Assembly (NCBI GenBank): GCA_020436225.1
Contig: JAGQYE010000009.1
Coordinates: forward strand, 1-52,421
DNA from: Bacteroidota bacterium
Lineage (GTDB): Bacteria; Bacteroidota; Bacteroidia; Chitinophagales; JADIYW01
Direction: 5' to 3'
DNA: 52,421 nt
Position numbers and translations under genes: made by a program. This document shows, one piece after another, positions 1 to 52,421 of the stretch. The notes under the pieces were generated by a model, which was not told where the DNA came from, searched no databases, and was given only the letters and a program-made list of their open reading frames with translations. Positions within the stretch are counted from its first letter, which is position 1, and every line of letters begins with the position of its first letter.

Positions 1-667
1 ATATGAAGGTGCACCAAATATGAATATAGTAAATGGAAGCGATGAACCTACAACTCCTCAACCTCAAAACCAATCGATTATAAACACTACCAAAAGCAAC
101 ACTAAAGATTATGCAGTTGATTTAAGCAATAATCCTTCCACACCACAACCTAACAATGCACAAGATTTTAATACGTGCAGAGGCAATCGGGAAAGAGGTC
201 AGCTAAATACCAATCCGAATGATACTACTACATCAACTAATGGAAATTCCGACAACAATCCAACAAATGAACTTGCTAAAGGCTGGGATGGTTCTGTAAA
301 AGGAAATAGCAAAGGAATAAATGAAGCAGGAATTAAAATATATGAAGATGAGCCAATTCAAGGATTAATCTTAAAAGGTGGTATAAAATCCGGTTCTCAA
401 AATATATCACTAACCAGCAACTCAGATGGAGTAGTATATTTGGATAATTTGGAAATTGGAACTTATACTTTTGAAATGGCAAAGCCTGGACAACCTATCG
501 GAGGTATCATTGTAAAAGGTGGAAGAAATCCGGGTGGACAGCTACTAATTATCAACAATGACAATAATACATTTAGTTTTAGTGTTTCAGAAACAGGGAA
601 TTATAAAATCCAATTTTCAACACCCAATACTAATTCAAAAGCTATTCAAGAAGCAGGAATAAAATAA
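1..667 (+). CDS. C-terminal part of a repetitive surface-type protein (5' end outside window)
   Basis: The reading frame is open to the left edge of the window, so the first visible ATG (position 20) is probably internal and the gene is truncated. The visible part starts with about 85 residues of Asn/Thr/Pro/Gln-rich low-complexity sequence. It continues into a probable beta-sandwich region (residues about 100-200 from the ATG) with the strand-like segments GVVYLDNLEIGTYTFEMA and GGIIVKGG, resembling SpaA/prealbumin-like folds. The motif NSK-[GA]-I-[NQ]-EAGIK occurs twice, at residues 96-106 and again as the last 11 residues. That looks like a duplicated module boundary. The next gene, a lipoprotein, follows after 34 bp in the same direction. 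The family is not recognised. A cell-surface or secreted role is inferred from composition only. Confidence 0.6.
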   Translation, partial: YEGAPNMNIVNGSDEPTTPQPQNQSIINTTKSNTKDYAVDLSNNPSTPQPNNAQDFNTCRGNRERGQLNTNPNDTTTSTNGNSDNNPTNELAKGWDGSVKGNSKGINEAGIKIYEDEPIQGLILKGGIKSGSQNISLTSNSDGVVYLDNLEIGTYTFEMAKPGQPIGGIIVKGGRNPGGQLLIINNDNNTFSFSVSETGNYKIQFSTPNTNSKAIQEAGIK

Positions 668-701
668 TCGTAATATTGTAAAAAAATAAATCAGTAATAT
701 C

Positions 702-1067
702 ATGAAAACAAAATTAATTCTAATCGCATTTATTTTAACAGTACTTGTCATCAGCTGTAAGAAAGAAACTGAAACAACAGTGAACCAATTCAAATTTACT
801 TCTATCACTGGTATTAAAAACGATTCCACAGGATCCATTACGATGGAATGGAAAGATGCAAAAAATACCAACTGGATAATTGAAGTAACCAATCCGGATG
901 GAACTAATCGCTCCACTATCAATTGGGATAATCCACAAATACAAGTTTCTAATTTAGGTTTAGATAGTTTATATAATTTTTCTGTTACCGGAAAAAATGA
1001 CGCTACTCAAAGTGGTAGCTTCAATGCACGAATTGGCACAATGGGAGATGTTATGGTAACCAATTAA
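702..1067 (+). CDS. Small lipoprotein with fibronectin-III-like domain
   Basis: The 121-residue product has a lipoprotein signal peptide: a Lys at position 2, a hydrophobic run, then VISC with Cys19 as the lipidated residue, followed by KKE. The mature part reads like one fibronectin type III or similar beta-sandwich domain, with the segments ITMEWKDAKNTNWIIEV, QVSNLGLDSLYNFSVTGKN and a terminal strand. It is probably anchored in the outer or inner membrane and faces the periplasm or the surface. It lies 34 bp after the upstream surface-type gene and is followed by a hairpin terminator, so the two probably share a transcript. The function is unknown and the domain call rests on pattern only. 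Confidence 0.6.
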   Translation: MKTKLILIAFILTVLVISCKKETETTVNQFKFTSITGIKNDSTGSITMEWKDAKNTNWIIEVTNPDGTNRSTINWDNPQIQVSNLGLDSLYNFSVTGKNDATQSGSFNARIGTMGDVMVTN

Positions 1068-1111
1068 AACAACTATTTTTTTTCTTTTTTCCATAAAGAC
1101 TTTTTCGACGT

Positions 1112-1137
1112 AGCAACTTCATTTTGGAGTTGCTTTT
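1112..1137 (+). terminator. Rho-independent terminator after the lipoprotein gene
   Basis: AGCAACT at 1112-1118 pairs with AGTTGCT at 1128-1134 over a 9-nt loop, and a short T run follows. It separates the lipoprotein gene from thrS. Confidence 0.65.
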
Positions 1138-1168
1138 GTATTTATTTAACAAACAACATTAACTTAAA

Positions 1169-1199
1169 TTGTAGGATTAATTTAAACTCCGTATTTTCG
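1169..1199 (+). promoter_or_regulatory. Promoter of the thrS operon (Bacteroidota type)
   Basis: TTG at 1169-1171 is followed after 20 bp by TATTTTCG (1192-1199), one mismatch from the Bacteroidota -7 box TAnnTTTG. The box ends 11 nt before the thrS ATG, so the 5' leader must be very short. Confidence 0.55.
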
Positions 1200-1210
1200 C
1201 AACTCATATT

Positions 1211-3133
1211 ATGAGTATTAAAATTACATTTCCGGACGGCGCGGTTAAAGAATTCCAAGAAGGCATTACAGCAATGGAAATTGCCGGACAACTGAGCAAC
1301 AGTTTACCAAAGAAAGTATTGGCGGCTGAAATTAATGGCGAAGTACAAGATGCTAATCGACCAATTAACCAAGATGTATCTTTAAAATTACTGACGTGGA
1401 ATGACGAAGGTGGAAAATCTACTTTTTGGCATTCTTCAGCACACCTTTTTGCCGAAGCTATTGAAGCTTTATATTCCGGTGTAAAATTTGGTATTGGGCC
1501 ACCAATTGATAATGGTTTCTATTATGATATTGATACCGGCGGAACAACAATTACTTTAGCCGATTTACCAAAGATTGAAAAGAAAATGGCTGAGTTAGCC
1601 GCTAAGAAAAGCGAATACAAACGCCAGGAAATTTCTAAAGCCGATGCCATCAAATATTTTGAAGAAAAAGGCGATGAATATAAATTGGAATTATTAGAAG
1701 GTTTGGAAGATGGCCAAATCACTTTTTATACACAAGGCAATTTCACCGATTTATGTCGTGGTCCACATATTCCAAACACCGGACACATCAAAGCAATTAA
1801 ATTGATGAAAGTTGCCGGTGCTTATTGGCGCGGCGATGAAAAACGCAAACAACTTACACGCGTTTATGGCGTTACTTTTCCCAATCAACAAGAATTAGAT
1901 GAGCATTTGCGTTTATTGGAAGAAGCCGAAAAACGCGACCACAGAAAATTAGGTCAACAATTAGAAATATATACGTTTGATGAAGAAGTCGGTCCGGGAT
2001 TGCCTTTATGGTTGCCTAATGGCGGTTTCTTGATTGAGAAATTAGAAGAACTTGCCAAGAAAACCGAAGAAGAAGCCGGCTACTTCAGAGTACGCACGCC
2101 ACATATTGCTAAAGAAGCATTGTATTTGCGAAGCGGACACCTTCCCTACTATTCTGAAAGTATGTTTCCGCCGATGGAATTAGATAATGTAAAATATTAT
2201 CTAAAGGCGATGAATTGTCCGCATCATCATAAAATATTTGGTGCTATTCCAAAATCTTATAAAGATTTACCAATTCGATTAGCAGAATATGGAACATGCT
2301 ATCGCTATGAAGATTCCGGAAGTTTATTTGGTTTGATGCGCGTTCGTTCTTTGCAAATGAATGATGCACATATTTATTGTACGAAAGAACAATTTGAACA
2401 AGAATTCAGAGCCGTGAATGCGATGTATTTAAAATATTTCAAAATTTTTGGAATCGAAAAATACAAAATGCGCTTGAGTAAACACGAGCCTTCAAAACTC
2501 GGACAGAAATATATTGACGAACCCGAACTTTGGATAGAAACAGAAAATATGGTGCGCGATGTACTCATTCAATCTGGAATTCCGTTTGATGAAGTGCCTG
2601 ACGAAGCTGCTTTTTATGGACCCAAAATCGACATTCAAATTTATTCTGTTATTGGAAGAGAGTTTACTTTAGCAACCAACCAAGTTGATTTTGCTCAAGG
2701 CAAACGTTTCAATTTAAAATATACCAATAAAGATAATCAGGAAGAATTTCCGATTATTATCCATCGTGCGCCATTGAGTACACACGAGCGTTTTATTGGA
2801 TTTTTGTTAGAACATTATGCCGGGAATTTCCCATTGTGGTTAGCACCAAAACAAATTTCTATTTTGCCAATTAGCGATAAATTTTTGGAATATGCTCAAA
2901 AAGTAGCAAGTGAATTAACCTCAAAAGGATTTAGAGTTAAAATAGATGAACGCGCCGAAAAAATTGGAAAGAAAATCCGCGATGCCGAAGTGATGAAAGT
3001 ACCTTATATGACAGTAATTGGCGAAAAAGAAGTCGAAAATCAACAAATTTCGGTTAGAAAACACGGAAAAGGCGATATCGGTTCTTTTACTATTGAATAT
3101 TTTGCTGTACTTTTGCTTGAAGAATTAAAATAA
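1211..3133 (+). CDS. thrS: Threonine--tRNA ligase
   Basis: This class II aminoacyl-tRNA synthetase charges tRNA-Thr in the cytoplasm. At 640 residues it is full length. It starts with a TGS domain (residues 1-62). The N2 editing domain carries HSSAH (His74, His78) and LCRGPH near 181. The catalytic domain holds the zinc ligands Cys336 (in AMNCPHHHK), His387 (NDAHIY) and His518 (IIIHRAP), and motif 3 is THERFIG. The C-terminal anticodon-binding domain begins near residue 540 (LAPKQISILPIS). It is the first gene of a translation operon. The usual Bacteroidota partner infC follows, but with a four-helix-bundle gene in between. The start is supported by the promoter just upstream. Confidence 0.98.
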   Translation: MSIKITFPDGAVKEFQEGITAMEIAGQLSNSLPKKVLAAEINGEVQDANRPINQDVSLKLLTWNDEGGKSTFWHSSAHLFAEAIEALYSGVKFGIGPPIDNGFYYDIDTGGTTITLADLPKIEKKMAELAAKKSEYKRQEISKADAIKYFEEKGDEYKLELLEGLEDGQITFYTQGNFTDLCRGPHIPNTGHIKAIKLMKVAGAYWRGDEKRKQLTRVYGVTFPNQQELDEHLRLLEEAEKRDHRKLGQQLEIYTFDEEVGPGLPLWLPNGGFLIEKLEELAKKTEEEAGYFRVRTPHIAKEALYLRSGHLPYYSESMFPPMELDNVKYYLKAMNCPHHHKIFGAIPKSYKDLPIRLAEYGTCYRYEDSGSLFGLMRVRSLQMNDAHIYCTKEQFEQEFRAVNAMYLKYFKIFGIEKYKMRLSKHEPSKLGQKYIDEPELWIETENMVRDVLIQSGIPFDEVPDEAAFYGPKIDIQIYSVIGREFTLATNQVDFAQGKRFNLKYTNKDNQEEFPIIIHRAPLSTHERFIGFLLEHYAGNFPLWLAPKQISILPISDKFLEYAQKVASELTSKGFRVKIDERAEKIGKKIRDAEVMKVPYMTVIGEKEVENQQISVRKHGKGDIGSFTIEYFAVLLLEELK

Positions 3134-3139
3134 TAGTTA

Positions 3140-3167
3140 GTTATTTGTTATTCGTGATAAGTTAATG
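3140..3167 (+). repeat. Heptanucleotide repeat at the 5' side of the four-helix-bundle gene
   Basis: Four period-7 units GTTATTT, GTTATTC, GTGATAA and GTTAATG run into the start codon of the next gene. The matching heptads on the other side of that gene are in inverted orientation (3547-3567). Confidence 0.6.
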
Positions 3168-3548
3168 GTTTCTGATAATAAAATAACATCATTTGAAGAT
3201 TTAGAATGTTGGAAAATTGGTGCAGAACTAAGAAAAGAGATAAAAAGGCTAACTGATTCTTTTACTATTGAAGAAAAGTTCAGACTTAGTGATCAAATGA
3301 TAAGATGTTCAAGAAGTGTAACAAATAACATTGCAGAAGGGTATGGAAGATTTCATTATTTAGAAAATGCTAAATTTTGTAGAAATAGTAGAGGTTCTTT
3401 AATGGAATTATTAGACCATTTATTAATTGCAAATGAATCAGGTTATATAAGCAATGAAACGTTAGAATTATTTAGAATAAAAATTAAAAAAGGAAATGCA
3501 CTCATCAATGGTTATATAAAATACCTAATAAAAGCAAAGAAAGTATAA
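3165..3548 (+). CDS. Four-helix-bundle protein (23S rRNA intervening-sequence / S23 family)
   Basis: The 127-residue, mainly helical protein has the family hallmarks: LECWKIG near 13-19, the conserved SVTNNIAEGYGR at 51-62, and SRGSLMEL at 75-82. The family includes proteins encoded within bacterial 23S rRNA intervening sequences and relatives of the Avd accessory protein of diversity-generating retroelements. No reverse transcriptase or rRNA is present here. The molecular role of stand-alone members is not established. The gene sits between thrS and infC, 31 bp after thrS, and is flanked by heptanucleotide repeats in inverted orientation, which suggests insertion as a small unit. It is more AT-rich than thrS. 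It should be co-transcribed with both neighbours. Confidence 0.9.
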   Translation: MVSDNKITSFEDLECWKIGAELRKEIKRLTDSFTIEEKFRLSDQMIRCSRSVTNNIAEGYGRFHYLENAKFCRNSRGSLMELLDHLLIANESGYISNETLELFRIKIKKGNALINGYIKYLIKAKKV

Positions 3549-3567
3549 CTAATAACTAATAACTAAT
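3547..3567 (+). repeat. AACTAAT x3 tandem heptamer after the four-helix-bundle gene
   Basis: Three perfect copies of AACTAAT start inside the stop codon. The reverse complement reads as GTTATTA units, so this is the inverted counterpart of the heptads at 3140-3167. Confidence 0.8.
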
Positions 3568-3580
3568 AACACAAAATAAT

Positions 3581-4126
3581 TTGATACCTAGAAGAAAAGT
3601 ATTTGTTCCCAGAAAAAAAGAAACGGAACACCGATTAAACAGAAATATTCGCGTACCGGAAGTGCGCTTAGTAGGCGAAAACATTGAACAAGGCGTTTAT
3701 AAAATTGATGACGCCTTACGTTTAGCTCAAGAGCAAGAAGTAGATTTAGTGGAGATTTCTCCTAATGCCGTTCCGCCTGTTTGCCGATTAGTTGATTACA
3801 ATAAATTCTTGTACGACAAGAAAAAGAAAGACAAAGAAATCAAAGCAAAACAGAAAAAAACAGAAGTTAAAGAAATCCGTTTTACGCCAAATACGGACGA
3901 CCACGATTTAGATTTCAAGAAAAAACACGCACAAAAATTCTTGCAAGAAGGATCTAAAGTAAAAATCTATGTACAGTTTAGAGGTCGTGCTATTCAATTT
4001 AAGGACAGAGGCGAATTACTCTTACTTCAATTTGCTGAGGCTTTAAAAGAATTTGGTGCTTTAGAAGCTATGCCCAACTTAGAAGGAAAGAAAATGATTG
4101 CTTTTATTGCGCCGAAGAAAAAATAA
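3581..4126 (+). CDS. infC: Translation initiation factor IF-3, non-AUG start
   Basis: IF-3 binds the 30S subunit, blocks premature 50S joining and proofreads start codons. The protein has the N-terminal domain (about 20-90, with IRVPEVRLVGENIEQGVY and VDLVEISPNAVPPVCRLVDY), a lysine-rich linker (about 85-105) and the C-terminal domain (VKEIRFTPN, DDHDLDFKKKHAQKFL, GALEAMPNLEGKKM). No ATG lies upstream in frame before a stop at 3560. The usable starts are TTG at 3581 (chosen) or an ATA codon. A rare start codon matches the known autoregulation of infC in E. coli, where IF-3 discriminates against AUU. The gene follows the four-helix-bundle gene after 32 bp and precedes rpmI and rplT, the conserved order. 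Confidence 0.96.
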   Translation: MIPRRKVFVPRKKETEHRLNRNIRVPEVRLVGENIEQGVYKIDDALRLAQEQEVDLVEISPNAVPPVCRLVDYNKFLYDKKKKDKEIKAKQKKTEVKEIRFTPNTDDHDLDFKKKHAQKFLQEGSKVKIYVQFRGRAIQFKDRGELLLLQFAEALKEFGALEAMPNLEGKKMIAFIAPKKK

Positions 4127-4203
4127 AGATTTCTTCTAACGATAATTTAATATAAATCCGTCATTTACACTTCAACGAATTAGCGAATTATCTAATTAAT
4201 TTG

Positions 4204-4211
4204 TATCTTTG
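4204..4211 (+). promoter_or_regulatory. -7 promoter box before rpmI
   Basis: TATCTTTG is an exact match to TAnnTTTG and is followed by the typical CA. It would start a transcript about 35-40 nt before rpmI, independent of the thrS promoter. No clear TTG lies at the expected -33 distance. Confidence 0.5.
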
Positions 4212-4251
4212 CACCTCATTTATTTTTAATTAACTATTAAAACGCATTTTT

Positions 4252-4449
4252 ATGCCAAAGATGAAAACTAACTCCAGCGCGAAAAAACGCTTTAAAGTTA
4301 CCGGAAGCGGTAAAATACAAGGAGGTCAAGCTTACAAGCGACATATTTTGACAAAAAAAACTAAAAAACAAAAACGCAACCTTACAGGAAGTGTTATCAT
4401 TAAAAAATGCGATGAAGGCAACATTAAGTCGCTTTTGTGCATGAGTTAA
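4252..4449 (+). CDS. rpmI: 50S ribosomal protein L35
   Basis: This is a 65-residue, very basic protein with the L35 pattern [22 protein letters not shown] at the N-terminus, given here as the start of the gene, and a [16 protein letters not shown] core. It is a structural component of the large subunit. Its length equals that of E. coli L35. It lies 125 bp after infC, where a separate promoter box sits, and 71 bp before rplT. The conserved infC-rpmI-rplT order is complete. In other bacteria this operon is repressed by L20 binding to the leader. The 71-bp spacer before rplT contains a small CATC/GATG hairpin near 4478-4490, but I cannot show it is an L20 site. Confidence 0.97.
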
Positions 4450-4520
4450 TAAAAAAAGATAAAGACATAAGGCAAGGCATCGCCGATGGTCGTATTATTC
4501 ATCATTAAAATAACAAAGAT

Positions 4521-4865
4521 ATGCCACGTTCAGTCAATTCAGTAGCAGCAAAAGACCGCAAAAAGAAGGTCTACAAACTTGCCAAAGGTTATTACGGTCG
4601 TCGTAAAAATGTTTGGACAGTAACCAAAAATGCCGTAGAGAAAGGTTTAACATACGCTTTCGTAGGTAGAAAATTAAAGAAAAGAGATTACAGAAGTTTA
4701 TGGATTGTTCGTATCAATGCGGCAGTTCGTCCTTTTGGATTGTCGTATTCTGTTTTCATGAACAAATTAACAAATGCCGGTATCGAAATTAACCGTAAAG
4801 TATTGGCAGATTTAGCCTTGAACGATCCGAAAGCATTTGAAGCTATCGTCAATCAAGTAAAATAA
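4521..4865 (+). CDS. rplT: 50S ribosomal protein L20
   Basis: This 114-residue basic protein binds 23S rRNA early in large-subunit assembly. It shows the L20 pattern throughout: [17 protein letters not shown] at the start, [45 protein letters not shown] and SYSVFMNKL. Its length matches the family. It is the last gene of the operon, and a strong terminator follows within 25 bp. L20 is the known feedback regulator of rpmI-rplT in E. coli and B. subtilis. Whether that holds here is not visible. Confidence 0.98.
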
Positions 4866-4888
4866 ATTCGATAGAAAAAAAACGAGAA

Positions 4889-4919
4889 AATCCTGGCATC
4901 ATTGTCAGGATTTTTTTTT
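4889..4919 (+). terminator. Strong rho-independent terminator of the thrS-rplT operon
   Basis: AATCCTGGCA pairs with TGTCAGGATT (10 bp with one G-U pair) over a TCAT loop, and nine T residues follow the stem arm. Confidence 0.9.
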
Positions 4920-5087
4920 GTTTGTTGTTTCGATAATCACTATTCTGCTTTGAGGATACGGGCAGATAAAATCAAGTTTTATTTATAAAAATGAAGAAAC
5001 TGATTGATAAATTAAAAAAATTAATTTTCAATTGTATATTTAAAAATCAATTTTCAAATCAAATTATCTAAAATAAAAACAAATTTT

Positions 5088-5095
5088 TACCTTTA
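5088..5095 (+). promoter_or_regulatory. Probable -7 box of the acyltransferase-gpsA operon
   Basis: TACCTTTA matches TAnnTTTG at seven of eight positions and lies 17 nt before the ATG at 5113, in AT-rich DNA after a terminator. Confidence 0.4.
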
Positions 5096-5112
5096 AGCTG
5101 TAGAAGTTTATC

Positions 5113-6780
5113 ATGCTAAAATCCATAATCCCAAGAATAAAAGATTGGCCCATCAATTTGATAGCTAAAAAAAAGGATAAAATTTTACAAGAAACCATTT
5201 CTGAGTCTATCCTGAAGCTAAATGAAAATTGGTCATCGCTTCCTCAATTACGCGAACAATTACAAAAAACATTATATCTCGAAAATATTCGAATTAGAAG
5301 TGAATCGTGGGAAGTTGACCCGGAAGATGATGCCGACTTTTGGAAGAAAATAAGACGACAATTACTCGAAGCTGACCCATCAAAAATAGATGAAAATAAA
5401 TCTAAAATTTTGCATCAAGAGATGTTGCAAGAAATTGTATCTCGTTATTCTAATGAGATTGTAGCACATTTTAGTCCGAATATGTTTTGGTTTGCACGTC
5501 AATTGTTAGTGCGCATTTTTGCTCGTTTATTCAATTCGCATTTTGGTGGTTTCAAGGGAATTTTCAATCCGCAAGAGAAATTAAAAGATAAACTCATTGT
5601 TGCCGGTCCGGTTGAAAAACTCAGACAACTTTCCTTAAAAGGAACGGTAGTTTTGGTGCCAACACATTTCAGTAATTTAGATTCAGCCATCATCGGTTTT
5701 GGTATGGATTACATTGGAATGCCGGCTTTTCAATATGGTGCGGGTTTAAATCTTTTCAACTCGAAAATTTTTACTTTTTTTGCCGGACAATTAGGTGCTT
5801 ATAAATTAGATAGAAGAAAGAAAAATCCTATCTATTTAGAAACTTTGAAATCATATTCGAGAACCAACGTAATTGCAGGTGCACACACGATTTTTTATCC
5901 GGGCGGAACACGTTCACGTGCCGGAAATATTGAAACAGACTTAAAATTGGGTTTATTGGGAACCGTAATGGAAGCACAACGCATCCACTTTGAAAAAAAT
6001 CCTTCCAACTTAGCTCCAAAAATATTTATTGTTCCTTTAACCATTAGCTACAATTTCGTTTTAGAAGCATCTTCTCTAATCGTTCAACAATTAAAAAGAA
6101 TAGGAAAAGAACAATATTTAGTACAAGAAGCTCCACAAGTTGCCGGAAAAGGCATCTGGAAATTTTTCTGGGAAACTTTTTCGAAATCGTCAGACATTAC
6201 ATTATCGCTAAGTGAACCGATGGATGTTTTCGGAAATATGCTGGATGATGATGGAAACAGCTTAGATAAATCCGACAATAAAATAAACATCAGGAATTAC
6301 TTTTTAAGTAAAGGACAACTGAAAGCTGACGACCAACGTGAAATGATTTATACGCAAATGTTGGGTGATAAAATCGTTGAATGTTTCTTTAAAAATAATG
6401 TGGTTTATGCATCTCATGTAGTAACTTTTGTAGCTTTTGAATTGTTACAAAAAAAATTACATTATCCGGATTTGTTTACCTTATTAAGAACATCAGAAGA
6501 ATTTAGAGAAATTAATTGGGATGATTTCAAAGCATCAGTAAGAAGAATCATAGACGAACTTTATACTATGAACAACAAAGGGATACTTAAACTTTCTCCA
6601 CGCATCACAACAAAAGAATTACCTGAAATTATAGAAATGGGCATTCAGAATGTTTGTATTTATCATACTAATTTGCCAATAATGCGTAATAAGGAAGGGA
6701 ATATAACCAGTGAAGATTTAAAATTATTGTATTACTATCACAATAGATTATTAGGATATGGCTTACATCAATTCATCTGA
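5113..6780 (+). CDS. Glycerol-3-phosphate / lysophosphatidate acyltransferase family protein
   Basis: This 555-residue membrane-associated acyltransferase transfers fatty-acyl groups to a glycerol phosphate backbone in phospholipid synthesis. The PlsC/PlsB signatures are present: HFSNLD at 185-190 (HX4D catalytic motif) and FYPGGTRSR at 261-269 (acceptor-binding motif). It is much longer than a typical PlsC (about 240 residues) and shorter than E. coli PlsB (about 800), with helical N- and C-terminal extensions. It overlaps gpsA by 23 bp. Since gpsA makes glycerol-3-phosphate, a first-acylation (GPAT) role is plausible. The substrate position is inferred from context, and the acyl donor is unknown. 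Confidence 0.85.
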   Translation: MLKSIIPRIKDWPINLIAKKKDKILQETISESILKLNENWSSLPQLREQLQKTLYLENIRIRSESWEVDPEDDADFWKKIRRQLLEADPSKIDENKSKILHQEMLQEIVSRYSNEIVAHFSPNMFWFARQLLVRIFARLFNSHFGGFKGIFNPQEKLKDKLIVAGPVEKLRQLSLKGTVVLVPTHFSNLDSAIIGFGMDYIGMPAFQYGAGLNLFNSKIFTFFAGQLGAYKLDRRKKNPIYLETLKSYSRTNVIAGAHTIFYPGGTRSRAGNIETDLKLGLLGTVMEAQRIHFEKNPSNLAPKIFIVPLTISYNFVLEASSLIVQQLKRIGKEQYLVQEAPQVAGKGIWKFFWETFSKSSDITLSLSEPMDVFGNMLDDDGNSLDKSDNKINIRNYFLSKGQLKADDQREMIYTQMLGDKIVECFFKNNVVYASHVVTFVAFELLQKKLHYPDLFTLLRTSEEFREINWDDFKASVRRIIDELYTMNNKGILKLSPRITTKELPEIIEMGIQNVCIYHTNLPIMRNKEGNITSEDLKLLYYYHNRLLGYGLHQFI

Positions 6781-7819
6781 GAATGCTCCTGTTGCTGTTA
6801 TCGGCGCAGGAAGTTTTGGAACTGCTGTTGCCAATCTTTTGGCAGAAAATGGAAAAGTACTATTCTATTCACGTCGTCCGGATGCAGTAGAAATCATCAA
6901 TAAAGAACGAAAAAACAGCGGACAAGATATTCATCCAAACATTACCGCTACTAATGATTTACAAGAAATTACAGAGCGTTGTTATCTGCTTTTTCCTTCT
7001 GTATCTTCTGATGCTTTTAGAGGTGTCATGAAATCTTTGTCGGATTTTTTACGACCAGATCACATGATGATTCATTGCACGAAAGGATTTGATATTAAAT
7101 TAGAAGAAGGCGTAACGATTTTAGATAAAAATTTAAAATTAAAAACTTCTGACATTTACACAATGAGCAAAGTGATGTTGGAAGAAACTTGTGTAAAACG
7201 TGTTGGTTGCATGAGCGGTCCCAACCTAGCCCGAGAAATTGCCAATAAATATCCGGCAGCAACCGTAATTGCCAGCAAGTTTGATGAAGTCATTCGCGAA
7301 GGTGATGCAGCCATCAGAAGCCACAGAATGCAAGTATATAGCAATCACGATATCTATGCTGTTGAACTTGCCGGTGTACTTAAAAACTCTATGGCATTAG
7401 CAGCCGGCGCTGTTGGCGGATTAGGTTTTGGTCAAAATGCAATGGCCTTTTTGATTACACGCGGTTTAGGCGAAATTATTCGTTTAGCGGTATCTATGGG
7501 CGCCGACCGCCAAGCATTTTTAGGATTAGCCGGCATTGGAGATTTAGTTGCCACGTGTACTTCTCCTTTAAGTAGAAATTATACGGTGGGTGCGCGTATG
7601 GCAAAAGGTGAAACTTTAGAACAAATTATTGCCACCTCAACAGAAGTTGCTGAAGGTATAAAAACAGTTAGTATATCCAAAAAAATTGCAGATACAAACG
7701 ATGTTAAAGCTCCTATTATACAAAATATTTATAAAGTACTGTTTGAACAATTAGAAGTTCAAGAAGCACTTAAATATTTGATGGAATATCGCTGGGGACA
7801 AGATGCTGACTTTATGTAA
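6758..7819 (+). CDS. gpsA: NAD(P)H-dependent glycerol-3-phosphate dehydrogenase
   Basis: The enzyme reduces dihydroxyacetone phosphate to sn-glycerol-3-phosphate in the cytoplasm, the entry to phospholipid synthesis. The Rossmann motif GAGSFGTAVANLL begins at residue 16. SGPNLAREI, the Lys-containing segment VELAGVLKNSMALAAGA and the C-terminal GIGDLVATC motif are all typical. At 353 residues it is slightly longer than E. coli GpsA (339). The chosen ATG lies inside the end of the upstream acyltransferase gene (23-bp overlap). No later in-frame ATG comes before the Rossmann motif, so the overlap looks real and implies translational coupling. Confidence 0.97.
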   Translation: MAYINSSENAPVAVIGAGSFGTAVANLLAENGKVLFYSRRPDAVEIINKERKNSGQDIHPNITATNDLQEITERCYLLFPSVSSDAFRGVMKSLSDFLRPDHMMIHCTKGFDIKLEEGVTILDKNLKLKTSDIYTMSKVMLEETCVKRVGCMSGPNLAREIANKYPAATVIASKFDEVIREGDAAIRSHRMQVYSNHDIYAVELAGVLKNSMALAAGAVGGLGFGQNAMAFLITRGLGEIIRLAVSMGADRQAFLGLAGIGDLVATCTSPLSRNYTVGARMAKGETLEQIIATSTEVAEGIKTVSISKKIADTNDVKAPIIQNIYKVLFEQLEVQEALKYLMEYRWGQDADFM

Positions 7820-7840
7820 TTTTTAGCATTTTTTTTAACA

Positions 7841-8224
7841 TCAACCTTCTTCATAAAATTCTTGAATCGCTTCAAAATATTCGCTGTTCCAACCTTCAAT
7901 GATATCATCATAATCTGCATCAGGAATGTTGTTATGTCGCAATTCAACAGACGTTCCTTTTTGATGTTCATGCAATAATATAGTTACGATAGATTTTTCT
8001 ACTTGCTCTCCGAAAAACCATTCTTGAACAATCTTTTTATTTTCGATAAACTCGAGATTTAATCCGCAAATATTGCCTTGCCAAAGTGAGAATTCTGTAT
8101 TAGGTTCAGCACTCATTATTGCATCATCGCCGCTCCATAATTTTATTATTGTTGGATTGGTTAATGCCAAGAAAACTAAATCCGGCGTTGCATTTATGAT
8201 ATAATATTTTTTGAAATCTTTCAT
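7841..8224 (-). CDS. SRPBCC / AHSA1-like domain protein
   Basis: This 127-residue protein consists of one START/SRPBCC-type domain: the N-terminal strand and helix KKYYIINATPDLVFLALTNP, the W-containing segment IIKLWSGD, and a C-terminal helix GWNSEYFEAIQEFYEEG. Such domains bind small hydrophobic ligands or, in Aha1-like members, act as cochaperones. The acidic C-terminus is common in Bacteroidota members. It converges with gpsA (21 bp apart) and is divergent from the esterase gene, sharing an 88-bp intergenic region. Its ligand and role are unknown. Confidence 0.8.
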   Translation of the reverse strand: MKDFKKYYIINATPDLVFLALTNPTIIKLWSGDDAIMSAEPNTEFSLWQGNICGLNLEFIENKKIVQEWFFGEQVEKSIVTILLHEHQKGTSVELRHNNIPDADYDDIIEGWNSEYFEAIQEFYEEG

Positions 8225-8253
8225 TGTCTATTGAAGTGTTTAGATAAATGGAA

Positions 8254-8261
8254 CAAAAGTA
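8254..8261 (-). promoter_or_regulatory. -7 box for the SRPBCC gene
   Basis: On the minus strand the sequence reads TACTTTTG, an exact TAnnTTTG match, 29 nt before the ATG at 8224. Confidence 0.45.
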
Positions 8262-8267
8262 CATCGA

Positions 8268-8292
8268 AAAATACTTAATTTTTAAGTATTTT
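8268..8292. repeat. Perfect palindrome in the divergent intergenic region
   Basis: AAAATACTTAA (8268-8278) and TTAAGTATTTT (8282-8292) are perfect 11-bp arms around TTT. The palindrome lies between two divergent genes, next to the minus-strand -7 box, so it could be an operator. Confidence 0.6.
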
Positions 8293-8312
8293 GAGCGATA
8301 TATTGACTTGAT

Positions 8313-8960
8313 ATGACAACCGCACATTCTATAACAACCAGCAAAACAGCACGAGTCTTTACGTATGGAAATTTAAACGAGCAAACTAAATTAGTTTGGA
8401 TAGTTACGCATGGTTATGGTTTTTTGGCTGAATATTTTATCAAAAAATTTGAAGCCTTAAATCCGAATGAAAATTTTGTTATTGTTCCGGAAGCCTTAAA
8501 TCGTTTCTATTTAAAAGATATGTCGGGCAAAGTTGGAGCCTCTTGGATGACAACTGTAGATAGAGAAAATGAGATAAAAGACTATATTCAATATCTAGAT
8601 AACGTTTACAATACATTAATTTCACAAACAAATGCAAAAATTGTTGGTTTAGGTTTTTCGCAAGGAGCTGCTACAATGGCTCGTTGGGCAACGAAAAGCT
8701 CTAAACGCCTAAATAATATAGTATTTTGGGGTGGTAGTATTCCAGAAGAATGCTTTTTGCATCTTGATAAACTTAATTCTCTTTCTCCCTATTTATTGGT
8801 AGGCGACGAAGATGAATTCATCAGCAAAGAAAAATACGAAAGCGTTTTAAAAAGTTTAGATAATATTGGCTTAATATTTTCACATATTTTTTACAAAGGC
8901 GGACATACTATTTTAACTGAACCTTTAATGCAACTCTTTAGCTCCTTAACAAAGTCGTAA
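8313..8960 (+). CDS. Phospholipase/carboxylesterase-type alpha/beta hydrolase
   Basis: This 215-residue cytoplasmic alpha/beta hydrolase of the carboxylesterase/thioesterase-I-like group has oxyanion segment VTHGYG (31-36), nucleophile elbow GFSQG with Ser116, a probable acid in VGDEDEF (Asp165 or Asp167) and His198 in GGHT. All three triad members are in order. No signal peptide is seen. The family hydrolyses short acyl esters or phospholipids, and the natural substrate cannot be told. The gene is divergent from the SRPBCC gene and followed after 68 bp by the RlpA gene, which has its own promoter box. Confidence 0.85.
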   Translation: MTTAHSITTSKTARVFTYGNLNEQTKLVWIVTHGYGFLAEYFIKKFEALNPNENFVIVPEALNRFYLKDMSGKVGASWMTTVDRENEIKDYIQYLDNVYNTLISQTNAKIVGLGFSQGAATMARWATKSSKRLNNIVFWGGSIPEECFLHLDKLNSLSPYLLVGDEDEFISKEKYESVLKSLDNIGLIFSHIFYKGGHTILTEPLMQLFSSLTKS

Positions 8961-8971
8961 AAAGTCGGCAG

Positions 8972-8979
8972 TATCTTTG
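8972..8979 (+). promoter_or_regulatory. -7 box for the rlpA-like gene
   Basis: TATCTTTG, followed by CA, is an exact Bacteroidota -7 match 49 nt before the ATG at 9029. Confidence 0.55.
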
Positions 8980-9028
8980 CAACGTAATTTTTAGGCAAAC
9001 ATAATTTTCTAATCAAAACAAGATTGCC

Positions 9029-9913
9029 ATGAAAAAAACAGTTGTAAGTATTTTATTTATTTTTTCATTTTTATTCGTCCTATCTGCTCAAACAGAATAT
9101 GGCATTGCATCCTACTATGGAAGTAAATTTCATGGTAGAACAACAGCAAGTGGAGAAAAATATAATCAGTATGCATTAACAGCTGCGCACAAGACTTTGC
9201 CTTTAGGAACAGTAGTAAAAGTAACCAACCTCAAAAACGACAAATCTGTATTCGTAAAAATTAATGATAGAGGTCCTTATGTAAAAGGAAGAGTTATCGA
9301 CCTTTCTACTAAAGCAGCTGAATTATTAGGTTATAGAAATAAAGGAACCACTAAAGTAAAAATTGAAATTGTAGATAAAGATATAGTACCTGATGATTTA
9401 TTAGTTGCAAGCACAGAATTACAACAGCAAGATATTGCCAAACAAAATGGAATAAATACAGATACATCTTCAGAAATAGCAAAAGTATCTGTAATGCATC
9501 TTGAAAATGATAGTGCATCTTCAGATTCTGAAAAAGTGAAAGAAGAAACTACAAGCGATATTGTCGCGCCAAGTTTTCCGCCTCAAATGCCGATAACAGA
9601 AGTTAAAGATGCCAATTCGCATGCAACTACTAATCGCAACAGCTATTTTGTCGTTACCAAATTAGACAATTCCAAAAAAGGATTTTACGGGTTGCAATTA
9701 GGTGTTTTCTCTGATATGAATGTCATCTTAGCAATCATTGCTGAATTAGAAGCCAAATACAACCAAAATATGTTGGTTTTACAAGAGGACTTGAACGGAA
9801 AAACGGTTTATAAATTATATGTCGGAAAATACCAAAATAGAGCTTATGCAGATGCATTGAAATCTGTTTTAGCCGATAAATACAACGATGCTTTTGTTGT
9901 GAAATACGAGTAA
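9029..9913 (+). CDS. rlpA: RlpA-like septal lytic transglycosylase with SPOR domain
   Basis: This 294-residue exported protein has a signal peptide (residues 1-20, ending LSAQ), so it is periplasmic and not lipidated. The double-psi beta-barrel domain (about 23-115) shows [48 protein letters not shown] and AAELLGY, including the conserved Asp of NDRGP. A linker of about 95 residues follows. The C-terminal SPOR domain (about 214-294: [25 protein letters not shown]) binds denuded peptidoglycan at division sites. In other bacteria RlpA cleaves glycan strands lacking stem peptides. It has its own promoter and a strong terminator. Confidence 0.92.
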
Positions 9914-9949
9914 AAAATCCAAGCACCAAAATATATCCAACCAACCTTT

Positions 9950-9999
9950 AATACAGATACATTGCCGGAGTTCGCTGCTGTAATGTATCTGTATTTTTT
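9950..9999 (+). terminator. Rho-independent terminator after rlpA
   Basis: AATACAGATACATT (9950-9963) pairs perfectly with AATGTATCTGTATT (9982-9995), a 14-bp stem around an 18-nt loop, and a T run follows. Confidence 0.9.
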
Positions 10000-10047
10000 A
10001 TTTGCAAGCAGCGTCTCACGTAGTGGACACTGCGCATAATAAACATC

Positions 10048-10073
10048 GCAGAGACCTTTTCAAGAGACTCTGC
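10048..10073. repeat. Imperfect hairpin between rlpA and the acyl-CoA dehydrogenase gene
   Basis: GCAGAG and CTCTGC (6 bp plus flanking partial pairing) enclose a 14-nt loop, just 3' of the minus-strand dehydrogenase gene. No T run follows on either strand, so it is a weak terminator candidate or part of a dispersed repeat. Confidence 0.35.
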
Positions 10074-10089
10074 TAAGAAGAAAGATTTT

Positions 10090-11292
10090 TTATTTCAATT
10101 CTGATGAAGTTTTATTTAATAATCTTCTTGCAATAATAAGTTGCTGAATTTGTTGTGTGCCTTCAAAAATGTCTAATATTTTAGAATCTCTCGCCCATTT
10201 TTCAATCAATTCTTTATAAGAATAACCTAACGCACCACAAAGTTCAATACACTTTAACGCCGATGCATTCGTAGTGCGTGCTGCTTTTGCTTTGCAAACT
10301 GATGCTTCTAATGTATTCGGAATTCTATTATCAGCCATCCAAGCAGCTTTTAAAGTAAGCAATCGCGCAGCTTCATAATCGGCTTCCATTCTATAAAGCT
10401 CTGCTTCTGCTGCACGCACATTGTTAATAGGCGTTTTATAATCCAACGAAATTTCATTTTTCAATAATTCTTTTGTTCGTTCTAATGTTGCTTCTGCAAC
10501 ACCATTTGCCATTGAAGCCACAAAAGGTCTTGTATTGTCGAATGTTTCCATTACACCACCAAAACCTTTTTTTACATCAATATCCGGACTGCCCAATAAA
10601 TTGGCTGCCGGCACTCTACATTCAGTAAACACTATCGCAGCTGTGTCGGATGCTTTGATACCTAATTTTTTTTCTAAGCGCACCACTTCCATTCCCGGTG
10701 TTCCTTTCTCCACCACAAATGATTTTATGGCTGCTTTGCCTATTGATTTATCTAAGGTTGCCCACACTACAACAGCATTACAACGCTCGCCTGCCGTAAC
10801 AAAAATCTTTTCGCCATTCAACACATATTCATCACCTTCTTTTCTTGCAGTAGTAGTAATTGCTGAAGAATCGGAACCACAATTCGGTTCAGTGATAGCC
10901 ATTGCCGCCCACACTTCTGCAAAGCGTTCTTTTTGTTCTTTATTGGCAACTGCACTAATTGCAGCATTGCCCAATCCTTGTCGCGGAATTGATAACAGCA
11001 AACCGACATCACCATAACACATTGCTTGGATATTGATGCAATTTGCCATATTGCCGCCATTCTTCACACTCGAATTTGCATCGTTAGTGTCTGATTTTCC
11101 TGATGCGCCACCGATTGCACCTTCAGAACCATCATTTAACCCATTTAAACCTGCTGCCAGCAAGTCGAGTTCTTTTGGATATGCATGTTCTTCTAAATCG
11201 TATTTTCTTGAAATAGGTCGGAATATATTTTTTGCTGCGATAGTAGCCATTTGTGCTACACCATTAAACTTTTTTGGAATCTCTAAATTCAT
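10090..11292 (-). CDS. Acyl-CoA dehydrogenase subunit with catalytic Glu, lacking the usual FAD-contact Arg motif
   Basis: This 400-residue flavoprotein should introduce a trans-2,3 double bond into acyl-CoA. It keeps the FAD/substrate motif ITEPNCGSD (133-141), the segment NGEKIFVTAGE and the catalytic base in IFEGTQQIQQ (Glu377). Where homotetrameric relatives have R-x-x-FG-x-PI-x-x-x-Q, it has LLKNEISLDYKTPINNVRA (277-294), so that motif is lost. A Gly/Ser/Asn-rich insertion occupies residues 47-80. It lies 11 bp downstream of a second acyl-CoA dehydrogenase gene that has the opposite set of intact motifs, suggesting a heteromer. The substrate is unknown. Confidence 0.9.
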   Translation of the reverse strand: MNLEIPKKFNGVAQMATIAAKNIFRPISRKYDLEEHAYPKELDLLAAGLNGLNDGSEGAIGGASGKSDTNDANSSVKNGGNMANCINIQAMCYGDVGLLLSIPRQGLGNAAISAVANKEQKERFAEVWAAMAITEPNCGSDSSAITTTARKEGDEYVLNGEKIFVTAGERCNAVVVWATLDKSIGKAAIKSFVVEKGTPGMEVVRLEKKLGIKASDTAAIVFTECRVPAANLLGSPDIDVKKGFGGVMETFDNTRPFVASMANGVAEATLERTKELLKNEISLDYKTPINNVRAAEAELYRMEADYEAARLLTLKAAWMADNRIPNTLEASVCKAKAARTTNASALKCIELCGALGYSYKELIEKWARDSKILDIFEGTQQIQQLIIARRLLNKTSSELK

Positions 11293-11303
11293 TTTTTAAT
11301 TTT

Positions 11304-12632
11304 TTATAGATGAATACTATTATACATGATAGAAACAGCACGTAAATCGCGGTACCAACGTTCTACCGGAAAATCTTTGATGTAACCATGACCGCCTAAC
11401 AATTGAACGCCATTAGAGCCAATTTGCATAGATTTATCGCTGCAACAAACATGTGCTAAATATGCAGCACGCATAAAGTCAATGCCTTGCTCTGCTTGTG
11501 CTACTGCACGCTGTGTTAAAATGCGCATAGCATCTAATTCTATTTTCATATCAGCAATCATAAATGCTACTGCTTGTCGGTTGCTAATTGGTTCGCCAAA
11601 TGCAACTCTATCATTTGCGTATGAGATAACATAATCCAAAACAGCTTGACAAGCACCGACTGCCAATGCACACCAGCCTAATTTTGCCATTTGTATAAAC
11701 CGATGATAATCTATACCACCTGCTTCACCTAATTGTGCGCTTTTGTGAACACGAACATTATTTAGAATTATATCACTTAGTTGTGCCGATTTTAAGCCCA
11801 TAGCTTCACTATCAGTTATTGTAACACCATCTTGGTCTGCATCAACCATAAATAGTTGATTGTCGCCATTTTCAAGTTGAGCTGCAATTAAAAAATATTG
11901 ACATTTTTTTCCGAATGGAATTAACGTTTTTGTTCCGTTTAAAATAAAATGTTCATCTTCAATGATGGCCGTTGTAGTTAATTGATATGGATTAAAAAGT
12001 GGTTGTAATTCGTTGATGGCAATGCCTGCATATAATTTTTCTTCTTTAAAATATTCAGGAATTAATTCGGTTTGTTGCGCTTCACTTCCATATTCTACTA
12101 ATGCATTAATTACAGCATTGGAAGAATATAATGAGTATGCTTGACCTAAATCGCCATAGGCTAAAGTTTCTAAAATCAGCATTTGAGTGGTAATGGATTT
12201 CTCATTACTTAAACCACCTAAAGCTTCCGGAGTTTGTAAATAAGCTAATTGTAAATCGTTGTATGCATTCCAAATTTCATCAGAAATTTCTTTTTTCTCG
12301 TCTTGTTCTTGTGCTGCTGCACGTAATGCAACAGCAAACTCTTTTACAGATTCTTGAATCAGAGTTTGATCATCTGTATAATTTAAATCGAAAAAATCAT
12401 CAGGAATTTTATTGGAAAATCTATCAGGTGATTTTGCAGAAGATTGGAAAATCTTGCCTAAACTTTTTCCTGCTTTTATTCCATTTTTTGTTCCTTGATA
12501 AATAAATTTTTCCGACAATTCTCTCAACTTTAAACGTTGTGCAATTGGTGCATCTAATACTTTGTTATAGAAAACAAAATAATCATCGAGAGGAAGTTTT
12601 TGCCAGAAACTTTTTTTGGATTCATTTTTCAT
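11304..12632 (-). CDS. Acyl-CoA dehydrogenase-like subunit lacking the catalytic Glu
   Basis: The 442-residue protein has the acyl-CoA dehydrogenase fold (GGLSNE near 139, LAYGDLGQAYS, NGTKTLIPFG, GGHGYIKDFPVERWYRDLR near the end) after an extended N-terminus of about 85 residues. Three things stand out. The TEP-x-x-GSD flavin motif is replaced by INELQPLFNP (206-215). The sequence ends at SIMYNSIHL, so the Glu of the Y-E-G-T motif is replaced by Tyr/Asn and nothing follows. RVAFGEPISNRQ (342-353), the FAD-contact motif, is kept. It is unlikely to be active alone. It lies 11 bp upstream of a partner with the complementary motifs. A promoter is not clear; upstream lies repeat-rich DNA. Confidence 0.88.
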   Translation of the reverse strand: MKNESKKSFWQKLPLDDYFVFYNKVLDAPIAQRLKLRELSEKFIYQGTKNGIKAGKSLGKIFQSSAKSPDRFSNKIPDDFFDLNYTDDQTLIQESVKEFAVALRAAAQEQDEKKEISDEIWNAYNDLQLAYLQTPEALGGLSNEKSITTQMLILETLAYGDLGQAYSLYSSNAVINALVEYGSEAQQTELIPEYFKEEKLYAGIAINELQPLFNPYQLTTTAIIEDEHFILNGTKTLIPFGKKCQYFLIAAQLENGDNQLFMVDADQDGVTITDSEAMGLKSAQLSDIILNNVRVHKSAQLGEAGGIDYHRFIQMAKLGWCALAVGACQAVLDYVISYANDRVAFGEPISNRQAVAFMIADMKIELDAMRILTQRAVAQAEQGIDFMRAAYLAHVCCSDKSMQIGSNGVQLLGGHGYIKDFPVERWYRDLRAVSIMYNSIHL

Positions 12633-12718
12633 TAAAAATTATTTTGGTGTAAATGTAAAGTTTGTTTAATGATTTCATCTTAACTTAAGAAAAAAAAGTG
12701 ATGCGTGAAGAGCAAAGA

Positions 12719-12746
12719 GTAGTAAGTATTGAGTAGTAAGTAGTAA
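12719..12746 (+). repeat. Period-7 tandem repeat (GTAGTAA type)
   Basis: The units read GTAGTAA, GTATTGA, GTAGTAA, GTAGTAA. They share the 7-nt period and GTNRTNA-like pattern of the heptads at 3140, 3547 and 48225. Confidence 0.7.
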
Positions 12747-12772
12747 GATCTTTCTTTCCATGGTTTGTTCCT

Positions 12773-12818
12773 TCACTAATCAAAAATATAATGTTTCGTA
12801 CGGACTCTAACCATGGCT
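12773..12818 (-). repeat. Dispersed repeat, copy A
   Basis: This 46-bp segment is about 80% identical to 14770-14815. On the minus strand the shared core is AGCCATGG, then GTCCG-ACGAAACATT. A third, shorter relative is at 16281-16310. Confidence 0.75.
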
Positions 12819-12822
12819 TTCA

Positions 12823-12849
12823 TGTCATTACCTTGCAAAAGGAAATCTC
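12823..12849 (-). repeat. REP-like palindrome, copy 0 (inverted)
   Basis: On the minus strand it reads GAGATTTCC-TTTTGC-AAGG-TAATGACA and aligns with the copy at 12911-12936 in the opposite orientation, making an inverted doublet with 61 bp between. Confidence 0.65.
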
Positions 12850-12869
12850 ATTTTTTGCTTGGTAGTCGA

Positions 12870-12887
12870 ACGGGTCACAAGACCCGT
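12870..12887. repeat. ACGGGT/ACCCGT hairpin between two REP-like copies
   Basis: A perfect 6-bp GC-rich stem with a CACAAG loop sits between the inverted REP-like copies, so the whole 12823-12936 segment can fold as one cruciform-like structure. Confidence 0.6.
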
Positions 12888-12910
12888 CGAGGGCGAGGTA
12901 CTTTCTTATT

Positions 12911-12936
12911 GAGATTCCCGCTTTTGCGAGAATGAC
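12911..12936 (+). repeat. REP-like palindrome, copy 1
   Basis: GAGATTCCCGC, TTTT, then GCGAGAATGAC: a 26-bp palindromic unit. The near-identical unit is at 16354-16379, and a diverged inverted unit is at 34243-34268. Confidence 0.75.
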
Positions 12937-12982
12937 ATTGCGTGCTTTGCGATTAAATAATAAAAAAATAAATACAAAATAT

Positions 12983-14578
12983 TTAATTAAACTCCGGATT
13001 ATTTTTCTTCATCGGGATTTTGCTCATTGCTCGTTCTGCTATGGCTGTTATACTTAAGCTTGGATTTACGCCAGGATTTGCCGATATCATACTACCATCG
13101 CAAACCATCATATTTTTATAATTGAACACAAAATTATCTTTATCAATCACTCCGCTTTGCGCATCTTTGCCCATACATGCACCGCCCAAAATATGTGCAG
13201 TTGTTGGAATGCCAAATAAGGTTTCTGTATTGATGACCATCGATTTCCCGTCAATAATTTTTTCTACTTCGTGTGCAATTTCCTGTGCCTTCGAATTAAA
13301 TGCCGTTGGTGCTGGTCCGGAATCTAAAGTAGTTTTTAATCCACCTAAAATATTGCGTTTAAAACTCAAGCTGGAATCTATACTTTCCATATACAACAAT
13401 ATTTGCGTGCGCTTACTCCAATCATCTACAAAGAAAATTTTTAAGTTGGCAATTGGATGCACCACAAAATCTTTTATCATTCTATATAAACGCGAGAAGA
13501 AAGTTTTACCATGTACCATTGGTGCCATAAAGATGCGCCAAAAACCGGCACCTTCAGAATATTTTACCGGTTCTAAATGTCGGCTTTCATCAATATTTAC
13601 TATTGAACCAATGGCAATACCTTCGGAGAAGGAAACATCTTTTCTAAACGTAGTAACTCCGATTAAACTTTCTGAATTGGTGCGTATTCCTGAACCTAAT
13701 GTATTGGATAAATTTGGTAAAGATTTTTCTTTCAACTTCAACAACAAATCTATCGTTCCTAAGACACCACCTGAAAAAATTACTGCTTTTGCTGTAACGC
13801 TTCCATGTTTTGGAAAATAAGAAAGAGAATCTTTGTATTTAATTTCATACCCATCGCTACCATCAATGTTTCCTAATGGTTTCACGTCATACACTAATTT
13901 TTCTGCGATGATTTCTACACCGAGTTGTTGTGCTAAATGCAAGTAATTTTTATCAAGTGTATTTTTTGCATTAAAGCGGCAACCCAACATACATCCACCA
14001 CATAAATTGCAACCGGTTCTGTCCGGACCTTTGCCTTCAAAATAAGGGTCGGGAACGGTTTCGTTGGGTTTACCAAAATAAACGGCTACATTGGTTTTAT
14101 CGAAGGCATCTGGTCTGCCCATTTTTGTTGCTAATTCCTGCATCACTTTATCACTACGACTCATATACGGATGTCGCTCTGCTCCTAACATTTTCAATGC
14201 GGTTGCATAAAAAGGTTGTAAAACTTCTTGCCAATTATCTAAGCCTTTCCAATGTCCGCTGTTGTAAAATTCTGATTTGGGTACAGGCAAAGTATTGGCA
14301 TACACCAAAGAACCGCCGCCAACACCAACACCGCTGACGATGGCTACATGGCGATAAAAAGTGAGCTTAAACAAGCCTTGCATTCCGAGTTTTGGCAACC
14401 ACATCCATTTGCGTAAATTCCAATTGGTAGTCGGAAAATCTTCGGGCTTTTTGAACCATTTTCCTTTTTCTATAACTAATACTTTATATCCTTTTTCTGC
14501 TAATCTTAATGCTGATACCGAGCCGCCAAAGCCACTGCCAATGATGACATAATCGTATTCCAAATTATTTGTTTGCAT
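12983..14578 (-). CDS. GMC-family FAD-dependent oxidoreductase (cholesterol-oxidase-like)
   Basis: This 531-residue flavoenzyme of the glucose-methanol-choline family starts with the Rossmann FAD motif VIIGSGFGGSVSALRLAEKG (11-30). SGVGVGGGSLVYANT is the second flavin segment. CNLCGGCMLGCRFNAKNTLDKNYL is a cysteine-rich segment common in the cholesterol-oxidase-like branch. The C-terminal substrate/FAD domain shows ILGGACMGKD and VCDGSMISANPGVNPSLSITAIAERA. It oxidises an alcohol group to ketone or aldehyde with O2 or another acceptor. The substrate cannot be inferred. No Tat-type or Sec signal is seen. Repeat-rich DNA lies on both sides, so no operon partner is evident. Confidence 0.9.
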   Translation of the reverse strand: MQTNNLEYDYVIIGSGFGGSVSALRLAEKGYKVLVIEKGKWFKKPEDFPTTNWNLRKWMWLPKLGMQGLFKLTFYRHVAIVSGVGVGGGSLVYANTLPVPKSEFYNSGHWKGLDNWQEVLQPFYATALKMLGAERHPYMSRSDKVMQELATKMGRPDAFDKTNVAVYFGKPNETVPDPYFEGKGPDRTGCNLCGGCMLGCRFNAKNTLDKNYLHLAQQLGVEIIAEKLVYDVKPLGNIDGSDGYEIKYKDSLSYFPKHGSVTAKAVIFSGGVLGTIDLLLKLKEKSLPNLSNTLGSGIRTNSESLIGVTTFRKDVSFSEGIAIGSIVNIDESRHLEPVKYSEGAGFWRIFMAPMVHGKTFFSRLYRMIKDFVVHPIANLKIFFVDDWSKRTQILLYMESIDSSLSFKRNILGGLKTTLDSGPAPTAFNSKAQEIAHEVEKIIDGKSMVINTETLFGIPTTAHILGGACMGKDAQSGVIDKDNFVFNYKNMMVCDGSMISANPGVNPSLSITAIAERAMSKIPMKKNNPEFN

Positions 14579-14737
14579 ATACCGGTTTATATTACAATGT
14601 ACTATTTATGCTTGAATAAAATAAGCATAAATGAAAGAAATTAAATGAATATGTTTATTTCCTTACAAGAGATAAATTGTTTTGTGTGTATATGAACTGA
14701 AACAATTTGCTAATTAGCCAATTAAATAATTGCAATT

Positions 14738-14938
14738 TTATTGAAGTAAACTTGCATTAGCTTGTGTCATCATAAACCAGAAATAAAATGTTTCGTGCGG
14801 ACACGAGCCATGGCTAAGGTCTAAAATTTCACGCTTGGTTAAATCTGTTTCGAGATACTCGGTGATGATTTTGAGTTTAAACTCATCGCTGAAAACCGTA
14901 GGTGGATGAGGTCGTTTTTTGATGTCTGTATTTTTCAT
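14738..14938 (-). pseudogene. Truncated transposase N-terminus fused to a dispersed repeat
   Basis: The 66-residue frame begins like an IS3-type OrfA helix-turn-helix: FSDEFKLKIITEYLETDLTKREILDL. After that it does not continue as a transposase. It runs into the dispersed repeat at 14770-14815, which supplies the out-of-place residues SHGSCPHETFYF, and then stops. This is therefore a broken insertion sequence whose 3' part was lost or replaced by the repeat. A perfect inverted repeat (14939-14960) directly precedes the ATG and may be the old promoter or end region. The family call is tentative. Confidence 0.55.
14770..14815 (-). repeat. Dispersed repeat, copy B (inside the transposase remnant)
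   Basis: About 80% identical to 12773-12818. It carries the inverted core CGTG-CGGA-CACG and AGCCATGGCT. Confidence 0.75.
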
Positions 14939-14960
14939 TTTACACTGTTTTTAGTGTAAA
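14939..14960. repeat. Perfect inverted repeat upstream of the transposase remnant
   Basis: TTTACACT and AGTGTAAA are perfect 8-bp arms with a GTTTTT loop, immediately 5' of the remnant's start codon. Confidence 0.65.
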
Positions 14961-14997
14961 CCTATTTCAGGACGAGACAAGAAGCAGCAAGCTCCAA

Positions 14998-15027
14998 GTT
15001 TGCACGTCAGCCCGCCTGACGCAAAAC
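14998..15027. repeat. GC-rich hairpin 3' of the nuclease gene
   Basis: CGTCAG and CTGACG form a 6-bp stem around CCCGC, extended outward by GTTTG/CAAAAC with a small bulge. Its base composition is clearly higher in GC than its surroundings. It may be the downstream half of a recombination-type flank of the nuclease gene. Confidence 0.5.
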
Positions 15028-15047
15028 CCGTGTTACAAGCTGTTTTT

Positions 15048-15953
15048 TTATTCGTCTCCAAGATACCGGTTTTTAAGTTCTTTTGTCCAATTTGCAGTTG
15101 AAATACTTGTCAACGTTTTAATAAAGTCGTCTAAATGGCAAGGATAAAAACAATTTTGCTCGTCATTGTCAAACGCAAGATATTGTTTGTAGCCGTCAAC
15201 ACCTTTTTGACATTGACTGTTTTTTGAAGGAAACAGAAAAACAAAAAATCCTTCGTCATAGTCTTGTCTTGTTGCAATGCAAAGAAGGTGGTCTCGCCAA
15301 ATTTGTGAAAGTGATGGTTGTCGTAAAAAGTCAACGCTGTTAGGTTTGAATAGTCCGCAAGTATTGGTTAAAGTCGCATATTGCTCTTTGAAGTTTTTAT
15401 TTGCCTTGTCTTTGGTTTCTTCTTTTAAACTTTCAGCATATTTTACTTCAATTCCAACAAACCCCTTTTTGTCGTCTTTTTTGTATTCTACAAAAACGTC
15501 AAACGCAGAATGGTCGCCAATATATTTTGTGTCGCCACGTCCGGGCGAATATTCAAACTTAACTGCTGTAATTGTGTCAATACGGTTTGGAAAAAGTTGT
15601 TTGAAATATTTTGTCGCCAAGTCTAAGTCAAAATGAAGTTCGCCAAACAAGTTGAAGCAAAGAGGTTGAGAGGAAAGTAAGTTGTTCCAAATTCTTGGTT
15701 CGCCAATAAGTCCGCCTGTCTTTTTTTTATTTGCAATTTCGTGTGTTACAAGTTGTCTAATGTTGTCGGTTAGGAAATTTGCTTTGCTTGTCTTTGCAAA
15801 TTCTGTGTCAATGAAGTTACCAAGTTTTAATTCTGGAAAACCTTTTTGTTGTCGCCACTTGCTTTGAAGTAGTCGTGCATAAGCTGAAAAGTCCGTGTCT
15901 TGCGGATAGTCAACATTGTATTTTATTCTTTCGTCTTTTGTTGGTCTTGTCAT
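15048..15953 (-). CDS. Putative PD-(D/E)XK nuclease, PGN_0703-like restriction endonuclease family
   Basis: The 301-residue protein carries a PD-(D/E)XK core: Asp152 in SAFDVFVEY, then Glu169-Val-Lys171 in GFVGIEVKYAE. Upstream, EPRIWNNLLSSQPLCFNLFGEL (about 85-106) matches the conserved segment of the PGN_0703-like family of putative restriction endonucleases. A role in DNA cleavage, perhaps in defence, is therefore likely. No methyltransferase or other restriction component is adjacent. The gene is isolated between GC-rich hairpins (14998-15027 and 15991-16102), a transposase remnant and REP-like repeats. This is typical of a horizontally acquired accessory gene. Target and activity are unknown. 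Confidence 0.75.
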   Translation of the reverse strand: MTRPTKDERIKYNVDYPQDTDFSAYARLLQSKWRQQKGFPELKLGNFIDTEFAKTSKANFLTDNIRQLVTHEIANKKKTGGLIGEPRIWNNLLSSQPLCFNLFGELHFDLDLATKYFKQLFPNRIDTITAVKFEYSPGRGDTKYIGDHSAFDVFVEYKKDDKKGFVGIEVKYAESLKEETKDKANKNFKEQYATLTNTCGLFKPNSVDFLRQPSLSQIWRDHLLCIATRQDYDEGFFVFLFPSKNSQCQKGVDGYKQYLAFDNDEQNCFYPCHLDDFIKTLTSISTANWTKELKNRYLGDE

Positions 15954-15990
15954 TGTTGCACGGTCGTTCTAAAATAGCTTATAACGGTTA

Positions 15991-16102
15991 CGGCTTGGCA
16001 AAGGCGGCAAGTGTTTTGCACTGCTCGTTTTACTCTGCTTTATTTTCAAATATACGATTTTCTGTTATTTTTCATCACTTCTCTGCCGTTTTTGCCAAAC
16101 CG
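15991..16102. repeat. Long imperfect inverted repeat 5' of the nuclease gene
   Basis: CGGCTTGGCAAAGGCGGCA (15991-16009) and TGCCGTTTTTGCCAAACCG (16084-16102) match at 16 of 19 positions as inverted arms around 74 nt of AT-rich DNA. The outer edges carry ATAACGG and CTTGTTGTGGGC. The layout recalls a large attC-type hairpin, but the integron core motifs GTTRRRY and RYYYAAC do not match. Confidence 0.6.
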
Positions 16103-16280
16103 CTTGTTGTGGGCAGAAAAATCTTATCGTGTGTTTTTATTTCTGCTATCGAATTATTTCTCATTTATGGCGATTATTTTTCATCTTACATTTACCACTT
16201 CAAACTATTAGTATTCATTAATATTTCAACGACTACAAAATGTTCATTTAGTTTCATAAATTCTCATTTGGGATTTAATT

Positions 16281-16310
16281 ATGTTTCGTGCGGGCACGAA
16301 ACACGGCAAG
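16281..16310 (-). repeat. Dispersed repeat, copy C, with perfect palindrome
   Basis: TTTCGTG, CGGG, CACGAAA (16284-16301) is a perfect 7-bp stem with a 4-nt loop. It corresponds to the core of copies A and B but diverges outside it. Confidence 0.65.
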
Positions 16311-16353
16311 AGGCTTTTGATTTTGGTTCGTAAGGATATGACCTATGGTTTAT

Positions 16354-16379
16354 GAGATTCCCGCTTGCGCGAGAATGAC
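16354..16379 (+). repeat. REP-like palindrome, copy 2
   Basis: GAGATTCCCGC, TTGC, GCGAGAATGAC. It differs from copy 1 at two central positions. Confidence 0.75.
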
Positions 16380-16430
16380 TTTGCTTCCTTTGCGAAAAAA
16401 ACTTTGTGAACTTTGCGGTTAAGTGTAAGT

Positions 16431-16455
16431 AAGATTCTCACTTTCGTGGGAATAC
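16431..16455 (+). repeat. REP-like palindrome, copy 3 (diverged)
   Basis: ATTCTCAC and GTGGGAAT around TTTC, preceded by AAG. Same layout as copies 1 and 2 with altered stem bases that still pair. Confidence 0.55.
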
Positions 16456-16485
16456 TTTGTGTGCTTTGTGTCTTAGTGGTTAATC

Positions 16486-17445
16486 TTATGAATTGATTTT
16501 TTGCTGAAATTTTTCCCAACTATTTTTGCTAAGTTGATACGTTAAATATTCAATATAATAACTGCCTTTTCCTGCATCATCTAATTCATTAAAATAAGAT
16601 TCTTGTTGTAAGATATGTTGAATGTTTCGAGCTATTCTTCTTCCGAAATTTGTTGAAGATTTATTGCATTCGTGTGTATTTATAATAAGCTCATCGCAAC
16701 CACCAATGATGGCACTCATCGCTGCAGTTGTATTGCGTAAGATATTAGAATATTCATTTTCTGCATCAAAATTTTTGGTGCTTGTTTCGCATAAAATATT
16801 TACTTGATTTGGCAAGTTATAGATTTCTGCTGCTTGTTTCCACAACCAACGAAATGCACGTAACTTAGCAATTTCAAAAAAATAATTTTGTTTGATATAA
16901 AAATGAAAATGTGTGGATTTATTTTTAATGCCTTCTAAAAGTGCGACTGCTAATTCATCACTAATAGTTGATTGCTCGGGAATTTTTATATAGTTTGTGC
17001 AACTATTTTTTTCTATTTCTTCCAACACATTTCTATTTTCTTCTTTATAATTTTCAAAACGAACAGGCGCAACATCTAACAAAATATCTTGCAATAATGC
17101 TTGGATGTTTTCTTTATTTATTACTTGATGTTGAAGATTAAACACAATGGAAGTTGCGCCGTATTGCAAAGCTTCTAATGCTTGTTTATTAGCATCTTTA
17201 ATATCATCAACAATAATTCGCTCAACAATTTGCCAAGAATTTGAGTTGCGTTTAGGAATAGAAAGCTGATAGTTTAAGTTATCTTCTTTGGTATAAAAAG
17301 GCAATACATCAATTCCTTCACTACTGTGCCAAGTTAATTGCTCAAACGATTCACCTTTAAGTTCTTGAATAATTTTTTGTTTCCACTCTTCGGCTGTGTT
17401 GCCTTGGAATTGTTGATATATCGACTCCAACTTTTCTATTGACAT
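16486..17445 (-). CDS. mutA: Methylmalonyl-CoA mutase small-subunit-like protein (short form)
   Basis: The small (non-catalytic) subunit pairs with MutB in isomerising succinyl-CoA and methylmalonyl-CoA. The N-terminus EEWKQKIIQELKGESFEQLTWHSSEGIDVLPFYTKED is typical of the family. So are YFFEIAKLRAFRWLWKQ and the closing barrel segment GGCDELIINTHE through GKGSYYIEYLTYQL. No B12-binding domain is present, as expected for some Bacteroidota small subunits. At 319 residues it is much shorter than usual (about 450-620), with several compressed loops, but it is collinear and has no visible frameshift. The catalytic mutB gene usually follows. Here the repeat-rich nuclease region follows instead. 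It is 34 bp from the OmpA gene. Confidence 0.75.
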   Translation of the reverse strand: MSIEKLESIYQQFQGNTAEEWKQKIIQELKGESFEQLTWHSSEGIDVLPFYTKEDNLNYQLSIPKRNSNSWQIVERIIVDDIKDANKQALEALQYGATSIVFNLQHQVINKENIQALLQDILLDVAPVRFENYKEENRNVLEEIEKNSCTNYIKIPEQSTISDELAVALLEGIKNKSTHFHFYIKQNYFFEIAKLRAFRWLWKQAAEIYNLPNQVNILCETSTKNFDAENEYSNILRNTTAAMSAIIGGCDELIINTHECNKSSTNFGRRIARNIQHILQQESYFNELDDAGKGSYYIEYLTYQLSKNSWEKFQQKINS

Positions 17446-17479
17446 AGTGTAAAGATACTAAAGGAAATCAGTTTGCATA

Positions 17480-20400
17480 TTACTGAACGCTTAAGATTTT
17501 TATCTCCACTCGTTGATTAACCGGCGAACCCGGCGACGCAATTAAATGTTGTTTCCCATAACCTTTGTAAGTCAGTCTATTTTTATCAATTCCTTTAGAA
17601 ATTAAATAATCTACACATGTTTTCGCTCTGTCATACGATAATTTATTACAAAAAACGTCATCGCAAAGTCCGTTGGTATGACCGCCAATTTCCACTTTTA
17701 AATTCTTATTTTTTTTCAAGAACGCTACTACTTTATCTATTTCCGGATAAGAAGGAATGGTTAAATAGGCTGCATCGGCAACGAAATAAATCTTATCTGC
17801 AATTGCAACTGCACCAACTTCAAGCGGCACATTGAACAAGTCGTAATTTTGTTGAAGATTAGCATTATTTGTAATATTTTTCTTTACGTTGGATAAAGAA
17901 TCAATAGAATGTTTGAGTGCAAAAAATTCTTTTTCTTGTTGCTTTCTCAATGCATCTAACTTTGCTTTATCTTGCTCCATCTTCAATTTTTCTGCAGCCA
18001 ATTTATCGTTCTCTTCTTGCATTCGTTTCAACAAATCATCCATTTGTTTTTTCTGTGCTTCTAAATCTTCTTTTTCTTTAGATAGTTGTGTGTTTTGAGT
18101 AGTTAACTTATCATTTTCTGAATTAAATTTTTCTCTTTGTGTTTTAAGTTCATCAATGTCATTTTCCAATGTTTGTTTCTTTGTATCCATTTTATTGATA
18201 GCAGCCAACATATCTTGTTCGATTGTTTTATGTGCTTGTTCAATAGAATCAAAATTATATGGATTTGACATTGAAGTTAAAGTAAAAGTTTCAGGCAATT
18301 GAGCTGATGTTGTATCAGCTGAATTCTCTTTATTTATTGGTAGTTGTGTAAGTTGTGTACTATTTATTATTGATGAATCTTGTTGTACTTGTTGAATATT
18401 TGAAGATGGGATATTCACATCTTTTATTGGTTCGGAAATAGTGGCTGCTAAAACTTTATCTTCTTGAATAGGTGATTTTAATGTTTCTAATTCTGCTTGT
18501 AATTTCTGCAATTTATCTTCATATTTTGAAATGATTGCGGCAGCTTTTTGTTGTTGTTTTGGATCCGGCGTATAAGTAATTTTTGCTTGCTCATTTTTGC
18601 TTGGAATTTCTTGTTTTGTTTCAACACCTGTTGGTGTTGTCGTTGGAATTATTTCCGTTTTTATTTGCTGTTGTTGTTGTTTTAATGCTTGTAATTTATC
18701 TTGATAAGTATCGTATTGTTGGGCGCTTACATCTTCTACTTGAGGTTTTACAGGTTGTGGATCATAAGGCTTAGGTTCATAATAAGAATAAGGATTACTT
18801 AATGTAGTGCTTTGTTGTACTTGATTTTGTTGTTCTTTCAATGCTTGTAATTTCTTCTCTAATTGTTCTGTTTGAGAGTTACCTGTTGGTTGCACAGGTT
18901 GCGGATCAGGATATTGTTGTTTTACTGATGTTGGTAAAACAACAGTAGTTGCAGGCAGTTGCGTAGATGTTGGCGTTGCATTTATTTGTGCTTGTTGTCG
19001 TTTAAGTTCATCTAATTTTTGCTGTAAATCATCGGTTGCAGCTGTATTATTTATCGGTGCAGTTCTCAATGTATTACTTGTTAGAGTTTCATTTTGTGTT
19101 GGATTAACTTCATTTATAGCATAATTTACTGTAGGTGTAATTACTTTTTCTTCCGGCACTTTTACTTCTTGATTTATAGTTTGCGTCATCGGTTTATTTG
19201 TCAGATTATTTAATCTGTCATTATTTGGATTTACTGTCGGATTAGTACGTTGTTGCTCTCGATTGGCTAATTCTTCTTTAGTCAAAACATTAGGTTGTTT
19301 TTCCGGCATTTTCGCAGGTGTGATATAATTGACGTTTTCTGTCTTGTGTTCAACTTTTACTGCATTATTCACAGGCAATGAACTTACATTATTATTTGGT
19401 GTATTTTTTATTTGATTTTGTTGTTGTTTTAAAGCAGCAATTTTATCTTGTAAATCATCTGTAGTAGTATTTACAGGTACATTGCTTGATGTTGTTGTTG
19501 TTTGTGGAATTGTTTTGGGTTGTAAAGTTGTGTTAACGCTCGTTGTTGGAATATTGGATTGAGGAATTCCAGCAACCAATTTCGACATATCTACATATTC
19601 GGGTCTGATTTCTTTAGGCAAACGAATACGATATAAATCATTCATACCATACACTGTTTTCCCGCTGGAGAAATAAGCATAATCGCCGGCAGCCGGAATA
19701 GTATAATAAATATCCATTTCCGGACTATTGATTTTATCGCCTAAGTTTAATGGTTTTGTCCAATTTGTCCAAGTATCATCTAAGCGTTTGCTCATATACA
19801 TATCGTAGCTACCAAAACCCGGATGCCCGGAAGATGAAAAATAAAGTGTTTTGCCGTCAGCTGCTAAAAATACACTTCCTTCCGCTCCAACTGTATTTAT
19901 TGTTGGTCCCAAGTTTTTGGGTGTTGTCCATGTTCCGTCGCTATACTTTTTAGAAACATATAAATCTAAATCGCCGTAAGAATCATCACGTTGAATAGCC
20001 ATCAACACAACATTCTCTGTTATATTTAAGTAGTAATGAGCAAATTCATTTTTGTTATATAAATCAGGAATTGGCAATGCTTTTGGCTTGCTCCAAGTAT
20101 TATTTTTTTGTTTGGTAGAAACTGATAAACCGGCATAGTTGTATGTATTCTTTACATATTTATTTGCCACATACAAACGATTATTATCGGCGCTGATATA
20201 ACATGCAAAATTATGTTCTGATGTATTTAATGGAGGTCCGATGTTTTCTGCTTTAGAAAAATATCCGCCCGGCAAAATTTTAGAATAAAAAATATCATCA
20301 TCAAAAGCAGATAAATTTCGTTCATCTGTTAATTTGCGCGTAAAATATAAAGTACTTCCATCAGGAGAAATTAAAGGTAAGTGATCATAATAAGGCGAAT

Positions 20401-21013
20401 TGACATTAGCACCTAAATTTTCAGGCTGACCAACCGGTTCACTATATCGCATCACATTTATTTGTTGAACATAAGGTTGAGTTGTAGAAGAAATTCCTAT
20501 GCAATCAATTTCTTCTCGTCCGAAAGTAGCATTGGTATTGATGACTAATTTTAATTTTACAACATTATAAGCCGGTTTAATTTTGAAATAAGTAAAAACA
20601 TCATTCATTTTTTGTGTCGGCTTGGGATAATCATTTTCGTAAACAGTATATTTTTTTCCTTTGGTATCATATAAAATTATTTCAGCTACTGAACCTGAAT
20701 TAAAATTTTCTCCAACTATTACTTGTTGAACCATTTGCGGAGTGGCAAAACCTACGGTAACAAATTCTTTGGAATTATTTTGATGTTTAGGCGTCCAAGC
20801 ATGTTGGGAAGAACCATATTGTAATGTATTTGGATAACCAAGGACTTGTACAGCACTCCATCTGGTAGAATTTTGCCCGATAAGTTCATCTTTATATTCC
20901 GAAGAAAAATCAAGTAGCTTTGTTGCCCATTGTACATCAGCAGCAATGCCAATCAAAGAAAAGAAGTTATAAATAACAAGAAAACTAAATATCTTTTTCA
21001 TAAATAAATTCAT
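17480..21013 (-). CDS. Large mosaic envelope protein: discoidin-like domain, PD40 propeller, Q-rich repeats, OmpA domain
   Basis: The 1177-residue exported protein has a signal peptide (MKKIFSFLVIYNFFSLIG; start at 21013, or at the Met codon at 21001). Domains in order are: F5/8-type discoidin-like beta-sandwich (about 28-175); a TolB/PD40 propeller (about 195-465, with repeated ISPDGSTLYFT, ISADNNRLYVA, LAADGKTLYFS); a Thr/Asn/Gln/Pro-rich linker (about 480-860) with four copies of a 17-residue module such as DDLQDKIAALKQQQNQI plus one diverged copy; a long coiled coil (about 930-1050); and an OmpA peptidoglycan-binding domain with EIGGHTNGLCDD and NKLSYDRAKTCVDYL. It probably links peptidoglycan to the outer membrane. 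The T9SS protein PorE also joins PD40 and OmpA domains, but its other domains differ. Function unknown. Confidence 0.88.
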   Translation of the reverse strand: MNLFMKKIFSFLVIYNFFSLIGIAADVQWATKLLDFSSEYKDELIGQNSTRWSAVQVLGYPNTLQYGSSQHAWTPKHQNNSKEFVTVGFATPQMVQQVIVGENFNSGSVAEIILYDTKGKKYTVYENDYPKPTQKMNDVFTYFKIKPAYNVVKLKLVINTNATFGREEIDCIGISSTTQPYVQQINVMRYSEPVGQPENLGANVNSPYYDHLPLISPDGSTLYFTRKLTDERNLSAFDDDIFYSKILPGGYFSKAENIGPPLNTSEHNFACYISADNNRLYVANKYVKNTYNYAGLSVSTKQKNNTWSKPKALPIPDLYNKNEFAHYYLNITENVVLMAIQRDDSYGDLDLYVSKKYSDGTWTTPKNLGPTINTVGAEGSVFLAADGKTLYFSSSGHPGFGSYDMYMSKRLDDTWTNWTKPLNLGDKINSPEMDIYYTIPAAGDYAYFSSGKTVYGMNDLYRIRLPKEIRPEYVDMSKLVAGIPQSNIPTTSVNTTLQPKTIPQTTTTSSNVPVNTTTDDLQDKIAALKQQQNQIKNTPNNNVSSLPVNNAVKVEHKTENVNYITPAKMPEKQPNVLTKEELANREQQRTNPTVNPNNDRLNNLTNKPMTQTINQEVKVPEEKVITPTVNYAINEVNPTQNETLTSNTLRTAPINNTAATDDLQQKLDELKRQQAQINATPTSTQLPATTVVLPTSVKQQYPDPQPVQPTGNSQTEQLEKKLQALKEQQNQVQQSTTLSNPYSYYEPKPYDPQPVKPQVEDVSAQQYDTYQDKLQALKQQQQQIKTEIIPTTTPTGVETKQEIPSKNEQAKITYTPDPKQQQKAAAIISKYEDKLQKLQAELETLKSPIQEDKVLAATISEPIKDVNIPSSNIQQVQQDSSIINSTQLTQLPINKENSADTTSAQLPETFTLTSMSNPYNFDSIEQAHKTIEQDMLAAINKMDTKKQTLENDIDELKTQREKFNSENDKLTTQNTQLSKEKEDLEAQKKQMDDLLKRMQEENDKLAAEKLKMEQDKAKLDALRKQQEKEFFALKHSIDSLSNVKKNITNNANLQQNYDLFNVPLEVGAVAIADKIYFVADAAYLTIPSYPEIDKVVAFLKKNKNLKVEIGGHTNGLCDDVFCNKLSYDRAKTCVDYLISKGIDKNRLTYKGYGKQHLIASPGSPVNQRVEIKILSVQ

Positions 21014-21108
21014 AAATAGCTATAAAATTAAAAGAGAATTTTAAACATAATTAACAAGATTTATACCAATTCAAAAGGAATAACTCACAAACTAATAAAT
21101 ATAACGAT

Positions 21109-21128
21109 TAATTTTGGTATTAATTTTG
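21109..21128 (+). promoter_or_regulatory. Two tandem -7 boxes for the secreted-protein gene
   Basis: TAATTTTG occurs at 21109-21116 and again at 21121-21128; both match TAnnTTTG. They lie 12-24 nt before the ATG at 21141 and argue against an upstream TTG start at 21114. Confidence 0.45.
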
Positions 21129-21140
21129 AAAGCTATGTTT

Positions 21141-22037
21141 ATGAAGTCAATTTTTGCACTCTTATTTTTCATTCTTCCATTTATATCCAAAGCACAACTT
21201 GCGCCTGAAGATTTTCAAAAATTAAAATTATACGAAGATACTATTCGAAGTTATGGAGATACATTAATCAACAGTCAGCTACAAGAAAATCGCTCTATTG
21301 CCAGCTATCGAATTATCCAAGCATTGACAAGAGCTTTAAAAATAAAGAATTCATTTTATTATAATTGGAGCGATTCTTTACCTTGGAAAATAACCATTCC
21401 TGAAGATGGCAGTTTTAAAATTTTTACTTGGTATGTGCGTAATGATGAAGATTTATATCGATTTTTTGGAACGATACAAATGAAGAGTGATACTTTAAAA
21501 ATGTTTCCTTTAATAGATTATTCCGATTTTACCGACCATCAACAAGATATTAATGTGGACAACAACAATTGGATTGGTGCATTGTATTACGGCATCAAAA
21601 CAGTAAAAAACAAAAAGAAAACATATTACACTTTATTTGGTTGGGATGGCAACAATGCTGCCAGCAACAAAAAGGTGATGGAAATACTTTCCTTCAACAA
21701 AGCCGGACAACCTCGATTTGGTGCGCCGATAATCGATATGGGCAAAGGTAAAATTCTCAATCGCTTTATTATTGAATATGCTGAGTCAGCTTCTATTTCT
21801 TTAAACTTTAATGCACTACAAAACAAAGTAATGTTTGACCATGTTGCTCCAAGCGGTGATGTTTTAGAAGGATTTTTTGCCAATTATGTACCTGATGGAA
21901 CCTATGAAGGCTTTGAATGGAAGAAAGGAAAATGGCATTATATCGAAAGTATTGCATACGAAAAAAGAGAAGATGGCGATGTGCCAAATGTTGGCAAGAA
22001 AGAAACGTTTGAACTATACAAGCCAAAAGGAAAATAA
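21141..22037 (+). CDS. Conserved secreted protein of unknown function
   Basis: The 298-residue product has a clear signal peptide (MKSIFALLFFILPFISKAQ) and is periplasmic or secreted. An ATG at 21135 is an alternative start. The mature protein is rich in Tyr, Trp and Asp, with segments such as WKITIPEDGSFKIFTWYVRNDEDLYRFFGTIQ, YYTLFGWDGNNAASNKKVMEIL and SISLNFNALQNKVMFDHVAP. That reads as an all-beta fold; it resembles proteins I know only as hypothetical in Bacteroidota. It converges with the rRNA methyltransferase gene with no bases between the two stop codons (22037/22038). Function not assigned. Confidence 0.75.
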   Translation: MKSIFALLFFILPFISKAQLAPEDFQKLKLYEDTIRSYGDTLINSQLQENRSIASYRIIQALTRALKIKNSFYYNWSDSLPWKITIPEDGSFKIFTWYVRNDEDLYRFFGTIQMKSDTLKMFPLIDYSDFTDHQQDINVDNNNWIGALYYGIKTVKNKKKTYYTLFGWDGNNAASNKKVMEILSFNKAGQPRFGAPIIDMGKGKILNRFIIEYAESASISLNFNALQNKVMFDHVAPSGDVLEGFFANYVPDGTYEGFEWKKGKWHYIESIAYEKREDGDVPNVGKKETFELYKPKGK

Positions 22038-22739
22038 TTATAATTTATCTAAAATTAATGCCGTTGCAATCGCGGCATTTAAAGATTCTGCTTTACCGAT
22101 TCGTGGAATTGTAATAGGAAATGTAATTTTTTCTTGTAATGTTGGTCGGATGCCATGTCCTTCATTTCCTATCAAAATAAATCCGCAATTTTTATAATCT
22201 TGTTCGCGATAATTTTTGCCGTCTAATACAGCGCCATAAATCGGTAATTTATGCTTGGAAATGATTTCATCTATATTTTCTTCAAAAATCTGCACTCGAC
22301 CTATTGATGCCATACTCGCTTGTACTACTTTAGGATTCCAAGCATCCACGCAACCATCAGAACAAATAATTTTTTTGATTCCAAACCAATCGCAAGTTCG
22401 AATGATAGTTCCCATATTTCCCGGATCTTGAATATCATCCAACATTAATATCCATTCGTTATTTTTAATATTTAAAGAATAATTGGGCAATTGAAAAATG
22501 GCTAAACTATTATGTTGATGTTGTAAGGCAGTAATTTTTGCCAATTGTTGCTCGCTAATTTGTTTGTTTCTTGGATGCTGAATGCTTTCATTTATCGAAT
22601 AGATGTGAACAACTTCCAATCCTTCTTCTATTAATTCTTTTATAATTTTATCTCCTTCAGCAATAAATTGAGTGTACTTCTTGCGGTATTTCTTAATTTT
22701 GAGCGCATTAATATGTTTTATTTCTGCTTGACTTAACAT
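22038..22739 (-). CDS. SPOUT-class RNA 2'-O-methyltransferase (TrmH/RlmB family)
   Basis: The 233-residue enzyme should transfer a methyl group from SAM to a ribose 2'-OH of rRNA or tRNA. The N-terminal L30e-like substrate-binding domain (about 1-90) is followed by the trefoil-knot SPOUT domain with all three motifs: IQDPGNMGTIIRTCDWFG (catalytic Arg in the last part), FILIGNEGHGI and KAESLNAAIATAL. Target nucleotide unknown. The start MLSQAEIKHINALKIKKYRKKY is typical for the family, so the ATG at 22739 is probably right. It lies one base from the divergent ATG of tamL. Confidence 0.9.
   Translation of the reverse strand: MLSQAEIKHINALKIKKYRKKYTQFIAEGDKIIKELIEEGLEVVHIYSINESIQHPRNKQISEQQLAKITALQHQHNSLAIFQLPNYSLNIKNNEWILMLDDIQDPGNMGTIIRTCDWFGIKKIICSDGCVDAWNPKVVQASMASIGRVQIFEENIDEIISKHKLPIYGAVLDGKNYREQDYKNCGFILIGNEGHGIRPTLQEKITFPITIPRIGKAESLNAAIATALILDKL
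22694..22701 (+). promoter_or_regulatory. -7 box for tamL inside the methyltransferase gene
   Basis: TAATTTTG, exact match, 39 nt before the tamL ATG and within the coding part of the divergent gene. A TTG lies 23 bp upstream, slightly too far for an ideal -33. Confidence 0.4.
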
Positions 22740-22740
22740 A

Positions 22741-25296
22741 ATGAGATTGAATACTCAAAGATGGAAAAAATTAGGATATGTTGTGTGCATATTGATACTC
22801 TATTCTTGTAGTGCCACCAAGCATTTAATAAAAGACAATCAAAGTTTATTGGTGGGCAATGCTTTTGATATAAAACTCAATGGAAAATCAGCTGTAGATA
22901 AAGCTTCACTAAAATCAGAATTAGGACAACAAGTTGTTTTCGACCAGCATCCGAATAAAAAATTCTTGAGTTTATTTCGATTAAAATTGGGCATTTACAC
23001 CAGAAATATTTTGAAAAATGAAAAAAGAATAAAGCACAAGAACGAATTAGACTCAATTATTGCCAGTAAAAATTACACTAAAAAAGATGAAAAAGCCTAT
23101 AAGAAAACACTCAAACAAAGAAAGATTGATAATTATTTAGACAATACTTCAGGTGGAGAACCGCCGGTTCTATTTGATTCTACAACAATGGAAACTTCCA
23201 TTAGCAGGATGAAAAATTATTTATTTTATCATGGATTCTTTTATAGTGATGTTTCATCAGACTTCAAAACCAAAAGAAAAAAAACTACAGTTACTTATCA
23301 TATTAATACAGGCCCACAATTTTTTTATAGAGATATTTCTTATTCTGCAATTGACACCACAATAGCCGATATAATTGAAGAAAATAAAAAAGACAGATTA
23401 ATAAAAAAAGGAGAAGCATTTGATATTGATATCATCAAAAAAGAACGACAACGTTTGGCGGATATAGTACAAAACAAAGGTTATTTTACCTTTAGTCCGG
23501 ATTATATTTATTTAGATATTGACAGCACCATCGGCAACCACCAAATTGATATTTCATTAAAAGTTAATAACGAAGAAAATGCATTATTACACCAGAAATA
23601 TTCGTATTTACAAGTTGACTTTGAAATTCAGAATTTCGATAAAAAACAAGAAAATCTAAAACTTACACACAAAGATTTTATTTACGATACGATTTGCGAT
23701 GTAAACTATAGAGTTTTAAAATCATCTGTTCTTCCTAGAGCTTTAACCAAATCTATCTATATAAAACCAGGCGATTATTTCAATAAAGATCAACTTACAA
23801 AAACTAGAAACTCATTAAACAGCTTAGGAGTTTTTCGGTTTGTAAATATCGAACATGTGCCGATTTCCATTTCCCCGGAAGAAAGTGGATTATACACAAA
23901 AATAAAATGTGCGCCAGCCAAACGGCACGCATTTAGCACCGATGTGGAATTAAACACGAATGCCCAAAGTACGCTTGGTTTCACTTTAGTGGGCTCATAT
24001 AGAAATAATAATTTATTTAGAACGGCAGCAAAATTTCAATTCAACATTAGTGCCGGTGTGGACTTCCAATTACTCAAAGAAAAAAGATTAGAAAATAGTC
24101 CGATTAATGCATTAAACATCAATACGGAAGCCAAAATAAACTTAGCCCGAATATTTCCTTCTTTCAAAAAAAATAAATGTGTAACCAATCAAAAATACAC
24201 ACCAAGTACATTTATTAGTTTCAATTATAATTTCCAAAAAAGAATCGGATTATACAACTTACAAGCAATCGGTACACAATATGGATACGAATGGAATAAT
24301 GATAAAATCAGACACATTCTGACACCATTAAGTTTCACCTATGTATTGCCTTCAAAAATCAGTGATTCTTTCCAAACACAATTAGACAACAACTCTCGAT
24401 TAAAACAAAGTTTTCAGCAACAATTTATTCTCGGACAAGAATATGGTTTTTCATACAACAACCAAAATCTCAATGTTGGCAAATACAAAAATTATTTTTA
24501 TTTCAGAGGCAATGTTTTCCTTTCAGGCACAATCTTAGATGCATTTGCTTCCATCACACAAAAAAATAAATCTAGACCTTACAAATTAGGAGGTGTCAAC
24601 TTTTCGCAATTCGTCCGATTTGAATTAGAACCGCGTTATTTCTTTAATTTCAAACGTGGGCAAGCATTGAGTTTCCGAGCATTTATCGGCGTTGGAATTC
24701 CTTATGGAAATTCAAGGTATTTTGTAGAACAATCTGATTCTACTTACTTAGAAGTTGCGGCGATGCCATACATCAAACAATTTTTTGTTGGAGGTCCGAA
24801 TTCCTTGCGCGGCTGGGGTTATAGAAAGTTAGGACCGGGCGGCTATAACACGTACAATGATAACCAAAGTAATTTAGACCAAACAGGCGATTTGAAATTT
24901 GAGTTTAATGCCGAATATCGATTTAATATTTTTAAATCTTTTAAAGGAGCACTATTTACTGACATTGGCAATATTTGGTTGATGAAATACGATCCACAAA
25001 AGCCAAATGCCAACTTCGACCCAAAACGATTTATGAAAGAATTAGCTTGGGATGTTGGCGTAGGATTGCGTATGGATTTAAACTTTTTCGTAATTCGATT
25101 TGATGTTGGATATGCTTTATATGATCCGGCATTTACAGAAGGCGACCGTTGGACATTCAATAAAATCAACAACAACGATTATAAAATTTATAAAGATCCG
25201 CGCGATACAAGAAATCATACTTATCCTTTAGGTTTTTATAAATTTAGCTTCAAAGATTTCTTAGGTTTAAACTTTGCTATCGGTTATCCATTCTAA
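22741..25296 (+). CDS. tamL: TamL: lipidated BamA/TamA-family outer membrane beta-barrel protein
   Basis: This 851-residue Omp85-family protein has a short signal sequence ending in the lipobox LYSC (Cys23), the feature that sets Bacteroidota TamL apart from TamA. N-terminal POTRA-like domains (about 40-390, e.g. YHGFFYSDVSSDFKT, KGYFTFSPDYIYLDID, NSLGVFRFVNIEHVPI) precede a 16-strand-type barrel. The barrel has FFVGGPNSLRGWGYRKLGPGG near 680-700 (the conserved RGW-type loop) and a C-terminal barrel end GLNFAIGYPF. It is thought to help insert or export outer membrane proteins or lipids together with TamB. The only possible ATG is one base from the divergent methyltransferase gene; an in-frame stop lies at 22729. 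Confidence 0.9.
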   Translation: MRLNTQRWKKLGYVVCILILYSCSATKHLIKDNQSLLVGNAFDIKLNGKSAVDKASLKSELGQQVVFDQHPNKKFLSLFRLKLGIYTRNILKNEKRIKHKNELDSIIASKNYTKKDEKAYKKTLKQRKIDNYLDNTSGGEPPVLFDSTTMETSISRMKNYLFYHGFFYSDVSSDFKTKRKKTTVTYHINTGPQFFYRDISYSAIDTTIADIIEENKKDRLIKKGEAFDIDIIKKERQRLADIVQNKGYFTFSPDYIYLDIDSTIGNHQIDISLKVNNEENALLHQKYSYLQVDFEIQNFDKKQENLKLTHKDFIYDTICDVNYRVLKSSVLPRALTKSIYIKPGDYFNKDQLTKTRNSLNSLGVFRFVNIEHVPISISPEESGLYTKIKCAPAKRHAFSTDVELNTNAQSTLGFTLVGSYRNNNLFRTAAKFQFNISAGVDFQLLKEKRLENSPINALNINTEAKINLARIFPSFKKNKCVTNQKYTPSTFISFNYNFQKRIGLYNLQAIGTQYGYEWNNDKIRHILTPLSFTYVLPSKISDSFQTQLDNNSRLKQSFQQQFILGQEYGFSYNNQNLNVGKYKNYFYFRGNVFLSGTILDAFASITQKNKSRPYKLGGVNFSQFVRFELEPRYFFNFKRGQALSFRAFIGVGIPYGNSRYFVEQSDSTYLEVAAMPYIKQFFVGGPNSLRGWGYRKLGPGGYNTYNDNQSNLDQTGDLKFEFNAEYRFNIFKSFKGALFTDIGNIWLMKYDPQKPNANFDPKRFMKELAWDVGVGLRMDLNFFVIRFDVGYALYDPAFTEGDRWTFNKINNNDYKIYKDPRDTRNHTYPLGFYKFSFKDFLGLNFAIGYPF

Positions 25297-25335
25297 TTTT
25301 ATTATTAAACACAACATTTGTTTATCTTTATTTTG

Positions 25336-27540
25336 ATGAATTTTTTCTTTTCTTCAAACCTGAAATACTGTCTCACAATTCTATTTGTTGCTTATTTTTT
25401 TTCAATTTTCGGACAAGAATTTTTTCAATTTAATGATATCAATGTTTCAACAGAAAACAAAACGTTTTCCTATCCATGGACAGGTGGTGTTAATAGTGTT
25501 CAATTTGGCAAAGTAGATGTTAACCACGACACTGTAAAAGACCTTATCGTTTATAATAAATCGAATCGGAATTTTTTAGTTTTTGTAGCAAACCCAAGCA
25601 ATCCGTCAAGCTATCAATTCCAACCAAAATATGCCGATTCATTTCCACCTATTTCCGGCTGGATGGTAATGAAAGATTACAATTGCGATGGCATTGAAGA
25701 TATTTTTACTTATAATGGAATTGGCAATGCCAAAGTTTATAAAGCTTCTTATCGAAATGATACAATTCAATACAATTTACAACAAGATGGATTTTTTTAC
25801 TCCGGAACTTCCGGAAAAATAAATGTGTATTGCTCAGAAGTTATTAAACCGGCAATTGAAGACATCAATCAAGATGGCGATTTAGATATTATTTCGTTTA
25901 ATGTATTTGGCAATCGACTTATTTATTATGAAAACCAACAAAAAGAATTAAACTTACCTTGTGATAGTTTATTTTTCACAAAATCGGATAATTGTTGGGG
26001 CAATATTCAAGATACTTTTTCTGCTGCTTTTGACTTGCGCGATACTTGTACTTTTAAATTCTCCAGGCTAAACGGAACGGACAACATCATGCATACTGGT
26101 TCTTGTTTAGATGTTTTTGACATCGACCAAAATGGCGCACTTGATGCCGTTATCGGAAGTATCGGATTAACCAATCTCACTTTATTATATAATGATGGAA
26201 CAGCAAACTATGCTAGTTTCCTTAGACAAGATATTAATTTTCCAAGCAATACAATTCCGGTTAATCTCAATTCTTTTGCTACACCAACATTTATTGACGT
26301 TAACAACGACCAACAAAAAGATCTCTTGGTTTCTACTTATAATGATGGCGTTGTCAACTTCGATAACATTTGGCTTTATAAAAATCAAGGAAATGGCGTT
26401 TTTCAATTTCAACAGAAGAATTTTATTTTAGAAAATACAATTGATGTTGGTGAAAATTCTAATCCTTGTTTTATTGATGTGGACGGCGATGGAAAATCAG
26501 ACTTACTTATCGGTAGCGGCGGATTACGCAACAATGATAATCAACTAAACACATCGTTATTCTATTATAGAAATACAGGCACTAATATTGCTCCTGCTTT
26601 TACTTTAACAGACAGTAATTTTTTAAATATCCAAAATCTCGGCGTGCAAGATATTGTACCTGCTGTCGGAGATATCGACAATGATAATGATACAGATATT
26701 ATTATTGGAACTTATGACGGAACAATATTACTTTGGGAAAATACTTCTTCAACTAATACACCAATCTACACGTTTAAAGGAAAATTAAAAGATAACAACA
26801 ATAATGATATTGATGTCGGAAATAATGCAGCTCCATTCTTAATTGATTTAGATAAAAACAACAAAACGGATGTAGTGATTGGAGAAAGAAATGGCAATTT
26901 AAACTTCTATTCCGGAGATTACGCAAATGGAAATAATTTTACATTAATAACTGATTCTTTGGGAAAGATAAACATCAAAACAAATGGACTTCCACTGGGC
27001 TACACAGCTCCAACAATTATAGATCTTAACCATGATGATAAACTTGATCTAATTTTGGGAACCTATATAAATGGGCTACAATTTTATGACAATATCGAAG
27101 ATAAACTCAATCAAACATTTGTACTTTCAAATTCTACACTTACTGATGCATCAATAGGCTATCGTTCTACCTCAACACTTGCCGATATTAATGACGATGG
27201 AATTTTAGAGTTAATAGCAGGAAATATTTCCGGTGGTTTGTTTTTATTTAGTGGAGCACCAAATGCCTTTCCTACTGCAATTAAAACAAGCAAAAATGAA
27301 ATAAAATTTAGTGTATTTCCAAATCCAAGCAATAGCAATATTTTCATTCAACAAAATGAACTTAAATCGAATTATCAAGTGCAACTTTTCAATATTTTAG
27401 GGCAAGAAGTATTGAATAAAAATTATAATGGAGAACAAGCAATAATGCTTAATCTGATTGAAATTCCAAACGGCATTTATCTTTTAAAAATTTCTGACAA
27501 AGAAAAAACAGGCATTCAAAAAATCATCATTCAACATTAA
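25336..27540 (+). CDS. Secreted FG-GAP/VCBS propeller protein with T9SS type A sorting domain
   Basis: The 734-residue extracellular protein has a signal peptide (NLKYCLTILFVAYFFSIFGQ). The start is placed at the ATG 25336; a TTG at 25318 is also in frame. The body has at least seven FG-GAP/VCBS-type calcium-binding repeats with D-x-[DN]-x-[DN]-G/D motifs such as VDVNHDTVKDLIVY, DINQDGDLDIISF, FIDVDGDGKSDLLIG, DIDNDNDTDIIIG and DLNHDDKLDLILG. The repeats form an integrin-like propeller. The last 75 residues are a type A T9SS sorting domain (FSVFPNPSNSNIFIQ ... IPNGIYLLKISDKE), so it is secreted by the type IX system and probably attached to the surface. Binding partner unknown. Confidence 0.92.
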   Translation: MNFFFSSNLKYCLTILFVAYFFSIFGQEFFQFNDINVSTENKTFSYPWTGGVNSVQFGKVDVNHDTVKDLIVYNKSNRNFLVFVANPSNPSSYQFQPKYADSFPPISGWMVMKDYNCDGIEDIFTYNGIGNAKVYKASYRNDTIQYNLQQDGFFYSGTSGKINVYCSEVIKPAIEDINQDGDLDIISFNVFGNRLIYYENQQKELNLPCDSLFFTKSDNCWGNIQDTFSAAFDLRDTCTFKFSRLNGTDNIMHTGSCLDVFDIDQNGALDAVIGSIGLTNLTLLYNDGTANYASFLRQDINFPSNTIPVNLNSFATPTFIDVNNDQQKDLLVSTYNDGVVNFDNIWLYKNQGNGVFQFQQKNFILENTIDVGENSNPCFIDVDGDGKSDLLIGSGGLRNNDNQLNTSLFYYRNTGTNIAPAFTLTDSNFLNIQNLGVQDIVPAVGDIDNDNDTDIIIGTYDGTILLWENTSSTNTPIYTFKGKLKDNNNNDIDVGNNAAPFLIDLDKNNKTDVVIGERNGNLNFYSGDYANGNNFTLITDSLGKINIKTNGLPLGYTAPTIIDLNHDDKLDLILGTYINGLQFYDNIEDKLNQTFVLSNSTLTDASIGYRSTSTLADINDDGILELIAGNISGGLFLFSGAPNAFPTAIKTSKNEIKFSVFPNPSNSNIFIQQNELKSNYQVQLFNILGQEVLNKNYNGEQAIMLNLIEIPNGIYLLKISDKEKTGIQKIIIQH

Positions 27541-27549
27541 CATCTAAGA

Positions 27550-27580
27550 AAAATAAAAAAAGCACTCTTACGAGTGCTTT
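27550..27580 (-). terminator. Terminator of tRNA-Cys, possibly bidirectional
   Basis: AAAGCACTC (27559-27567) and GAGTGCTTT (27572-27580) form a perfect 9-bp stem with a 4-nt loop. On the minus strand a long T-rich run follows. On the plus strand it lies just after the FG-GAP gene, where it could also terminate. Confidence 0.85.
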
Positions 27581-27582
27581 AG

Positions 27583-27653
27583 AGGTCGATGGCGGATTCG
27601 AACCGCCGTACGAGCTTTTGCAGAGCTCTGCCTAGCCTCTCGGCCAACCGACC
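27583..27653 (-). tRNA. tRNA-Cys (anticodon GCA)
   Basis: The minus strand folds as a complete 71-nt tRNA: acceptor stem GGTCGGT/ATCGACC, anticodon stem GAGCT/AGCTC with loop CTGCAAA, T arm GGCGG-TTCGAAT-CCGCC, and discriminator U73 as expected for tRNA-Cys. CCA is not encoded. Confidence 0.97.
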
Positions 27654-27719
27654 ATTTTTTCGAAATGCAAAACTACATTATTTTTGTACAAATAAAAATT
27701 AATACACATAAATTTAATT

Positions 27720-28082
27720 TTATTCGTCTTCCATTTCAACAATGCTGGCTCCTACTTTTGCACCAAGTGGCGGATGAATTTTATGAATTTTAATTTTAAT
27801 CTTATCTCCTTTTGAAATAAACTCACGCAAATCATCCAAAATTTTCTGAGCTAAATGTTCAATTAGCTTAACCGATATTTTCATATTTTGTTCAACAACT
27901 TTAAAAATTTGCTCATAATTAATTGTACCTTTTAAATCATCAGTTTGCTCGGCTAATGTTGCATCCGTTTCCACCCAAACATCTACAACATATTTACCAC
28001 CAATCTTTTGTTCTTCTTCATACACACCATGGTAAGCATAAAATTCCATGCCTTCCAACCCTATCCAAACTTTTTTTTGCAT
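27720..28082 (-). CDS. folB: Dihydroneopterin aldolase
   Basis: The 120-residue enzyme of folate synthesis cleaves 7,8-dihydroneopterin to 6-hydroxymethyl-dihydropterin and glycolaldehyde. Family features include IGLEGMEFYAYHGVYEEEQKIGG (active-site Tyr and the substrate-binding Glu region), INYEQIFKVVEQNM, LIEHLAQKILDDL and IKIHKIHPPLGAKVGASIVEM with the conserved Lys-x-x-x-P. The length is normal. It is divergent from the acyl-CoA dehydrogenase gene (29 bp between start codons) and lies 66 bp from tRNA-Cys on the same strand. No other folate gene is nearby. Confidence 0.95.
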   Translation of the reverse strand: MQKKVWIGLEGMEFYAYHGVYEEEQKIGGKYVVDVWVETDATLAEQTDDLKGTINYEQIFKVVEQNMKISVKLIEHLAQKILDDLREFISKGDKIKIKIHKIHPPLGAKVGASIVEMEDE

Positions 28083-28089
28083 ACTTTTG
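28082..28089 (+). promoter_or_regulatory. -7 box for the acyl-CoA dehydrogenase gene
   Basis: TACTTTTG, an exact TAnnTTTG match, 22 nt before the ATG at 28112. It overlaps the start codon of the divergent folB. Confidence 0.45.
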
Positions 28090-28111
28090 TTTTATACAAA
28101 AATAAACTTTT

Positions 28112-29299
28112 ATGGCTAATAGATATGCTGCTTCTTTCCGTGGTTTTGATTATTTGAATATTGACGAACAACTCAGTGATGAACAAAAATTAATTCGAGA
28201 AAGTATAAGAAATTGGATAAATGCATCAGTTGTGCCAATTATAGAATCGTGTGCTGAGAAAAATGAATTTCCAAAACACTTAATTCAAGAATTAGGAAAA
28301 ATTGGAGCGTTTGGACCACATATTCCTGAAGAATATGGCGGCGGCGGTTTAGATGCAATTTCCTATGGATTGATAATGCAAGAATTAGAACGTGGCGATT
28401 CAGGAATCAGAAGTTGCGCTAGTGTACAAAGTTCTTTAGTAATGTATCCAATATGGAAATTTGGAAGTGAAGCACAAAAACAAAAATATTTACCAAAATT
28501 GGCAAGCGGCGAACTTTTAGGAAGCTTTGGACTTACTGAACCGAATCACGGTAGCGATCCATCGTCTATGGAAACTCGGTTAGTGAACAGAAATGGCAAA
28601 TATTACCTCAATGGCTCAAAAATGTGGATAACCAACGCTCCAATGTGCGATATTGCAATTGTTTGGGCGAAAAATGAAGATAAAAAAGTAATTGGTTGTA
28701 TTGTGGAACGCGAAATGCCTGGATTTTCGACGCCAAGCATCAACGGAAAATGGAGTTTGCGTGCTTCAGCTACCGGAGAATTACTTTTTGAAGATGTGGA
28801 AATTCCAGAAGAAAATATTTTGCCATTAGCAAACGGCTTGAAAGCGCCTTTGTCTTGCTTATCTTCTGCGCGCTTTGGAATTAGCTTTGGCGTGCTTGGT
28901 GCAGCTATGGATTGCTTACATCATGCCGTAGAATACAGTAAAGAACGCACACAATTTGGAAAGCCATTAGCATCATTTCAATTAACTCAAAAAAAAATTG
29001 CCGAAATGCTAACTGAATTAAGCAAAGCTCAATTACTTTCATTTCAAGTTGGAAACCTCTACAATGCTAATAAAATAACGCCTGCACAAATATCAATGGC
29101 AAAACGCAACAATGTAGAAATGGCATTAAATACCGCTAGGGTTTGCCGACAAATCTGCGGTGCTATGGGCATCACACAAGAATTTCCATTTATGCGACAC
29201 GCAATGAATTTAGAAAGCGTAATCACATACGAAGGAACTCATGATGTGCATTTACTTATAACCGGAATGGACATCACCGGAATTAATGCTTTTAGTTAA
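28112..29299 (+). CDS. Acyl-CoA dehydrogenase, glutaryl-CoA dehydrogenase type
   Basis: The 395-residue flavoenzyme keeps every canonical motif, unlike the paired genes at 10090-12632: GLTEPNHGSDPSS, WITNAPMCDIAIVWAK, the FAD-contact motif RTQFGKPLASFQLTQ and the catalytic Glu374 in ITYEGTHDVHLLITGMDITGINAF. The THD-[VI]-H sequence and the C-terminal ITGINAF are characteristic of glutaryl-CoA dehydrogenase. That enzyme makes crotonyl-CoA by oxidation and decarboxylation in lysine and tryptophan breakdown. It should form a homotetramer. The enoyl-CoA hydratase at 41285-42064 could act on its product. Substrate preference is inferred from family resemblance. Confidence 0.92.
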   Translation: MANRYAASFRGFDYLNIDEQLSDEQKLIRESIRNWINASVVPIIESCAEKNEFPKHLIQELGKIGAFGPHIPEEYGGGGLDAISYGLIMQELERGDSGIRSCASVQSSLVMYPIWKFGSEAQKQKYLPKLASGELLGSFGLTEPNHGSDPSSMETRLVNRNGKYYLNGSKMWITNAPMCDIAIVWAKNEDKKVIGCIVEREMPGFSTPSINGKWSLRASATGELLFEDVEIPEENILPLANGLKAPLSCLSSARFGISFGVLGAAMDCLHHAVEYSKERTQFGKPLASFQLTQKKIAEMLTELSKAQLLSFQVGNLYNANKITPAQISMAKRNNVEMALNTARVCRQICGAMGITQEFPFMRHAMNLESVITYEGTHDVHLLITGMDITGINAFS

Positions 29300-29307
29300 A
29301 TAATTTA

Positions 29308-29345
29308 AATATTTAAAGTATTTATTAGATTATGTTTTAAATATT
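29308..29345 (+). terminator. Weak AT-only hairpin after the glutaryl-CoA dehydrogenase gene
   Basis: AATATTTAAA and TTTAAATATT are perfect 10-bp arms without any GC pair, followed by a T-rich tract. A terminator role is uncertain. The rest of 29346-29528 shows nothing else. Confidence 0.3.
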
Positions 29346-29544
29346 ATTTTTCTCCACGCAATATATTTCATCTAACTGAATATATTTTTATTAAAATCAA
29401 GCTCAAACTATTCTTTTTCAATACCTAAACATCAAGTTTCACGAGTAGAAACATTTTCAACATACAATCCACATCAGTTATTAACAAAAAAGTTGACTAA
29501 TTAGGAAAACCCCTTCAATTTATAATTGTATTTTAGTCGTCCCA

Positions 29545-31071
29545 ATGGAAGAAAAATCAAACAATTTAGCCAAAAAAAATACCAGATTTACTCGAAGTAA
29601 AAGTGAAGATATATCATCCTTATTATACGGAAAAATACCGCCACAAGCCAGAGAATTAGAAGAGGCAGTATTAGGTGCAATATTAATCGAAAAAGATGCC
29701 ATTTCGTATGTATCCGATATTTTAAAACCGGAAAGTTTTTATGTAGAAGCTCATTCAACTATTTATAGTGCTATTCAATATCTATTTGGCAATTCTCAAC
29801 CTATAGATTTATTGAGTGTTAGCGAAGCACTTCGAAAAAACGGAAAATTAGAACAAGTAGGCGGTGCGTTTTATCTTAGTGAATTAACCAACAAAGTGGC
29901 TTCATCTGCTAATGTTGAATATCATTCGAGAATCATCATCCAAAAATTTATTCAGCGTGAATTAATTAGAATATCGAATGAAATTATTCGCGATGCTTAT
30001 GAAGACACAACCGATGTTTTTGATTTGTTGGACACAGCTGAAAAACGTATTTATGAAATAACAGATAAAAATTTACGCAACTCTGTACAAGGAATCGGGC
30101 AATTAGTTTCTAAATCCATTATTCAAATTGATGGTTTAATAAGCAGAGAAGACGGTCTTTTGGAAGATTCAGTTCCTTCTGGATTTATTGAATTAGATAA
30201 GATGACGTCCGGCTGGAAAGCCACTGATTTAATTATTATTGCAGCACGTCCTTCCATGGGTAAAACAGCGTTTGTACTAAATTTGGCGCGCAATGCAGCC
30301 GTTGATTACAAAATGCCGGTGGCAATCTTTTCATTAGAAATGGGTGCCGTACAATTAGCCAAACGTTTAATCTCATTGGAATGTGAAATTGATGCACAAA
30401 AAGTGGCTAACGGAAAAATGACCAACGAAGAATACGCCATTATGCGTGATAAAGTTGAACGATTGTCGGCTGCTCCTATTTATATTAACGATCAACCTGC
30501 AATAAATATCTATGAACTTAGAGCACAATGTCGAAGATTACAAAATGCACATGGCATTAAAATGGTTATTATCGACTATTTACAATTAATGAGTGGTGGC
30601 GGAGATAAAAATATGAATCGTGAACAAGAAATTTCAACGATTTCGCGCTCACTTAAAGGACTTGCCAAAGAATTAAATATTCCGGTAATTGCACTATCTC
30701 AATTAAACAGAAGTGTGGAAACTCGTGGTGGCGAGAAAAAACCACAACTATCTGACTTGAGAGAATCCGGTTCCATAGAGCAAGATGCAGACATGGTTAT
30801 GTTTTTATATCGACCGGAATATTACAAATTAGATGAAGGTCAGACTGGAGAATCATTAAAAGGTGCAGCTGAAGTTTTAATCAAGAAACATAGAAATGGA
30901 CCTGTTGGTGATGTTCCTCTTCGATTCAACAAAAGTTTCGGGCGCTTTTATGATGCCAATGGTTTGTACGAAGAAATGCAAGAATACACAAGTTTCAAAA
31001 CTGTTCCATCTAAAGGTAACTTCATGAAAGATGAAGAAAATAAGAATACCGATAATTTCGATGTCTTTTAA
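29545..31071 (+). CDS. dnaB: Replicative DNA helicase
   Basis: DnaB unwinds DNA ahead of the fork as a hexamer. The 508-residue protein has the N-terminal helical domain (about 30-130, PPQARELEEAVLGAILIEKDAI), a linker, and the RecA-type helicase domain: Walker A ARPSMGKT (234-241), SLEMGAVQLAKRLIS (H1a-type), Walker B VIIDYLQLMSG, the SQLNRSVETR segment with the arginine-finger region and SDLRESGSIEQDADMV. It has no intein, and the length is normal. It stands alone with a near-consensus -7 box (TATTTTAG, 29529-29536) only 8 nt before the ATG and a terminator at 31224-31250. Confidence 0.98.
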   Translation: MEEKSNNLAKKNTRFTRSKSEDISSLLYGKIPPQARELEEAVLGAILIEKDAISYVSDILKPESFYVEAHSTIYSAIQYLFGNSQPIDLLSVSEALRKNGKLEQVGGAFYLSELTNKVASSANVEYHSRIIIQKFIQRELIRISNEIIRDAYEDTTDVFDLLDTAEKRIYEITDKNLRNSVQGIGQLVSKSIIQIDGLISREDGLLEDSVPSGFIELDKMTSGWKATDLIIIAARPSMGKTAFVLNLARNAAVDYKMPVAIFSLEMGAVQLAKRLISLECEIDAQKVANGKMTNEEYAIMRDKVERLSAAPIYINDQPAINIYELRAQCRRLQNAHGIKMVIIDYLQLMSGGGDKNMNREQEISTISRSLKGLAKELNIPVIALSQLNRSVETRGGEKKPQLSDLRESGSIEQDADMVMFLYRPEYYKLDEGQTGESLKGAAEVLIKKHRNGPVGDVPLRFNKSFGRFYDANGLYEEMQEYTSFKTVPSKGNFMKDEENKNTDNFDVF

Positions 31072-31223
31072 TTCCTGATAATCTATAATATTGATAAATG
31101 ATAACTTCGATATAAAATGAAGTTATGCACATTTTATTTGACCTATATCAAAGCGGATTACTTATACTCTTCTTAACTTTGACATAACATTTCGAACTAA
31201 TCTAGAAACATAAAAACTCGATG

Positions 31224-31250
31224 AAGCTGCTATTCTTAGCAGCTTTTTTT
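31224..31250 (+). terminator. Rho-independent terminator downstream of dnaB
   Basis: AAGCTGCTA (31224-31232) and TAGCAGCTT (31237-31245) form a perfect 9-bp stem with loop TTCT, followed by T residues. It lies 150 bp after the dnaB stop. A -7 box at 31174-31181 lies between, so it may terminate a separate short transcript. Confidence 0.9.
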
Positions 31251-31251
31251 A

Positions 31252-31575
31252 TTATTTTTTAGAAGGTAACCGCAACAATAATATAGGGTTTTGCTTCACA
31301 TCTTCAATATATTCTTCAACTTCTTCTTTTAAAGTATTCATATCCGAAATACCATATTTATTAAGTATTGATTCCACTTTTTGATGAATATTTCCTGTGA
31401 TTTTATCTAACTCTACTCTTAAATCAAACAAAAAAGTATCTATAATTCGTTTCCCTTCATCTTCTGTATAATGCTGGTTTTGGATTAAATCTTCTATTAA
31501 TTCTTTGAATTTTTCATTTGTAATAGAAGCAACGCCAACAGAAGTATAAACTAATCTTTTAATAATTTCTGACAT
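31252..31575 (-). CDS. Small phasin-like coiled-coil protein
   Basis: The 107-residue acidic, helical protein begins MSEIIKRLVYTSVGVASITNEKFKELIEDLI and continues with EDEGKRIIDTFLF and a charged coiled-coil tail. The start pattern (VYTSVGVASIT followed by E-x-x-x-x-L-[IV]-[DE]-x-L) resembles small phasin-like/PhaF-like granule proteins, which bind polyhydroxyalkanoate granules. No PHA synthase is in the window, so this is only a resemblance. The start at 31575 is chosen over ATGs up to 31629 because an exact -7 box (TACCTTTG, 31580-31587 on the minus strand) ends four bases before it. Confidence 0.65.
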   Translation of the reverse strand: MSEIIKRLVYTSVGVASITNEKFKELIEDLIQNQHYTEDEGKRIIDTFLFDLRVELDKITGNIHQKVESILNKYGISDMNTLKEEVEEYIEDVKQNPILLLRLPSKK

Positions 31576-31579
31576 AAGA

Positions 31580-31587
31580 CAAAGGTA
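31580..31587 (-). promoter_or_regulatory. -7 box four bases before the phasin-like start codon
   Basis: The minus strand reads TACCTTTG, then TCTT, then ATG. The transcript would begin at or next to the start codon. Confidence 0.5.
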
Positions 31588-31692
31588 AAAATTTACAAAT
31601 AAAGAAAAACGAACAATTATACACATCATATTAAAACAGCATTAAAATCTAAAAATAGTTTCAACTATCAATATAAATCAAATTAAAAATTC

Positions 31693-31721
31693 TTGATTAT
31701 GACAACAATTCAATAAATTTG
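31693..31721 (+). promoter_or_regulatory. Promoter of recJ
   Basis: TTG (31693-31695) is followed after 18 bp by TAAATTTG (31714-31721), an exact -7 box. The ATG of recJ is 7 nt further, so the leader is nearly absent. Confidence 0.55.
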
Positions 31722-31728
31722 GGAAGAT

Positions 31729-33426
31729 ATGATAGCACAAAAACGATGGACAAATTTAGAAGTTGATGAACAAGAAGTTCTGGCATTGCAACAGCAATTA
31801 AACATACATCCAATTTTGTGTAAACTCTTGGTTGAACGCAATATTAAAACCTTTGAACAAGCGAAAAATTTCTTTCGTCCAAGTTTAGAACATTTACACG
31901 ATCCATTTCTTATGCAAGATATGGATAAAGCTATCGAACGCATAGAAACAGCAATCTCTAATCAAGAACATATATTAATTTATGGAGATTATGATGTTGA
32001 TGGAACCACTGCAGTTTCTGTTGTTTATTCATACTTCAAAGATTTATATTCAAATATTTCATACTACATTCCTGACAGATACTCGGAAGGTTATGGAATT
32101 TCTTTGCAAAGCATAGATTTCTCAAATGAAAAAAATATTACATTAATTATTGCTTTAGATTGTGGCATCAAAGCACACGACAAAATAAATTATGCCAAAG
32201 AAAAAGGTATCGATTTTATTATTTGCGACCATCATTTACCCGACGAAACCCTTCCAAATGCGGTTGCCATCCTCGACCCAAAACGTAAAGATTGTACGTA
32301 TCCTTTTGACGAATTAAGTGGTTGCGGAATTGGGTTTAAACTCATTCAAGCTTATGCTCAAAAAAATAAACTTGACAGGGAAAAAGTATTTGAAAATTTA
32401 GATTTAGTTGCCACAAGTATTGCATCCGATTTAGTACCAATTACAGGAGAAAATAGAATTCTTGCAAAGTTTGGTGTAGAAAAAGTAAATAAACAACCAA
32501 GAGCAGGTTTCAAAGCTTTATTCAGCGAACTCAAGCTCGATAGAATTTTAGATATTAACGATTTAGTTTTTATTATCGGTCCAAGAATTAATGCTGCAGG
32601 AAGAATAGCACATGGTTCTGAAGCCGTTACTTTATTGATTGAAAAGGATTTTGAAAATGCTGTAGAAAAAACAAAAAAGGTTCAACAGAATAATACCGAC
32701 AGAAAAAGTTTAGATAAAGATATTACTGAAGAAGCCTATTTGATGTTAGAAAATGATGAACATCAAAACAAAAAAAAATCAACAGTTTTATATCAAGAAC
32801 ATTGGCACAAAGGCGTTATTGGAATTGTAGCTTCGAGGTTAATTGAAAAATATCATCGCCCAACGATTGTTTTAACAGAATCGAATGGAAAAGTGGTTGG
32901 TTCAGGTCGATCAGTTTCAGGATTTGATTTACACAGTGCCATTGATGCTTGCAGTGAACATTTGATTCAATTTGGCGGACATAAATATGCTGCCGGTTTA
33001 ACCATGGAATTAGATAAAATTGACGACTTTACTGAAGCTTTTGAAAAGATAGTAAGCGAACGTATTTTAGAAGAACAACTCATTCCTCAAATTGAAGTAG
33101 ATGCAGAAATTGAGCTAACCGACATCAATGAGAAATTTTATAATATCGTTGAGCAAATGGCGCCTTTTGGTCCCGGAAATATGTGTCCGAATTTTGTTAC
33201 CAAAGATGTGTACGACACCGGCTACTCAAAAGTGTTGAATGGAAATCATCTCAAACTAAATATCTTAAAAGACGGACAAAATCCCAAAAACGGAATCGGA
33301 TTTGGCATGGGCGATTATATGGAAATCATCAATTCCAAAGAAACATTTGATATCTGTTATCAAATTTTTTCGAACACTTGGAACGGACAAACAAAAATCG
33401 AATTTCGATTAAAAGATTTAAAATAA
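31729..33426 (+). CDS. recJ: Single-stranded-DNA-specific exonuclease RecJ
   Basis: RecJ degrades single-stranded DNA 5' to 3' in recombination and repair. The 565-residue protein shows the DHH-family metal motifs: YGDYDVDGTTA with Asp87/89/91, LDCGIKAHD, and CDHHLPDE with Asp167-His168-His169. FIIGPRINAAGRIAHG lies in the core. HWHKGVIGIVASRLIEKYHRPTIV and the DHHA1 motif FGGHKYAAGLTM follow, with a C-terminal OB-fold region. The length is typical. It has its own promoter and is followed by lptB after 35 bp, probably in one transcript. Confidence 0.97.
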   Translation: MIAQKRWTNLEVDEQEVLALQQQLNIHPILCKLLVERNIKTFEQAKNFFRPSLEHLHDPFLMQDMDKAIERIETAISNQEHILIYGDYDVDGTTAVSVVYSYFKDLYSNISYYIPDRYSEGYGISLQSIDFSNEKNITLIIALDCGIKAHDKINYAKEKGIDFIICDHHLPDETLPNAVAILDPKRKDCTYPFDELSGCGIGFKLIQAYAQKNKLDREKVFENLDLVATSIASDLVPITGENRILAKFGVEKVNKQPRAGFKALFSELKLDRILDINDLVFIIGPRINAAGRIAHGSEAVTLLIEKDFENAVEKTKKVQQNNTDRKSLDKDITEEAYLMLENDEHQNKKKSTVLYQEHWHKGVIGIVASRLIEKYHRPTIVLTESNGKVVGSGRSVSGFDLHSAIDACSEHLIQFGGHKYAAGLTMELDKIDDFTEAFEKIVSERILEEQLIPQIEVDAEIELTDINEKFYNIVEQMAPFGPGNMCPNFVTKDVYDTGYSKVLNGNHLKLNILKDGQNPKNGIGFGMGDYMEIINSKETFDICYQIFSNTWNGQTKIEFRLKDLK

Positions 33427-33461
33427 AACAAGCATTTTAAGCATCCTTTCAAATTTATTTT

Positions 33462-34187
33462 ATGAAACTTCGCACAGAACATTTAGTAAAAACATATAGC
33501 AAACGAAGAGTAGTTGATAATGTTTCTATCGAAGTTAATCAAGGCGAATGTGTCGGACTTTTAGGTCCGAATGGTGCCGGCAAAACTACTACTTTTTATA
33601 TTACTGTCGGCTTAATTACACCAAATGAAGGCAAGGTTTTTTTGGGCGATAAAGATATTTCTTCTGTAGCTATGTACAAACGTGCAAAATTGGGAATTGG
33701 TTATCTTCCGCAAGAAAATTCTGTTTTTAGAACCTTGAGTGTGGAAGATAATATCAAAGCAATATTAGAATTTACTCCATTAAAAAAATCAGAACAAAAA
33801 GAAAAATTAGAATCTTTATTAGAAGAATTCGGTTTATCACATGTTCGCAAATCAAAAGGAAAATTACTATCTGGAGGTGAACGCAGAAGAACAGAAATTG
33901 CACGCGCTTTAGCCTCTGATCCAAAATTTATTTTATTAGATGAACCTTTTGCAGGTATCGATCCAATTGCTGTTGAAGATATTCAGCATATCGTAGAAAA
34001 ATTAAAATATAAAAACATTGGCATTCTCATTACTGACCATAATGTACACGAAACGCTTTCCATTACTGACCGCTCCTATATGTTGTTTGAAGGAAAAATC
34101 ATCAAGCAAGGAAGCGCAGACGAATTAGCCGCAGACGAACACGTCAGAAAAGTTTATTTAGGACAAAATTTTGAATTGCGGAAATAA
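33462..34187 (+). CDS. lptB: Lipopolysaccharide export ABC transporter ATPase
   Basis: LptB powers extraction of LPS from the inner membrane and transfer to the Lpt bridge, working with LptF, LptG and LptC. The 241-residue ATPase has Walker A GPNGAGKT (35-42), Q loop [10 protein letters not shown], signature [16 protein letters not shown] (from 136), Walker [13 protein letters not shown] and switch His in [10 protein letters not shown]. The sequence pattern GIGYLPQE and LLSGGERRR is typical of LptB rather than other ABC ATPases. Membrane partners are not in the window. It follows recJ closely. Confidence 0.95.
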
Positions 34188-34494
34188 GATAACCTTTTTT
34201 GCGGTTTGAAATAAAAATGAACATCAATATTAACTACTCAATGTCATTCGCCAGAAAGTGGTAATCTCAATAAATAAACCATATAGTAACATAGCTTTTT
34301 TTTGATTTAGAAGAAGAGATAGATACACACAAGAATTCATATTTGATGAATACTAATGTACAGCTTAGATGAACAAACATAAACTTCCTTCCTATTAAGC
34401 TATTTCCCTATGTTTCTATGTGTTTAAAAAAATATTCGGTTAATAACTTGAATTCACTATACTTAAACAGCGCAACTGGTTAAGATATTTTTAT
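34188..34494. other. Gene-free stretch after lptB
   Basis: This 307-bp AT-rich interval between the convergent lptB and esterase genes contains one REP-like unit (34243-34268, minus) and a CCTATGTTTCTATGTG short repeat near 34407. No gene or clear terminator was found. Confidence 0.6.
34243..34268 (-). repeat. REP-like palindrome, copy 4 (minus strand)
   Basis: On the minus strand it reads GAGATTACCACTTTCTGG then CGAATGAC, the same 26-bp layout as the units at 12911 and 16354, 18-22 kb away. Confidence 0.65.
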
Positions 34495-35502
34495 TTACTC
34501 CAACAATTTCCGTTTTAAAAATTCTGACATTGTTTCATTCTGAGTCGTATTAATGTTTAAAGATGGGATTAAAGATTTATTTTCTAAGCCTAAAGAGTCT
34601 GCTTTTAATTTTAATAATTTTTCAAACATCGGTGTATGATTTGCCATTTTTCTGTCAGTAGGGATAACCAATTCATTTATATTTTGTGTATATAACGGAG
34701 GGTCATCCGATGACATCCATCCAATTAAATCAGCTTCTTTTCTTTTTACAATTGTAGCACTATCATTTGTTAGATAACTCATATTCGGAATTGCCATGCT
34801 GGCCAATATCTGTTCTTCAACACCTGTAATTGCAAAATAATTAATGCCTTGTTGCATATAAAAATCTTGAACATATATCGGATCATAAGATGCCTGGCTA
34901 GTATTATGACCAACTACTTTTAATCGAGAAGATTCTCTCGAAATTAAATCAGTAGAGTTTGGCTCAGCCATTTCAGGATGAAATGCTAACCAAATTGAAA
35001 TTCCTCCTCCGGCTGAATTTCCATAACAAGCAATTCTTGATTTATCAATATTTAATGCCTTTGCATGATACCGAATAAATTGCACACATCTTTTTGAATC
35101 TTGTAATGAAATTTCTGCACCCATTTCAAGGCTGTCCTGAATTAATCTGTAATTTGCTGTTACAAAAGCAATATTATTTTTTAAAAAATATGCTATATCA
35201 TCGGCAACATTATCATAAGCAACAGTTTTATCGCCACCTGTAAAGCCACCACCATGCCACCATATTACCAAAGCAGTTGGTGCGCTACTTTTCGGCATAA
35301 AAATATCGAAAGTAGTATGCGGATAATTTGCATAAGCCACGTCAGCAGCAAATTTTGCATCAACAGAATCTAATGCAATTGGTGGTGTAGTAAAATTTAA
35401 TTGTAAATCATCTTCTTCGCTAATTCCTGATTTTGTACAAGAAAATACAAGTAAAGACAAAAGGCTAATTAGAATAAATTGGATTTTATGTTTCTTTCTC
35501 AT
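34495..35502 (-). CDS. Alpha/beta hydrolase lipoprotein (HSL-like esterase)
   Basis: The 335-residue protein has a lipoprotein signal ending LVFSC (Cys22), so it is membrane-anchored on the periplasmic or outer side. The hydrolase domain has oxyanion motif HGGG (83-86) and nucleophile elbow GNSAGG (Ser163), as in hormone-sensitive-lipase-like and BD-FAE-type esterases. It contains FDIFMPKSSAPTALVIWWHGGG and AFVTANYRLIQDSLEMGAEISLQDSKRCVQFIRYHAKALNID (split over the core). The C-terminal part is unusual: I cannot place the acid and His with confidence, although HTPMFEKLL is a His candidate. It stands alone; tRNA-Glu and its terminator lie upstream. Substrate unknown. Confidence 0.85.
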   Translation of the reverse strand: MRKKHKIQFILISLLSLLVFSCTKSGISEEDDLQLNFTTPPIALDSVDAKFAADVAYANYPHTTFDIFMPKSSAPTALVIWWHGGGFTGGDKTVAYDNVADDIAYFLKNNIAFVTANYRLIQDSLEMGAEISLQDSKRCVQFIRYHAKALNIDKSRIACYGNSAGGGISIWLAFHPEMAEPNSTDLISRESSRLKVVGHNTSQASYDPIYVQDFYMQQGINYFAITGVEEQILASMAIPNMSYLTNDSATIVKRKEADLIGWMSSDDPPLYTQNINELVIPTDRKMANHTPMFEKLLKLKADSLGLENKSLIPSLNINTTQNETMSEFLKRKLLE

Positions 35503-35555
35503 ATCAGTTGATTTTATATTTAGACTATGAGAAATAGAAAAGGTTTAATCTAAAA

Positions 35556-35593
35556 CATTAAAAAAGCCGTTGAAATCAACGACTTTTTTAATG
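35556..35593 (-). terminator. Terminator of tRNA-Glu, near-perfect long hairpin
   Basis: CATTAAAAAAG-C-CGTTGA and TCAACG-A-CTTTTTTAATG form a 17-bp stem with a single mismatch around AA. The hairpin is symmetric and has T runs on both strands. Confidence 0.85.
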
Positions 35594-35595
35594 TT

Positions 35596-35670
35596 TGGTA
35601 GCCCGTAGGGGAATCGAACCCCTGTTTGAAGAATGAAAATCTCCTGTCCTAACCCCTAGACGAACGGGCC
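35596..35670 (-). tRNA. tRNA-Glu (anticodon TTC), CCA encoded
   Basis: The minus strand gives acceptor GGCCCGT/ACGGGCT with a first-pair G-U, anticodon stem GGAGA/TCTTC with loop TTTTCAT, T arm AGGGG-TTCGATT-CCCCT, discriminator A, then encoded CCA. Confidence 0.97.
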
Positions 35671-35845
35671 GTTCTCTAAAAGCGAGTGCAAATATACAAC
35701 TTTTTTATTCACTCAAATGTTTTTATTAAAAAAAAATATTACCAAACTATTATAGTTTAATCAAGCAAAAAGAAATTAATTGAATTAACGATTAACTTCA
35801 TTTATTATTCTAATTTTATGTGCTCACACTTATATACTATAAATC

Positions 35846-36850
35846 ATGCCTAAACCAAAAATTGCAATTAACGGACTCGGTCGTATCGGAAGATTAGTTT
35901 TTCAAATTTTAATAGATAAAAAAAATGTAGATATTGTTGTTGTAAACGATATTGCTCCTAACGATGCTTTAGTCTATCTTTTAAAACATGATACAGCTCA
36001 AGGAAAATGGAATAAAACAATTACAGCCAAAGAAAATCATCTTTTTATTGAAGAGGAAGAAATTATCAGCACTTCCATTGCCGAATCTAAAAATCTACCT
36101 TGGAAAGAATACGATATTGATATTGTGGTTGAATGTTCAGGACGACTTAGAACGAAAGAAAAATTAGAAGAACATCTTGATGCTGGAGCAAAGAAAGTTA
36201 TTATCTCCTCGCCTGCAGACGAACAAGTTAAAACAATCGTTACAGGCATCAATGACAATACCATAAATAATGAAGATATCATTTTATCGAATGCTTCTTG
36301 CACGACCAATTGTCTTGCGCCAATGGTTAAAATTCTAAATGATAATTTCGGAATCGAGCAAGGCATCATGAGTACCGTGCATGCTTATACAGGCGACCAA
36401 AAACTACACGATAGCATTCACGCCAGCGATTTTAGACGTGCACGCGCTGCTGCGCAAAACTTGGTTCCGACCACTTCAAATGCCAACAAAGCCTTAGAAT
36501 GGGTAATGCCGGAAATTAAAGGAAAGATGAAAGGCAGTGCCGTTCGCGTGCCGGTTATTGTCGGCTCTTTAACTGAATTATATTGCAACCTCAATAAGTC
36601 AACTTCTATCGAAGAAATTAATGCCGTTTTTAAAAATGCAGCCGAAACAAATTGGAAAAATATTTTAGAATATACAGAAGAACCGCTTGTCTCCAGCGAT
36701 ATTATTCACAATCCGCATTCTTGTATTTTTGATGCCGGCTTAACACAAAAAATTGGCGAATTGTATAAAATTGTTGGTTGGTACGACAATGAATATGGCT
36801 ATGCCAATCGCTTGGCTGAATTAGTAGAAAAAGTCGCCTTTTTGAAATAA
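35846..36850 (+). CDS. gap: Glyceraldehyde-3-phosphate dehydrogenase
   Basis: This glycolytic enzyme oxidises glyceraldehyde-3-phosphate to 1,3-bisphosphoglycerate. The 334-residue protein has the Rossmann start IAINGLGRIGRLVFQ, the catalytic Cys152 in SNASCTTNCLAP, the His-containing segment MSTVHAYTGDQ, RVPVIVGSLTEL and WYDNEYGYANRLAEL. It is full length. It lies 57 bp upstream of pgk, forming a gap-pgk pair that catalyses consecutive steps. A clear -7 box was not found immediately upstream; TATATACTATAAATC precedes the ATG. Confidence 0.97.
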   Translation: MPKPKIAINGLGRIGRLVFQILIDKKNVDIVVVNDIAPNDALVYLLKHDTAQGKWNKTITAKENHLFIEEEEIISTSIAESKNLPWKEYDIDIVVECSGRLRTKEKLEEHLDAGAKKVIISSPADEQVKTIVTGINDNTINNEDIILSNASCTTNCLAPMVKILNDNFGIEQGIMSTVHAYTGDQKLHDSIHASDFRRARAAAQNLVPTTSNANKALEWVMPEIKGKMKGSAVRVPVIVGSLTELYCNLNKSTSIEEINAVFKNAAETNWKNILEYTEEPLVSSDIIHNPHSCIFDAGLTQKIGELYKIVGWYDNEYGYANRLAELVEKVAFLK

Positions 36851-36907
36851 AAAACTAGTTTAATTTTTTATTTTTATCGATTCAATAAACCGATTCATTT
36901 TACAAAA

Positions 36908-38119
36908 ATGCAAACCGTAGATTCTATCAACTTCAACGACAAACGCGCATTAATTCGCGTGGACTTTAACGTGCCTTTCGATAAGCAATTCAATATTACT
37001 GACGATACGCGCATTCGTGCGGCGTTGCCAACCATAAATAAAGTTTTGAAGGATGGCGGAAGCGTTGTGCTGATGTCGCACTTAGGTCGTCCGCTAAAAA
37101 AATTAAAAGAAGATGGCAGCATTGATAGAGAAAAATTTACTTTAAAACATATCGTTAAACATCTTTCTAATTTATTAGAAAGAGATGTAATTTTTGCTGA
37201 TGATTGTATTGACGAAAACAGCCAAACTTTATCCAACAATTTAAAAAATGGCGAAGTATTATTGTTGGAAAACACGCGCTTTCACAAAGGAGAAGAAAAA
37301 GGCGACGAAGCATTTGCAGCACAATTAGCGCATCACGGCGATGTTTACATCAACGACGCATTTGGTTCTGCACATCGCGCACATGCCAGCACTACGATTG
37401 TTGCGAAACATTTCACTAAAGAAAATAAATGCTTTGGCTATTTAATGGCAGCAGAAGTCGCCAATGCGCAAAAGGTTTTAAATAACGCAACTAAACCATT
37501 TACGGCAATTCTTGGTGGTGCAAAAGTGTCGGATAAAATACTCATTATAGAAAACTTATTAAACCTTGCTGACAATATCATCATTGGTGGCGGCATGGCT
37601 TACACATTTATTAAAGCATTAGGATTTAATGTTGGCAATTCATTGGTGGAAGATGATAAAATCGATTTAGCTATTGATATTCTAAAACGAGCAAATGACA
37701 AAGGTGTAAAAATAGTTTTGCCGGAAGATTCCATTATTGCCGATAAATTTGACAACGATGCTAACACACAAATCGTTGACAACTTGAATATGAAATCCGG
37801 CTGGATGGGCTTAGATATCGGGCATCAATCTATTTCTATTTTTGAAGATGTTATCAAAGAATCAAAAACAATTTTATGGAACGGACCAATGGGCGTTTTT
37901 GAAATGGAAAATTTCCAAAACGGAACGCGTGCCGTTGCCATTGCTATCGCTCACGCCACAAAAGAAGGTGCATTTAGTTTAGTTGGCGGCGGCGATAGTG
38001 TTGCCGCAATTAATAAATTTCATTTAGCAGATAAAGTCAGTTACGTAAGCACCGGCGGTGGCGCTTTATTAGAATTTTTTGAAGGAAAAACCTTGCCTGG
38101 CGTTACGGCTTTGTTGTAG
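36908..38119 (+). CDS. pgk: Phosphoglycerate kinase
   Basis: The enzyme makes ATP and 3-phosphoglycerate from 1,3-bisphosphoglycerate. The 403-residue monomer shows [29 protein letters not shown] at the N-terminus, [38 protein letters not shown], the hinge/nucleotide domain with [33 protein letters not shown] and [13 protein letters not shown], and the end [19 protein letters not shown]. The length is standard. It is co-transcribed with gap and converges with the pterin-enzyme gene 17 bp away. Confidence 0.98.
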
Positions 38120-38136
38120 CAAAATCTGTTGATTAA

Positions 38137-38550
38137 TTAAACAGGATATTCTACGCCATTTTTTTCTGTTTCCCAAAGTTTGATATGTAAATCAAATTTT
38201 GAATCTAAACGTGCGCGAATTAAATCATAAATAGCAATAACAATATTTTCTGCCGTCGGGTTTAGGTATTTAAATTCTTCGGTATCTAAATTCAAATTCT
38301 TATGGTCAAATCGTTCTTCTACTTCTTCTTTTATAATCGATTTCACTATTTTTAAGTCGATAACATAACCAGTTTCAGCCTCAACTTCTCCGGTTATTTT
38401 TACTTCTAAATGATAATTATGTCCGTGAAAATGTTCATTTGCACATAAACCAAATACATCTTTGTTTTTTTCCACCGACCAATTTTCATTCCATAATTTA
38501 TGTGCTGCATTAAAACTTGCTCGGCGTATCACTGCTACTTTCTTACTCAT
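38137..38550 (-). CDS. queD: 6-carboxytetrahydropterin synthase / 6-pyruvoyl-tetrahydropterin synthase family
   Basis: The 137-residue enzyme of the T-fold family acts on dihydroneopterin triphosphate. The zinc ligands are His17 (FNAAHK) and His42/His44 (HFHGHNY). The catalytic Cys36 lies in GLCANEHFHGHNY, a spacing closer to eukaryotic-type PTPS than to E. coli QueD. DLKIVKSII and the ERFDHKNLN and PTAENI motifs are also typical. In bacteria the product usually goes to queuosine (preQ0) synthesis, but none of queC, queE or queF is near. The symbol is therefore tentative. A near-consensus -7 box (TAACTTTA, 38555-38562 on the minus strand) ends four bases before the ATG. Confidence 0.9.
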   Translation of the reverse strand: MSKKVAVIRRASFNAAHKLWNENWSVEKNKDVFGLCANEHFHGHNYHLEVKITGEVEAETGYVIDLKIVKSIIKEEVEERFDHKNLNLDTEEFKYLNPTAENIVIAIYDLIRARLDSKFDLHIKLWETEKNGVEYPV

Positions 38551-38554
38551 AAGA

Positions 38555-38562
38555 TAAAGTTA
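38555..38562 (-). promoter_or_regulatory. -7 box four bases before the queD start codon
   Basis: The minus strand reads TAACTTTA, TCTT, ATG. The TCTT spacer and distance are the same as for the phasin-like gene. Confidence 0.4.
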
Positions 38563-38665
38563 CAAGGAAAAAATGAGAAATATAAATTCAACTTTTTGTT
38601 GTAAGAATTTCTTTTGTTGTTTATAATTTATAGTATTAATTATGTGTTTACTCATTCCAACATTT

Positions 38666-38673
38666 TATCTTCG
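38666..38673 (+). promoter_or_regulatory. -7 box three bases before the holB start codon
   Basis: TATCTTCG (one mismatch to TAnnTTTG) is followed by TGT and then ATG at 38677. Confidence 0.4.
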
Positions 38674-38676
38674 TGT

Positions 38677-39798
38677 ATGCTGTTTAAAGACGTAGTCGGA
38701 CAAGAAGAAATCAAGCAACACTTAATAGATATTGCACTTGCAGGCAATGTGCCACATGCGCAGTTATTTCTATCTTATCCTGGTGCCGGCGCATTACCGA
38801 TGGCATTGGCATTTACACAAATGCTGGTTTGCGAACAACCAACCAATACAGATAGTTGTGGCACTTGCAGTGCGTGCATCAAGGCACAAAAACTCATTCA
38901 TCCCGACATCCATTTTTCGTATCCGGTCATCAATAAAAATGCATCACACAAGACGCCGCAAATCAGCATTGATTATATCAATGAATGGCGAAAAGAAGTA
39001 CTTGAAAATCCTTATTTAGATGAACAAGAATGGTTGCAGAAAATTGGAGCAGAAAATAAACAAGGCAATATTTCTGCTTTTGAGGCGCGTTCTATCATAA
39101 AAGGATTAAACTTGACTGCATTCGAATCAAAATATAAAATACACATCATTTGGATGGCAGAAGCCTTAGCAAAAGAAGGCAATATCTTATTAAAATTAAT
39201 TGAAGAACCTCCGGAAAATACCGTTCTAATTTTAATAGCAGAGAATCAAGAAGAAATTTTGCCGACCATTATTTCGAGATGTCAGTTAGTAAAAATAAAC
39301 AAGCTCAACGATGAAGCTATTGCTGAAGGTCTAATAAAAAAAGGCGTTCCGCAAAGTAACACACAACATCTCGCCTATTTAGCTGATGGAAATTTCAACA
39401 ATGCAATAAAATTAATCGACAGCGAAACAGGCGCAGATACGAGAAGATTAACGCAATGGTTAGATTTTTCTATCAACTTGAAAGCCGGAGAATTATATAA
39501 ATGGGTGGACGAAAACAGCAAAGCTGGTCGCGAAAACTTAAAAGTATTTTTAGAATATTCCACGCATATTTTTAGAGAATCGTTGTTGCTGTTGCATATA
39601 CAAAATTACACCGCACGATTGGCTAAAGACGAACTCAACTTAGCCATGCGCATCAACAAATTTTTGACGTATCAAAAGTTGGAAACACTTTTAGAACTTA
39701 TCAATAAGAAACATTACGAAATTGAACGCAACGTCAGTCCGAAATTAGTGTTGATGGATTTATCTTTAAAAATCCATCATATCATCAGAGGAAAATAA
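38677..39798 (+). CDS. holB: DNA polymerase III delta' subunit
   Basis: Delta' is the stator of the clamp loader. The 373-residue AAA+ protein begins MLFKDVVGQEEIKQHLIDIALAGNVPHAQLF. Its P-loop position reads SYPGAGALPMA, which lacks the Lys-Thr of an active Walker A, as normal for delta'. Cys52, Cys61, Cys64 and Cys67 form the zinc module. LLKLIEEPPENTVLILIAEN and ILPTIISRCQLVKI (SRC motif) are diagnostic. The ATG at 38677 matches family N-termini; a TTG at 38614 would add 21 unrelated residues. It converges with fumC 18 bp away. Confidence 0.95.
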   Translation: MLFKDVVGQEEIKQHLIDIALAGNVPHAQLFLSYPGAGALPMALAFTQMLVCEQPTNTDSCGTCSACIKAQKLIHPDIHFSYPVINKNASHKTPQISIDYINEWRKEVLENPYLDEQEWLQKIGAENKQGNISAFEARSIIKGLNLTAFESKYKIHIIWMAEALAKEGNILLKLIEEPPENTVLILIAENQEEILPTIISRCQLVKINKLNDEAIAEGLIKKGVPQSNTQHLAYLADGNFNNAIKLIDSETGADTRRLTQWLDFSINLKAGELYKWVDENSKAGRENLKVFLEYSTHIFRESLLLLHIQNYTARLAKDELNLAMRINKFLTYQKLETLLELINKKHYEIERNVSPKLVLMDLSLKIHHIIRGK

Positions 39799-39829
39799 AA
39801 AAAGATGGTTTGAATTTTACTTCAAACCA
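39794..39829 (-). terminator. Terminator of fumC, overlapping its last codons
   Basis: On the minus strand TGGTTTGAA pairs perfectly with TTCAAACCA (9 bp) around GTAAAA, and a T-rich run follows. The left arm encodes the last residues of fumarase, and the stop codon TAA lies in the loop. Confidence 0.8.
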
Positions 39830-41217
39830 CCAATCATATCTTCCGGTTTTACCCATTCATCAAATTGTTTCGCTGTTAAATGGCCTAATTTTATGGCGGT
39901 TTCTTTTAACGTTGCATTGTTTTTGTGTGCTGTTTGCGCAATTTCTGCTGCTTTATAATAACCAATTTTCGTATTTAATGCGGTTACCAACATTAACGAA
40001 TTATCTAAATTCTTTTTGATATTATCTTTCAAAGGTGTAATACCTACTGCACATTTGTCATTAAACGACACGCACACATCGCCGATTAAACGTGCACTGT
40101 GCAAGAAATTATAAATCATTACCGGTTTAAAAACATTCAACTCAAAATGCCCATTGCAACCGCCAATATTTATAGCCACATCATTTCCCAAAACTTGTGC
40201 AGCTACCATGGTCATAGCTTCGCATTGTGTTGGGTTTACTTTTCCCGGCATAATAGAAGAACCAGGCTCATTATCCGGAATATGAATTTCGCCGATACCA
40301 CAACGTGGACCTGATGACAACATACGAATATCATTCCCAATTTTCATTAAAGAAACAGCAACAGTTTTTAATGCGCCATGCGCTTCTACAATGGCATCGT
40401 GTGCAGCTAAAGATTCAAATTTATTTTGAGCTGTAACAAATGGAAATCCGGTTAATTTTGCAATTTCACTTGCCACATTTTTAGCATAGCCTTTTGGCGT
40501 GTTGATGCCTGTGCCAACTGCTGTGCCACCTAATGCCAATTCTGATAAATGTGCTAAACTATTTTCAATAGCTTTAATACCGTGGTCTAATTGAGAAACA
40601 TAACCAGAAAATTCTTGTCCTAAAGTCAATGGTGTTGCATCCATAAAATGCGTGCGACCAATTTTTACTATAGAAGAAAATTCTTTTGATTTTTTGGCTA
40701 AAGTATTTCTCAATTTTTTAATCCCCGGAATTGTTTTTTCCATCAAGATAGTATAAGCTGCAATATGCATTGCAGTTGGAAATGTATCGTTTGATGACTG
40801 CGATTTGTTGACATCATCATTAGGTGCAATTAATTTTTTCTCGTCTGTTAATTTGCCGCCAAGCAACACATGTCCGCGATAAGCAATTACTTCATTGACA
40901 TTCATATTCGATTGCGTGCCGGAGCCTGTTTGCCAAACTACCAATGGAAATTGGTCATCTAACTTGCCAGCTAAAATTTCATCGCATACTTTGCCGATGA
41001 TATCGCATTTTTGTTTGTCTAACACTTTGGCTTTGTAGTTGGTAATTGCTGCGGCTTTTTTCAAATAAGCAAATGCGCGAATAATTTCTTTCGGCATTTT
41101 GTTGATGTCTTGAGCTATTTGAAAATTTTCGATTGAGCGTTGTGTTTGTGCGCCGTAATAAGCATCAATAGGAACATTAACTTTTCCCATCGTGTCTTTT
41201 TCAATTCTGTATTGCAT
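39817..41217 (-). CDS. fumC: Class II fumarate hydratase
   Basis: The iron-independent fumarase interconverts fumarate and malate in the TCA cycle as a homotetramer. The 466-residue protein has [63 protein letters not shown] and the superfamily signature [16 protein letters not shown]. It is full length. It is the last gene of a minus-strand run that begins with nuoG, 67 bp after the enoyl-CoA hydratase gene. Whether it shares that transcript is not clear. Its terminator starts within the coding sequence. Confidence 0.97.
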
Positions 41218-41284
41218 TGTATATGAAATTAAAAAGTGAACTAAATTTGTTTTTATGTTGGTTTATTCTAAATAAAATTTCTTT

Positions 41285-42064
41285 CTAAACACCTTTAAAA
41301 TTAGGTTTACGTTTTTCTAAGAATGCTTGTACGCCTTCTTTCACATCTTCTGATTTAAAAATATCGCCGAATGCATTTACTTCGGTTGCAAACCCATCAA
41401 CACCATCTTTGTAATACGCATTTACACATTCAATAACTTTTGCAATAGCAATTGGCCCTTTAGTTGCAATTTTATTAATGATAGATTTTGCTTTTTCTAT
41501 AGCTGCATTTTTATCGGCTTCTACATAATTAACCAAACCTAAATTTAATGCCGTTTGCGCGTCAATCATATCAGCTGTAAGATGCAACTCTAATGCTTTT
41601 GCTTTTCCAATGTATTGCACTAAACGTTGTGTGCCTCCATATCCTGCAATGATACCTAAATTTACTTCCGGTTGACCAAATTTTGTTTGAGGAGTTGCAA
41701 TGCGCAAATGACATGCCATCGACAGTTCGCAACCGCCACCTAAAGCAAAACCACTTACCACAGCGATAACCGGAATTGGCATTTGTTCAATCGCAAAGAA
41801 AATATCGTGCCCACGTTGTGCTAAAGCCATCGCTTGAGTTTCGTTTAAACCTTGAAACTCTGCTATATCTGCTCCGGCAACGAATGCCTTCTCGCCTGCT
41901 CCGGTTAAAATTATACCTTTAAGTTGTTCGTTTTTTGCTTGTTCAAATGCTGCTTTTATTTCGAGAATTGTTTCTCCGTTTAATGCATTTAATTTGTCCG
42001 GTCGATTGATGGTTAACAACAAAATTCCATCTTCAACCGACCACAATAAATTTTTAAAATCCAT
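41285..42064 (-). CDS. Enoyl-CoA hydratase/isomerase family protein
   Basis: The 259-residue crotonase-fold enzyme should hydrate trans-2-enoyl-CoA in beta-oxidation or amino acid degradation. The oxyanion segments are FVAGADIAEF (61-70) and GFALGGGCELSMACHLRIAT (from 105). The catalytic glutamates are Glu113 and Glu133 (FGQPEVNLGI), both present, so hydratase activity is expected. The gene lies only 6 bp after nuoN, so it is probably co-transcribed with complex I. That would link beta-oxidation flux to NADH oxidation. The exact chain-length preference is unknown. Confidence 0.93.
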   Translation of the reverse strand: MDFKNLLWSVEDGILLLTINRPDKLNALNGETILEIKAAFEQAKNEQLKGIILTGAGEKAFVAGADIAEFQGLNETQAMALAQRGHDIFFAIEQMPIPVIAVVSGFALGGGCELSMACHLRIATPQTKFGQPEVNLGIIAGYGGTQRLVQYIGKAKALELHLTADMIDAQTALNLGLVNYVEADKNAAIEKAKSIINKIATKGPIAIAKVIECVNAYYKDGVDGFATEVNAFGDIFKSEDVKEGVQAFLEKRKPNFKGV

Positions 42065-42070
42065 AAAAAA

Positions 42071-43462
42071 TTAGAAAAAATAGTTAAGAAAATAATCCGG
42101 CATCAAGCCGATAATTAATAGAAATACAGAAACCAAAATCATGATGAGTTTAGTAAAAGACCCAACTGACAAAGTAGAACTTTCTGCTGGTTCTTTCGCA
42201 AACATAGCAATGATAATTTTGAAGTAGTAATACACACCAATTAAGGAAATGAGAATTACCACAACGGCAATTAACATATAGCCTCTTCCAATCACATCGA
42301 GTAAAACAAAATATTTAGCAAAAAAACCGCCTAATGGTGGAATTCCTGCCATTGATAACAACCCGACACTCATAGTGCCTGCTAAGATTGGGTTGCGTTT
42401 TGCCAAGCCATTAAATGCTGAAATATTTTCGCTTTGTGTTTGTTTTTCTACGATAATCAGCACCCAAAATGCCAATATATTTGCTATACAATAAGCCAAA
42501 AGATAATACCAAACTGTATAAAATACAATTGGTCGAATCATTGATATTCCAAGCAAAATAAAACCGGCATGACCAATACTTGAATATGCTAATAAGCGTT
42601 TGATGTTGGTTTGTGTGGCTGCAATTACGTTTCCAATTATTATAGTTAACAAAGCAATAATTAAAAGTATCGTAGTATAAGATTCAAAGAAATTATAATT
42701 GTGATAAACAGCAATCACGCCGACGAACAATCTGTAAAAGCCGGCAACTGCGCCAATTTTTACTAAGGTGGACATATATGCCGTGATAGAAGTTGGTGCG
42801 CCTGTATAAACATCAGGTGCCCAAAAGTGAAACGGAACTGCCGACATTTTAAAAGCCAATGCAAATAAAATCAACAAGAAACCGGCAATAAGCAATGGTT
42901 CACTTAAGCCATAAGGCAACATAGAAGTTGCGGCAATTTGGGCAATATAAAAACTACCAACGCCTCCATATATAAATACAATTCCGAGCAATAAAAATCC
43001 GCTGGCAAAAGCTCCTAATAAGAAATATTTGAATGCAGCTTCATTGGAATAGACATTTCGCTTGTCGCTTCCTGCCAAAATATAAACCGGAATAGATAAG
43101 ATTTCTACACCAAGAAACAACATTGACAAATGCGTATAAGATGCTAATAAAAAAACGCCGACCAACGAAAATAAAACCAAGGAAAAATGATCAGAAATAT
43201 TAGTTTCATCAGAGAAATAATTTTTGGCAACGATAAACCATATTAATGCAATTAGTGAAGATAAAATGGTAAATGCTAAAGCTGAATTATCCAATTTCAA
43301 CATACCATAAACAGTTTCATTTGTTCCTAAATCTCCAACACAAAGTCCGATATTGACAAAAAGACCAATAATTACTAATGGATAAATTAATTTCCTTGCA
43401 TTTATTATCTCGGCAACCAACGATAATATTCCTAAACCCGACAATAGTAATAATTCTTTCAT
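42071..43462 (-). CDS. nuoN: NADH-quinone oxidoreductase subunit N
   Basis: This antiporter-like proton-pumping membrane subunit of complex I has 463 residues and about 13-14 hydrophobic segments. Family features include LKMSAVPFHFWAPDVYTGAPTSITAYMSTLVKIGA (in the read as FKMSAVPFHFWAPDVY), with the conserved Lys of the discontinuous helix, KRLLAYSSIGHAGFILLGI and the late-core LSMAGIPPLGGFFAKYFVL. It is the last nuo gene, 57 bp after nuoM and 6 bp before the enoyl-CoA hydratase gene. Confidence 0.96.
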   Translation of the reverse strand: MKELLLLSGLGILSLVAEIINARKLIYPLVIIGLFVNIGLCVGDLGTNETVYGMLKLDNSALAFTILSSLIALIWFIVAKNYFSDETNISDHFSLVLFSLVGVFLLASYTHLSMLFLGVEILSIPVYILAGSDKRNVYSNEAAFKYFLLGAFASGFLLLGIVFIYGGVGSFYIAQIAATSMLPYGLSEPLLIAGFLLILFALAFKMSAVPFHFWAPDVYTGAPTSITAYMSTLVKIGAVAGFYRLFVGVIAVYHNYNFFESYTTILLIIALLTIIIGNVIAATQTNIKRLLAYSSIGHAGFILLGISMIRPIVFYTVWYYLLAYCIANILAFWVLIIVEKQTQSENISAFNGLAKRNPILAGTMSVGLLSMAGIPPLGGFFAKYFVLLDVIGRGYMLIAVVVILISLIGVYYYFKIIIAMFAKEPAESSTLSVGSFTKLIMILVSVFLLIIGLMPDYFLNYFF

Positions 43463-43519
43463 TTTTACTTTTTAATAGATGCTATTCGTTTTTATTACTT
43501 GAGATATTGACTAATTCAT

Positions 43520-45004
43520 TTAAAATTTCGAATACGTTACGGCTAATGTTGCATGTCTAACTTGTTCTATCAATTGTTTTAACGGTTCTTCAGAAATATG
43601 TAACAACAAATTCGGATATACACCAAAAAACAAAATTAAAATGGCTAAAGCACCTAACATTATTTTTTCATGCATCGTAATTTTTCCAAATGATGCCGTT
43701 AATTCATTTGTTTCTCCGTGCATCATTAATTGATAAGCTCTCAGCATATACATAGCACTTAAAATTACGGTTGTACAACCAACGGCTGCTAAAATCGAAT
43801 TGTATTGAAATATGCCATGCAACAATAAGAACTCGCCAACGAAACTATTCGTTATTGGTAAAGCAACGCTGGCAAACGTGGCGACAATAAAAAATGCACC
43901 AAATAATTTAGAAACATTTCGTATGCCACCTAAGGCTTGCATATTATCTGTTTTCATTCTTTGTTGGATAATATCACAAATGAAGAAAAGTGCAACAACA
44001 TTAATACCATGCGACAACATTTGATATAAAGCACCTTGAACGCCTTGTAAATTAAACGAGAAAATTCCGGCAGCAATTAAGCCAACGTGTCCCAAAGATG
44101 AATAAGCCAATAAGCGTTTAAAATTCTGTTGAATTAATGCCATTAATGAACCATACACCACACTGATTATACTAATAATAATCACATATTTTGATGCTAA
44201 TTTCCAGCCTAATGGAACAGTAGGAATTAGCCAAACAATCAAAGCATATGTTCCCATTTTCAACATAATGCCTGACAACAACATCGTACCTTGTGTTGGT
44301 GCATTCACATAAGTATCGGGTTGCCAAGTGTGCAATGGAAAAATCGGAATTTTTATAGCAAAGGCTAAGTAGAAAGCTATAAATACATAGACTTGTTGAG
44401 ACGCCGGCAAGGCAGCACCAGCTTTGTAAAAATCGGCGATGGCAAAAGTGTGTGCCGGATTATGCAACCATAAAAACAAAATTGCCAATAGCATAAATAA
44501 ACTTCCGAACATGGTGAAAACAAAAAACTTAAACGTGATGCGTTGTCTTCCTTCACCACCAAACACTAAGCAAATTAAATAAATCGGAATTAAAGTCAAT
44601 TCCCAAAAAATATAAAACAACAAAGCATCTTTAGCCAAGAAGACGCCGAGCAATGCACTTTGCATCATCAACATTAAACTAAAATATGTTTTCGGTGATT
44701 TGATTTCTCGTTCGTAAGCACTATAAACTATAAATGTAGAAAGTAAAGTGGTTAATAACACCAAAATCAGATTGATACCATCTAATTGAATATGGAAATT
44801 CGCTCCCAATCTCTCAATCCAAGTTGTTTTATAAATTAAGTTGATAGAATTCGCATCTGTAAGAAACTGAGAAAATGCATACATACTAACACCTAATGTA
44901 GTTAATGTGCCGAGCAATGCAATTCGCTTACTTTGCGAGCTACTCATGAGTGCTATCAGCAACACAAAAACAAGCGGAATAATTAAGATGGACAATACTA
45001 ACAT
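43520..45004 (-). CDS. nuoM: NADH-quinone oxidoreductase subunit M
   Basis: This 494-residue antiporter-like subunit of complex I has about 14 membrane segments. Diagnostic stretches are FYIFWELTLIPIYLICLVFGGEGR (conserved Glu of the transport channel), IPIFPLHTWQPDTYVNAPTQGTMLLSGIMLKMGTYAL (His and Lys of the discontinuous helix) and FKRLLAYSSLGHVGLIAAGIF. The length is normal. It lies 24 bp after nuoL and 57 bp before nuoN. Confidence 0.97.
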   Translation of the reverse strand: MLVLSILIIPLVFVLLIALMSSSQSKRIALLGTLTTLGVSMYAFSQFLTDANSINLIYKTTWIERLGANFHIQLDGINLILVLLTTLLSTFIVYSAYEREIKSPKTYFSLMLMMQSALLGVFLAKDALLFYIFWELTLIPIYLICLVFGGEGRQRITFKFFVFTMFGSLFMLLAILFLWLHNPAHTFAIADFYKAGAALPASQQVYVFIAFYLAFAIKIPIFPLHTWQPDTYVNAPTQGTMLLSGIMLKMGTYALIVWLIPTVPLGWKLASKYVIIISIISVVYGSLMALIQQNFKRLLAYSSLGHVGLIAAGIFSFNLQGVQGALYQMLSHGINVVALFFICDIIQQRMKTDNMQALGGIRNVSKLFGAFFIVATFASVALPITNSFVGEFLLLHGIFQYNSILAAVGCTTVILSAMYMLRAYQLMMHGETNELTASFGKITMHEKIMLGALAILILFFGVYPNLLLHISEEPLKQLIEQVRHATLAVTYSKF

Positions 45005-45028
45005 GCTATTCTAATCTTTCTTTAATTC

Positions 45029-46930
45029 TTATATTTTTACCAACATCAACACTATTAAAACTATCATACCGACAACCATTGCGCCAACATAAAAACCTAA
45101 ACTTCCGGTTTGTGTCAATCGAAGTAATTGACTCCAATTTACAACCGAAGTTCCAATGCCATTTACCATTGCATCAATACCGGAACGTTCAATATAATCT
45201 TGTAATAATCTTGAAATTTTATTTATTGGTTTCACGATGATGGATTCATAAATCTCATCAACATAAAATTTATAGTAAATAATTTCTTTCCATAATGGCA
45301 TGGCATCTTCATCGTTATTTGACACATATTTTTTTGTAATGAAAATATTTCTTGCCCAAAATACAACAATAAGAATAAGCACTATGGTAATTAGCATCAA
45401 TAGTAATTCTGTATTTAAACTCATTTCTGTTGTTGGCATTTTTAATGCGGTTGACAAGAAACCATCTAACCAATGATGAAGATGTAATTGATGACCTAAT
45501 GCGTGCGGAAATCCTATCCAACCGCCGATTACTGAAAGCACTGCTAAAACCGATAACGGAATTGTCATACTTTTCGGCGATTCGTGTACATGATTTTTTA
45601 CAATGTTGTTTCCTCTAAATTCTCCATAAAAAGCCAAAAACAATAATCTAAACATATAGAAAACAGTCATTAAAGAAGCCAACAATGCCAACACAAATAA
45701 GATTTTATTATGCGTGTAAATTTCTGCCAACATTTGGTCTTTAGAGAAAAATCCGGCAAAAGGCGGAATTCCTGAAATGGCTAAAGTAGCAATTAAAAAA
45801 GTGATAAAAGTAATCGGCATTTTCTTTTTCAATCCGCCCATATTTCTTAAATCTTGGTCGCCACTCATGCCATGTATTACGCTTCCAGCACCTAAGAATA
45901 ATAAGGCTTTAAAGAAAGCGTGTGTAACCACATGAAAAACGCCGGCAGAAAATGCACCACAACCTAAGGCACAAAAGATTAAACCTAATTGCGAAACGGT
46001 TGAATATGCCAATACTTTTTTGATGTCATTTTGGAAGATAGCAATTGAAGCCGCCAACAAAGATGTAACTACGCCGATGATGGCGATTAAATGCATAGTG
46101 AAAGATGACATTGAGAATAAAACGCCACAACGTGCTACTAAATAAATGCCTGCTGTGACCATGGTGGCTGCGTGGATTAACGCAGAAACCGGCGTTGGTC
46201 CTGCCATTGCATCAGGCAACCAAGTATATAAGGGCACTTGCGCCGATTTTCCGATTGCGCCAATAAATAATAAAACTGTAATCCAAGTAATTAATTTTCC
46301 ATCTACAACTACATTGCCAATATGCGCAAATACTTCGTGATAATTGATGCTTCCAAAAACACCGAAGATTAAAATTGTACCTAACAAAAAACCAAAATCG
46401 CCGATGCGGTTCATCACGAATGCTTTCTTTGCGGCGCGTGCATAATCAATATTTCTAAACCAAAATCCGATTAACAAATAAGAACAAAGTCCGACGCCTT
46501 CCCAACCGATAAACATCAACAAGAAATTATCGGCAAGCACTAACAACAACATAAAGAAGACAAACAAATTCAAATACGCGAAATAGCGATTGTAATCTTT
46601 TTCGTCGTGCATGTAGCCTGTGGAATAAACGTGAATTAAAAATCCAACACCTGTAATAACTAGAGTAAATATTATTGAAAGTGCATCTACAAGGAAAGAA
46701 AAATCAGCATGAAATTCACCAACATGAATCCAAGAAAATAATGGCACTGTTACCGCTTGATGGTTGGATAATTGACTTATAAAAATCAAAATGGCAACGA
46801 TGAAAGATGCCAACACACTTCCAGGCGCCAAAAACGTTGTGATGCTTTTGGATAAACCTTTGCCGGATAATGCAATTATGGCAAAACTCAACAATGGAAA
46901 TAAAGGAATTAGATATACAAATTGTTCCAT
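45029..46930 (-). CDS. nuoL: NADH-quinone oxidoreductase subunit L
   Basis: This is the distal proton-pumping subunit of complex I, 633 residues with about 16 membrane segments. Features include FMLLLVLADNFLLMFIGWEGVGLCSYLLIGFW (conserved Glu), KSAQVPLYTWLPDAMAGPTPVSALIHAATMVTAGIYLVAR, KKVLAYSTVSQLGLIFCALG and a long C-terminal region with the lateral-helix character (from about 490). It follows the inserted OmpA-lipoprotein gene after 76 bp rather than following nuoK directly. Confidence 0.97.
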   Translation of the reverse strand: MEQFVYLIPLFPLLSFAIIALSGKGLSKSITTFLAPGSVLASFIVAILIFISQLSNHQAVTVPLFSWIHVGEFHADFSFLVDALSIIFTLVITGVGFLIHVYSTGYMHDEKDYNRYFAYLNLFVFFMLLLVLADNFLLMFIGWEGVGLCSYLLIGFWFRNIDYARAAKKAFVMNRIGDFGFLLGTILIFGVFGSINYHEVFAHIGNVVVDGKLITWITVLLFIGAIGKSAQVPLYTWLPDAMAGPTPVSALIHAATMVTAGIYLVARCGVLFSMSSFTMHLIAIIGVVTSLLAASIAIFQNDIKKVLAYSTVSQLGLIFCALGCGAFSAGVFHVVTHAFFKALLFLGAGSVIHGMSGDQDLRNMGGLKKKMPITFITFLIATLAISGIPPFAGFFSKDQMLAEIYTHNKILFVLALLASLMTVFYMFRLLFLAFYGEFRGNNIVKNHVHESPKSMTIPLSVLAVLSVIGGWIGFPHALGHQLHLHHWLDGFLSTALKMPTTEMSLNTELLLMLITIVLILIVVFWARNIFITKKYVSNNDEDAMPLWKEIIYYKFYVDEIYESIIVKPINKISRLLQDYIERSGIDAMVNGIGTSVVNWSQLLRLTQTGSLGFYVGAMVVGMIVLIVLMLVKI

Positions 46931-47006
46931 GCTATACTAATTATACATTATTGATGTTTCAAATTTTTGTTGATCAAGGTTGAATTCATACTCCAAAAAA
47001 ATCTTT

Positions 47007-47888
47007 TTATTTTTTTATTTCTAACAGCTTAAAAAACTCATCCAACTTCGGCATGATGATAATTTCTGTTCTTCTGTTTGTTGCTTTATTTACTTTTGAA
47101 TCATTTGCTACTTTCGGATTATACTCTGAGCGACCGCCTGCAATAATTCTTGAAGGATCTACACCATAACTATTTTGCAAAGCTCTGGCAATAGCGGTTG
47201 AGCGTATCACGCTTAAATCCCAATTATCGGAAATGCAATTTGTAGAAATTGGAACATTGTCGGTATTGCCTTCAATCAACACATCAAAGGTTTTATAATC
47301 GTTGATGACTTTAGCGATTTTTTCTAACACACTGCCTGCTTTAGAAGAAATCATATAGCTACCGGATTTATACAACATATTATCCGATAAAGAAATCAAC
47401 ACAACACCTTTATCTACTTTTACATTTACGTCGGTATCATTCACATCTGCTAATGAACGTTTAAGGTTCATCACTAAAACTAAATTCAACGAATCTTTTG
47501 AACGAATTTGAGAATTCAATAAAGAAATTTCACCACGTTGTTTATCTATAGTTTCTAATGATTGCTTGATGCTTGCTGCGCCTTCTTTACTTATTACAGA
47601 AAGATTGGCAAGTTGGTCCAACAATTTTACGTTAGCATTTTTTTGGTAATCAATTTCTTTTTGTAATTCAGCAATAGAAGTTTTTGCTTTAGATAACTCG
47701 TTTGTCAATGCTGAATTATCGCTTGATTGTTGCGCAAATTTTTTCTCACATTCTGCTAAATCAGAAGTTGTTTGTCGTAAACTTTGTTCTATTTTATCTT
47801 TATCTGCTTGAGATGCTTGAAATTTCTTTTTTGTTACACAAGATGACAACAATAAAATTGTTATCATCATGAATCCTAACTTTCTCAT
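47007..47888 (-). CDS. OmpA-family lipoprotein inside the nuo operon
   Basis: The 293-residue protein (start at 47888 preferred; an ATG at 47903 would overlap the nuoK stop) has a lipoprotein signal MRKLGFMMITILLLSSC. A coiled-coil stretch follows (about 25-130, e.g. LTNELSKAKTSIAELQKEID). The C-terminal OmpA/MotB domain has VLIEGNTDNVPI, NWDLSVIRSTAIARALQ and RIIAGGRSEYNP, with the Asp and Arg that bind diaminopimelate. It should be anchored in the outer membrane and hold peptidoglycan. It is transcribed with nuoK upstream and nuoL downstream. Such a gene is not part of complex I, and the reason for its position is unknown. Confidence 0.9.
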   Translation of the reverse strand: MRKLGFMMITILLLSSCVTKKKFQASQADKDKIEQSLRQTTSDLAECEKKFAQQSSDNSALTNELSKAKTSIAELQKEIDYQKNANVKLLDQLANLSVISKEGAASIKQSLETIDKQRGEISLLNSQIRSKDSLNLVLVMNLKRSLADVNDTDVNVKVDKGVVLISLSDNMLYKSGSYMISSKAGSVLEKIAKVINDYKTFDVLIEGNTDNVPISTNCISDNWDLSVIRSTAIARALQNSYGVDPSRIIAGGRSEYNPKVANDSKVNKATNRRTEIIIMPKLDEFFKLLEIKK

Positions 47889-47896
47889 CTTAAATT

Positions 47897-48217
47897 CTAC
47901 CATTTTAATTTATTTAGCTTATCAATATCACTGGATTTTATATTCCTATATACCATCATTAAAATTGCCAAACCAACGGCAACTTCTGCGGCAGCCACAA
48001 CCATCACAAAAAATACAAATACTTGTCCGCCTGTATCGCCGATATATCTTGAAAATGCAACCATCAAAAGGTTTACAGCATTCAACATTAATTCAACACA
48101 CATAAAAATAATGATGGCATTGCGTCTAAAAAGTACGCCTAAAACGCCAATACAAAACAAAGCGATACTTAAAAAAATGTACCATTGTATTGGAATGCCT
48201 ATAATTACTTCTTTCAT
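47897..48217 (-). CDS. nuoK: NADH-quinone oxidoreductase subunit K
   Basis: This 106-residue membrane subunit of complex I has three transmembrane helices. Features include [38 protein letters not shown], with the conserved Glu of helix 2 (CVELMLN) used in proton transfer, and [23 protein letters not shown] with the second conserved Glu. The length is standard. It follows nuoJ after a 57-bp spacer that holds a 5-unit heptamer repeat and ends next to the OmpA-lipoprotein gene. Confidence 0.96.
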
Positions 48218-48224
48218 TATTAAT

Positions 48225-48259
48225 GTTATTCGTTATTCGTTATTCGTTATTTGTTATTC
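48225..48259. repeat. Heptanucleotide tandem repeat (GTTATTC)5 between nuoJ and nuoK
   Basis: Five consecutive units, four GTTATTC and one GTTATTT, fill most of the spacer and end 8 bp upstream of the nuoK start. Same unit type as at 3140-3153. Confidence 0.9.
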
Positions 48260-48274
48260 GATTACAAAAATATT

Positions 48275-48778
48275 TTAATGAATTTCTTTCTTACTTAAAA
48301 AAACTGCACCAACCATCGCCGATAAAAATAGAATGGAAGAAACCTCGAATGGCAACATATATTCTTTAAATAAAGTTTTTCCCAAATTATCCATCAAGCC
48401 AATATTGCTGTTTCTTGCAGCCGGCAACATATTTACTTCCGCACTTTTCAACGCTGCAATAAGACACAACATTAACAAACACGCTGAAACTACAGCAGCT
48501 ACTTTGGGTAGTTGTTGTTTGTGTGGTTCAATTTCTTTATTCAAATTCAACATCATGATGACATATAAAAACAAAACCATGATGGCACCGGCATAAACGA
48601 TGATGTGTACTACTGCCAAGAATTGTGCATTCAATAATAAATAATGTCCGGCGATAGCAAAAAATGTAACGACTAAATACAAAACGGAATGCACCGGATT
48701 TTTATCTAATATCATCAATAATGCACTTGCGATGGCAAGTCCTGACAAAAAGAAAAATATATATTGAGATAAGTACAT
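48275..48778 (-). CDS. nuoJ: NADH-quinone oxidoreductase subunit J
   Basis: This 167-residue membrane subunit of complex I has five predicted helices. Family features are SALLMILDKNPVHSVLYLVVTFFAIAGHYLLLNAQFLAVVHIIVYAGAIMVLFLYVIMMLNL, including the helix 3 pi-bulge region with VYAGAIMVLFLYV. It follows nuoI after 25 bp. Confidence 0.96.
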   Translation of the reverse strand: MYLSQYIFFFLSGLAIASALLMILDKNPVHSVLYLVVTFFAIAGHYLLLNAQFLAVVHIIVYAGAIMVLFLYVIMMLNLNKEIEPHKQQLPKVAAVVSACLLMLCLIAALKSAEVNMLPAARNSNIGLMDNLGKTLFKEYMLPFEVSSILFLSAMVGAVFLSKKEIH

Positions 48779-48803
48779 TTACAATTTAGGTTTTAAAGTC
48801 TGT

Positions 48804-49415
48804 TTAATGATGTTTCTTTTCCGGCAAAGCATTTTTTATATCTTCCCAAGTTTGATTATGAAAATGCCATTTATCTTTTTTGAATTCTAACACTTCTTTA
48901 GTTTGTCTTTTCGATACATCAATTCTATTTTCCATCGATTCTACTAAAATATCTTTTCCATACACCATATCTTCTCGTGTAACATCTACGGATACAATTC
49001 TATCAGTTAAGAAAATTGCTTCTTTCGGACAAGCTTCTTCGCATAAGCCACAGAAAATACAACGCAACATATTTATTTCATAAACGGCTGCATATTTTTC
49101 TTCTCTATATAAATGTTCTTCGCCTTTTTTGCGCTCGGCGGCTTCCATTGTAATGGCTTCCGCCGGACAAGCTACAGCACATAAACCACAAGCTGTACAA
49201 CGTTCTGCGCCGTTGTCATCGCGTTTTAAAACGTGTTGACCTCGATATATTTCAGCATGTACACGCTTAACTTCCGGATATTTTACGGTTGCCGATTTTT
49301 TAAAAAGATGCTTTAAGGTAATCACCATACCATTGGTAATTGCAGGAAGATAAAGCTTCTCTGCCAAGGTCATTTCTTTTTTTGCAACAACTTTTCTTCT
49401 ATTTGTTAATTGCAT
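48804..49415 (-). CDS. nuoI: NADH-quinone oxidoreductase subunit I
   Basis: This peripheral-arm iron-sulfur subunit carries clusters N6a and N6b. The 203-residue protein has two complete 4Fe-4S motifs: CTACGLCAVACP (Cys73, 76, 79, 83) and CIFCGLCEEACP (Cys119, 122, 125, 129). The N-terminal amphipathic segment and the helix TLKHLFKKSATVKYPE fit contact with the membrane arm. It passes electrons from the NuoG side to NuoB. It lies 75 bp after nuoH. Confidence 0.97.
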   Translation of the reverse strand: MQLTNRRKVVAKKEMTLAEKLYLPAITNGMVITLKHLFKKSATVKYPEVKRVHAEIYRGQHVLKRDDNGAERCTACGLCAVACPAEAITMEAAERKKGEEHLYREEKYAAVYEINMLRCIFCGLCEEACPKEAIFLTDRIVSVDVTREDMVYGKDILVESMENRIDVSKRQTKEVLEFKKDKWHFHNQTWEDIKNALPEKKHH

Positions 49416-49490
49416 TTTTTATCTTTTTTCTTTTTATCAAAAGCAAAAATTAATTTGCCATTTTTATTTTGATGTTTATTTGAAGAAGCC

Positions 49491-50525
49491 TTATACTTTT
49501 CCCAAAGCAAACATCATTACGCCCGTTGCCAAAATATTAAAGATGGCTAACGGAATTAAAATTTTCCAACCTAAGTTCATCAATTGGTCGTATCTAAATC
49601 TTGGAATTGTCCATCTAATCCACATAAAAAAGAAGATACCGAACAATACTTTTCCGAAGAAAAACAAGAATTGGAATAAGGATAAAACATTACCATTTAG
49701 ATGTTGTGCCAAGAAATCTTGAAATGGTAAATTATATCCGCCAAAATATAATGTCATTATCACAGCAGAAGAAATAAACATATTAATGTATTCTGCGAAG
49801 AGATAAAAACCTAATTTCATAGATGAATATTCGGTGTGATAACCGCCAACTAATTCGGTTTCACATTCCGGCAAATCAAATGGTGCGCGGTTAGTTTCTG
49901 CAAAGGCACAAATGATAAAAATCAAACAACCAAGTGGTTGATAAACAAAATTTACCCAAGTGCCACCTTGTTGCGCTACAATTTCTTTTAAGCTCAATGT
50001 TCCGGTTGTCATGACCAACGCAACGATAGCTAAGCCCATTGCAATTTCATAACTTATCATTTGTGATGATGCGCGCAAAGCACCTAAAAGTGAATATTTA
50101 TTGTTGGATGCCCAACCGCCAATCATGATGCCATAAACACCAAAAGAAACAACGCCAAAAATATACAAAATGCCGATGTTGATGTCTGTAATTTGCAACG
50201 GAAATGTAGTATTTCCAATCGTTATATCGCCGCCCCAAGGAATTACTACGCCGGTCATCAATGCTGTAAGCATCGCTAAACTTGGACCTAAAATAAAGAG
50301 ATATTTATTAGAAACTGACGGAATAATTTCTTCTTTCATAAACATCTTTAAGCCATCTGCTAAAGGTTGCAATAAGCCGAATGGTCCGGCTCTGTCCGGC
50401 CCAACTCTATCTTGCATAAAGGCAGCAACTTTTCTTTCTGCATACGTGGAATAAGCAGCAACGCCGAGAGAAATAGCAAAAACTACAAGCACTAAAATTA
50501 TTTTGTAAACTATAAATATTTCCAT
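49491..50525 (-). CDS. nuoH: NADH-quinone oxidoreductase subunit H
   Basis: This membrane subunit forms the quinone-chamber floor of complex I. The 344-residue protein has about eight helices and the family segments AYSTYAERKVAAFMQDRVGPDRAGPFGLLQPLADGLKMFMKEEIIP, AETNRAPFDLPECETELVGGYHTEYSSMKLGFYLFAEY and FFFMWIRWTIPRFRYDQLMNLGWK. All conserved acidic residues of the E-channel region (AETNRAPFDLPE) are present. It lies 57 bp after nuoG. Confidence 0.97.
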   Translation of the reverse strand: MEIFIVYKIILVLVVFAISLGVAAYSTYAERKVAAFMQDRVGPDRAGPFGLLQPLADGLKMFMKEEIIPSVSNKYLFILGPSLAMLTALMTGVVIPWGGDITIGNTTFPLQITDINIGILYIFGVVSFGVYGIMIGGWASNNKYSLLGALRASSQMISYEIAMGLAIVALVMTTGTLSLKEIVAQQGGTWVNFVYQPLGCLIFIICAFAETNRAPFDLPECETELVGGYHTEYSSMKLGFYLFAEYINMFISSAVIMTLYFGGYNLPFQDFLAQHLNGNVLSLFQFLFFFGKVLFGIFFFMWIRWTIPRFRYDQLMNLGWKILIPLAIFNILATGVMMFALGKV

Positions 50526-50582
50526 TTTGTTGCTTCGTCTATATTTTTATTTCTTTTGAGATATCATCTTTTCTTCAAAAGT

Positions 50583-51608
50583 TTAGATATTATTTGGATT
50601 TAATGCACCTTCGCCTAAATCTACTTTAACGCCTTCTAATTGTTTCATTTGCTTTTTGACATCCAATATCATCTTACTCCATTCGTAATGATTTTGGTTG
50701 ATTACAGAATGATGTGAAATTTTACTTGGACCTTCTATTACCCAATCGCTGGTTTTCTTTTTTTCAAAGCGACAAGTATTGCAAATAAAGCTTTCTACTT
50801 CGCCCCATCTATCTTTTCTTGCTGTTACACGCAGTACATCATCTCCTTTTAGCCATAAGCGCACTTTTCCGGTACAATTTTCTGTTTTACAATCGCGATG
50901 TGCATCAACAGGTTTGGTAAACCAAACTCTACTTTTGAATCGGAACGTTCTATCTGTTAATGCACCAACCGGACAAACATCTATCACATTTCCTGAGAAA
51001 TCATTATCGATTGCTTTTTCAATGTAGGTAGAGATTTCTGATTCGTATCCACGATTTAATACACCGTGAACGCGATTATCCGTGATTTGGTCGCATACTT
51101 TTACACATCGATAACACAATATGCATCGATTCATATTGAGTTTTATTTTATCGCCTAAATCATCAGCATCAAACGTGCGTTTTCTGAATTTGAATCGCGA
51201 TTCTTCATCTCCATTTTCATAACTTAAGTCTTGAAGATGACATTCGCCTGCTTGGTCGCACACCGGACAATCCAAAGGATGATTAATCAACAAAAACTCT
51301 ACAACGCCTTTACGAGCTTCTAATAATTCCGGAGAAGTTACGTTTTTGACTACCATGCCATCCATTACATTGGTTCGGCAGCTGGCTACCGGTTTGGGCA
51401 TTGGTCGCGGATCTTTTGTGGAGCCTTGTGTTACGCTTACGATGCAAGTTCTGCAATAGCCACCTGTTGTTTTTAATTTGGAATAATAACACATGGTTGG
51501 TGGCGCAATATTAGTTCCGTATTGTTCGTCTATCATTCTGGCTGCGTGCAAAATAGTAGTACCATCCGGAACATCTATGGTAATATCGTCGATTGTTACT
51601 TTAGCCAT
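50583..51608 (-). CDS. nuoG: NADH-quinone oxidoreductase subunit G, short form
   Basis: This iron-sulfur subunit of the NADH-dehydrogenase arm has 341 residues from the chosen ATG at 51608; an ATG at 51632 would add eight atypical residues. It has the [2Fe-2S] cysteines Cys40, 52, 55 and 77, the His-Cys3 cluster (His110, Cys114, 117, 123 in HPLDCPVCDQAGEC), the [4Fe-4S] set Cys162, 165, 168 and 212, and a further group Cys239, 244, 275, 278. The molybdopterin-like domain of E. coli NuoG (908 residues) is absent, which is usual for Bacteroidota. It is the first gene of this nuo operon; nuoABCDEF are not upstream. Confidence 0.95.
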   Translation of the reverse strand: MAKVTIDDITIDVPDGTTILHAARMIDEQYGTNIAPPTMCYYSKLKTTGGYCRTCIVSVTQGSTKDPRPMPKPVASCRTNVMDGMVVKNVTSPELLEARKGVVEFLLINHPLDCPVCDQAGECHLQDLSYENGDEESRFKFRKRTFDADDLGDKIKLNMNRCILCYRCVKVCDQITDNRVHGVLNRGYESEISTYIEKAIDNDFSGNVIDVCPVGALTDRTFRFKSRVWFTKPVDAHRDCKTENCTGKVRLWLKGDDVLRVTARKDRWGEVESFICNTCRFEKKKTSDWVIEGPSKISHHSVINQNHYEWSKMILDVKKQMKQLEGVKVDLGEGALNPNNI

Positions 51609-51621
51609 ATCAATAAAAACA

Positions 51622-51629
51622 CAAAAATA
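51622..51629 (-). promoter_or_regulatory. -7 promoter box of the nuoG operon
   Basis: The minus strand reads TATTTTTG, an exact TAnnTTTG match, ending 13 nt before the nuoG ATG at 51608. It supports that start and shows that the operon begins at nuoG. Confidence 0.55.
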
Positions 51630-51771
51630 CAATTCTATTACGACTAAAGCGAAAAGAAAGTAGAATAAATTAGGTAAATTAACCTAAGTTGTTATTTCTA
51701 TTTTGATTTTGTTGATATCTTTCTTTCTGTTATTTGAACTAAAATATCTCTTAAGAAATTGAAACACAAGA

Positions 51772-52421
51772 CTATTGATACTGATAATGATTTAAGTCAG
51801 ATTTTTTGCTGAATTTTCTTGATTCGGCAACAGTTAATGGACGCAAAAATGGTGCATCGCCGAATTTATCAAAATAGTAAGAATTAGAAGTGCCGCAATT
51901 ATTATTATAAAACACAGTATTATCTTGATGTTTCAAAATATATTCGAAATATTTATCGTGTTCCTCTTGTTTGATTTCTACTTGAATTGCTTTGCGTTTT
52001 CGTTTCTCTTTCAACACACGCATAATATGTGTCATTTGAACCTCTATCATCGTAAACCAAGATAATCCTGAAGCACTATAAGGTCCAAAAATGATAAAGA
52101 AGTTCGGAAAATTTGGCACAGCACAACCTTGATAGGCTTGCAATCTATTTTGTCCCCAAAATGCACCTAACTCTAACTTATTTTTTCCATATAATTCATA
52201 ATTCAGATAGTTGCTGTTTTTCATAACATTAAAACCTGTAGCAGCAATTAGCACATCAATTTTTCTTTCTTTTCCATCTGATGTAATAATGCCGTTTGCT
52301 GTTATTTCTTGAATAGATTCTGTAACTAATTCAACATTTTTTCTATTAAAAGTTGCAAAATACGTACTTGAAAAACTTGGTCGCTTACAACCAAATCCAT
52401 ATTTAGGCGTCAGTTTTTCTC
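51772..52421 (-). CDS. Flavin-containing / Baeyer-Villiger-type monooxygenase, C-terminal part
   Basis: The frame is open to the right edge of the window, so the N-terminal FAD and NADPH Rossmann motifs lie outside. The visible 215 residues begin KLTPKYGFGCKRPSFSSTYFATFNR, typical of the class B flavoprotein monooxygenases (compare L-T-P-x-Y-x-x-G-C-K-R). The second-half ATG motif VLIAATGFN and the segment NFPNFFIIFGPYSASGLSWFTMIEVQMTHIM follow. Such enzymes insert oxygen into ketones or oxidise heteroatoms using NADPH and O2. The substrate is unknown. It lies 140 bp from the nuoG operon on the same strand, in the place where nuoF might be expected. Confidence 0.85.
   Translation of the reverse strand, partial: EKLTPKYGFGCKRPSFSSTYFATFNRKNVELVTESIQEITANGIITSDGKERKIDVLIAATGFNVMKNSNYLNYELYGKNKLELGAFWGQNRLQAYQGCAVPNFPNFFIIFGPYSASGLSWFTMIEVQMTHIMRVLKEKRKRKAIQVEIKQEEHDKYFEYILKHQDNTVFYNNNCGTSNSYYFDKFGDAPFLRPLTVAESRKFSKKSDLNHYQYQ

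Follow-up and report, generated by a model that had tools for sequence, protein, structure and literature searches.

Two adjacent genes in the analysed DNA (a 52,421-nucleotide stretch of a Chitinophagales genome, hereafter the window) very probably encode the two subunits, a catalytic alpha and an FAD-clamping beta, of an acyl-CoA dehydrogenase that is an obligate heteromer and most likely an alpha2-beta2 tetramer. In homotetrameric acyl-CoA dehydrogenases, each FAD is held between the two subunits of a dimer, one contributing its TEP-GSD/EGT side and the other its R-x-x-FG and Q-x-x-GG motifs. In the putative heteromer, alpha would provide Glu377 as the base as well as the flavin/thioester site, and beta would clamp the FAD of alpha through R342, F345 and G346, together with Q410 and G413-G414. 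The reverse site would be dead on both sides, which would leave each alpha-beta pair with a single FAD and a single active site, and the tetramer with two of each. We infer the complex and its stoichiometry, as well as an alpha,beta-dehydrogenation of acyl-CoA with electrons passed to ETF, from sequence comparisons. The original prediction of an obligate heteromer with half of the active sites is supported by motif losses fixed in about 85 pairs, by two genes that were never found apart in 289 genomes, and by the mirrored conservation of their products.

Motifs kept and lost in the two subunits

An ORF check of the window placed the beta gene (442 aa; 11304..12632) upstream of the alpha gene (400 aa; 10090..11292) on the same strand, with 11 bp between them; both genes, and all of their features given below, are on the minus strand. 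Both proteins belong to the acyl-CoA dehydrogenase superfamily: the middle and C-terminal domains (PF02770 and PF00441) were matched by alpha and beta and the N-terminal domain (PF02771) by beta only, alpha aligned with a solved acyl-CoA dehydrogenase over residues 7-392, and beta had a fold match. Alpha appears to be the catalytic acyl-CoA dehydrogenase and beta an FAD-holding, non-catalytic paralogue. The ORFs and the motif reading confirmed the adjacency and the complementary motif losses that had been noted earlier.

The flavin/substrate motif is retained in alpha as TEPNCGSD at residues 134-141 (10870..10893), one residue short of the predicted 133-141 although its presence had been predicted correctly, and the catalytic Glu377 is retained in EGT at 377-379 (10156..10164), where it falls on rat SCAD Glu368 and corresponds to MCAD Glu376. 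Both TEPxxGSD and Glu377 are invariant in 89/89 alphas. The R-x-x-FG motif is absent, as had been read originally, and this too is fixed in the 89 alphas: NEISLDYKTPI stands where it is expected, and EISLDYKT (280-287; 10432..10455) is among the least conserved stretches of alpha. The second partner-FAD motif, Q-x-x-GG (MCAD Q349/G352-G353), a loss absent from the original prediction, is also gone, with ELCGA at 350-354 (10231..10245) placing E350 (in 88/89 alphas) and G353-A354 at these positions.

Beta retains what alpha has lost. The window beta reads R342-V-A-F-G-E-P-I349 (11586..11609) and Q410-L-L-G-G414 (11391..11405), both partner-FAD contacts; R-x-A-F-G-E-P-I, with all but residue 343 invariant, and the Q and GG of the second motif were found in 87/87 betas. 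The TEP-x-x-GSD region is degenerate (NELQPLFNP, 207-215; 11988..12014), and TEPxxGSD occurs in 0/87 betas. The chain ends in MYNSIHL, in which Tyr437 of YNSIHL (437-442; 11307..11324) occupies the position of the catalytic Glu, and no C-terminal helix follows; all betas share the aligned end residue. In the predicted structure Tyr437 superposes on MCAD 376, after which 5 residues remain, whereas MCAD runs to about residue 395. The beta part of the original motif reading was thus borne out in the sequence and is fixed in the 87 betas.

An aligned catalytic Glu in beta, which the original prediction had named as evidence against itself, is missing from the window beta but was found in 7/87 betas (L030, L055, L059, L060, L066, L077 and L082, all type I), which lack TEP-GSD and the C-terminal helix all the same and are perhaps intermediates in the loss of the catalytic base. 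Type I betas carry an N-terminal extension (residues 1-80 of the window beta; 12393..12632), which was modelled as helical with low confidence and whose profile found, among the matches listed, only betas of the present lineage. The extension is absent from four type II betas (L102, L103, L104 and L105; 372-409 aa), each with an alpha partner beside it; one of these, L102, ends in LEGTFHL and is likewise without TEP-GSD and the C-terminal helix.

Neither alpha nor beta carries both FAD motif sets in one chain as homotetrameric MCAD and SCAD do; the base and flavin motif are on one protein and the partner-FAD motifs on the other, as in heteromeric acyl-CoA dehydrogenases. An ordinary acyl-CoA dehydrogenase at 28112-29299 (plus strand) of the window served as an internal control and has TEPNHGSD, RTQFGKPL and YEGT in a single chain; its product resembles glutaryl-CoA dehydrogenase. 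Among the single acyl-CoA dehydrogenases of the window genome, P. aeruginosa PA7 and an Acinetobacter, 21/25 have TEPxxGSD and R-x-x-FG in one chain, a figure that is a description and not a test because the grouping itself was based on these motifs.

Orthologues for the comparative analyses came from eight relatives and from scanning 84,980 species genomes, 89 alphas and 87 betas in all; since a few rows are one genome reached by two routes, somewhat fewer pairs are independent. Entropy windows, computed on rows at most 90% identical, mirrored each other in the two subunits. Beta 338-357, with R-x-x-FG, was within the lowest 0.2% of windows, and the RWYRD stretch was also among the most conserved of beta; in alpha, EGT was within the lowest 1.3% and the former R-x-x-FG region within the highest 3%. 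It is improbable that alpha is a self-sufficient homo-oligomer with altered FAD binding and beta a distinct paralogue that merely accompanies it in a regulatory or scaffolding role, such as that of an adaptor to ETF or the membrane. Every catalytic motif is kept in alpha, the N-terminal extension of beta could bind something else, and L005, a single acyl-CoA dehydrogenase of the window genome, is also without the strict R-x-x-FG pattern, so that loss of this pattern, seen in at least one single enzyme, is not unique to heteromers. However, the most conserved residues of beta are the FAD-ADP contacts that alpha has lost, which would be needless in an adaptor, and alpha was never without beta in the genomes sampled. 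That beta is a decaying pseudo-enzyme with no present function is hardly credible: although its catalytic site is lost and it evolves faster (44-55% identity to the window protein within the family, versus 71-83% for alpha), its frame is open, its end is fixed, and 48 columns, clustered at the FAD contacts, do not vary among 55 divergent rows; it is also retained beside alpha across two phyla.

The predicted structure of the window beta (45 rows) had a pLDDT of 84.5 and a pTM of 0.84, and its residues 80-438 matched MCAD with a Z of 41. The ChsE4/ChsE5 (4x28) chains were not among the best 50 fold matches; entries of the related Tcur3481-Tcur3483 were. For one relative (L019), the in-frame genes were read through their stops and modelled as a fusion of beta, a 40-residue linker and alpha (875 residues; pLDDT 74.7, only moderate in the alpha half; pTM 0.80), in which proximity is forced by the linker. 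By superposition and residue ranges, MCAD 377-392, which are missing from beta, coincide with a stretch of the fusion that reaches residue 778, or about residue 303 of alpha, beside the lost R-x-x-FG. Indirectly, such an overlap agrees with the classical dimer of acyl-CoA dehydrogenases, alpha taking the position of the missing tail of beta. More tentatively, and with the balance somewhat against it, the split-site dehydrogenase might have been invented independently on an MCAD-type (Glu376) subunit, with the former R-x-x-FG region of alpha filling the space of the missing helix of beta and the dead site acting as an interlock that bars homodimers.

Co-occurrence, distribution and origin of the pair

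Alpha and beta were observed in an identical 9/60 genomes of relatives (E<=1e-60 for both; Fisher p 7e-11, indicative as relatedness is ignored), and four congeners, of which two are 100% complete, have neither gene. In the class of P. aeruginosa, they were again found in identical genomes, 6/229 (1e-50 for beta and 1e-90 for alpha; Fisher p 5e-12, relatedness again ignored and the value indicative). No alpha without beta, or beta without alpha, was found among the 289 sampled genomes, and the solitary subunits that would have argued against the original prediction were thus looked for and not encountered. Beta was directly upstream of alpha on the same strand in 78/80 loci of the genome scan, with a gap of 10-149 bp (median 16 bp), and the remaining 2/80 loci sit at contig ends. 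The pair therefore shows the adjacency and co-inheritance of heteromeric acyl-CoA dehydrogenases.

Some genomes contained an additional pair, or else a short beta that lacks the N-terminal extension but again has a neighbouring alpha. At two loci (L025 5434-7911; G368:C22:13221-16850), one beta was followed by two tandem alphas, the second alpha of L025 being 68% identical to the window alpha, which suggests that tandem alphas are alternative catalytic subunits on one shared beta. If the tentative interlock described above were true, such duplicated alphas would be interchangeable catalytic halves with a common FAD-holding partner.

The genome scan placed the pair mostly in Gammaproteobacteria, with alpha at 65-70% identity and carriers including Pseudomonas, Acinetobacter, Alcanivorax and Marinobacter; the Bacteroidota carriers were one Chitinophagales family. 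At the threshold used, the remaining Bacteroidota genomes in the sample had no alpha. In the trees of both alpha and beta, the Bacteroidota formed one supported clade inside gammaproteobacterial sequences, although deeper beta branches were moderately supported. Because the Bacteroidota clade nests in this way for alpha and beta alike, the Chitinophagales family probably acquired the pair from a gammaproteobacterial lineage by horizontal transfer; a Bacteroidota-specific origin was rejected on the evidence of the genome scan and the trees.

The locus of P. aeruginosa PA7 comes after an ABC exporter and a bifunctional hldE-like gene, and from these neighbours we take the PA7 pair to be PA4995 (beta) and PA4994 (alpha) of PAO1. 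PA4995 has been placed beside rfaE (PMC4243448). PA4995-PA4994 is an orthologous pair (alpha 65-70% and beta about 37-46% identity) with the same motif pattern and gene order, and neither it nor its equivalents in Acinetobacter, Alcanivorax and Marinobacter differ in kind from the window pair. The two genes are annotated merely as two probable acyl-CoA dehydrogenases. In the P. aeruginosa literature, we found them only in statements on expression or gene position and found no biochemical study; other presumed locus tags led to nothing relevant. Our literature search found no experimental work on this lineage and, with most subscription papers outside its reach, no heteromeric acyl-CoA dehydrogenase in Bacteroidota. 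In Pseudomonas, Acinetobacter and relatives, the two genes have apparently not been described together.

A separate heteromer lineage with the classical MCAD base would be common in Gammaproteobacteria and present in one Bacteroidota family, and each of its genes is annotated as a complete enzyme. Studies that knock out, express or annotate a single one of them, such as PA4994 or PA4995, would be misread, and either gene expressed singly is predicted to give an FAD-free, inactive protein. The seven Glu-bearing betas and the tandem alphas could serve as intermediates for studying the transition from homomer to obligate heteromer.

Gene neighbours and putative substrate

A FATP-type long-chain-acyl-CoA synthetase gene (NF006134, above cut-off) adjoins the pair in 5/8 Bacteroidota loci (L018, L019, L020, L023 and L025), and in L018 it overlaps the end of alpha. 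No relative of the synthetase was found beside the pair in gammaproteobacterial loci at the threshold used. In a microarray study, PA4994 and PA4995 rose moderately on sphingomyelin along with FadB5/FadA5 (fadBA5) (PMC5150637). Together, the synthetase in these loci and the rise with fadBA5 suggest a long-chain fatty acyl-CoA as the substrate. This best guess is less certain than the heteromer and draws on the gene neighbourhood in a single family and on a single microarray statement.

In the window, the gene directly upstream of the pair encodes a cholesterol-oxidase-like GMC oxidoreductase (12983-14578, minus strand; 589 bits against NF058674, whose cut-off is 850). A steroid role was considered from this gene and rejected, since no relative of it adjoins the pair at other loci. 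Further along the same strand are genes for a restriction-endonuclease-like protein (15048-15953; PDDEXK_13, REase-ARP) and for a 319-aa protein with a partial methylmalonyl-CoA mutase match (16486-17445; profile 247-390 of 512), which may be a short non-catalytic mutase subunit. In gamma proteobacterium HdN1, a protein with a T6SS Tle1-like phospholipase domain is encoded beside the pair (L030 9251-11002, minus strand).

Comparison with known acyl-CoA dehydrogenases

Steroid and dicarboxylate degraders are the known sources of heteromeric acyl-CoA dehydrogenases. In the known enzymes, alpha binds the isoalloxazine and carries the Glu, beta contacts the ADP-ribose, each tetramer has two active sites, and activity needs the heteromer (PMC11153573, PMC8399759). 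ChsE4-ChsE5 (FadE26-FadE27), ChsE1-ChsE2 (Mycobacterium tuberculosis), Tcur3481-Tcur3483, Scd1AB and IpdE1-IpdE2 are encoded by adjacent genes like the window pair. ChsE-type enzymes have the flavin/substrate site and the base on one subunit and the ADP part of FAD held by the other, and the motifs of the window pair are split likewise; the ChsE4-ChsE5-like division of labour that had been proposed gains support from the complementary losses. Two FADs are bound per alpha2-beta2 tetramer in ChsE-type enzymes (PMC11153573, PMC8399759), as is predicted for the window pair. Unlike ChsE-type betas, the window beta is cut off right after the EGT position and has an added N-terminal extension, and the pair has no conserved steroid gene context.

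The catalytic base also differs. In ChsE4, Glu247, which we take to be the catalytic base, aligns in LNHER and no Glu is present at the EGT position, whereas the present alphas have FDNTRP together with EGT (89/89), so that the base of the window alpha would be at the MCAD Glu376 position. The pattern of ChsE and PimC alphas, with no Glu at EGT and a base at the Glu247 position, was therefore not observed. A clade uniting the present alphas with ChsE4- and PimC-like alphas was rejected (p-AU 0.02), and a placement of the present alpha and beta as sisters was not (p-AU 0.31); for the betas, the best tree joined the present ones with ChsE- and PimD-type proteins with support of 81/96 (unstarred, with long branches). 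The alpha lineage looks independent of ChsE/PimCD. The original prediction had envisaged an independent or little-described Bacteroidota case, of which the independence of alpha gained support (base at the Glu376 position, tree) and the invention in Bacteroidota did not, the pair being widespread in Gammaproteobacteria and nested there.

The pair is very unlikely to be a Bacteroidota representative of the known heteromeric enzymes for steroid side chains (ChsE/Scd/IpdE type), even though the division of labour is the same (PMC11153573, PMC8399759) and the upstream gene is cholesterol-oxidase-like. The NF058674 match is below cut-off and that gene is not beside the pair elsewhere, and both the Glu377 base and the rejected clade of alphas argue against such membership. 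Most carriers are Pseudomonas and Acinetobacter species that, to our knowledge, are not known as sterol degraders. An obligate heteromer of a separate lineage remains our preferred reading.

Pairs found through the PimC and IpdE2 models in the same genomes show the same division of labour by motif, and for one such alpha Tcur3483 and ChsE4 (4x28) are the only solved relatives at E<1e-40. IpdE2 was not found above cut-off in the window genome, nor were IpdE2 and PimC above cut-off in the control genomes and five gamma/beta-proteobacterial genomes; clear relatives were present in both cases. For the pimeloyl-CoA dehydrogenase PimC-PimD and its beta-proteobacterial dicarboxylyl-CoA relatives, heterotetramers have been suggested (PMC12543098). 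PimC- and PimD-like proteins are encoded by paired genes with the same loss pattern as the window pair, but the window alpha scored 43 bits against PimC (cut-off 624) and the window beta 67 bits against PimD (cut-off 653), IYGGS replaces EGT in PimC-like alphas, and the clades are separate. CasC of Rhodococcus jostii has an FAD-holding half followed by a catalytic half, matching the beta-then-alpha gene order (PMC8399759), but it is a single fused polypeptide that acts on bile-acid CoA esters, whereas the window has two genes. MCAD and SCAD homotetramers share the fold, the middle-domain motif and the position of the base with alpha, and the fold with beta (Z about 41); each of their subunits has both motif sets, which the window pair splits over two genes.
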